From positions 1-36,914 of the IMG/VR virus record IMGVR_UViG_3300033146_000494: 36,914 bases of DNA; one strand, written 5' to 3'. The notes under the pieces are model-generated. The model was not told the origin of the DNA and searched no databases. It worked only from the letters and a program-made list of their open reading frames with translations. The DNA comes from a virus. Numbering within the stretch: position 1 is the stretch's first letter; every line of letters starts with the position of its first letter. This document shows positions 1-36,914 of this stretch, piece after piece. A program made the translations under genes and the position numbers.

Positions 1-114
1 AGTTAGATAAGCTTTGAGCATTTCAATATCATTCTTAAAATAAAAATCACTCAAAATATTAAAGCCTATAGCATTTATTTTATCTACTATTTTATTATAG
101 GAAATATCAGTAAA
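1..114. repeat. Terminal direct repeat, left copy (circularity or terminal redundancy)
   Basis: Bases 1-114 are identical to 36801-36914. The repeat lies inside an open reading frame that is continuous when the ends are joined. The likeliest reading is an assembly overlap of a circular or circularly permuted genome. A genuine short terminal repeat is possible but less likely, because the ends cut a gene and do not sit beside the terminase. Confidence 0.95.
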
Positions 115-243
115 ATCTGTTACAGTAGATACTAAAATGCTTATAGGTGCGTTACCCTCACCAAATAATACCACATCATACCCCTTACTAACTTTACTAC
201 TTCTCTCAATCACTGCCACTTTGATAGGTTTACTTACTCTCAT
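1..243 (-). CDS. Early hypothetical protein, N-terminal part (gene spans the circle junction)
   Basis: An ATG at 243-241 follows a good leader (ACAAAGGATAAACAAATG on the minus strand) directly downstream of a consensus promoter at 275-303. The frame stays open to base 1. Because 1-114 equals 36801-36914, it continues at 36800 and stops with TAA at 36750, giving a protein of about 97 residues. It starts MRVSKPIKVAVIERSSK and has no motif I recognise; the short beta-rich N-terminus (VVLFGEG, SILVSTV) suggests a compact globular fold. It is the first gene of the leftward early operon and overlaps the kinase-like gene by about 29 nt. A host-takeover role is inferred from position only. Confidence 0.8.
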   Translation of the reverse strand, partial: MRVSKPIKVAVIERSSKVSKGYDVVLFGEGNAPISILVSTVTDFTDISYNKIVDKINAIGFNILSDFYFKNDIEMLKAYLT

Positions 244-249
244 TTGTTT

Positions 250-325
250 ATCCTTTGTATGTCTTGATAGTGTTATTATAACAAATCCTCAGAAGATTGT
301 CAAGGGTTTCTAGCAATTTTCTGAA
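250..325 (-). repeat. Early promoter cassette, copy 1
   Basis: This stretch matches 36173-36248 with only three substitutions in 76 bases. It spans the upstream sequence, -35, spacer palindrome, -10, initial transcribed sequence and the start of the Shine-Dalgarno leader. The two copies drive two leftward early genes. Such conservation in a compact genome implies selection or recent duplication. Confidence 0.9.
275..303 (-). promoter_or_regulatory. Strong sigma-70-type early promoter P1
   Basis: Read leftward, TTGACA (303-298) and TATAAT (280-275) are separated by exactly 17 bases; both boxes are perfect consensus. The spacer holds an imperfect palindrome ATCTTCTGAGGAT (297-285) between the boxes, a plausible repressor site. 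The promoter lies about 30 bp upstream of the ATG at 243. Confidence 0.9.
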
Positions 326-649
326 AAATTCAGCAAGAAATTTATTAAGCATTTATTAATGTATATAAATAGCTAATAAAGACTTAATAATATCTTAAAA
401 TCTCCGATAAATTATTTTATTAATAGTATAATATTTCTAGTAGTTTTGTATAAGTTTTGGTAATCTTAGATGGGGGGGGGTTGCTCCAATGTTGCCAACT
501 AAAGGTGAGTATATAAACCCACCAAACCTCCAAACAATTTTCAAATCTTAATTATAATTAAATGCAATTAAACAGACACTAACAACATATAATAAACACG
601 CCTTAAGTTTACATTATATATACTGACAGAAATTAACAAGGTTGATATT

Positions 650-985
650 ATGGATTTAACAAAACTTAAGAGCAAACTAGCAGAACCAGCACAGATACTA
701 ACTCAACAACAAACTTCAAACCACAACATAGGTTTTATAGAAGAACCACCAAGTTACCTAGAGGAGGATATACCTCAACTAAAGCTTGATATAGTAGACT
801 GGTGTAAGAAAGTGGTAGATACTGACAAAGGTAGAAAAATCCCATTACTAGAAGTTAAGGATATGAAAGATATAGCTAGTATCGTCACTCAAATAGAAAG
901 CTCATTCAACAAGAGAGATGAACCTACGCAGACTATAAATGTATTAGTTCAGAATATTATGCAGACAGTAGAGGACGATTGCTAA
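650..985 (+). CDS. terS: Putative small terminase subunit
   Basis: A 111-residue protein starting at ATG 650 behind AAGG (spacing about 9). The N-terminus is polar, the middle acidic (EEPPSYLEEDIPQL), and the C-terminal half carries helical segments (residues about 60-108). Identification rests mainly on position: first gene of the late operon, with TAATG overlap to the large terminase gene. Small terminases are poorly conserved DNA-recognition proteins that select packaging sites and feed DNA to the motor. No clear HTH is visible, so another packaging-associated role is possible. Confidence 0.6.
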   Translation: MDLTKLKSKLAEPAQILTQQQTSNHNIGFIEEPPSYLEEDIPQLKLDIVDWCKKVVDTDKGRKIPLLEVKDMKDIASIVTQIESSFNKRDEPTQTINVLVQNIMQTVEDDC

Positions 986-2526
986 TGAGTGATTTAACTA
1001 TAGAACAAGAGATATTTATAAGGACTAAATTATCCTCTAAGATGTGGAGAATGAATAACCTCTATACTATCAGAGATAAAGATGGTATAAAGAGAATATT
1101 AAAGCTTAATGCTTCTCAGAATAAAGTCCTCACAGACTTTAAACATAATAAGAAGATTATTTGTAAATCCCGCCAGCAAGGTATCAGCACTCTATATTTA
1201 GCTTACTACCTAGATGACTGTTTATTTAAAGAAGGGTTTCAAGCAGGAATACAATCTTACGGCAATGAAGAAGCTAAGAAACTACAGAAGAGAGCTGAAC
1301 TTATGTGGGACGACCTAGATGACTCTATTAAAGACTTACTAGGTCTTACTATGGTGAGTAACAACTCAAATGGTATGACATTCTCTAATGGTTCAGTTCT
1401 TAGAATAGGTAACTTTAGAGGTGATACATTACAAGCACTCCATGTTTCTGAACTTGGGAAGATTGCTAAGAAGTATCCTGATAAAGCTAAGGAGCTTAAG
1501 ACTGGAGCGTTCCAAGCTGTAGGTAAAAACAATAAGATAACTATAGAGTCTACAGCTGAGGGAAAAACTGGGTTATTTTATGAGATGTGGGAGAAGGCTA
1601 TACTAAAGAGAGATTTAGGTAAGAAACTTACAAGCTTAGACTTCCAGCCTATATTCCTAAGCTGGCTAGAAGACCCTGACTGTACACTTTATGAGAAAGT
1701 AGAGCCTGATAAAGAGCATATAGAGTATATAGACAGACTAGAAGCTGACCTCAAGATACAACTAACCAAAGAACAGATTAACTGGCTGTGTAGTAAGTTA
1801 GATGAGTTGGGAGATGACTTCGACCAAGAATACCCAGCAACACCTGATAGAGCGTTCGCTCAAAGTGTTGAGGGTACATACTTTAAGAAGCAGTATCACT
1901 CAATCATAAAAGAGAAGAGAGTTAAGCCAGTAGAGCATATAAAAGGTGTGAAAGTAGATGTAAGCTTCGACTTAGGGCTTAATGATGAGATGGTTCTACA
2001 CTTCGTGCAGGTTATAGATAACAGACCTGTAGTAATTAATGAATATCATAATACTGGTGAGGGCTTTAAGTTCTATATAGATATACTAGAGTTACTACAG
2101 AAAGAACACAGCTATGAGTATAATTGGTTTATACTACCTCACGACGCTAATGTTAGAGAGTTAGGTACTGGGCTAACTAGAATAGAAACACTTAGAAGTA
2201 TGGGTATGACTAAGATTAAACTCCTGCCTAAGTTACCTTTTATAGAGTCTATAAATGTTTGTAGAAGTTTGCTTAATGCTGTTATTATAAACTCTAAGTG
2301 TGAGAATACTATATTAGCGGTGCAGAACTACCGTAAGAAGTTTGATAAGACCTTAGGAGTCTATATGAATACTGATGTTCACGATATACACTCTAACTAT
2401 ATGGCATCTCTTAGGTATATGGCTCAAGGGCTAGGGTATGAAGCAGTTAAAGGTGTGAGAGCTAATAACATAAAGCGTAAAAAACATAAAAATATTAATA
2501 AATTTAATGGATTTAAGGTTATTTAA
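985..2526 (+). CDS. terL: Terminase large subunit (packaging ATPase and nuclease)
   Basis: This 513-residue motor pumps DNA through the portal and cuts it. I prefer ATG 985, overlapping the previous stop as TAATG, over the TTG two codons upstream. The ATPase domain has a Walker A variant KSRQQGIST (residues 61-69), a Walker B-like segment LHVSE (S155-E156) and the coupling motif IESTAEG (about 187-193). The C-terminal RNase H-like nuclease begins near DVSFDLGLNDE and ends in a basic tail. Length and motif order fit phage TerL. In the cell it docks on the portal, whose gene here lies 12 kb downstream instead of next door. Confidence 0.93.
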   Translation: MSDLTIEQEIFIRTKLSSKMWRMNNLYTIRDKDGIKRILKLNASQNKVLTDFKHNKKIICKSRQQGISTLYLAYYLDDCLFKEGFQAGIQSYGNEEAKKLQKRAELMWDDLDDSIKDLLGLTMVSNNSNGMTFSNGSVLRIGNFRGDTLQALHVSELGKIAKKYPDKAKELKTGAFQAVGKNNKITIESTAEGKTGLFYEMWEKAILKRDLGKKLTSLDFQPIFLSWLEDPDCTLYEKVEPDKEHIEYIDRLEADLKIQLTKEQINWLCSKLDELGDDFDQEYPATPDRAFAQSVEGTYFKKQYHSIIKEKRVKPVEHIKGVKVDVSFDLGLNDEMVLHFVQVIDNRPVVINEYHNTGEGFKFYIDILELLQKEHSYEYNWFILPHDANVRELGTGLTRIETLRSMGMTKIKLLPKLPFIESINVCRSLLNAVIINSKCENTILAVQNYRKKFDKTLGVYMNTDVHDIHSNYMASLRYMAQGLGYEAVKGVRANNIKRKKHKNINKFNGFKVI

Positions 2527-2568
2527 GTATTTTTTAATGTATAATAATGCAAACTTAAAGGATTTAAT

Positions 2569-3279
2569 ATGGATAGCACTCCTGAACACACAGACGCTAG
2601 CAAGACCTTAGAATTGCAAGTAAGCTCCGCACTCAAAGCAACACCCACCAAAGATGGGAAGCTAGACTTCTCAACTTCAGAACTATCAGAAGAGATGAAG
2701 CTAGCAGTAATGGCTGAGAAGAGACGAAGAGATACCCAAGCAGACTTTACTAAAGCTAGACAAGCCCTAGCTACTTCTGAGGCTGAGATAGAAGCATTAC
2801 GGACTCTAATCCCTAATGCAATCTCTCAATTACCTCAAGAGGAGCAAGACAGACTAGAAGATTTAAAGTATTCTAATCCTGATGAGTGGCGAGTAGCTGT
2901 TAATCAAGCTGAGAGAGAAGCCAAGGAAAAAGCAACTAAGCTTACAGAAGAGAAAATCGCAGAAGCTCACTCACGAGCATCTAAGGAATTTTCTGAGGCT
3001 GAGAAGCATAAAGCATTGGCTACTTATAATGCTAACTCTGGTTCTTCACTAACAGAAGAGCAACTAGCATTTGATGTACCTCCTAGACTCTTCAAGAAGC
3101 TCGATAGTGGTGAAATTACATACTTGGAGCTATTAGCAGAAGCTGATAAGCTTATTAATGGTAAGGTAGTTCATACACAAACACCAGCTACACAACCTAA
3201 CATTAACTCAGCACCTAATGGTGTAGGTGTTAAAACAAAAGACTCCTTAGAAGAGTCTTACAACAAAACAATTTTTTAA
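2569..3279 (+). CDS. Capsid scaffolding-like protein
   Basis: A 236-residue, highly charged protein that starts at ATG 2569 after AAAGGAT. Residues about 55-150 are rich in E, K, R and A with heptad-like spacing, so a long coiled coil is likely. The C-terminus (TPATQPNINSAPNG, then a charged helix) is flexible. A coiled-coil protein immediately upstream of the major capsid gene is the classic place for a scaffold, which organises procapsid assembly and then leaves. No protease motif is evident. Function is inferred from position and composition. Confidence 0.72.
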   Translation: MDSTPEHTDASKTLELQVSSALKATPTKDGKLDFSTSELSEEMKLAVMAEKRRRDTQADFTKARQALATSEAEIEALRTLIPNAISQLPQEEQDRLEDLKYSNPDEWRVAVNQAEREAKEKATKLTEEKIAEAHSRASKEFSEAEKHKALATYNANSGSSLTEEQLAFDVPPRLFKKLDSGEITYLELLAEADKLINGKVVHTQTPATQPNINSAPNGVGVKTKDSLEESYNKTIF

Positions 3280-3288
3280 GGATAATTA

Positions 3289-4497
3289 ATGAAAGTTCGT
3301 TATAACTCTCCTTTGGAGAGAAGAGGTTGGGTACAAGATGGGCTACTAGAGAAATCTTCTCAGTCCTTTTGGTTGCCTTATACTGGTAACACAGCAAACT
3401 CTATTGTCTATCAGCGTAATGATAGCTCTTGTGTGGCTGGTCAGACTGTAATCTTCGACTTTAGCTCATTCCTAACTGGTAAAGCTTATAAAGGTGATGA
3501 CTACTCTTATGGTAAGGGTGAGGTTAAGCGTAAGTTCTCTGATGGCATTAGTGTAGAAGAGATTTCTCACTATGTAGCTAATGGTTCAGCATTTGATGGC
3601 TGTATTATTGATGACCTAGAGTCAACTACTCACAGTGACTCTCGTAGTAAGCTCGGTGACTTGTTTATCAGACATAAAGACCAAAACATTTTCGATGTAG
3701 TTCAAGGGGCTTCTCTAGGTAATAATATTACTCATATCTTTAACCTTGGTGATGGGTTCACTTATGGTGATTTGAAAGCTATTGAAAATGCTGTTAAGCG
3801 TGGTAAAGGTCTTATGAAACCTACTGCTAAAGGTGCTGTAAGTAACACTAAAGCTATGCAAAGAAGCCCACTAAAAGCATTTAGAACTGAGGGTGGTCAG
3901 AGTATTTACCTAGTTATTGTAGATACCTATATGGCTACTGAGTTGGCTAATGACCCTAAGTATCAGACTATTATTAGTGATGCTGATGTTAGAGGTAACA
4001 ACAACCGCCTAATTGATGGTAAAATTGGTAGAATTGGTAATACAATTTATGTAGAGTCTCCAGTATTTGTAGGGGCTACCGAGGGTAGCGGGCAGTTCAC
4101 TAAGTTTGATAACACACCAGAACAAGCGGGACTTAGACGCTATGCTACCACCTCAACTGGTAAAGTAGTTTGGGAGGGTCAAGAGGATTTTAATAAAGTT
4201 GAAGAGCTTTTAGAAGAGGATACAACTAATGGTAACACTACCAATGCTGATGCTGGTAACGCTATTTACTCTCGTGGTGTTGTACTAGGTGCTGGTGCAG
4301 TACAACAAGCATTTGGTAAGATGCCCGACTATAAAGTTGAGTTCTCAGCATTTGAGAAAACTAGTGAGTCTATGCTTGAGTATTGGGCTAATGTTAAGAA
4401 AACTGTCCTAACCCGTGAAGCTGGTAGTAAGTATGTTGGTAATGTTGAAGATATTGACTTCTCAACTATTGCTATCGATATGAAACATAAAAACTAG
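3289..4497 (+). CDS. Major capsid protein, N4-gp56-like family
   Basis: 402 residues, ATG 3289 behind AAGGAT. It forms the icosahedral shell. The pattern fits the N4 gp56/DUF4043 capsid family: a segment with QSIYLVIVDTYMATELANDP (about 205-224), then IDGKIGRIGNTIYVESPVF (about 244-262), and a late glycine-rich stretch GVVLGAGAVQQAFGK. It sits directly after the scaffold-like gene and before two small head genes, as expected. Codon choice is a little richer in GGT, CGT and GCT than in the flanking genes, as often seen for the most abundant virion protein. Confidence 0.82.
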   Translation: MKVRYNSPLERRGWVQDGLLEKSSQSFWLPYTGNTANSIVYQRNDSSCVAGQTVIFDFSSFLTGKAYKGDDYSYGKGEVKRKFSDGISVEEISHYVANGSAFDGCIIDDLESTTHSDSRSKLGDLFIRHKDQNIFDVVQGASLGNNITHIFNLGDGFTYGDLKAIENAVKRGKGLMKPTAKGAVSNTKAMQRSPLKAFRTEGGQSIYLVIVDTYMATELANDPKYQTIISDADVRGNNNRLIDGKIGRIGNTIYVESPVFVGATEGSGQFTKFDNTPEQAGLRRYATTSTGKVVWEGQEDFNKVEELLEEDTTNGNTTNADAGNAIYSRGVVLGAGAVQQAFGKMPDYKVEFSAFEKTSESMLEYWANVKKTVLTREAGSKYVGNVEDIDFSTIAIDMKHKN

Positions 4498-4505
4498 GAG
4501 AAGTA

Positions 4506-4958
4506 ATGGCTGAGAATATTCAACGACATTATAAAAACAATGAGTGTAGAGTTGAGAAGATGGTAGGGGCTGAAATCTCAGCTCTTGACCAAGCTCCTCT
4601 AGCAGATGAAGAGTTTATCATTGCTGGTCTTATGGCTGGTACTGTAGTGCAAGGGGGTATGATTGCTGGCTTCGGTCTTGATGGTGATGTAGACCTAAAT
4701 ATTAAGATTGTAGATACTCAAGGTACTGTAATCTTGGAGTATAAAACTGATGCTGTAAGCGGTGATGAAGACCCTTATACAGTAAACAACACAAAAGCAG
4801 TAGGCTTTAGCGTACCTAGTACAAAGAACACACTACTATACCCAGCTAAGGTCATTATGAAGTTTACTGAGGACTTTACACAAGGTATTATCAAGCTTGG
4901 TGCTGATATGATTGACTTCAATGCTGTAACTGGCGATAGAGTGCCTGAGGTACTGTAG
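4506..4958 (+). CDS. Head-associated structural protein (decoration or completion candidate)
   Basis: 150 residues starting at ATG 4506 behind AGGAG. No family is recognised. After a polar N-terminus it is beta-rich and glycine-rich (IIAGLMAGTVVQGGMIAGFGLDGD, residues about 38-60, described by its repeated G), with an acidic middle. Strong translation signals and position between major capsid and adaptor suggest an abundant head protein such as a decoration or capsid-stabilising protein. This is inference from context. Confidence 0.55.
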   Translation: MAENIQRHYKNNECRVEKMVGAEISALDQAPLADEEFIIAGLMAGTVVQGGMIAGFGLDGDVDLNIKIVDTQGTVILEYKTDAVSGDEDPYTVNNTKAVGFSVPSTKNTLLYPAKVIMKFTEDFTQGIIKLGADMIDFNAVTGDRVPEVL

Positions 4959-4960
4959 TA

Positions 4961-5734
4961 ATGGTAAAGACTCTCTTAGAAGATATTAGAGTCTTTTTGC
5001 ACGATGTAGACGCTATTAGATGGACTGATAAGTCACTAATAAGACTCTTAGATAAGGCACAAAAGGATTTAGTTTTTAAGACTAAAGCACTAAAGGCTAT
5101 CTATAGAGTCGGACTTAGAGATGATAGAGAGACTGTAAAGCTTCCATCAGATATTGATAGGGTCACTAGAGTAACTTTAAATGGGTGCAAGCTTAATGGC
5201 AAAACTCATAGCGAGATTGATGATATTACTTGTGGTTGCGGGTGGGAGACAGCTACAGGTACTCCTAAGTATTTCATCTTAGATAAAACAAATAGAAACA
5301 GACTACGACTTTACCCTATACCTAACGGTACTACTATGATATTCTACCAAGAAACTTCACTAGGTTTATTTTCAGATATAGGCGTAGATAAGTATGGTAT
5401 TATAGTAGATATTAAAGGGTTCTCTGAGGTATCCACTGTAGGTACTACCACTGACATTGTATTATCTACTTTAGTATTAGAAGTGCATTATGACAAACAC
5501 CCTAGAACTCTTATAAACCTTAAAGATAAGATTGAGGTTGATGAGATGATGAAACAAGCCTTAGTACATTATGTATGTGGTAACGCTTTAAGAGCTGATA
5601 GGGACTCTAACAGCCGTTCATTAGGTGCAGAAGAGTTGGCTTTATATGACTTACTGGTTAAAGAGCTTAAGAAAAGCGTATCTAATAGCTATACTGATGG
5701 TACAGAATATGCTATTAAATTAAGAAAATTTTAA
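4961..5734 (+). CDS. Head-tail adaptor protein
   Basis: 257 residues. The layout is that of podophage adaptor proteins that bind beneath the portal: an N-terminal helical part (RWTDKSLIRLLDKAQKDL), a short hydrophilic stretch reading VKLPSDIDRVTRV (about 58-70), then PKYFILDKTNRNRLRLYPIP (about 103-122) and a C-terminal helix ending in an arm with EVDEMMKQALVHYVCGNAL. It lies two bases downstream of the previous stop. In the virion it should form a dodecameric ring linking portal to tail nozzle. Confidence 0.68.
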   Translation: MVKTLLEDIRVFLHDVDAIRWTDKSLIRLLDKAQKDLVFKTKALKAIYRVGLRDDRETVKLPSDIDRVTRVTLNGCKLNGKTHSEIDDITCGCGWETATGTPKYFILDKTNRNRLRLYPIPNGTTMIFYQETSLGLFSDIGVDKYGIIVDIKGFSEVSTVGTTTDIVLSTLVLEVHYDKHPRTLINLKDKIEVDEMMKQALVHYVCGNALRADRDSNSRSLGAEELALYDLLVKELKKSVSNSYTDGTEYAIKLRKF

Positions 5735-5743
5735 GGAATTACT

Positions 5744-6766
5744 ATGCGAGAGGTAACAGAGATTGTTAAAGCCTTAGGCGGTGTTGAGGACTTGCTATTA
5801 GATGCAACAGCACCCTCTACAGTTGAGCAGTTAAGAGCTGGTAGTCCAGTAGAGATTACTAAGATTAACTTAGATACTATCCCAGCTGAGAGTAGAATTA
5901 CCTACCCCGATTTTGTATCTGCTAGAGAGTATATTTTATCTCTAACTAACCCCAAATCTTATGTAGAAGCTACTACTATTGACGGTGGGTTTATTCTAAC
6001 AGTAGGTGATAGTGGTCTTACTTGGGACGGTGATGCTCCAGCTAATGACCAAATAGCTATGGCTCAAAGACTTAGTAATGATACTTACAGATGGATAGGT
6101 ATTGCTACCTTAGGTTCTGACAACTGGCAGTTTAGAGGTAGAGTAGCTGGTGATGGTGCTGTTAATGATAATGAGTTTGTAACTAAAGCTCAATTAGATG
6201 CTGTTAAATCTACAGCAGAAGATGGAGCTAATGTACAATCAGACTTTAATCAGACTGATAGCTCAGCTGACGACTTTATCAAGAATAAGCCTACAAGACC
6301 TAGTGGAGGCGACCTAGCGATGTTAGAGGCTGGTACAGATACTGACCTACGCTTATGGACGGCTAAGGACTTACACGATTTTTCGGAAGCTAATGGTTGT
6401 GGTACATTAGCTGGATTATTCTTCTACCACGACGATGCCACTACACAATTACCAATATATGAAACATTACCTGCTGAAACAGTTGCGTTAGAAGTATCGG
6501 AGAGTGATTTACTGCTATCATTTATAAACAACACAAACTCCAGTATTTTGGTTGAGGGTTTTGATGGGCATTATACCGCAATGCCTTCACTTAACAGCTA
6601 TTGTATATATGTCAATGATACTAAAGTAGCTGATTGTGTTCATATCACAGTAGATAGTCCAACTCCTACTGGAGGGTATGAGGTTTCTATGGGTAAGGGG
6701 GATATGGTTACTGTAACAACCAATTCTATAGATAATCAAGAAAAAATTAGATTTTCGGAGGTTTAA
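5744..6766 (+). CDS. Tail fibre-like protein
   Basis: 340 residues. The middle carries the motif SDFNQTDSSADDFIKNKP (about 167-184), a widespread linker in phage tail fibres, preceded by FVTKAQLDAVKS, a trimeric-fibre-like helix. The N-terminal 60 residues probably attach to the virion and the C-terminal 120 residues are beta-rich, as a receptor-binding tip would be. It opens a fibre block whose later members share fibre-type motifs. No intramolecular chaperone or depolymerase domain is seen. Confidence 0.7.
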   Translation: MREVTEIVKALGGVEDLLLDATAPSTVEQLRAGSPVEITKINLDTIPAESRITYPDFVSAREYILSLTNPKSYVEATTIDGGFILTVGDSGLTWDGDAPANDQIAMAQRLSNDTYRWIGIATLGSDNWQFRGRVAGDGAVNDNEFVTKAQLDAVKSTAEDGANVQSDFNQTDSSADDFIKNKPTRPSGGDLAMLEAGTDTDLRLWTAKDLHDFSEANGCGTLAGLFFYHDDATTQLPIYETLPAETVALEVSESDLLLSFINNTNSSILVEGFDGHYTAMPSLNSYCIYVNDTKVADCVHITVDSPTPTGGYEVSMGKGDMVTVTTNSIDNQEKIRFSEV

Positions 6767-6768
6767 TT

Positions 6769-7038
6769 ATGGGTAAAAAAACTATAGGGACTGTAATAAT
6801 CCCTAAAGGTACAAGCTGGACTAAATTGTGTGAAGATGCACACTTTATTCAGAATGTAGATAATAGAGTAGTGTATTTCTATTTTAGCGACACACAGCCC
6901 GATGACAGCATCGGTACTAGAGATTGCCATATACTACGGCAGGAGCAAGATGATAATTATGTTAATAGCGACGGCGATACTATATGGGTTAAGCAACAAC
7001 CACATTTTACGCAATCTCTTGTCATTACTCAGGTATGA
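6769..7038 (+). CDS. Small fibre-block protein of unknown function
   Basis: 89 residues, ATG 6769 behind GGAGG. The sequence is beta-rich and rather acidic (YFYFSDTQPDDSIGTRDCH), and no domain is recognised. It lies between the tail-fibre-like gene and the first paralogous fibre protein, so it may be a fibre tip, a cap or a fibre chaperone. Its end is adjacent to the start of the next gene, suggesting coupled translation. Confidence 0.6.
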   Translation: MGKKTIGTVIIPKGTSWTKLCEDAHFIQNVDNRVVYFYFSDTQPDDSIGTRDCHILRQEQDDNYVNSDGDTIWVKQQPHFTQSLVITQV

Positions 7039-7042
7039 TGAG

Positions 7043-7639
7043 ATGTTTAATAGAGTAGTAAAAGGAGGAACTGTGATAGTTCAAGATTTAAATAACCCAA
7101 AAACAGATGAGGTGCTAAGTACAGCAGGTATAGCTGAATTGCACTTAGGTAAGGTAGTAAGACACTCTCACCTTACATTTATAGATACTCCAACTGCACT
7201 TATCAGTCAGCAGGATTGGAATAAGTTTGGGGACTTCTACTTAGATGTGGAAGCACTAGAAGATGACTCAGCCTTCGAGATTTCTGTTAATATGTCATTA
7301 GGTAATTTCATAGATACAGATGCACAACCTAAGGATTTTGCAGTTACTTTGTTTGAGGGTACAGCTGGTGCTGAGAATGTTCTAAAGGCATTATCAAATG
7401 ATGGGAGAGATAGATGTATTTGTCAGCCTACAAGCTCCTCTGAGGACTCAACACTTAATGGTCAGATAAGTTTTACTATTACTGTACCTAGTACACATTC
7501 AGCTGGTGATACTTTACGCTTCGCACCTCGTATGAAAAAGATTAGTAGTGGGGATAGAGAGCTTTATCTTAATGATGATTATGATGGAGTTATCTTCCCA
7601 GTATCTACAATTTCTATTAAGGAGATTAGCAATGTTTGA
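7043..7639 (+). CDS. Fibre/receptor-module protein, paralogue 1
   Basis: 198 residues from ATG 7043; upstream in-frame starts would overlap the preceding gene deeply and align worse with its paralogue, which also begins MF. Near the N-terminus it has TVIVQDLNNPKTDEVLSTAG, the 'DL...LS..G' motif common in fibre proteins. The rest is a beta-rich domain ending in ISFTITVPSTHSAGDTLRF and a short tail. The next gene encodes a clear paralogue. Role inferred: virion-surface binding protein. Confidence 0.66.
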   Translation: MFNRVVKGGTVIVQDLNNPKTDEVLSTAGIAELHLGKVVRHSHLTFIDTPTALISQQDWNKFGDFYLDVEALEDDSAFEISVNMSLGNFIDTDAQPKDFAVTLFEGTAGAENVLKALSNDGRDRCICQPTSSSEDSTLNGQISFTITVPSTHSAGDTLRFAPRMKKISSGDRELYLNDDYDGVIFPVSTISIKEISNV

Positions 7640-8237
7640 TGCTAGTGAGATGGTAGGTAGTGGTGGAGGTAGTACAGTCACTATCGTACAAGATTTAAGC
7701 GACCCACAACCTAATGAGGTGCTAAGTACTGAAGGTATTAACAACCTCAATCACGGTGGAGGTAGTAGCATACTTGTTGGTATTACTACTATGAGTTTTA
7801 ATGCAGAAACCAATAAGACAATAAATACATCAGCTTGGAGAGCATTTGAGGATTTTGAGATTGAGGTTACAGCTGTAGAAGATAACTCCTTACTTGAAAT
7901 CTCAGTAACTATGTGGTTAGGTGAGGTTGATAACTCTAATAAAGGTGGTTATTATTATGTGAGTAATATAGATATTAATGGTGCATTAGTAACAGGTAGT
8001 GGTGATTATGGTGTAGGTATGTTACAGCTAGTATCAGCCAAAACTTCTGATGATGCTTCAGCACTTATAAATATAACTATACCACACACTCACTCAGCTG
8101 GAGATACATTAACTATCAAACCAGTTCTTAAACGCACTGATGGTAGTAGGTCTGTTAGGCTAAATAAATCTCAATCAGATAGTATAACTATCCAAGGTAC
8201 AAGTTTTATTACTGTACGAGAATATAAAAGTAGCTGA
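7632..8237 (+). CDS. Fibre/receptor-module protein, paralogue 2
   Basis: 201 residues from ATG 7632 behind AAGGAG, overlapping the preceding stop. It shares with its upstream neighbour the N-terminal fibre motif (TIVQDLSDPQPNEVLSTEG), a central EDNSLLEISVTMWLGE (paralogue: EDDSAFEISVNMSLGN) and a C-terminal NITIPHTHSAGDTL (paralogue: TITVPSTHSAGDTL). It is glycine-rich near the start (GSGGGS). Tandem duplication followed by divergence is the simplest explanation; different receptor specificities are possible. Confidence 0.66.
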   Translation: MFDASEMVGSGGGSTVTIVQDLSDPQPNEVLSTEGINNLNHGGGSSILVGITTMSFNAETNKTINTSAWRAFEDFEIEVTAVEDNSLLEISVTMWLGEVDNSNKGGYYYVSNIDINGALVTGSGDYGVGMLQLVSAKTSDDASALINITIPHTHSAGDTLTIKPVLKRTDGSRSVRLNKSQSDSITIQGTSFITVREYKSS

Positions 8238-8238
8238 T

Positions 8239-8634
8239 ATGGGTAAGAGAGCTATGATAGATACTACAGCGATTTATGTATTATTAGTAAGTTCTGTAGC
8301 GTGGTTCTTAGCCATTATAGATATAGATAAAGCTGGTATATTTGGTAGTATGCTTTATCTATTTGCACAGCACGAGCGTGGTAAGGCTTATGACTCCTTA
8401 GCATACTCTATACCAGTGCTAAGTCTTTTTGGTTATACTGGGAGTTGGGTAGTTACTCACATTATAGTAGTAGACTTCTACACTACCGCTAGTAGTGGTA
8501 TGACACAGTTTATGAGTGCTGTTTTCGGCTTTATAGCGTATGATGCTATTCTTATGATGGCTGGTAAAACCGAGTCTATGGTTAAAGCTATTACTGATAT
8601 GTTAGTACAAGCACTTAAAAGGAAGATAAAATGA
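8239..8634 (+). CDS. Multi-pass membrane protein, holin candidate
   Basis: 131 residues with about three or four hydrophobic segments: residues about 9-28 (IYVLLVSSVAWFLAIIDI), 52-77 (around SIPVLSLFGYTGSWVVTHII) and 93-112 (MSAVFGFIAYDAILMMAG), then a basic C-terminus ending KRKIK. It opens the lysis cassette, overlaps the next membrane protein by ATGA and lies upstream of spanins and amidase. Size, topology and location fit a holin that permeabilises the inner membrane, but the neighbour is an equal candidate. Confidence 0.6.
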   Translation: MGKRAMIDTTAIYVLLVSSVAWFLAIIDIDKAGIFGSMLYLFAQHERGKAYDSLAYSIPVLSLFGYTGSWVVTHIIVVDFYTTASSGMTQFMSAVFGFIAYDAILMMAGKTESMVKAITDMLVQALKRKIK

Positions 8635-8909
8635 CTATAAATCAATTTATGCTTGCAGTAATTCTCCTTATGTGTGAGATATTATTTGAGGCTTATATCT
8701 CACGCAAATCTGATGATTATAGCGTTAAGACACATATAAAATCTCATATATTGATGCTTATTATTAGTATTTGTTCTATGATGATTTACTTCCTATCGGG
8801 AGATTTTTATGTAATTATTATTATGTTTGTAGTATATATATGGCACCTTAATAAAGAAGCTAGGACTATGTGTAAGAAACCTTGTGAGTTGGCTTATTAT
8901 GGTAGATAG
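8631..8909 (+). CDS. Small membrane protein, holin or antiholin candidate
   Basis: 92 residues with three hydrophobic helices: about 5-23, 41-58 and 62-78, separated by a charged loop (SRKSDDYSVKTHIKSH) and followed by a basic, cysteine-containing tail. The start overlaps the previous gene as ATGA. Two adjacent membrane proteins before spanins suggest a holin with an antiholin partner, or one holin and one accessory membrane protein. The sequence alone does not say which. Confidence 0.55.
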   Translation: MTINQFMLAVILLMCEILFEAYISRKSDDYSVKTHIKSHILMLIISICSMMIYFLSGDFYVIIIMFVVYIWHLNKEARTMCKKPCELAYYGR

Positions 8910-9156
8910 AGTAATTTACATAAGCGGTGCAGTAGCCTTATTAGGTGTTATAGGTTATATTATCTTGCTAAAAAGTATTAACACTACTTTAACAGAAGAT
9001 AACACTAAGATTGAAGCTATTAGCCAAACTATCAAACACAACACTAAGGTAGAGCTGTTTGAGGATAAGTACTCTCGAACAACTGCTAATGAAACTAAGG
9101 AGGTGGTAAATGCTGAAGATTATAGTATCGGTATTAATACTATTATTATTTACTAA
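8899..9156 (+). CDS. i-spanin (Rz-like)
   Basis: 85 residues from ATG 8899; a GTG at 8884 would add five residues. It has one N-terminal transmembrane helix (about 4-24, YISGAVALLGVIGYIILL) followed by a charged, helical periplasmic part. The o-spanin gene starts inside it at 9110, the classic overlapping Rz/Rz1 arrangement. The product spans the inner membrane and pairs with the outer-membrane lipoprotein to fuse the two membranes at lysis. It is shorter than lambda Rz, and identification rests on topology and arrangement. Confidence 0.66.
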   Translation: MVDRVIYISGAVALLGVIGYIILLKSINTTLTEDNTKIEAISQTIKHNTKVELFEDKYSRTTANETKEVVNAEDYSIGINTIIIY

Positions 9157-9445
9157 CTGCTCTAGGGTACAACCAGCACCAATTAAGATGCCTTTATTAA
9201 GACCTATTAAAGTGACCATACCAAAACCCAATAGGCTTAAAGTAGATTTTGTAGTAGATGTTAACGGCTCTATCACACTAGATAGTAAAGTGTTTAAAGT
9301 GATTATAAAGAAATTAGGTGATAAGAATAGACTTATTTATAGGTTAGATAAATCTATAACTTATCTTAACTCTCAAATAAGAGATTACAATATATTAAGG
9401 ATTGATTATGAAAATAGCTTTAGTAGTGGGACACAGACAAAGTAA
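9110..9445 (+). CDS. o-spanin (Rz1-like lipoprotein)
   Basis: 111 residues, ATG 9110 preceded by the strong AAGGAGG. The N-terminus is a lipoprotein-type signal (MLKIIVSVLILLLFTNC), with C17 as the likely lipidated cysteine; the lipobox is not canonical. The following stretch is proline-rich (QPAPIKMPLLRPIKVTIPKP), typical of o-spanins, and a helical C-terminus follows. It overlaps the i-spanin gene by 47 nt in another frame and the amidase gene by 38 nt. Presence of an o-spanin implies a Gram-negative host. Confidence 0.72.
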   Translation: MLKIIVSVLILLLFTNCSRVQPAPIKMPLLRPIKVTIPKPNRLKVDFVVDVNGSITLDSKVFKVIIKKLGDKNRLIYRLDKSITYLNSQIRDYNILRIDYENSFSSGTQTK

Positions 9446-9935
9446 ACAAGGTGCTGAAGGGTCAGCAGGCATTAGTGAGTTTGAGTATTGGTCACAGTTT
9501 GCTAAGGATTTAGCAGATACTATTAATTCTCAACACGATGTTAAAGTTTATTTCAGACGCGATGAGGTTGGTTACTCAACTAATATGAAACTGCTACATA
9601 AGCAACTAGATGCTAATGCTATTGATGTAGCTATCGAACTTCATTTTAACGCTAGTACATCTAATGCTACTGGTTGTGAGGTACTTTACGCAACTCCTAA
9701 GGCTGAACAACTAGCAACAAGCTTGTATGACAATTTAGCAATACTGGGTAACACTAGAAGAGGTGTTAAGCACATTACACAGCAACAAAGAGGTTATAAA
9801 TTTTTAGCTGGTGGTAACTCTATTAACATCTTAACAGAGCCATTCTTCGCTACTGAACAGATTTCATTTATGTTTGGTACTACTGAATATCAGCTAATGC
9901 TTAGTGCCTATACTAAATTCATTCAGGAGCTGTGA
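9408..9935 (+). CDS. Endolysin, N-acetylmuramoyl-L-alanine amidase (Amidase_3 type)
   Basis: 175 residues from ATG 9408, chosen because AAGG lies seven bases upstream; a TTG two codons earlier is less likely. It cleaves the amide bond between MurNAc and the stem peptide. Zinc ligands and catalytic residues are visible: VVGH (H9), SEFEYW (E24/E26), IELHFNA (H79) and TEPFF (E144). The single domain fills the whole protein, with no signal peptide and no cell-wall-binding module. It is therefore holin-dependent, in keeping with the membrane proteins upstream. Confidence 0.9.
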   Translation: MKIALVVGHRQSKQGAEGSAGISEFEYWSQFAKDLADTINSQHDVKVYFRRDEVGYSTNMKLLHKQLDANAIDVAIELHFNASTSNATGCEVLYATPKAEQLATSLYDNLAILGNTRRGVKHITQQQRGYKFLAGGNSINILTEPFFATEQISFMFGTTEYQLMLSAYTKFIQEL

Positions 9936-10024
9936 TGTTTGTATTATGCCCTAAATGTGGTTACAGAACACTAGATGGTAAATGCCCGTGTAACTCTAAG
10001 AATAAATTAAAGGCTAAGAAATGA
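9935..10024 (+). CDS. 29-residue zinc-ribbon microprotein
   Basis: The ATG at 9935 shares its A with the amidase stop (TGATG), and the stop overlaps the next start as ATGA (10021-10024). The peptide begins MFVLCPKCGY and continues to KCPCNSKNK, so it has a CxxC and a CxC pair, enough for one zinc site, with a basic C-terminus. Tight coupling to both neighbours argues that it is a real gene. A role in binding DNA, RNA or protein is possible; nothing more can be said. Confidence 0.65.
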   Translation: MFVLCPKCGYRTLDGKCPCNSKNKLKAKK

Positions 10025-11619
10025 AAATAAACAACTGGGTTGGAGGTATGAACACATTAGTATCTCCTCACAATATACAACCTAGTGAGGGTATTGTTGT
10101 TGAAAACTCCCATATAAACACTACTTCTCTACGCTCCTTAAAGGGTAGAGAGTTTAATCGTGACCTTGAGGGTAACTATTTTAAGTATTTTAAAGCTGGT
10201 GATAGTGTTATTAGCTCTAGTCGTAAAGCCACTTTTGCTGAGTATAGAGATGTTATGTATATGCTAGATGGTAATGCCCCTACAAAAACACTAGCTGATG
10301 GGTCTACTTATCCTATAGGTATTACACCACCAAGCACTATATTATCTATAGAGTCAGATGATGAAGATGTTAACACCGTCCTACAGACAGTATTAGGAGA
10401 TGTTGATATAGATGAGGTTGTTCAAGCTCTTTTAGATGATACTATAGAACCCCCTAAGACACTTACTGGTACTTATAGATATGTATATACTTATTATAAT
10501 AAACCACATAACATCGAAAGTGTTCCTAGTAGACTTAGTAACAAGCTTGAAGTAGATAATGAGTCTATTAAGGTATCTGATATAGTCTTAAGTGATGACC
10601 CTCAGACTACTCATATTAGATTGTATCGAATTGGTGGTACATTAAATCAATATTCTTTAGTTGCTGAGTTGGATAATGTTTCTCAGCATTATGTAGATAG
10701 TGTTACTGATTGGGGTATTGCGGGTAGTTGGGTATTAGACTCCTTCCATAATTATAAGCCTTTAGGCAAGCTAGAAAATCTAACATTAACTTACTCTATG
10801 TTGTTTGGTAGTGTTGGTGATAAGTTGTATTACTCTATGAAAACCAAGCTTGAGTATTGGGATAAAACACACTTCATAGATTTTGATAGTGAAATCACAG
10901 GTATAGGGGCAACGCAGAATGGTATCTTAGTGTTTACTAAGTTCTCTACTTATGTGATTACTGGTAATGACCATACTACATTTAGTAAGTTTCTATTAAG
11001 TGATGAACAGGGGTGTATTAATCATCATACTATAGCTTATGTAGATAATACACTTATATGGGTATCTACTGATGGTGTGTGTTCATCTAACGGAGGTAAT
11101 ATTACATTAGTTACTAAGGAAAAACTTAGGGATTTTGATTTGGTAACTACCAATGCTGTGGTGTATGATAATGCCTACTATCTAACAACTGATAGCTCTA
11201 TGCTTGTTATTGATTTTAGCTTGGGTACTAACATTAGAACCATTAATTATCAAGGTTATATAGAGAGATTTAACGATGAGCTGTATATTGCTGAGAATAA
11301 TAAACTATATAAAATGTTCAGCGGTGAAAAACTTAGATTTACATTTAGAAGTGGGTTACTTACTTTTGATGGGTTGAGTGTATATAAGAACTTTAAGAAT
11401 GTGTTCATAGCTTATAGTGGTGATATTAAACTTAAGGTGTATCTATACTTATCTAAAGGTAGGACGCTAATCTTAGATAAGCAACTAGATAAATCTAAAA
11501 GATTTGAAGAGCTTAAGGTAAACTCAAATCTCTCAGGCTATGCTATCCAATATCTAGTTAGTGGTATAGGCAGTGTTAAAGAGATTGATATAGAGCAGGT
11601 AAGCAAATATGCGGACTAA
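10021..11619 (+). CDS. Tail nozzle / packaged-DNA stabilisation-like protein
   Basis: 532 residues. It begins MKINNWVGGMNTLVSPHNIQ, resembling podophage tail proteins that close the portal channel after packaging and form the nozzle (P22 gp10 type), and is rich in beta strands and tyrosine throughout with repeated short blades, as in a beta-propeller. Typical size for such proteins is 450-550 residues. It is downstream of the lysis cassette and upstream of ejection proteins, so it belongs to the tail module. Family assignment is by overall look and context, without a diagnostic motif. Confidence 0.55.
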   Translation: MKINNWVGGMNTLVSPHNIQPSEGIVVENSHINTTSLRSLKGREFNRDLEGNYFKYFKAGDSVISSSRKATFAEYRDVMYMLDGNAPTKTLADGSTYPIGITPPSTILSIESDDEDVNTVLQTVLGDVDIDEVVQALLDDTIEPPKTLTGTYRYVYTYYNKPHNIESVPSRLSNKLEVDNESIKVSDIVLSDDPQTTHIRLYRIGGTLNQYSLVAELDNVSQHYVDSVTDWGIAGSWVLDSFHNYKPLGKLENLTLTYSMLFGSVGDKLYYSMKTKLEYWDKTHFIDFDSEITGIGATQNGILVFTKFSTYVITGNDHTTFSKFLLSDEQGCINHHTIAYVDNTLIWVSTDGVCSSNGGNITLVTKEKLRDFDLVTTNAVVYDNAYYLTTDSSMLVIDFSLGTNIRTINYQGYIERFNDELYIAENNKLYKMFSGEKLRFTFRSGLLTFDGLSVYKNFKNVFIAYSGDIKLKVYLYLSKGRTLILDKQLDKSKRFEELKVNSNLSGYAIQYLVSGIGSVKEIDIEQVSKYAD

Positions 11620-12046
11620 CTCTTTTATAGCTGTACCAGCTAATGTTGATAATCCAGATGTATTAAAGAGATTTCTGAACTCTTTAATACTACACTTAGA
11701 TACAGCGTTTGGCAATAGAGGCAGTGGGGGGTTTGCTACTTCAGCAGATTACAACTCTACTGCTACTACTGTTGATGGTGTTGTTAAAGACCTTAATAAT
11801 ATGTCAAAGAACTACCTCAGAGCTGATGGTACTATACCAGCAGTAGATGCCCTTAGTTATGATAAGGCTCTGAAGTTTACTAAACAATTAGAAATTGTTA
11901 ATAAGGATTATGTAGATACTTTATATAAACCTCAACAAGCTCCTAGTAAAATTAATAGCTCTAGTAGTGACTCTGATATTAAGGCTAATGCTGATAAGAT
12001 TGATGAGATTATAGACCTATTAAAAAATGCCAAAATCTTTACATAA
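11609..12046 (+). CDS. Small tail-associated protein of unknown function
   Basis: 145 residues, overlapping the previous gene by 11 nt. The middle (NYLRADGTIPAVDALSYD, about 71-88; then VNKDYVDTLY) resembles segments of phage fibre and tail-attachment proteins, and the C-terminus is a charged helix after a serine-rich linker (SSSSDSD). It may join fibre proteins to the tail nozzle. It is the last gene before a short gap of about 50 bp. Confidence 0.55.
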   Translation: MRTNSFIAVPANVDNPDVLKRFLNSLILHLDTAFGNRGSGGFATSADYNSTATTVDGVVKDLNNMSKNYLRADGTIPAVDALSYDKALKFTKQLEIVNKDYVDTLYKPQQAPSKINSSSSDSDIKANADKIDEIIDLLKNAKIFT

Positions 12047-12097
12047 TTAATACCAATTTAAAGCCTTTAATGATATAATCTTATTAAAGGTGGTATT

Positions 12098-12475
12098 ATG
12101 GTAACTCAATGTGAATTAACTCCTCAAGGATTGGTAGAACATTATCAATCAGAAGATATATATCTCAGAGTCTTAAACATTAAACAAGGCAATTTAGTTA
12201 TAGGTGCTAAACACTTAACTACCCACTTAACAGTATTGCTAGAAGGGTCTATTAAAATATCTATAGGTGATGATACAAGAGAATTTAATGCCCCGCACAT
12301 ATTTGAGGCATTAGCAGGTTCTCGTAAAGTAGCTTATGCTATTACAAACTGTAAGATTATGAATATCTTACCCACACACCTAACAAACTTACAAGATATA
12401 GAGAAAGCTGTGGTAGATACTACTCTACCTAAGAATATAGAGGAACTAATAACACCAATTAAAAGGATATTATAA
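12098..12475 (+). CDS. Cupin-like protein encoded in the virion operon
   Basis: 125 residues with good SD (AAAGGTGG) before ATG 12098. The core reads like a one-domain cupin: GAKHLTTHLTVLLEGSIKIS (about 36-55), with histidines 39 and 43 and the turn G-S, followed by FNAPHIFEALAGSRKVAYAI (about 65-85). A small-molecule or metal-binding beta-barrel is inferred. Similar small proteins appear among podophage structural genes, but I know of no established function. The next gene starts within its stop (TAATG). Confidence 0.55.
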   Translation: MVTQCELTPQGLVEHYQSEDIYLRVLNIKQGNLVIGAKHLTTHLTVLLEGSIKISIGDDTREFNAPHIFEALAGSRKVAYAITNCKIMNILPTHLTNLQDIEKAVVDTTLPKNIEELITPIKRIL

Positions 12476-13068
12476 TGAGCTTTGGAGTGGTATCAGGAGC
12501 GGTTTCTGTAGGTAGTTCATTACTACAACTAGGCTCTACTAATAGAGCTAACAGAGAAGCAAGAAGATTACAGCAGACTCAACAAGAGTTTGATATGCAA
12601 CGCTATCAAGATTGGAAAGATATTTATGGACATCTGCAAGAAGATTTAGGCACATATTATGAAAACTTGACTGGAGAAACCTTAGTAGGTAAAGAGTTGG
12701 AAGAACTACAAAAATCTAGTCAAGAGTATCAAACTAAGATTGATGAAACATTAGCTAGTAGAGGATTAGAGGGTAGTGGACTAGAAGCACAACTAACAGC
12801 TGATAATATCTATAATACAGAAACTCAAAAAGCTCTATCACGCTCTACAGCAGACCAAAGAGCTAGGGACGAAAAGCAGAAATTCTTAAATATTGGATTA
12901 CAGCAAGAGGCTGGTATTGCTAACTCTATGAGAGCTGACTCAACATTAGGTTCACAAATTGCTAGTAATGCTGGTACACGGAGAACTAATATATTTAGAC
13001 GCTTAGAAGATGAGGTAACAGATATTATAGGAACTAAAAGAGATACAGACCTAGAGGATAGAAAATAA
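12475..13068 (+). CDS. Small internal virion / ejection protein (T7 gp14-like position)
   Basis: 197 residues. The N-terminus is a short hydrophobic and glycine/serine-rich segment (FGVVSGAVSVGSSLLQLG), followed by long alpha-helical, glutamine- and arginine-rich coiled-coil segments. It is the first of three helical proteins flanking the portal gene, the pattern of podophage ejection proteins that leave the capsid with DNA and form a channel through the envelope. The next gene starts at its stop (TAATG). Confidence 0.6.
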   Translation: MSFGVVSGAVSVGSSLLQLGSTNRANREARRLQQTQQEFDMQRYQDWKDIYGHLQEDLGTYYENLTGETLVGKELEELQKSSQEYQTKIDETLASRGLEGSGLEAQLTADNIYNTETQKALSRSTADQRARDEKQKFLNIGLQQEAGIANSMRADSTLGSQIASNAGTRRTNIFRRLEDEVTDIIGTKRDTDLEDRK

Positions 13069-14564
13069 TGCCCTATTTACAAGGATATACAGCTAGAACT
13101 AATAGAGATGCTAGCGATAGACAAGAAAGACAGATGCAACTTAACAACCTCATTAAAGGGTTTGAGTTAAATCAAGAGAGTGGTCAGTACGAAGCTAATG
13201 AGCGGGGTAGAAACGCTATGGCTGTTCAAAGTGAGAAAGTTAATCAAGAGCTTATGTATTTAAGAGAGCAGAATAAGCTTATAGGAGCTACTCTAAATGA
13301 GAAGAGTATGACAGAAGGAGTTACTGAGATGGTTAAAGGTAATATAGCTGATGGGTGGGAAACTATTAAGCGTAATAAACCTTTAGCAGATACTCTTAGA
13401 GCTAAGGGAGTACACTCAGTAGCTCCTGTTGATTGGGTTAATGATAAAGAGATGTACGAAAAAGTTGGTATTAATGTACCTACAGAAGTATTACAAGACC
13501 CTATAACTATGAAAGCTCTTAATAGTGCCTTTATGAAAGTGCAGGGAGCTGATGGTACTTGGAAACTAGCTGAAACTGCAAATCTTGCTAAGTCTACTGG
13601 GACTATGCAGTATATGAAGAGTGCTGATAGACAGGGTATGGCTGAGAGATTTAATCGTATTCACGATATTATTAAAGGGTATATACCTACCCCATTAGAA
13701 GAAGAGTATGGTAAAACTAGCCTTCGGGCAGGTATAGCTCAAAACTCTTTAAATGAGCTTAAAAGCTCTATAGATATTAATGCTTTAGCTGAGTGGGCTA
13801 CATTAAACCCTAACAAGACTGTAGATGATTATATAGCTGAACATAAGCAGACAGTAATAGACCCTACCAAGCAAGCTGAGATTGATGATTTATACATAGA
13901 TAAAGCTATCTCAGATAATGAAAAAGTTATTGTAGACTCCCTACCTACTATAAAACCTAAGGAGTACACTAGTGAAATGTATAGTGTTGTTAAGAGATTA
14001 GAGGCGTCTAATAAAAAACTAGGGCTTACTGCACAACCAGCTGAGATTAAGCAGGTTAGAGGTTATGTAAACTCTACTAGAAAGTTTAAGAAACTGGCTG
14101 AGGATATTAAGCATATCGATAGAGATGCATTTACAAAAGCTAGAAATGAATTACTCAGTATTAAAGGGCTATCTACTAGTCTTAGTGGTACAGCACAAGA
14201 GAAAGCAAAACAATTAGCTGATAGGGTAGCTTCTCTAACATTCAAGACTGAGCTTGGTGTAGCTATGAAAGAGTATGTGAAACTTATGTCAGGGGCTACA
14301 GTAACAGATAAAGAGTTTGGTGATTATATGAAGATGGTAGTAGGTGGTGAGTATTCTGATGGCTCTGTAGCATCAGTAGCTTTAGACTCATTCGCTAGCT
14401 CCTTAGAGAGCGGGCTTATGAACTCTTTAGAGGGTATTAGAACTACTAACCCTTGGTTCTATATGAATACAAAAAGTGCTTATGATAAGAGTATAAGCAC
14501 CTTAGGTAGTAGAAGTAAAGGTAAACAAGCTGATAAGAAACCACTAAGTGGATTTAAAGGATAA
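13068..14564 (+). CDS. Internal virion / ejection protein
   Basis: 498 residues, almost entirely helical and charged, with no recognised enzymatic domain. Long stretches rich in K, E, A and L (for example around 330-400) suggest coiled coils. It ends with a basic tail (RSKGKQADKKPLSGFKG) and abuts the portal gene two bases downstream. Context indicates a capsid-internal protein that enters the host at infection. Function is inferred. Confidence 0.6.
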   Translation: MPYLQGYTARTNRDASDRQERQMQLNNLIKGFELNQESGQYEANERGRNAMAVQSEKVNQELMYLREQNKLIGATLNEKSMTEGVTEMVKGNIADGWETIKRNKPLADTLRAKGVHSVAPVDWVNDKEMYEKVGINVPTEVLQDPITMKALNSAFMKVQGADGTWKLAETANLAKSTGTMQYMKSADRQGMAERFNRIHDIIKGYIPTPLEEEYGKTSLRAGIAQNSLNELKSSIDINALAEWATLNPNKTVDDYIAEHKQTVIDPTKQAEIDDLYIDKAISDNEKVIVDSLPTIKPKEYTSEMYSVVKRLEASNKKLGLTAQPAEIKQVRGYVNSTRKFKKLAEDIKHIDRDAFTKARNELLSIKGLSTSLSGTAQEKAKQLADRVASLTFKTELGVAMKEYVKLMSGATVTDKEFGDYMKMVVGGEYSDGSVASVALDSFASSLESGLMNSLEGIRTTNPWFYMNTKSAYDKSISTLGSRSKGKQADKKPLSGFKG

Positions 14565-14566
14565 TT

Positions 14567-16393
14567 ATGGTAGATATTAAACACTTACAAGATACTTTTA
14601 AGTATGGATATGACCAATATCTACCTAGTAGAATTAAAGCTCAGCGTATAGAGGATTTATTCCATAATAAACAATATACTCAAGACCAGCTAAATGCTAT
14701 TAGAGAGGTAGGTCAAAGTCCCGAAACTTTTAATGTTATTAGACTTTTTACTAGACAGCTACTAGGTTATTATAGTCAGGTTATTAATACAACTAAGGCT
14801 GTACCTAAACAACATCAGGATATAGCTGTGGCAGAACTTATGAGTGATATTATTAGCTATGTTGATAGAACTAATAACTTTTCAGAGATGGGAGATGCTA
14901 TTAAGCGTGATGGATTTATTAGCGGGTTATTTTGTATATATACCGATGTGGAGAATATATTAGATTATGAGGGTTACCCCAAAGTTGATAACTTTGGTAG
15001 ACCTTTATACAAGATTGTTAAAGAGCATATCCCTTCTTATCAGCTTGTATTAGACCCTATGAGTACTAAGTCTGATTACTCAGACGCTAGATTTATTCAT
15101 AGATTTAAATGGATACCTAGTGAGGTTGTCACTAAGCTCTTTGGTGAGGGTGTTATAGATAGATTAAATGCTTATCACAACCATTTAAATATAGAAGAGG
15201 GGGAATTTGAGTTTAGATTTGAGGATAGATTTCAAGGTAGATATAAAAACTTTGATAATTATCTAGTGGTTCACTCAGTAACAGAAGATGAGAAAGGTAA
15301 TATGTGGAGTACTTACTGGAGTGGTGATGAAATTTTAGATAGTAAGAAAGTAACTTATAAAGATGTCAAGTATCCTTATAGAGTTGTTAAGCTTCAAGAT
15401 ACTAACACAGCTGAGTATTATGGTATTTTTGAAGATATAGAACACCCACAAAATGCTATTAATCAAGCTATTCTACAGATACAGTTAGGGGTTAACAGTA
15501 ATAAGGTTATGGTTCAAGATGGAGCTGTAGATGATATATCAGAGTTTACTAAGGCATATTCTCGTGTTAATAGTGTAATACCAGTAAACTTTATAGATGG
15601 GGTCAGAGATATTAGTTCTCGTAATGATATTCAACAGCAGTATATCATTATTGACAGAGCGTTTGATAGAATACAGAGAATGTTAGGTATTAATGATAGC
15701 TTCCTAGGTAATGCTTTTGCTAGTGATAGTGGTAGGAAGGTTAAGCTTCAACAAGGCTCTACTATTATGGCGTTGAGATATATTGACACTAAACTTACTT
15801 TATTTTATAAGCTTAATGGTTGGGACACACTTAACTTAATTAAGCAGTATTTCAAGGCTAATCAACTACTTAGAATAGCTGATGAGGATAAAGGAGATAG
15901 ATGGGTAGAGCTTAATAAGCCTCTAATCAATCCAATATCTCAGCGACCTATTTATGATGAGATATTAGACCCAGCTAGTGGAGAGCCTATGAAAGATGAA
16001 TATGGTAATACATTAGTAGTACCTTTAAATGTTCCTTATACTGACCTAGAGTTTAGTGATTTGGATATAGAGATACAAACTGTTAGTTATAATGATGAAG
16101 ATGAGAAAAATCAAGTGCTTACTGAAACTATTCTGAATGGGGCTGTGGGTCAGATGCTAATGTCAGTAAACCCTAAGGGATATGCCCAAGTAGCTAGTAT
16201 GAACATTAGAACTATGAAAACTAGATACGCTAATGATATTGCTAAAATACTCGATGAAACAGCTCAAATGCTTACACCTCAACCGCAGATGCAAGATACA
16301 TTAGGTAGTGCTGGAGGTGCTAGTAGCCAAGTAGGCGGTCAGCCTAACACACAAACAACAACAGATAGTTTAAGTCAAGGAGCGTTACAATAA
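14567..16393 (+). CDS. Portal protein, P22-like
   Basis: 608 residues, within the usual range for podophage portals. Visible landmarks include an N-terminal helical region with SPETFNVIRLFTRQLLGYYSQ-type helices (about 45-65), a wing region with SYQLVLDPMSTKSDYSDARF (about 159-178), and FEDIEHPQNAINQAILQIQLG (about 286-306), typical of the crown and stem region. It ends in a glutamine- and glycine-rich tail. A dodecamer would form the DNA entry vertex. Its gene lies 12 kb from the terminase and is flanked by ejection proteins, an uncommon order. Confidence 0.85.
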   Translation: MVDIKHLQDTFKYGYDQYLPSRIKAQRIEDLFHNKQYTQDQLNAIREVGQSPETFNVIRLFTRQLLGYYSQVINTTKAVPKQHQDIAVAELMSDIISYVDRTNNFSEMGDAIKRDGFISGLFCIYTDVENILDYEGYPKVDNFGRPLYKIVKEHIPSYQLVLDPMSTKSDYSDARFIHRFKWIPSEVVTKLFGEGVIDRLNAYHNHLNIEEGEFEFRFEDRFQGRYKNFDNYLVVHSVTEDEKGNMWSTYWSGDEILDSKKVTYKDVKYPYRVVKLQDTNTAEYYGIFEDIEHPQNAINQAILQIQLGVNSNKVMVQDGAVDDISEFTKAYSRVNSVIPVNFIDGVRDISSRNDIQQQYIIIDRAFDRIQRMLGINDSFLGNAFASDSGRKVKLQQGSTIMALRYIDTKLTLFYKLNGWDTLNLIKQYFKANQLLRIADEDKGDRWVELNKPLINPISQRPIYDEILDPASGEPMKDEYGNTLVVPLNVPYTDLEFSDLDIEIQTVSYNDEDEKNQVLTETILNGAVGQMLMSVNPKGYAQVASMNIRTMKTRYANDIAKILDETAQMLTPQPQMQDTLGSAGGASSQVGGQPNTQTTTDSLSQGALQ

Positions 16394-18693
16394 TGGATTT
16401 ATTTAAAAGCCCTAATAAGGGATTGCCATCAGTTAGTGATAAATATGCTGATGATTTTAGAGATACGCAAGTACAGAAGATAGCGGAAGAGTCTAAATCA
16501 GCTAGCACTATAGAGCAGAAGTTTGACTATGCAGGGGCTATAGCTGAGGGATATACTCCTAAGGATATAGTTAATTACCTTAAAGGTGAGGGAGTTTCTA
16601 TACCTAAGGATAAACCAGCTGATGAGGTATTAACATATCTAATGCAAACAAAAGATGCTTATGATACGGTACAAGCTAAGGGAGAGATAGGTACAGCTGA
16701 CTCAGACTTAGAGCTTGGTATCGCTAGTTCGCTTACTGGTATTGCTAAGACTGGTAATGATATTCTACACTTCCTAGATTTTAGAGATGATAAAGAATAC
16801 GCTGAGAGATTTAATGAGATTGATAAATGGAGTAAACTATATAAACAAGCTGTGAATGATAAAGACGCTATTAGTATAAATAGTTTAGGTAGAGTGATAC
16901 CCTCCTTAGTTTCATTACCTGTATCAGTTCAGAGTAAATCAGTTTTGTTTCTTACAGAAGCAGTATTAGGTTATACAGAAGCTAGAGCAGATAATGATGA
17001 GCTTACATCAGCTGGTGTTGGTGCGTTACAAGGTGCTGGTAGTGTTGTATTAGCTCAAATATTTAAAGCTATAGGAACTCCTGCTAAGAAGAATGTTTAT
17101 GAGTATTACAGAGAGCATCTGGGGTATACCAAAGAAGAAGCTGATAAGGTCTATAAAGATTGGCTAGGTCTGATGGAGCCTAGCGGTATTGAGTATGCTG
17201 ACAGAACTAGAGCATTAGTAGACCACGCAGGGGAAGCGGGAGCTGTTATTAAAGCTGAGATAGCTAGTTTATCTCCATCAGCCAAGGTTGCTGTAGGTGC
17301 TGGTAAGGTTAATAGAGTGAGAGCTTTAAAAGAACTAGCAGGTAATAATATAAATGTTAGGGGATTAGCTGAGGATATTAATCACGCATCTAATGTTATT
17401 AAAGATAACTATGGTAAGGTTAAGTTCGATATTATGAATACTAGATATGATGATGGTATTAGACTTGACTTAGAACTCCCTAAAGAGCTTGAGGAGATTA
17501 AGACAGATAGAGGTACTATTAAAGAGTTACTACAGAAAACTGATGAGAATGGTAATTTTATAGAGCCAAGAGCTATAGATTTAATAGATGCTATGCCACA
17601 CATTAACAATATCCTATCAACAGTTAAAGGCTCTAATTTAGCTAAATGGGATAAGGTTGCTAGTAAGATAGATGACAAACTGCACGCAATATTAAGTGAT
17701 GAGGATTATCTTAATTGGCTTAAAGTAAATCACGACTATAAAGAGATGACTATTGTACGCTCTAGTAAGCTTGGTGAAGCTCTTAGTAGAGGTATTGGAA
17801 CTTCTAAGAAGTCGCAAGTAAGCAGAAGTAGGGCATTAGAACTTATTAGAGCTGATAAAGATAGTGGTGAGTTTACCTTTAAAGCTATTAAATCTATGTT
17901 AGGTGCTAAGAGTGATAAGTTTGAGGGATTGATTATAGCTGATGCTATGAATAAACATATAGACGATATATCTTTTGATATATTAGCTGAGTCTCTAAAA
18001 TCTAAGGGTTTTGTAACAGAGCAAGGTAAACAGTTTACAGATATTGTAGATAACATAGCTAAATCCTTCAAAACAGATGAAGCTTATAAACAACTATCTC
18101 TTAAGATACAAGAAGGTACTGGCGGTATCGGTAAGAACCTATTAGAGAAGTTTCAGGTATCTTTAGCAGGTAGGGTATTTAGATTTATTATGAAGAGATT
18201 TCCTACAGAGGGAGCTAAACACCTCAGAATGGTAGATGCACTTAAAAATATATTGACTTCACCCACTCAGCTCAAAAAAGTTCATAGAGCCATAGATACA
18301 TTAGGTGAGGGAGTTAAAGAGAGATTAATTCAGAGTGTTATAGATGAGGATTTACCTAAATTTGGTGATTATATACAACCTAACATACCTACTAAAGAGG
18401 TCAATATAGAACCAAGCTTATCAGACGCTATAGACTCTATAATGTCTTGGGGTAAGACTCATAATGTATCTAGTGAGAATGTAAAGCTTATCAATAACTA
18501 CTTAAGTGAGCCTAATAAGATGAGAAAACTTAGTAAAATGTCTAGGGGCTTAGTAACATCTAAAGATAAAACTCAGGTAAATAGAGAGATACGGCAGTTG
18601 GTTGAGTTCCTTAAAACACACTCATCAACACCACTAGGTGCTGATATAGTTGAGGATTTGGTACTTGATATAGTTAACAGTTTAAGGAGATAG
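16393..18693 (+). CDS. Large internal virion / ejection protein
   Basis: 766 residues, the longest product of the late arm. It is helical and highly charged, with one mildly hydrophobic region around residues 172-235 (SLPVSVQSKSVLFLTEAVLG, then GVGALQGAGSVVLAQIF) that could insert into a membrane. No transglycosylase or protease motif is seen. The start overlaps the portal stop. Large helical proteins with a membrane-active segment are usual for podophage DNA-ejection channels; the muralytic activity appears to lie in the next gene. Confidence 0.62.
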   Translation: MDLFKSPNKGLPSVSDKYADDFRDTQVQKIAEESKSASTIEQKFDYAGAIAEGYTPKDIVNYLKGEGVSIPKDKPADEVLTYLMQTKDAYDTVQAKGEIGTADSDLELGIASSLTGIAKTGNDILHFLDFRDDKEYAERFNEIDKWSKLYKQAVNDKDAISINSLGRVIPSLVSLPVSVQSKSVLFLTEAVLGYTEARADNDELTSAGVGALQGAGSVVLAQIFKAIGTPAKKNVYEYYREHLGYTKEEADKVYKDWLGLMEPSGIEYADRTRALVDHAGEAGAVIKAEIASLSPSAKVAVGAGKVNRVRALKELAGNNINVRGLAEDINHASNVIKDNYGKVKFDIMNTRYDDGIRLDLELPKELEEIKTDRGTIKELLQKTDENGNFIEPRAIDLIDAMPHINNILSTVKGSNLAKWDKVASKIDDKLHAILSDEDYLNWLKVNHDYKEMTIVRSSKLGEALSRGIGTSKKSQVSRSRALELIRADKDSGEFTFKAIKSMLGAKSDKFEGLIIADAMNKHIDDISFDILAESLKSKGFVTEQGKQFTDIVDNIAKSFKTDEAYKQLSLKIQEGTGGIGKNLLEKFQVSLAGRVFRFIMKRFPTEGAKHLRMVDALKNILTSPTQLKKVHRAIDTLGEGVKERLIQSVIDEDLPKFGDYIQPNIPTKEVNIEPSLSDAIDSIMSWGKTHNVSSENVKLINNYLSEPNKMRKLSKMSRGLVTSKDKTQVNREIRQLVEFLKTHSSTPLGADIVEDLVLDIVNSLRR

Positions 18694-18695
18694 TT

Positions 18696-19223
18696 ATGAC
18701 AGGTATAGAAGATTTAACAGCTGGTCAGCAGTTGGCGTATGGTGAGGAGTGGTTTAAAGATTTGACCACCTCTGAGCCGTCTCGACCACCCCAAGATTTT
18801 GTTGGTGATTTATCACCTATAGTAGGCACTCAGTCGCACGGTAAAGGGTCAAAAGCAACCCGAAATAACAACCCCTCCAATATCACTGGTATGGGAGGGA
18901 AGCTACTTTACGGGGCAATAGGGTTTGCTAAAAGTAACACTGGCGATGCAGGAGATAGAAACCAGCTAGTATATGCTACACCACAAGCAGGCTTTCAAGC
19001 GTTCCATAGATTAGCATCAAGTGGTAGATACAACTCAGCACCAATCAATAAAGCATTTAGTAAGTGGCAAACAGACCAAGTATCATTTAGAAATAAGCTA
19101 TCAGACCTTGCTAGGCACGGTGTAGATACTAACAAACGATATAGAGATTTATCCCCACAAGCTCAAAAAGTATTTAGAATGGTATGGAGTAAACACGAAG
19201 GCTACAAAGGTGAGTTCTATTAA
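18696..19223 (+). CDS. Virion-associated muralytic protein (NNPxNI family)
   Basis: 175 residues. After a disordered N-terminus of about 50 residues comes RNNNPSNI (56-63), a hallmark of small phage structural transglycosylase- or muramidase-like proteins, followed by YATPQAGFQAFHRLASSGRY (about 93-112) and GVDTNKRYRDLS. As the last gene of the ejection block it probably opens peptidoglycan during infection and is distinct from the lysis amidase. The catalytic residue is not certain. Its stop overlaps a minus-strand stop. Confidence 0.62.
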   Translation: MTGIEDLTAGQQLAYGEEWFKDLTTSEPSRPPQDFVGDLSPIVGTQSHGKGSKATRNNNPSNITGMGGKLLYGAIGFAKSNTGDAGDRNQLVYATPQAGFQAFHRLASSGRYNSAPINKAFSKWQTDQVSFRNKLSDLARHGVDTNKRYRDLSPQAQKVFRMVWSKHEGYKGEFY

Positions 19224-19297
19224 CTATAGAACTCTTCTATCTCTTTAGCCAACTCCTCCTTAACTAATATCTTACGGCAGGTATCTATATCAAACAT
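19220..19297 (-). CDS. 25-residue peptide, possible remnant of a longer gene
   Basis: The minus-strand frame from ATG 19297 encodes a coding-like peptide (MFDIDTCRKILVKEELAKE and so on) and stops at 19222-19220, interleaved with the late-arm stop. The frame is open for another 11 codons upstream, reading YKFLIRTDNGL, back to a TAG at 19333-19331; AGCAAATAG there could once have been AGCAAACAG. I see no good SD. It is either a tiny real gene or the decayed 3' end of the leftward operon. Confidence 0.35.
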   Translation of the reverse strand: MFDIDTCRKILVKEELAKEIEEFYS

Positions 19298-19363
19298 TAA
19301 ACCGTTATCAGTTCTTATTAGAAACTTATACTATTTGCTACTCTTCTGATTTATATACTTATT

Positions 19364-19381
19364 AGCTATTAACTAATAGCT
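19364..19381. repeat. AT-rich inverted repeat in the convergent intergenic region
   Basis: AGCTATTA and TAATAGCT flank two bases, forming an eight-base-pair inverted repeat between the last leftward gene and the small remnant ORF. It is weak as an intrinsic terminator because neither side has a long T run. It could still slow convergent polymerases. Confidence 0.3.
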
Positions 19382-19406
19382 CTTAGCTTCAATTACAGTA
19401 ATTAAG

Positions 19407-19772
19407 TTAGTAGTTGTAGTAATCATCAAAAGACTCTATCCATCTAGGGTGTGTTTTATTAACCTCTATTAACAGCTTCAATGCTGTAGCTGGAGAGAGA
19501 CCGTGTGTTTGGATAGTGGGGATAGACACACCTATAAGACCAGCCAATACCGCATAGCTAATACCTAGCTCTTTATTTACATACTCTATAAATAAAGTTG
19601 CCTTTGCGAATATCTCAGACTCCTTAGCTTCCATCTGGCGATATGCGTTAATATCAAAAGAGTTGCCCCCCTTTTGGAAGTTAATAAACTTATGGTATCT
19701 ACCTGCTTTAGCATAAATAACACTACTATTAGCAACACCTAACTCCTCTACAGCATCGTCTATAAGTATCAT
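19407..19772 (-). CDS. Putative DNA-binding protein with HTH-like segments
   Basis: 121 residues. The N-terminal half (DDAVEELGVANSSVIYAKAG, then INFQKGGNSFDINAYRQME) looks like a winged-helix or excisionase-like reader, and residues about 72-100 (ISYAVLAGLIGVSIPTIQTH) form a second HTH-like unit. It overlaps the helicase gene by 4 nt and is the last well-supported gene of the leftward arm. A regulator or replication accessory role is possible. Confidence 0.5.
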   Translation of the reverse strand: MILIDDAVEELGVANSSVIYAKAGRYHKFINFQKGGNSFDINAYRQMEAKESEIFAKATLFIEYVNKELGISYAVLAGLIGVSIPTIQTHGLSPATALKLLIEVNKTHPRWIESFDDYYNY

Positions 19773-21001
19773 AGTAAGTTCCTTTCATATCCTCTATTAT
19801 TGAAATCTAACTTATTAGATACAGCCTTATATACCTGCTCACTTATAGCACCTTTAACTATTAAGTGGTGGACGGTAGATGCAGTCTTAGAGAAGATATT
19901 AACACACCGCTCTCTACGCTGAATAAACTTCGCACCACTATACCCGCTAGAGATAATAATAAAGTGTTTAAGGTGAGATAAATCTACGCCCTCAGCGTGA
20001 GATGTACTAGAGTATATCTTAGCCCTTTTAAAGATTTTATTAAGTAGGTGACGCTCACCTACAAAATGTGACATAATACCTACATCTTCATTATCTCCGA
20101 AACGCTTTAATATATAATCTATCTTCTCTCTGTTACCTAATATATAATACTTACCATCTATCTTAATAACACCGCTCTCTATCATATGTAAAGATATTCT
20201 AAGCTTCATAACAGAGTCACATATAAGCTCTACACAATCATCACCAAGCAGTAAAGTAATGATATTATCCTTCTGAACTGTGTTATAGATTTTCTTGGTG
20301 TTGGCTGAGAGAGATACATAATGAACCTCATCAACAGCTTGTACTTCAGTGCTGATACCTGCGTCTTGCTGTGTCATATAGACAGTAAAAGTATCCACTA
20401 TAGAAGTTATTAAGTCCTCTTTAGCTTTATCATACTTAGGCACATCTCTACCACCTATACGAATATAATAAGACTCTCCATAATACCTATGATAATCATA
20501 GAAGTTTTTAAAGTTTCTGAATGGTGAGTATTTAGATATGTAGCACTGATGGTAGATACCATTATAGCTCTCCACTAAGGCTGACCCGCTGAGGAGGATT
20601 AGCGGGTACTCATAACATAACAATCTTGTCATTTTATGTTTCAGTGATGGTTTACCAAGCACACCAAAATTATGACTCTCATCTAAAATGACACCATTGT
20701 AATCATCTTTGTTAAGGCGTAAAGTGTATTTACCAGCAACTCGTTTATATACCTGCTCATAGTTAGTTACTGTAAACTTAGTGTTAAGTGGTAAAGACCC
20801 ATTAAGAAACTTCTCCCACCCACTAATAGCGTTCTTAGGGCATAATATCAACCAATGACTAGCCTTAGTGTTGTCAGCTACATATAACGCTGTAGCTGTT
20901 TTACCACTCCTAGGCAATCCTTGAATATATACTATACCTTTCTGTCTTATAATAGCTAAGGCTTCTTTACCCTTAGCTACTTGGTGAGGTAAGAAATCCA
21001 T
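19769..21001 (-). CDS. SNF2/DEAD-like superfamily 2 helicase
   Basis: 410 residues. Motif I is GLPRSGKT (28-35), motif II is LDESH (106-110), motif III may be LSGSALVES, and motif VI is the FIQRRERC segment near residue 360. Small phage SF2 helicases of this kind are thought to help branch migration, replication restart or recombination. It lies beside a VRR-NUC nuclease and a ligase gene, the standard association. The start codon overlaps the stop of a 56-residue gene (TAATG). Confidence 0.82.
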   Translation of the reverse strand: MDFLPHQVAKGKEALAIIRQKGIVYIQGLPRSGKTATALYVADNTKASHWLILCPKNAISGWEKFLNGSLPLNTKFTVTNYEQVYKRVAGKYTLRLNKDDYNGVILDESHNFGVLGKPSLKHKMTRLLCYEYPLILLSGSALVESYNGIYHQCYISKYSPFRNFKNFYDYHRYYGESYYIRIGGRDVPKYDKAKEDLITSIVDTFTVYMTQQDAGISTEVQAVDEVHYVSLSANTKKIYNTVQKDNIITLLLGDDCVELICDSVMKLRISLHMIESGVIKIDGKYYILGNREKIDYILKRFGDNEDVGIMSHFVGERHLLNKIFKRAKIYSSTSHAEGVDLSHLKHFIIISSGYSGAKFIQRRERCVNIFSKTASTVHHLIVKGAISEQVYKAVSNKLDFNNRGYERNLL

Positions 21002-21171
21002 TATATAACCTTAAACTCTCTCTCGAATACTTCTCGTTTTAACTTAGCACAACCCTTGAACGATGTACTTTTAGTTAAAAATACATAATCATCAGTATCT
21101 CTGTAAGGGAGTACAAAGACTACCTTTTCTCTGTGTTGTTTTCTTACTGCTTTTATAAGTTTGACGCTCAT
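21001..21171 (-). CDS. 56-residue basic protein of unknown function
   Basis: ATG 21171 follows AGGAG at good spacing, and the stop overlaps the helicase start by one base. The product is basic at its N-terminus (MSVKLIKAVRKQHREKV), has a short hydrophobic strand (VVFVLPYRD) and a KREVFEREFKVI end. Tight packing between the nuclease and helicase genes supports a real gene, perhaps an accessory subunit of one of them. No family is recognised. Confidence 0.7.
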   Translation of the reverse strand: MSVKLIKAVRKQHREKVVFVLPYRDTDDYVFLTKSTSFKGCAKLKREVFEREFKVI

Positions 21172-21180
21172 TGTTAACTC

Positions 21181-21456
21181 CTATAGGTTATCGAATTGTT
21201 TATTTACTGTTTCAATATCAGACGCTACAAAAGATAACCCACCAGCTTTGGTTATCTCATTAAGATTATATTTTTGTAGTTTAGATACATTACCTAATGT
21301 TTTAGGAGTCTTAACTTCAATACCTATAAACACACCCCTATAACACGCCAAAATATCAGGAACACCAGCTTTACTAGCTGATATTACCTTTACTATATAA
21401 GCTCCTCTAAGCTTTAGAGAGCTTATAATTTTTCTCTGTATTGCTTGCTCATTCAT
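21181..21456 (-). CDS. VRR-NUC domain nuclease
   Basis: 91 residues, a stand-alone VRR-NUC domain. The signature is GVPDILACYRGVFIGIEVKT (about 31-50), with the catalytic D and the ExK pair, followed by a conserved Q in SKLQKYN. Such proteins are structure-specific endonucleases, sometimes Holliday-junction resolvases, and in phages they commonly accompany an SF2 helicase, as here. It overlaps the ligase gene by four bases. Confidence 0.88.
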   Translation of the reverse strand: MNEQAIQRKIISSLKLRGAYIVKVISASKAGVPDILACYRGVFIGIEVKTPKTLGNVSKLQKYNLNEITKAGGLSFVASDIETVNKQFDNL

Positions 21457-22307
21457 AAGGAGTCCTTATCTTCTCTTAAACATATAAACACGGGTTGTTG
21501 GTAGGTTTTATAAAAAGACTCATACTTAATCTCAGCTATCTTACCTATATAAAAAGATGGTGGTTTTTGTCTGTCCTCATCTGATAATCCACTACCTACT
21601 GCAACCTCTATACCTTCACTATTAGCCAATACTAAAGAGCCTATCATACCTACATACTTACCTCTACCTTCAAGAACTCCTATAATCTTAAGGTCTGCTG
21701 TAGGCTTTGGCTTAACCTTAATAGCTAGTGATGTTCTCTTGGCTCGTATCTTTTCGTGTTTGGTATCAAACTTAAATGTATGTGAGTTATGTTTAAGGAT
21801 AACACCCTCCCAACCACTAGCATAAATACCCTTAGCATATTCTTCTACATCAGCAAACTTTACCTCTGTAAAGCTAGCTACGCTCACATTACCAACAGGT
21901 TCTATATGTTTCATAAGCTTTTTGCGTACGCTAAAGCACTTAAAATCTATAATATCAAAAATTACTAGCTTTGCTTGTTTGTTATCAGAGAACTTATGCT
22001 TTTTAAAATCAGCTCTGTAGTGAGCTGTAGAGCATTTACCACGACTACCAAACATACCATCAGTAGAGGCTATAAACTCACACTCTACAATAACATCATC
22101 AAACGCATCTAATGCTTTTAATAAGTCACTAGCTAGCGTAGCTATAGTAAACTCTTTACCACCCGATGTAAAGAAGTGTATCTTATCTCCAACCTTATGC
22201 ACTTGAACATAATTTCCATCATACTTAATAGATGCCCAGTAAGTATCTTGTAGTTTACTTTGAGCTACTTTGATAAGGTCAGTAGCTTTTGTTTGAGATA
22301 TAAACAT
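21453..22307 (-). CDS. ATP-dependent DNA ligase
   Basis: 284 residues, the compact phage type with adenylation and OB domains only. Motif I is KYDG (K28 is the lysine that becomes adenylated), motif III-like VECEF (about 73-77), motif IV GWEGVILK, and motif V around LAIKVKP. The C-terminal half from PTADLKIIG to the end is an OB fold. It seals nicks between Okazaki fragments and repair sites. It overlaps the MazG-like gene's end by one base. Confidence 0.92.
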   Translation of the reverse strand: MFISQTKATDLIKVAQSKLQDTYWASIKYDGNYVQVHKVGDKIHFFTSGGKEFTIATLASDLLKALDAFDDVIVECEFIASTDGMFGSRGKCSTAHYRADFKKHKFSDNKQAKLVIFDIIDFKCFSVRKKLMKHIEPVGNVSVASFTEVKFADVEEYAKGIYASGWEGVILKHNSHTFKFDTKHEKIRAKRTSLAIKVKPKPTADLKIIGVLEGRGKYVGMIGSLVLANSEGIEVAVGSGLSDEDRQKPPSFYIGKIAEIKYESFYKTYQQPVFICLREDKDSL

Positions 22308-22831
22308 CAGTTGCTCTCCTTCACCAATCTCTCATAGTTCTCATCAGACTCTTTAACAAAAACACCGCTAGGTAGTGTAATACCTTTTCTATCTTTTATA
22401 TCTTGGTACGCTGTATATAGACACTCATTAAGCTCTAAATGCCTAGCAAAACATATACTATCAAGACTAGCTACAAACTTCACTAAATACAGTTCCATAT
22501 CAGCTACATTGCTCTTAAGTACGCTATCAGCTAGCTTACCTAACGCTGAACCCGTTGATAAAATCGCTGGTTGTTTAATTGCAATAGCTTCTTTATTAAA
22601 CAGCTTATCTGTACTGATGCCGACTATAGTACAGATACCAATACACACAACCAAGCAATCCCCTATATCATCTTTAACAGACTTGTGGTTAGCTATGTTA
22701 TTATTAAGCTCCCCAAACTCTGAGGTTAGTTTAGCGAATTGTACTAACGCTGAGCTGTTCTGTGTAATCTTTCTATCAGAAAACCATTTAACTGTTCTAT
22801 CTATTAATTCTTGTGTGTTTATATGTTCCAT
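22307..22831 (-). CDS. MazG-like nucleotide pyrophosphohydrolase
   Basis: 174 residues. The region LTSEFGELNNNIAN (about 34-47) followed by KDDIGDCLVVCIGI (about 53-66) matches the ExxE ... DxxD metal-binding pattern of the all-alpha MazG superfamily. These enzymes hydrolyse NTPs or dNTPs, in phages plausibly to lower alarmone-like signals or clear non-canonical nucleotides. The C-terminal half repeats a weaker helical pattern. It belongs to the nucleotide-metabolism cluster with the deaminase fusion. Confidence 0.72.
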   Translation of the reverse strand: MEHINTQELIDRTVKWFSDRKITQNSSALVQFAKLTSEFGELNNNIANHKSVKDDIGDCLVVCIGICTIVGISTDKLFNKEAIAIKQPAILSTGSALGKLADSVLKSNVADMELYLVKFVASLDSICFARHLELNECLYTAYQDIKDRKGITLPSGVFVKESDENYERLVKESN

Positions 22832-23092
22832 CTATTTTATCCTTAATTGTTTATTTTCAAATATTAAACTTTCTTCTGCGAATGGGTGTAAAACAACACC
22901 CTCATAGTTATAGAGAAGTAATGCCGTAGCTATACTAGGTTTGTACTCACCTCTGAAATACTTACTAATCATAGGTACTGATATACCAGTCTCCTTAGAT
23001 ACATCAGACATAGTTTTAAACTCTAGCTTTTTAGCTATATAATCCTCAATTAGAAGAGGTTTAACCTCTCCTGTAACAACCTTATCACTCAT
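22832..23092 (-). CDS. Small XRE/Cro-like HTH regulator
   Basis: 86 residues. The HTH spans about 27-62: TMSDVSKETGISVPMISKYF, then a basic loop (RGEYKPS) and a closing helix ATALLLYNYEG. It lies within the replication/nucleotide operon without its own promoter, and its start overlaps the preceding deaminase fusion gene by eight bases. It may autoregulate the arm or act on the palindromic early promoters. No CI-like protease domain is present, so a lysogeny repressor is unlikely. Confidence 0.75.
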   Translation of the reverse strand: MSDKVVTGEVKPLLIEDYIAKKLEFKTMSDVSKETGISVPMISKYFRGEYKPSIATALLLYNYEGVVLHPFAEESLIFENKQLRIK

Positions 23093-23786
23093 CTCTAGGT
23101 AACACCGAATACCGCTTAATACCGTAACGACCCATAAAATCTAAGCAATCGTCACAAGGTTGTTTAGTAATAAGCATAGTTTTACCATATGGAGATACCC
23201 CGTCAGCTAAGGCATTAACTATACAACCTACCTCAGCGTGAATAACATTACTAAGAGTAGCGTTATCCTCATTCTCACAGCTACCACCACCTAATGCATA
23301 ATTCCAACTACAGATGGGTGATTGGTCATTACCAAGCATTAGCATAGCACCTACTTTCTCTTTCTCACAGCTAGAGTATGTAGCTGTAGTATGTAGTTCC
23401 TGTGTATGTATAGCATAGTCATCAAAAGGAACTTGCTTCACTCTGATACATTTAGTATTTACACACCCCACCTCAGCAGATTTACTAATCTTCTGTTTTA
23501 CTTGTGCACTCTCTAGTTTGTGCAACATATTAACATTAGCTACTATATGGGCTAGATGTGTTTGCTTAGACTCTTCATCAATATATACACCGCTAAGATA
23601 TTGATATGTGTGTCTTAATAAAGCATCTTTAATTGGTGTAGTATCTCCACATTTTAAGTAGTTACTTCTACCATACTTCTCAGCACCTAATGTAAATACA
23701 TTACCAACCTCTAGTAACAACTCACTAGAAATCTCACTTACCATACTTTTAGGAGTATTTAAACTATCTTTTTTAAACTCGTCCAT
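23085..23786 (-). CDS. DUF5664-like / deoxycytidylate deaminase fusion
   Basis: 233 residues in two parts. The N-terminal half (residues about 20-92) has VFTLGAEKYGRSNYL and HTYQYLSG...HLAHIVANVNML, which fit the phage DUF5664 family (annotated as dATP/dGTP diphosphohydrolase-like). The C-terminal half is a zinc-dependent deaminase with HAE (183-185) and PCDDC (210-214), most likely converting dCMP to dUMP to feed the ThyX-like enzyme nearby. Both metal-binding signatures look intact. The fusion would couple purine dNTP control to pyrimidine supply. Confidence 0.8.
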   Translation of the reverse strand: MDEFKKDSLNTPKSMVSEISSELLLEVGNVFTLGAEKYGRSNYLKCGDTTPIKDALLRHTYQYLSGVYIDEESKQTHLAHIVANVNMLHKLESAQVKQKISKSAEVGCVNTKCIRVKQVPFDDYAIHTQELHTTATYSSCEKEKVGAMLMLGNDQSPICSWNYALGGGSCENEDNATLSNVIHAEVGCIVNALADGVSPYGKTMLITKQPCDDCLDFMGRYGIKRYSVLPRDE

Positions 23787-23877
23787 TAATAGCTCCTAAA
23801 TATTTAGCTCTTTCTAACCACATAAATGCAACTACACTACCTACCCGACTGCCTTTATAAATCACTTTGTTACTCAT
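23773..23877 (-). CDS. 34-residue microprotein between ThyX-like and deaminase genes
   Basis: The ATG at 23877 overlaps the ThyX-like stop as ATGA, and the stop lies 14 bases inside the deaminase-fusion gene. The peptide starts MSNKVIYKGSRVGSV and continues with FMWLERAKYLGAI. The overlap at both ends suggests translational coupling in the operon. No domain is recognised. Confidence 0.6.
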   Translation of the reverse strand: MSNKVIYKGSRVGSVVAFMWLERAKYLGAINGRV

Positions 23878-24677
23878 TTGGTCATCTCCTTTAATTGCTC
23901 TACAAACTCTCGGGTTTGGGTTTGTGTATGTTTAGTTGTTCGCTCATTAACAAAATGCTGATAAGCATACGGCGATACGGTATCAAGACCTATAGTAAAT
24001 GGTCTAATTCTCAACATATCAATACCTCTACTATAAACCCCTCTATCTTTTACTTGTAATACCTCTCTCATAAACCGCTCCAAATCAGCAGGTGAGTTAT
24101 TCTCAACAAAGTGACTCCAAGCATCTTCAGTACCATACTCAATAATCAACCTCTTATCGGTTTTTCTTTCATTTACTACATCATCAAAATAACTTACCCA
24201 CTCCTCAGGATACCAATAACCTAAATTAACATCAGTAAATCTGGCTGAGTGGCTGACAAACTGTATCTGAGTATGTGTTCTTATCTGCTGATAAATAAAG
24301 TAAGGGACTTCTGCGTGATACACTTCGTATTTATCGAAATCTATATACTTAAGCCACTCTTCAATACCATCTAAGGGTATTAATAACTCTCGCAGTGATG
24401 TTCTATACATACCTCCGAAGAAGTACCCAAACAGTTTACCTCTATCCAATCTCAAACCTTCAATATAAGCAGGCAAAGTACAAGGCACAAATGATAGTAA
24501 ATTACTGGGTGTATCACCATAACTCTCTTTCATAAGTCTTTGTAGTAAGTTAAGTGGTTTACTGCTAGGCTCTTTTCTGTTATATACAACTCTAGCAACT
24601 TCTGCTAGGTACTCAGCTACTGATAACTTTGTTATCTCTTTTGGTGGTGTTATCTTTGTAATTGTATATTTACGCAT
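23874..24677 (-). CDS. thyX: ThyX-like flavin-dependent thymidylate synthase
   Basis: 267 residues. The central region VPYFIYQQIRTHTQIQF, then SHSARF (R133, H135, S142, S144, R146), corresponds to the ThyX signature, although the usual RHRx7S reads here as RTHx6SxS. The C-terminal NERTTKHTQTQTREF resembles the conserved basic and glutamine segment of ThyX. It would make dTMP from dUMP with folate and FAD, next to the deaminase that produces dUMP. The altered motif lowers confidence in catalysis. Confidence 0.7.
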   Translation of the reverse strand: MRKYTITKITPPKEITKLSVAEYLAEVARVVYNRKEPSSKPLNLLQRLMKESYGDTPSNLLSFVPCTLPAYIEGLRLDRGKLFGYFFGGMYRTSLRELLIPLDGIEEWLKYIDFDKYEVYHAEVPYFIYQQIRTHTQIQFVSHSARFTDVNLGYWYPEEWVSYFDDVVNERKTDKRLIIEYGTEDAWSHFVENNSPADLERFMREVLQVKDRGVYSRGIDMLRIRPFTIGLDTVSPYAYQHFVNERTTKHTQTQTREFVEQLKEMTK

Positions 24678-24679
24678 TA

Positions 24680-25642
24680 TTAATCCTTTAATTTAATTCT
24701 ATAATCTATATCGCCAAGGTTACTAACCCGCTCAGTTAATAAGTTCATATCTACTAAGTTTCTTTGTAGTAGTATATAATCTCTATCGTACCCTCTCGCT
24801 TTAAAAGCTTTTTCTGTTATATCCCAAATCTCCTCCTCTGTTAAATCTTTAAGATAAGGTATCAAGTCTTGGAGCTTCTTATCAGAAGTCTTAGTCATAA
24901 CCCCTATAGGTAATGGCTCATCTCTAAAAAGCTTACATATAAACTGGAACCCTGCTCTAGGGAGTCCTTTAATATTATCAACTGCATCACCTGCTATTGT
25001 CTGTAAAGCTGTCCAGTATCTAGTTGTTTTCTCATCAACTGTAACCCACTTCATATCTGTATCTACTCTAGTGTAAGTATTCAAGTGTGTACCTACAACA
25101 CTATAAAGTATATCTTTATCTGAAGCACACAAGATATACTTATCAGTATATAGCTTCTTTTTAAGAACTACAATATCATCAGCTTCATATTCAGTAGCTA
25201 TACTACCTTTATAAGTTGTTAATAGCTTTTCCTTAAGTTCAGATAGACCAGCTGGAGATGCTTTACCAGCTCTATTAGCTTTATAGTTTGGATAAATTTT
25301 ATATCTAAAATTATCTCTACCCCCAGTAAAATGTAGCTCTACCTCTCTACACCCAGTGATATGTAGTAAAGCATCTATCTTATCTACGCAGACCTTATAA
25401 GCTATATCAATATCTAAGGTTCTATAAGTACCTCCCATAGGGTCATAAGTGTTATTAGATATAATACCCTCCCACTCCTCCTCTGTGTACTCTGACTGCG
25501 GTAGTAGGTAACTCTCCTGCTGGCAATTAAGACAAGCTACATAAGCCATAGTATCGGCATCTACTAACGCTATTTTATCGTTCTTATCAGCTCCACGCTT
25601 ACCATACTCATCAAAGTTCAGCTCTACGACCTCATCTTCCAT
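24680..25642 (-). CDS. 5'-3' exonuclease (FEN/PolA-type)
   Basis: 320 residues. Acidic metal-binding motifs appear in family order: LVDADTMAY (about 26-34), EYEADDIVVLKK (about 155-166), ASDKDILY (about 176-183) and the H3TH-like IAGDAVDNIKGLPRAG (about 213-228). The enzyme removes RNA primers and flaps and degrades host DNA in phage relatives. It lies one base from the polymerase gene, so the two activities of bacterial Pol I are encoded as separate neighbours. Confidence 0.88.
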   Translation of the reverse strand: MEDEVVELNFDEYGKRGADKNDKIALVDADTMAYVACLNCQQESYLLPQSEYTEEEWEGIISNNTYDPMGGTYRTLDIDIAYKVCVDKIDALLHITGCREVELHFTGGRDNFRYKIYPNYKANRAGKASPAGLSELKEKLLTTYKGSIATEYEADDIVVLKKKLYTDKYILCASDKDILYSVVGTHLNTYTRVDTDMKWVTVDEKTTRYWTALQTIAGDAVDNIKGLPRAGFQFICKLFRDEPLPIGVMTKTSDKKLQDLIPYLKDLTEEEIWDITEKAFKARGYDRDYILLQRNLVDMNLLTERVSNLGDIDYRIKLKD

Positions 25643-27547
25643 TTAAATCTCCTTACATACATATTTACTTGTTTCTGTGGCTAAGGTGTTAGAGCCACAA
25701 GCAGGGCATATACCTACTACCTCACTACCTATAGTATCAAATTCCCAAGAATATTTGTTGGTAATATCATCACAATCACAACACTTTAAATAAGAGTAAT
25801 CATTATACTCCACCTCTACAGGCATAGGTATATCTTTATACTTAAGCATATTAAGCTTGCAAGTCTCCACCCAAGCTTTTTTCATAGCTTTTACAAGCTC
25901 ACCAGCCCAAAATCTCTCAGAACCTTTAGGAACTCTTAGATAGATAGCATCGTGAACAACATTATAGATGTACTTAATAGCTATACCTCCCTCAACTCTT
26001 AGTAAATAATGTATAGCTAGCTTCACTGTTTCAGCTATACACCCCTGCGTAGAGTAGTTAATAGCATCAGTACCTAGCTTAGCCATTGCTATATGCCCTT
26101 GTGGTGTTCTATTAGGTGTATCTTTATAAGTATTCCACTTATTACTGGCATACTTAGCAATACTGGGGTACTTCTTCTGGTATCGTGTCTTTATAGCTAA
26201 GGACTCCTCATCAGTAAACTTAACACCATAACTCTCATAGGCGTATTCACTAAAAGTCTTAGCCGACATACCGAAAATAAAACCAAACGAGATAGCTTTA
26301 CCTTTTTGTCTATCTTCCTTAGTAACATTCTCATATTTAAGGGAGGTGTCTGCCAACATAGCTGATACTTTGTGTAAATCTCTACCAACCATAAGCTCTC
26401 TATACATAGCCTCATCACCCATAATACTACAACCTGCTCTAAGTTCAGCTGTTGAGTAATCAGCGTGAACTACTACTGTATCCTTAGTATCTGTGTTCAT
26501 AAGATATTGGAGCTTTCTTGGTATCTGCTGAGCATTTACTCCATCAGGTACTGCACCTTTACCACAACTGGTAAATCTACCTGTTGTGGCTCCAGCTGGG
26601 TTATATTTAGTAAACACTTTAGGTCTATTATAAGCCGATAAAAAAGACTCCAACTTTCTATTAGCCCTGTTAGAGAGTACAAGGTCTGCTAGTTCTGCAC
26701 CTTTACCACCTCCAGTTACTTGACCAATAAGAAACCTCTTATCTGTAGATGCAGGCTCAGAACCTAACACCTTACTAAATGCTTCTTTAATCTGCTTAGG
26801 TGAGTTAGTATTAAGATACTTAGACTTACCACAATTAAGACCTAACTTGTTGGCTACATCTTCAAGCTTTTTATACTCATCAATTAGGATATGCTCTAAT
26901 TTATCAAGCTCTTCTATTACTTTATCTTGGTCAATTACTAGCCCGTTCTGCTGATAATCAACACAATATTTTAAGGATAGTATATCTACCTTATAAGCTA
27001 GAATCTCTCTAGCTTGTTGAACCTTAGGAAGTTCCCAAAGTTCACTAAGTGCTATAACATCTACTGCTGAATATTGTAGTTGTGATTTAGATAATCTAGC
27101 ACCTCTAATAAACCCTGCTTTCTGTAAGTTAGATTTGTCTAAGCCATCATAAAGCTTTTCATTAACTAAGTAATGTACTACATTATCTAATCCATACTTG
27201 CTTGTGTAGCTTGGGTGTTTTGGTAGTTTAGGGTATGCCATTCTTACTAGATACATAGTATCATCAAACTCTCTAGTAGTTAGATTAAGAGTACCGAAAT
27301 CGTAAGAAGCGTTATGCCAAACTGTATGAAAATCTCTAAAGCTCTCTCTAAAGATGTTGTAGTCGCAGTAGTCAAAATCAAAAAGATAAGGAATACCGTC
27401 TTTTTGATATGCTTGAACTATTCTAGGGTTGGCATATAATGTTTCTCCCTCAGTATCACAAAATAGGGGTTTAGTTTTATCAAAACCAGCTAAGGTCTTT
27501 AACATCTCTTCTGTATCTTTAATTACCTTGTAAGTAATCTCACTCAT
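25643..27547 (-). CDS. Family-A DNA polymerase with proofreading and a C-terminal zinc ribbon
   Basis: 634 residues. The 3'-5' exonuclease has DTE (31-33), HNASYD (78-83) and YSAVD (159-163). Palm and finger motifs follow: A, HADYSTAELR (D363); B, RQKGKAISFGF (413-423); C, VVHDAI (H532, D533). In most family-A enzymes the residue after that D is E, here A534. The last about 45 residues add C589, C590, C592, C614, C617 and C631, a zinc-ribbon-like extension not present in T7 polymerase. It is the replicative polymerase; a palindrome and a terminator-like hairpin lie upstream. Confidence 0.93.
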   Translation of the reverse strand: MSEITYKVIKDTEEMLKTLAGFDKTKPLFCDTEGETLYANPRIVQAYQKDGIPYLFDFDYCDYNIFRESFRDFHTVWHNASYDFGTLNLTTREFDDTMYLVRMAYPKLPKHPSYTSKYGLDNVVHYLVNEKLYDGLDKSNLQKAGFIRGARLSKSQLQYSAVDVIALSELWELPKVQQAREILAYKVDILSLKYCVDYQQNGLVIDQDKVIEELDKLEHILIDEYKKLEDVANKLGLNCGKSKYLNTNSPKQIKEAFSKVLGSEPASTDKRFLIGQVTGGGKGAELADLVLSNRANRKLESFLSAYNRPKVFTKYNPAGATTGRFTSCGKGAVPDGVNAQQIPRKLQYLMNTDTKDTVVVHADYSTAELRAGCSIMGDEAMYRELMVGRDLHKVSAMLADTSLKYENVTKEDRQKGKAISFGFIFGMSAKTFSEYAYESYGVKFTDEESLAIKTRYQKKYPSIAKYASNKWNTYKDTPNRTPQGHIAMAKLGTDAINYSTQGCIAETVKLAIHYLLRVEGGIAIKYIYNVVHDAIYLRVPKGSERFWAGELVKAMKKAWVETCKLNMLKYKDIPMPVEVEYNDYSYLKCCDCDDITNKYSWEFDTIGSEVVGICPACGSNTLATETSKYVCKEI

Positions 27548-27563
27548 TGTTAAACCTTTCTAA

Positions 27564-27578
27564 TTGCATTTAATGCAA
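27564..27578. promoter_or_regulatory. Palindromic operator candidate upstream of the polymerase gene
   Basis: TTGCATTTAATGCAA is a perfect 15-base palindrome with a central T, 17 bp upstream of the polymerase ATG. A near copy (14 of 15) lies at 33446-33460 in the gene-free region. It may bind a phage regulator or a replication protein. Confidence 0.45.
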
Positions 27579-27595
27579 CATTTTAAATATATTAA

Positions 27596-27614
27596 AGAGG
27601 GTTAATAACCCTCT
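27596..27614 (-). terminator. Intrinsic terminator candidate after the SSB gene
   Basis: AGAGGGTTA and TAACCCTCT form a nine-base-pair stem with a one-base centre, 20 bp downstream of the SSB stop on the leftward transcript. The bases that follow in the direction of transcription are TTTAATATATTT. This fits a partial terminator that lowers polymerase-gene expression relative to SSB. Confidence 0.5.
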
Positions 27615-27633
27615 AAGCTGTCTATAAGACTAC

Positions 27634-28374
27634 TTATGATGCATCTATAACATCATCTTCTGCTGTATCTGGAATAGGTGTAGCAGAAGATAAATCAAGC
27701 TCCTCACCCTCATCGATAACATCATCTTCTGCTGTATCTGGAATAGGTGTAGCAGAAGATAAATCAAGCTCCTCACCCTCATCGATAATATCAACATCGA
27801 CTTTGCCAGTGTATTTCACTAATGTAATTAACTGAACAGCGTTAAGATAGAGTGACACACCCTTAGTCAGACCTGCGTCTGTTTTGACCTCATACACTTG
27901 GGCTGTACCATAGATACGCCCTCTTGACCCTTTACCAATACTCCAATCAGCGTTATTAACTTCATTAGTAATCTCTTTACCTCTACCTGTTACAATATCT
28001 ACTACTTTAGGTCTCACCTTACCATTAATTTTAAAAGTAGTGTTTGTTTTAAAATTTACTACGACTCTACCACTAGGGACTTTAAGCACCTCTTCTGTCT
28101 TAGGGTCGATAGTTCCATCAGGACAATCTACCATAATCTGCTTAATACCGTTAGAAGCAGGTAGTCCTTTAGTACCAGTCTTAGTTTTGTACTCATTCCA
28201 CACATCGTCAATCTGCTTCTTAATATACTTAAACTCTTCTGAGTTCTCATCAAACTCGATAGATGCTAAGAATTGCATTTTAGGTGGTTTACCCTCACCT
28301 GCTATATTCTTACCCTCACCAGTGATATATACCCAGTTTAAATCTCCAGTTAATGTTTTAATTGTCTTTGCCAT
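27634..28374 (-). CDS. ssb: Single-stranded DNA-binding protein, Enc34-like
   Basis: 246 residues. The core, with SGRVVVNFKTNTTFKINGKV (about 108-127) and IGKGSRGRIYGTAQVYEV (about 152-169), then GVSLYLNAVQLITLVKY, matches the phage ssDNA-binding family that includes Enc34 SSB, an OB fold related in role to T7 gp2.5. It coats replication intermediates. The acidic C-terminal tail, which in SSBs contacts polymerase and helicase, is carried twice in tandem (period 23 residues). It is the first gene after the structured stem-loop region. Confidence 0.82.
   Translation of the reverse strand: MAKTIKTLTGDLNWVYITGEGKNIAGEGKPPKMQFLASIEFDENSEEFKYIKKQIDDVWNEYKTKTGTKGLPASNGIKQIMVDCPDGTIDPKTEEVLKVPSGRVVVNFKTNTTFKINGKVRPKVVDIVTGRGKEITNEVNNADWSIGKGSRGRIYGTAQVYEVKTDAGLTKGVSLYLNAVQLITLVKYTGKVDVDIIDEGEELDLSSATPIPDTAEDDVIDEGEELDLSSATPIPDTAEDDVIDAS
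27652..27789. repeat. 69-bp tandem duplication in the SSB tail
   Basis: Bases 27652-27720 and 27721-27789 are identical except for the last position. Each unit encodes DEGEELDLSSATPIPDTAED plus three residues, in frame. The near identity indicates a recent expansion. Confidence 0.95.
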
Positions 28375-28480
28375 CTGTTAATCCTTATTAGTTTAGTTTA
28401 GTTTATAGAGCGGTTCATTTGTTTAATATTGTTTGTATAATATTAGCGTTTCATTTAGCACCTTCTATTAGATTTAAGCA

Positions 28481-28564
28481 GTTGCTTATAACACCCTACC
28501 GTAAAGGAGGAGGTTTGACATACCGATAAAAGAGAATAAACTTCGGTAGGGTGTTATAAGCAAC
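28481..28564 (-). ncRNA. Long perfect stem-loop with CCTCCTCC loop (structured leader or small RNA candidate)
   Basis: Bases 28481-28501 and 28544-28564 are a perfect 21-base-pair inverted repeat (arms begin GTTGCTTATAACACC) around a 42-base loop. Leftward transcription puts CCTCCTCC in the loop, the complement of a Shine-Dalgarno sequence. Inner TACCG (28521-28525) could compete with the outer arm for pairing with CGGTA, so two folds are possible. It lies between the SSB gene and a hypothetical gene. It is a cis-acting leader, a small RNA, or a DNA structure for replication; which of these is not determined. Confidence 0.45.
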
Positions 28565-28578
28565 CTATTAAAAGTTGT

Positions 28579-28604
28579 TAGATACTAACTATAGTTAGTA
28601 TCTA
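28579..28604. repeat. Perfect 26-bp palindrome
   Basis: The sequence from 28579 to 28604 is fully self-complementary, centred between 28591 and 28592 (half: TAGATACTAACTA). It lies just past the stop of the hypothetical gene at 28619. Leftward transcription is followed by ACAACTTTT, so it may be a terminator, or it may be a symmetrical protein-binding site. Confidence 0.8.
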
Positions 28605-28618
28605 CGGTTGACAGTAAG

Positions 28619-29164
28619 TTACTGTATAAAGTCTTCAGACTTAGTTGTAAGAACACCTACAGAGGAGAAGTCGGGTTTTTCCTCTTTAAGCTCTTGAAGC
28701 ACTTTTTTAAGTTCTTCAATCTCTTCAATAGCATCTGCTGAGGACATATCAACATTCATAATATCATCAGTTACGGATTTCTGAGAAGCTAGGTTTACTC
28801 TTTTAAATCTTTTAGCGATAGACTCACCATCAGCTGATAGGATTTTACTAGAACCAGTTTTATCTTCATAAAAGTATTCCGTAGTTGCGGGGAGCCATAC
28901 GCCCGATACTGAACATAATACCTCTGTAAACTTACCATCTTCATCACACTTAGTGACTTCTTCAAGTGGCTTACGCGTAACCCCCGCACCTTTAGGCTTC
29001 AAGAACTCATCTGTAATTTCTGTGTAGTGAGTCTCTACCTTCTTAATTAGATTAGATAGAGTTGCTTCATTAACTTTAGTAACCCCGTCAAGCTCATCTC
29101 TGATGATTTGCGGTAGTTCTGCTAGAGCTGAGCGTACCTTTTGGTAAATTGCTAGTTTTGTCAT
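28619..29164 (-). CDS. Hypothetical protein with acidic coiled-coil tail
   Basis: 181 residues, ATG 29164 behind AAAGGATAACAA, the same leader used by the early genes. No domain is recognised. The N-terminal 100 residues are mixed helix and strand with two cysteines (C73 and C84); the C-terminus (SADAIEEIEELKKVLQELKE, about 143-162) is a coiled coil. It lies between helicase and SSB genes and may be a replication accessory or recombination mediator. The palindrome at 28579-28604 follows it. Confidence 0.7.
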   Translation of the reverse strand: MTKLAIYQKVRSALAELPQIIRDELDGVTKVNEATLSNLIKKVETHYTEITDEFLKPKGAGVTRKPLEEVTKCDEDGKFTEVLCSVSGVWLPATTEYFYEDKTGSSKILSADGESIAKRFKRVNLASQKSVTDDIMNVDMSSADAIEEIEELKKVLQELKEEKPDFSSVGVLTTKSEDFIQ

Positions 29165-29244
29165 TTGTTATCCTTTGTGTTATTGTTTAGATAAGGTATT
29201 ATATAATAATAAACTTAATCTAAAATTAAATTCAGAGTATTTCT

Positions 29245-30606
29245 TTAATTTGTGTAAATTCTCTTTTTTGCTCTACTCATAGCTACATAAAGCAGTTTCA
29301 ACTTCTCTTTTTGATTTTTACATCGATTGAGGTCTTTTATATCTATATATACCTCCTCAAACTCTTGACCTTGCGATTTATGGATAGTTTGACAATGTGG
29401 GTAGTCTATCGTACATACATAATCATTAAGTGTCTTAAATCGCTTGTATTGACCCTTCGAGTCCTCACCACTTGCGTTTGCCTTAGCTAAGGCTTCTCCA
29501 TACTCAGAGCGTATTTGTTTATTTTGATAGACACCGAAAATACAAGGGTAAGTCAACCCGTTACTAGCTCTCAGTAATTTAACACCTTTAAGAGTGCTTA
29601 TAGCTTTTAGAGGATTGTACTTCGTTAGTGCGTCTATAATGCCACCATTACTAATAGTAAGCTCAGTAAAAGGACTCATCTCCTCCCACTCTTCAAACTC
29701 TAGCTCCTCTCTGAGAGAATAATTGTAAAGCTTATCCCCTTTCTTAGGTCTTTTATAACCTTGTATAGCTGTATTATGGGCTTCTACGCTCTCATTAGTA
29801 TAAGATAGCATAATCTTACTAGATGCTTTAGAAGCTTTATATACCTTATCAATATCACAATCTCTAATAAACGCTGAGGTCTCTTCTATCTTACTTAGTG
29901 GTATAGTACCCTCTAGCATATCTAATACCTGCTTTATAGGTTTAGCTAAGGTGTCAGCCTGTCTATGTATAGTGGTCAACTGTAACCAAAACTTAGTGTT
30001 ATGTAAGTTGTTAGTAGTAATACCCCCAACCCCATCAACGGGGCTGAGTTGGTTTAAATCACCTATATATAACACTTTTAACGGTTTAGGTACTATAGCA
30101 TCAGGTGGTAGTATGTACTCTGTATAGCTTGTCATATACCCACAAGACTTACAAGCGTCACCATCTCCAAAATCAGCATCACAAGCTTCGCATAATAGCT
30201 TCTTATCACTAACAGAGTCTTTGAGCGTTTCTTCATCTTGTAAATCTCCTATACTAAAGTAGTCTCTCTCACCAACAAAAGAAAACTCATCTACTATAAG
30301 TAACTGTAAAGGTTCAGGAGTTCCATACTGTCTACTGACAATCAAAGAGCGTACACTCTCAGCCCTTTGATTAACATTAGGACGCTTCTTAAGCCAAGAA
30401 TGTAAGGTACTGATAGGTGTAGTGCTTGGTAGCTTCTCTATTAATACCTCCTTAGCTTTGTGTGTGTAAGCTACCACTTGATAAGTAATATTAAGTTTAT
30501 CTAGTGTGTTTATAATCTCAGCCAATTTTGTAGTCTTACCAGTGCCTGCCGAACCAGTTATAAACATCTCTAGGTCTTCATCTTGATTTAAGAATTTAGT
30601 TATCAT
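29245..30606 (-). CDS. SF1B DNA helicase (Dda/RecD-like) with a zinc-binding insertion
   Basis: 453 residues. Motif I GSAGTGKT (18-25), motif II VDEFS (105-109), motif III YIGDLNQLSP (180-189), motif V TIHKSQGQEFEEVYID and motif VI LYVAMSRAKKR are all present, so it should unwind DNA 5' to 3', as Dda does. Between motifs II and III sits CEACDADFGDGDACKSC (139-155), two CxxC pairs that would bind one zinc ion, an unusual insertion for this family. It is transcribed just downstream of the primase-helicase gene. Confidence 0.88.
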   Translation of the reverse strand: MITKFLNQDEDLEMFITGSAGTGKTTKLAEIINTLDKLNITYQVVAYTHKAKEVLIEKLPSTTPISTLHSWLKKRPNVNQRAESVRSLIVSRQYGTPEPLQLLIVDEFSFVGERDYFSIGDLQDEETLKDSVSDKKLLCEACDADFGDGDACKSCGYMTSYTEYILPPDAIVPKPLKVLYIGDLNQLSPVDGVGGITTNNLHNTKFWLQLTTIHRQADTLAKPIKQVLDMLEGTIPLSKIEETSAFIRDCDIDKVYKASKASSKIMLSYTNESVEAHNTAIQGYKRPKKGDKLYNYSLREELEFEEWEEMSPFTELTISNGGIIDALTKYNPLKAISTLKGVKLLRASNGLTYPCIFGVYQNKQIRSEYGEALAKANASGEDSKGQYKRFKTLNDYVCTIDYPHCQTIHKSQGQEFEEVYIDIKDLNRCKNQKEKLKLLYVAMSRAKKRIYTN

Positions 30607-30607
30607 T

Positions 30608-33010
30608 TTAGTTCTCCTTTAATAATTTACATAATCTAGTAGTGTTATTATCAGCTATTATCATAGTCTTATAACCTTTACCACTTATAGCATATCTCAT
30701 AGCAATAGTAGTAGCTTTAATAGTTGCGTCCTCACACTTATCAGCATTTAATAAGTGTGAGGCGATTAATAGTATCAGTAAATATCTAGTCATAATTTCT
30801 CCTTGCTCTTTGGTAATATCTACGCGTATAGCATTAACTACCTTTGTATATCTTGTAGGGTTAGTATCTCTACTCACCACAAATCCTAATGCTCTTGCTT
30901 GTCTAGGTGTTATATCTGTGTCAAATACTATCCCATCTTTTGTTTCCCCCTTCAGTGGTATTGTTAGTCGCCCTCTAGCTACGAAGTAGACCTCTATAAG
31001 CTCCTCTAAATCATACTTAAACTTATAAGGGTCTGTTCTATCCTTATGGTCTAAGAGTATCTTTAGTTGCGTCCCTATATCTCTATAGGACTCAGCCTCT
31101 TCTTTTGCTAAATCTCTCATAGTGTTATCAAGCCATAATACCGCATTGGTATAGGCTAATGGAGTAGTTATAGGTAAGTCTCTGAGGAATAGGCAATACT
31201 CTATAAGCTCAGGGGCTATAAGCTTCTCATTAACCTCTTCAGTGCTTAGTCGCTTACCTGTAAATGCACTGAAGGTAACCACTCTTCTATCATTAGTTTG
31301 CGTTGTTAGCATCTCGCTTTTATTTGAAGATGCCATCAGGGTTAATGTATTCCTTTGGTAAGACGCATTAGCTCCTTTACCTTGCTCTTTTATCGTAACA
31401 CTACCACTCACCTGTTTAATGTCATTGAGTACTTTAGGGGTAATAACAATCTCAGGTAGTTTAACAAACATACACCCAACCCAATCACTATTAAACTGGC
31501 TGTTGCTAGATGTAAAGTCCGCTATACCTATCTGTTGAGTGATAATACCAAGCACTCCATCTAATAGTGCGTCCTTACCAGTACCTTGCTGTCCCATCAG
31601 ATGAAATACTAAAGGGCTATACTCCATAGTTTTAAGCTTGTGGCTAATAAACTCGTGAAACAATCTCTTAAGACGCTCTCTATCTTCGTGAGAGTGGTCA
31701 CGCATTAAAGAGTTTAGTATCTTATTAATATGGTGGGGGCAGTGCGACCTGCTCTCTCTATGTTGTAGATGCTCACCTCTGATAATCGCTAGATAAGCAG
31801 TAGGTTGATAAGTATTGTATAGCAACTCACCATCTATAAGGTTCTCCCCTGCTTTTAAGTAGTTTCTGTTCACAAGCGTCACCGTTTCCATAGAGGATAT
31901 GAGTTTACTCATAACCTTAGATGTTAGCTCTTGGTAACTTAAATCTGCTCCCGCATACCTCACAACAAAGTTAGACGACTGTAGGGTTTTCTTAAAGTTA
32001 GCTAAGCTGTTGATTAGTAGAGGTACACCCCCATCTGCCTTCGGTATGATATAATTATCATCTACAGTTCTGTAGACCTTTACATACCCATACCCATTAC
32101 TACTAACTAATACCTCCTCACTCATATTAGGGATATACCTAAATACTGGGGTACCATCAGGGTAGGTCTGTGTAGTTAAGTTACTTAGAAAGTCTGCTAA
32201 CCTAATATTGCTCCAGCAGTCACTCCACAGGTGTGTGGTTATTAGCTCTATTAAGGAGGCGTGTAGCTCTTCTGATATTGAAGGGTCTCCTGCTATCTTG
32301 GAGCTTAATGCTTGTATGTACCCTGTACCTTCCCCCTCTAGGACTCTATCAGGGTGGTAATCAGGCTTTACCATATCTTTATAAGCCATCGGAGTTATTA
32401 CTCTGAAGATGGCTTCAAGATGCTTTTGGTAATCCCTGCTATCTATATAGAGTGTTATAGCCTCCTCTATTCTAGCCCCCATATAGGAGAGTGTACTAAC
32501 ATAATCACCCGTGTAGCTTTGTATCGCTTTTGTTAGATTCTCAACTAGGTAGTCAACGATAGAATCAGGAATCTCTTCTATGTGGTCTATATGCCCGTTA
32601 AACACGCTCTTCGTAGTATTACCTACGCACGCGGTGAATACTAATGACTTACCTTTCAGTACATCGATAGAGTTTACTTTAACTCTATTAGGTTTATTAG
32701 TGAGTACACTCTCATTGAAATACTTTGAGGGCTTAAAATAAAAGTGCTTCTCTCCTTTATCTGATACCACTACATAAGTATCAGTAATGTTTAGAGAGTC
32801 TATAGCCTTGGTAGCGTCCAATGAGTCACAATCTATAACCACTAAGTCGTTGTCTGGTCTTATTGCGTAGCTTCTTATGTCTTCAGCCCTCAGGCGTTCG
32901 TTAAAAGTTTCCCAATCTCTTGGTAATTTAGGTTTTATGTTACCATCATACAGTTTCTTACCAGTCTCTCTATCTCTAGTTATATCAAACCCTAACGGTA
33001 TTAGCTTCAT
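30608..33010 (-). CDS. Primase-helicase (Prim-Pol N-terminus, SF3/D5-like helicase C-terminus)
   Basis: 800 residues. The N-terminus resembles an archaeo-eukaryotic primase-polymerase domain: VVIDCDS gives D60xD62 and GEKHFYFK the sxH-type H89. The C-terminal third has a Walker A GQQGTGKD (473-480) and a downstream TLMASSNKS segment (motif C-like N) of SF3/D5 helicases. It would prime and unwind DNA at the fork. It overlaps no neighbour and starts two bases after the small upstream gene. The middle 250 residues are unassigned. Confidence 0.85.
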   Translation of the reverse strand: MKLIPLGFDITRDRETGKKLYDGNIKPKLPRDWETFNERLRAEDIRSYAIRPDNDLVVIDCDSLDATKAIDSLNITDTYVVVSDKGEKHFYFKPSKYFNESVLTNKPNRVKVNSIDVLKGKSLVFTACVGNTTKSVFNGHIDHIEEIPDSIVDYLVENLTKAIQSYTGDYVSTLSYMGARIEEAITLYIDSRDYQKHLEAIFRVITPMAYKDMVKPDYHPDRVLEGEGTGYIQALSSKIAGDPSISEELHASLIELITTHLWSDCWSNIRLADFLSNLTTQTYPDGTPVFRYIPNMSEEVLVSSNGYGYVKVYRTVDDNYIIPKADGGVPLLINSLANFKKTLQSSNFVVRYAGADLSYQELTSKVMSKLISSMETVTLVNRNYLKAGENLIDGELLYNTYQPTAYLAIIRGEHLQHRESRSHCPHHINKILNSLMRDHSHEDRERLKRLFHEFISHKLKTMEYSPLVFHLMGQQGTGKDALLDGVLGIITQQIGIADFTSSNSQFNSDWVGCMFVKLPEIVITPKVLNDIKQVSGSVTIKEQGKGANASYQRNTLTLMASSNKSEMLTTQTNDRRVVTFSAFTGKRLSTEEVNEKLIAPELIEYCLFLRDLPITTPLAYTNAVLWLDNTMRDLAKEEAESYRDIGTQLKILLDHKDRTDPYKFKYDLEELIEVYFVARGRLTIPLKGETKDGIVFDTDITPRQARALGFVVSRDTNPTRYTKVVNAIRVDITKEQGEIMTRYLLILLIASHLLNADKCEDATIKATTIAMRYAISGKGYKTMIIADNNTTRLCKLLKEN

Positions 33011-33011
33011 A

Positions 33012-33287
33012 TTAGTCCTTTAGGATTATTGTAATTTGGGTGGAGTTCATTAGAGTAACCTTTAGGGTGTTGGTAGGTTTTAGGTGCGTCATTAAGCTAT
33101 AACAAACTCTTCTAGCAGTTGAGTAGGTGCTTTGTGACATACCTAAGGCTTTTGATAGTTTATTACCGCTTGTAGTATTATAATAGCAACTTACAGTGTA
33201 TAGTAAGGTGTAAAAGCTAGTATTGGTTAACCTGTGAGAGTTAAGGAACTCCTTTAGGTTGCTAAGGTCTAATTCTGTGGTTGTCAT
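33012..33287 (-). CDS. Small HTH-like protein at the head of the replication operon
   Basis: 91 residues behind the strong GGAGG. Residues about 40-65 (GNKLSKALGMSQSTYSTARR) have the spacing of a helix-turn-helix. It is the first gene downstream of the gene-free region and immediately precedes the primase-helicase. An initiator, origin-binding protein or autoregulator would fit this position. The inverted repeat at 33313-33338 just upstream could be its operator. Confidence 0.55.
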   Translation of the reverse strand: MTTTELDLSNLKEFLNSHRLTNTSFYTLLYTVSCYYNTTSGNKLSKALGMSQSTYSTARRVCYSLMTHLKPTNTLKVTLMNSTQITIILKD

Positions 33288-33312
33288 TATATATAATCCT
33301 CCAAATTTGAAT

Positions 33313-33338
33313 AAGGTTATTCTAATATAAATAACCTT
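33313..33338. promoter_or_regulatory. Inverted repeat upstream of the HTH-like gene (operator or leader hairpin)
   Basis: AAGGTTATT and AATAACCTT, nine bases each, flank an eight-base AT-rich loop, 26 bp upstream of the ATG at 33287. A promoter is expected here for the replication operon, but I see no clear -35 box. Confidence 0.45.
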
Positions 33339-33520
33339 TGATAAATATTAATAATATTCGATAACTATCTATAGCGAGGTGACTGCTAGCATAAAATAGA
33401 TTAGGATAGACTTAGTAAAATTCTTTGAAAATTTTTAAATTTTTGTTGCATTGAATGCTATATACAATATACACTTTTTTGGTAACGGTTATACATTTTG
33501 TATATTCGTCACGATGCCCG

Positions 33521-33704
33521 CAAACCACGCTATATAGGGCTTTAGGATTTTCTATATACATTTATACAATTTGTACACTTCTTTTTCAGTATTTACTTTT
33601 TCCATTACTACGAATTTACTATATTATTATTATTATTATTATTAGTGTATAAATGTATAAATAACCATAATTAACACCCTCTAAGCCCTATATAGCGTGG
33701 TTTG
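33521..33704. repeat. Nested inverted repeats in the gene-free region
   Basis: The outer arms (33521-33542 and 33683-33704) are 22 bases and perfectly complementary; the left arm begins CAAACCACGC. Inside, 33555-33568 (TATACATTTATACA) is complementary to 33646-33659. An AT-rich core with ATT repeats lies between. This layout suits an origin melted by an initiator, or a recombination site. Confidence 0.85.
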
Positions 33705-34309
33705 AGGCACTTCTTAGTCTTGTATATATAACTGTATATAGCAGTAGCTAGTAGTGTATAAAGTGTGATACAGGCTATTAACTTTACTGAAATATAGGGT
33801 AACATATAAGCAAAACTTGAGCCTTTACGAAACTTCATTGAATTTACTTATTAATACACTTCAGTTTACTTTAAGTTTATTATGGTATGTAACTTAATTA
33901 AACATCAATTTTTCTGTTTAATTCCAAAATCTTAACAGAATTATATATATATATGGACTTTAATACCACTTAATTAGCTCTATAGCCAATTATAATAATA
34001 ACTAAATAAGCGTCTTAAACCTCTACCTATACCAAAGGGTTACCTAACAATAGTTAAGCGGTATTTACCACCGTTCTGTGTGTTTAAATCCTATATATAA
34101 CTTAATTTTCACCGCACCACCCTCAAAAGTGTATATCACTCAATACAACAAATCAAAAAATGAACACTAATACTCTTGAGAAGCTTGGCACTCTAAAGGC
34201 TCCATTAAAGTGCTATAAGTATTTAATAAGTGTCTAAGTATCCCTTATTAATTTCTAGTTAAGTGTATACTGAGGATAAGAGTCTTAGGGGGGGGGTGTA
34301 GGATATATC

Positions 34310-34372
34310 GGTAACGGTCTATATCCGTTACTATTTGGTATAAGTTGCTACTGGTGTATTAGTAGCAACTTA
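34310..34372 (-). terminator. Twin hairpins after the last gene of the early region
   Basis: A 12-base-pair perfect stem (34341-34352 with 34361-34372, arm TAAGTTGCTACT) begins four bases past the stop at 34377 for leftward transcription. A second stem (GTAACGG with CCGTTAC, 34311-34331) follows. Neither is followed by a T run, so termination would have to be unusual or factor-assisted; RNA stabilisation is an alternative. Confidence 0.45.
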
Positions 34373-34376
34373 GATA

Positions 34377-35015
34377 TTATGCCCATTCAACCCCGTAAGA
34401 TTTATAGTAATTTTCTGAGAACTTTGTGTCCTCTATCTCTAAGGGTTCACCCACTAGAGGTATTAAGTCATTAATGCTGGTAAGTGTGAGGATATAACTA
34501 GCTATCTCCCCTGTGATATTATCCATAATAGAAACTCCATTATATCCTCTTTTTAGATTTGGAGTCTCGTTAATGCCCTCCACTTGCTCATTATAATACT
34601 CCTTAGCCTCTCTGTAGGTCTTGAAGCTTTTTTTTGTTTCGTTAACCCTCTCCAAATCTTTTATATCGCTTATCCAGTCATACCCTTCAGTCTCTTCATT
34701 AAAGTAATGAAAATCCTGAAATGTAAACACTTCGAAAGTGTTAGTGAGGCATTTAAGTCGTCTCAGATACTCCTTAATCTCTCCCTCTTCTAAGGTATCC
34801 TTAATATCAATTTCATATGTATATGTATATAAAGTCGCTATAACGGTATCGGTATAATCATAAAGGTTTAGCACTACACGCTCCTTAGTGCTTGAGAGTG
34901 TATATAATAGTCGGGTACTGTCTTGGATACCTTTGCCATAGGGTGAGAACCCCCAATCAAACCACCCTATATAGTATTGGCTCCTTGTGGGTTGGTTTGA
35001 GAGATAATCCCTCAC
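34377..35015 (-). CDS. Early hypothetical protein rich in aromatic residues
   Basis: 212 residues if the GTG at 35015 is used, overlapping the preceding gene by 59 nt. The N-terminus has QYYIGWFDWGFSPYGKG, and the protein is rich in Y, F, E and T throughout. No domain is recognised. The long overlap and the lack of an ATG leave the true start uncertain. It is the last gene before the hairpins and the gene-free region. A host-takeover function is inferred from position only. Confidence 0.65.
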   Translation of the reverse strand: MRDYLSNQPTRSQYYIGWFDWGFSPYGKGIQDSTRLLYTLSSTKERVVLNLYDYTDTVIATLYTYTYEIDIKDTLEEGEIKEYLRRLKCLTNTFEVFTFQDFHYFNEETEGYDWISDIKDLERVNETKKSFKTYREAKEYYNEQVEGINETPNLKRGYNGVSIMDNITGEIASYILTLTSINDLIPLVGEPLEIEDTKFSENYYKSYGVEWA

Positions 35016-35361
35016 CCTCTTCTGTCTCCCAAAGTTCTAGGTTCTCCTCTGTCCCGATGAAAGTTGCGTCAAAACTTTCCGACTCTGCGTCAATCGCGTC
35101 ACCGTTTGGGAGCAGGTAGCAATCTTCCCACGCGTCTGCCATCATCTCGCCATATGTTGGGTACTCTTCACCATCAACAAACCACGCTGTGGCGTTTTGA
35201 TCGTCTTTGATATTTTCAAGGTAGTCACAACCTACCCCCACCCTCTCCCCGTTGATCATCTTCTCCACAACAATCTCGAAAAGGCTACTTATTCGTGTTG
35301 TGTCGCTCTCTTTTGCAAGGAGTCCATCGCGTACTTTGATAAATGTTTCTATTGTTGCCAT
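34957..35361 (-). CDS. Very acidic early protein, possible DNA mimic / anti-restriction protein
   Basis: 134 residues with about 31 acidic and only about 10 basic residues by hand count, net charge near -20. The start carries the early leader AAAGGATAACAAAATG. DNA-mimic anti-restriction proteins such as ArdA or Ocr are small and similarly acidic, but I see no ArdA motif, so this is inference. The gene is visibly richer in G+C and in CGC/GCG-type codons than its neighbours, and contains the only two GATC sites I could find in the window. Recent acquisition is likely. Confidence 0.7.
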   Translation of the reverse strand: MATIETFIKVRDGLLAKESDTTRISSLFEIVVEKMINGERVGVGCDYLENIKDDQNATAWFVDGEEYPTYGEMMADAWEDCYLLPNGDAIDAESESFDATFIGTEENLELWETEEGEGLSLKPTHKEPILYRVV

Positions 35362-35437
35362 TTTGTTATCCTTTTATGTCTTTAATGTAGCTTAATAAGC
35401 CCTCTAAAGAGGGCTTCAAGTGTTTATCAATCCTTAA
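35362..35437 (-). repeat. Stem-loop leader element, copy A (before the acidic gene)
   Basis: This intergenic unit matches 35905-35990. It contains a perfect hairpin AAGCCCTCTAAAGAGGGCTT (35397-35416), the box ATTAAGCTACATTAAAGA and the ribosome-binding leader. The hairpin could act as a partial terminator or processing site and the repeat could be a recombination boundary between exchangeable early genes. Confidence 0.8.
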
Positions 35438-35457
35438 CAGACTCTGTTACCTCATCT

Positions 35458-35904
35458 TTAGCGATTAACACCACCTCCCCACTCTCTAATACTTCTGTCA
35501 CCCCTTTTAAGGGTGATACGGGCTTGAAGCTCTAAGGCTTCAGTGCTTGTAAAATCATCAAGTCCAACAAATTCCGTAGCTAGATTTTTAATCAATTTTT
35601 GGGTCTTATTCCAGACCGCTAAGGCTTGCTTAGATGCTCCCTTAGACTTACCCTTACTCACTGTCATCTCTTCCACTGGATAATACGCCTCCATATATCT
35701 ACACCACGCCTTTTTAAGACTCCCGTCTTCGTTAAGTATATCGGGGTGAGCCTTAGCTCTCGAGGTTATGCTCATATTAAAAGCCTCCTCCATTAAATTT
35801 GTAAGCTTTACCTTAGCTTTATCGGTTAACTTATGGATTTTACCAATATTTACTAATTCCTCTCTCATTTGTTCCTGCCGTTTAATTTTCTCTAAGTTTG
35901 TCAT
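35458..35904 (-). CDS. Early hypothetical protein with a possible C-terminal frameshift
   Basis: 148 residues, lysine- and glutamate-rich, starting at ATG 35904 behind AAAGGATAACAAA. The middle has KKAWCRYMEAYYPVEEMT (about 64-81) and a KGKSKGASKQ patch; no family is recognised. A single-base change in the G run at 35501-35504 would carry the frame into a coding-like extension (TEVLESGEVVLIAKDEVTE) that stops at 35427, giving about 158 residues. The annotated stop is at 35460-35458. Position suggests a takeover gene. Confidence 0.7.
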   Translation of the reverse strand: MTNLEKIKRQEQMREELVNIGKIHKLTDKAKVKLTNLMEEAFNMSITSRAKAHPDILNEDGSLKKAWCRYMEAYYPVEEMTVSKGKSKGASKQALAVWNKTQKLIKNLATEFVGLDDFTSTEALELQARITLKRGDRSIREWGGGVNR

Positions 35905-35990
35905 TTTGTTATCCTTTTATATCTTTAATGTAGCTTAATAAGCTCTCAAAACCCTCTAAAGAGGGCTTCAAGCGTTTATCAATCCTTTTC
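35905..35990 (-). repeat. Stem-loop leader element, copy B
   Basis: A second copy of the leader before the gene starting at 35904. It has the same box and ribosome-binding leader but a nine-to-ten-base insertion that puts TTTT directly after the hairpin CCCTCT-AA-AGAGGG (35952-35965) in the direction of transcription. This copy therefore looks like an intrinsic terminator, while copy A does not. Confidence 0.8.
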
Positions 35991-36166
35991 TATTGCTAAT
36001 GTATCACACTCTAAAGAGTCTACACTATTGCTAATGAGTTCCGCAAGATATAGTCTATCGCTCAAATGTTCTATATAGGGTCTTTTAACAGTTCACAATT
36101 ACATAACTCAGCGTAATCTGTAAAATCCTTCTTAGTTGCTAACTTGATAGTTCTACTTAGTTCCAT
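35979..36166 (-). pseudogene. Small early gene interrupted by a single-base frameshift
   Basis: ATG 36166 follows promoter P2 and the leader AAAGGATAACAAAATG. The original frame (MELSRTIKLATKKDFTDYAE and so on) stops after 31 codons at 36071. The adjacent frame continues with coding-like sequence (RPYIEHLSDRLYLAELISNS ...) to TGA at 35979-35981. Adding one A to the A run at 36083-36086 joins the two into a 62-residue protein. It may be a true frameshift, a sequencing error in a homopolymer, or a recoding site. Confidence 0.55.
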
Positions 36167-36172
36167 TTTGTT

Positions 36173-36248
36173 ATCCTTTGTATGTTTTGATAGTGTTATT
36201 ATAGCAAATCTTCAGAAGATTGTCAAGGGTTTCTAGCAATTTTCTGAA
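36173..36248 (-). repeat. Early promoter cassette, copy 2
   Basis: Near-identical to 250-325 (three substitutions in 76 bases). It sits between the kinase-like gene and the small frameshifted gene and re-initiates leftward early transcription. Confidence 0.9.
36198..36226 (-). promoter_or_regulatory. Strong sigma-70-type early promoter P2
   Basis: Leftward TTGACA (36226-36221) and TATAAT (36203-36198) are 17 bases apart. The spacer contains a perfect 13-base palindrome ATCTTCTGAAGAT (36220-36208), a good operator candidate positioned to block RNA polymerase. Confidence 0.92.
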
Positions 36249-36259
36249 AGAATTTAGCG

Positions 36260-36778
36260 TTATTTTCTAAGCTTATTCGCGTGCTTCTTTCTATAGAATA
36301 CATCAAGCAGTATTAATCTACCATTATAGCACGCTATATTTCTAGGGGAAATTTCAAAATATGGACACCCCCAATTACTCACATAATCTAACGCTTCAAT
36401 CATAGCGTTCCTAAGGGTTGGATATTTAATACTTTTAAAAGCTTCGTACAATCCCGTATACTCATTAGGTAAGTTTAAGCCATAAACTCGTCTAAGCTCC
36501 TTATAATAGCTATAATGCAACTTATTCAAATCAGTTTTAATACTTTTACCCTTCGGGTAATATTTCATAGTATATAACCCATCTTCTACCTTAGTAATCT
36601 TAGGGAATAATCTGCTAGTTATCGCTCCATCATCTACACCGCAGGCGAGTGCCTCCTTATAAACACAGTCACTAATTAATACCACTGTTTTATTATCAAG
36701 TTTGTAGCATTTAGTAAATAACCCTCTACCTATAGGTTTAGTAACTTGTTTAATAGTTTCTAATGTATGTTTTACCAT
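36260..36778 (-). CDS. Protein-kinase-like early protein
   Basis: 172 residues. PIGRGLFTKCYKLDN (about 15-29) resembles the glycine loop of protein kinases, and YFEISPRNIACYNGRLILLD (140-159) resembles the catalytic loop and metal-binding D: N147 aligns with the loop N, E142 falls where the catalytic D normally is, and D159 where DFG begins. The usual beta-3 lysine is not obvious. It may be a divergent kinase or a pseudokinase. As an early gene it recalls T7 gp0.7, which modifies host proteins, but no sequence relationship is claimed. It starts inside the preceding frame. Confidence 0.6.
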   Translation of the reverse strand: MVKHTLETIKQVTKPIGRGLFTKCYKLDNKTVVLISDCVYKEALACGVDDGAITSRLFPKITKVEDGLYTMKYYPKGKSIKTDLNKLHYSYYKELRRVYGLNLPNEYTGLYEAFKSIKYPTLRNAMIEALDYVSNWGCPYFEISPRNIACYNGRLILLDVFYRKKHANKLRK

Positions 36779-36914
36779 TTGTTAATCCTTTTATCTTATT
36801 AGTTAGATAAGCTTTGAGCATTTCAATATCATTCTTAAAATAAAAATCACTCAAAATATTAAAGCCTATAGCATTTATTTTATCTACTATTTTATTATAG
36901 GAAATATCAGTAAA
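36750..36914 (-). CDS. Early hypothetical protein, C-terminal part (continuation of 1-243)
   Basis: This is the 3' part of the junction-spanning gene. The frame enters at 36914 within the terminal repeat, passes through 36801 and stops with TAA at 36752-36750, 29 bases inside the kinase-like gene. Joined to 1-243 it gives a product of about 97 residues ending in a basic, aromatic tail (NGKTYIRNY). The overlap suggests translational coupling with the kinase-like gene. Confidence 0.75.
   Translation of the reverse strand, partial: FTDISYNKIVDKINAIGFNILSDFYFKNDIEMLKAYLTNKIKGLTNGKTYIRNY
36801..36914. repeat. Terminal direct repeat, right copy
   Basis: These bases are identical to 1-114; see the left copy. 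Confidence 0.95.

Follow-up and report, generated by a model that had tools for sequence, protein, structure and literature searches.

Elimination of nine palindromic sites from a podovirus genome that keeps its only two GATC in an acidic gene of probable foreign origin

Avoidance of restriction sites is widespread in phages. It is strongest in non-temperate phages and essentially confined to the sites of orthodox Type II systems (Rusinov et al. 2018; PMC6286503). For GATC, avoidance linked to mismatch repair is discussed for phiX174 in another study (PMC5014478). Among the described phages that we checked, T7 (6 GATC observed/141 expected), VPMS1 (3/86), and PH1 (3/83) have eliminated GATC and no other palindrome of our panel, and KF-1 and Amaethon have eliminated none. 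Multiple losses are found in Bacillus phage phi29, with three sites (GGCC, CGCG, and GGNCC), and in the first 40 kb of Staphylococcus phage K, with four (GATC, GGCC, GCNGC, and GGNCC).

The phage described here is unrelated to phage K and phi29 and to their hosts' lineages. Like the virulent dsDNA phages analyzed by Rusinov et al. (PMC6286503), it has eliminated palindromic Type II sites; it may also be non-temperate. It shares the elimination of GATC with T7, VPMS1, and PH1, which differ from it in losing nothing else. Nine palindromic sites have been lost, entirely or nearly so, from its genome, whereas the classical phages that we checked have lost at most four (phage K). It illustrates, in strong form, a survival strategy that is already known; it is not a new system.

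A KF-1/VPMS1/PH1-like podovirus

We analyzed the whole 36,914-nucleotide stretch of IMG/VR record IMGVR_UViG_3300033146_000494, hereafter the window. The genes for terminase, portal, capsid, DNA polymerase I, primase/helicase, and DNA ligase resemble those of KF-1, VPMS1, and PH1, and on this similarity we classify the phage as a short-tailed podovirus of this group. The features concerned are the following:

1-36914, no strand: whole phage genome, analyzed by Markov counts, simulations, and synonymous permutation; nine sites depleted
979-2526, plus strand: terminase large subunit, on which the grouping with Vibrio VPMS1, Pseudoalteromonas PH1, and Edwardsiella KF-1 is based
14567-16393, plus strand: portal protein, of which 42 IMG/VR relatives served for comparison

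A sequence of 100 bp or more is directly repeated at the two ends (1-100 and 36815-36914; offset about 114 bp), in keeping with a complete genome that would be circularly permuted or terminally redundant. Neither a methyltransferase nor an integrase was found among the 30 ORFs compared with Pfam, no tRNA or Rfam RNA was found in the window, and the DNA polymerase used as a query retrieved no relatives among viral contigs.

Several other features of the genome were recorded. Two successive overlapping ORFs at 6902-8237 have similar sequences (EVLSTAGIAELHLG and EVLSTEGINNLNHG) and are apparently tandem paralogues among the structural genes. The C-terminus of the single-strand DNA-binding protein (27634-27800) carries the acidic segment VIDEGEELDLSSATPIPDTAEDD twice. 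At 23874-24677, where relatives have an annotated thymidylate synthase, lies a gene for a divergent ThyX-like protein that matches Pfam Thy1 below the cut-off. A gene-poor region of about 1 kb (33288-34376) separates the primase-side genes from the early genes.

Palindromic sites missing from the genome

Exact counting confirmed that GATC occurs only twice in the window, at 35199 and 35254, as a preliminary description of this DNA had concluded from a scan by eye. Its rough figure was a hundred sites expected by chance. A second-order Markov model of the whole window predicts 119.4 GATC, and 20 simulated genomes contained 119.9 on average and never fewer than 97. When synonymous codons were permuted within genes, 81 GATC were expected in coding sequences compared with the 2 observed; protein content and codon usage are therefore not the cause of the depletion.

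The depletion of GATC is real, but the preliminary description was incomplete in that GATC is not the only site concerned. Five other tetramers are eliminated, CATG (1 observed/87 expected), ACGT (0/44), GCGC (0/35), GGCC (0/18), and CCGG (0/14), together with the degenerate sites GCNGC (0/41), CCNGG (0/38), and GGNCC (0/28). The six tetranucleotides with an observed/expected ratio below 0.1 are all palindromes (chance probability about 2e-8). Other palindromes are found at their expected frequency, such as AGCT (357/372), TTAA (439/423), and likewise TCGA. We also found no copy of GGATG (0/30), GATATC (0/13), TCTAGA (0/22), or GAGCTC (0/15), and a lowered number of GAWTC (4 observed, 42 expected). 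Compositional bias is a stricter measure than observed/expected counts. With elimination defined as a bias below 0.1 and an expected count of 15 or more (PMC6286503), seven sites qualify: GATC, CATG, ACGT, GCGC, GGCC, GCNGC, and GGNCC. The single CATG of the genome lies within the terminase gene:

1441-1444, no strand: sole CATG, inside the terminase large subunit gene

Related phages were compared by means of 30 portal-bearing loci of 10 kb or more. GATC is eliminated in eight of these loci, and no other panel palindrome is eliminated in any of the 30. Viral contigs such as G002 (1/127), L026 (0/51), L037 (0/28), and L041 (0/32) are depleted of GATC, and the other palindromes are not eliminated from them. 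Loss restricted to GATC is therefore common in this podovirus clade. The loss of nine sites was observed in none of the relatives compared, and among all genomes of this small comparison, T7, phi29, and phage K included, the window is the most depleted.

What removed these sites? An AT-rich genome is expected to contain somewhat fewer GC-containing words, but the Markov model, the simulations, and the synonymous permutation all predict 80-120 GATC, and the counts of AGCT and TTAA are normal. These controls refute base composition or codon usage as the explanation, and a by-product of either is practically out of the question. Avoidance of GATC driven by Dam methylation in the host and mismatch repair by MutHLS would agree with the GATC-only loss in T7, VPMS1, PH1, and G002 and with phiX174, reported as lacking GATC (PMC5014478). 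However, this process would touch GATC only, and CATG, ACGT, GCGC, GGCC, CCGG, GCNGC, CCNGG, and GGNCC are eliminated as well. We rejected it as the sole cause and consider it quite unlikely as the explanation for the window, though it may add to the loss of GATC in the relatives. The methylation-dependent GATC system put forward in the preliminary description would, on its own, leave the same eight sites unexplained.

Long exposure to restriction, also proposed there, is well supported by the pattern, with the difference that many Type II specificities and not GATC alone would be involved. Very probably, long selection has purged the genome of about nine Type II recognition sites, and the gene that still carries GATC, described below, is a recent import from which this site has not been purged. 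We infer that the agent is the set of Type II enzymes of the host. The host population would carry about nine specificities, GATC among them, and long selection would strip their recognition sites from the phage, so that incoming purged DNA would offer these enzymes few or no sites to cut. Avoidance can evidently extend to nine palindromic specificities within one 37-kb genome. The set of missing sites is also a prediction of the restriction enzymes of the phage's host.

The acidic gene and its relative in a P1-like phage

Both GATC lie, as had been noted, in a very acidic gene of higher GC content, here identified as a minus-strand ORF. The features of this region are:

34957-35361, minus strand: acidic gene, 134 aa, net charge -21, GC 0.47; probable recent horizontal import
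35199-35202, no strand: GATC site 1, codons GAT CAA (Asp-Gln), synonymously removable
35254-35257, no strand: GATC site 2, codons ATG ATC (Met-Ile), synonymously removable
35059-35190, minus strand: 132-bp block identical to positions 1781-1912 of contig IMGVR_UViG_3300026484_000003 (L004)
35458-35904, minus strand: adjoining gene, conserved in related podoviruses

With a GC content of 0.47 (against 0.36) and a GC3 of 0.49, the acidic gene ranks first among the 39 genes of the window, the other 38 ranging from 0.29 to 0.42 and from 0.18 to 0.41, respectively. It encodes the protein with the most negative charge per residue and is the sole gene with GATC. No homologue was found in the available stretches of related podoviruses carrying the adjoining gene, and searches of phage and plasmid collections and of genome contigs with the protein gave no match. 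The only relative found is encoded by the 60-kb contig L004 (81% protein and 87% nucleotide identity), whose terminase is similar to P1 PacB and which is otherwise unrelated to the window phage. The GC and GC3 values, the exclusive presence of GATC, and the identity with an otherwise unrelated phage, complete over 132 bp, support the earlier suggestion of a late arrival.

The two homologues are uneven in their similarity. The 132-bp block is devoid of even synonymous changes, whereas the other 88 codons show 40 differences, 15 synonymous and 25 non-synonymous. An identical block next to a diverged remainder indicates that sequence was probably exchanged recently between the acidic gene and its L004 homologue. 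Both GATC are located in the diverged 5' part, and the corresponding positions of L004 are free of GATC; the direct donor has therefore not been found. In L004, GATC is not avoided (242 observed/287 expected). Avoidance affects ACGT (7/111), GGCC (3/77), GGNCC (0/72), and CCNGG (6/82), and GCGC and GCNGC are also strongly depleted. The acidic gene probably comes from a gene pool common to the window phage and a P1-like phage, the latter avoiding many of the sites lost from the window and leaving GATC alone. A gene imported from such a pool would tend to lack the shared sites and could contain GATC, in agreement with the acidic gene, in which GATC is present and the other sites are not. The gene was probably acquired recently, and selection would not yet have removed its two GATC. 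One synonymous change is sufficient to remove either of them, which makes them look like unpurged leftovers, and we regard them as such and not as functional sites. This suggests a way of dating, in which a gene still carrying a forbidden site in a purged genome would be a recent import; the sites absent from such a gene hint at the restriction environment of the donor pool.

Alternatively, the two GATC might be retained because they serve a function, such as switching an early gene by methylation, which could account for their position 55 bp apart in the same gene. The probability that both fall in this gene by chance is about 1e-4, or about 1% if any one gene of such size counts. Nevertheless, the GATC density of the gene is ordinary for its composition (2 observed, 1.3-1.6 expected), the sites lie within codons, and the homologue has neither of them, which makes a functional role highly improbable. 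According to another reading, the product of the gene acts against restriction, as a DNA mimic or in some other way, and enables its phage to tolerate a few GATC. The preliminary description had likewise proposed that the gene may itself counter restriction. Like T7 Ocr and the ArdA DNA mimics, the protein is small, strongly negative (-21 in 134 aa), and early, and its L004 homologue lies within 9 kb of genes for a C5-methyltransferase and a methylase-helicase fusion. No sequence relationship to Ocr or ArdA was detected. The protein has no match in Pfam above the cut-off, in PHROGs, or in PADLOC, and no acceptable sequence match to a solved structure in the PDB; an assignment to DUF2525 (E 0.006, below the Pfam cut-off) was not accepted. 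Its structure model has a mean pLDDT of 48.6, too unreliable for fold comparison. Furthermore, the L004 homologue is on the opposite strand from the methyltransferase genes, and tolerance should in time let GATC appear elsewhere in the genome, where there is none. Charge and neighborhood being all that speaks for it, an anti-restriction role is unsupported, and we judge this reading unlikely. A broader version appears very unlikely. In it, the protein represents an anti-restriction family not described before, which virulent podoviruses and P1-like phages exchange with each other; once the gene has arrived, selection against GATC would be relaxed, and avoidance would be beginning to erode.

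Returning to recent import from a shared pool, the avoidance profile of L004 is the most similar to that of the window among the 31 compared, but the similarity is modest (Spearman 0.56-0.58) and nearly equaled by the portal relative L014 (0.54-0.56). That the window phage and L004 share a host is therefore only a suggestion. A search of genome contigs with the P1-type terminase yielded a single remote match, in Mucispirillum (22% identity). In L004 itself, at positions 3307-10506, the C5-cytosine methyltransferase gene adjoins one for a 1,819-aa N6-methylase/SNF2-helicase fusion, and the pair is possibly a DarB-like anti-restriction module.
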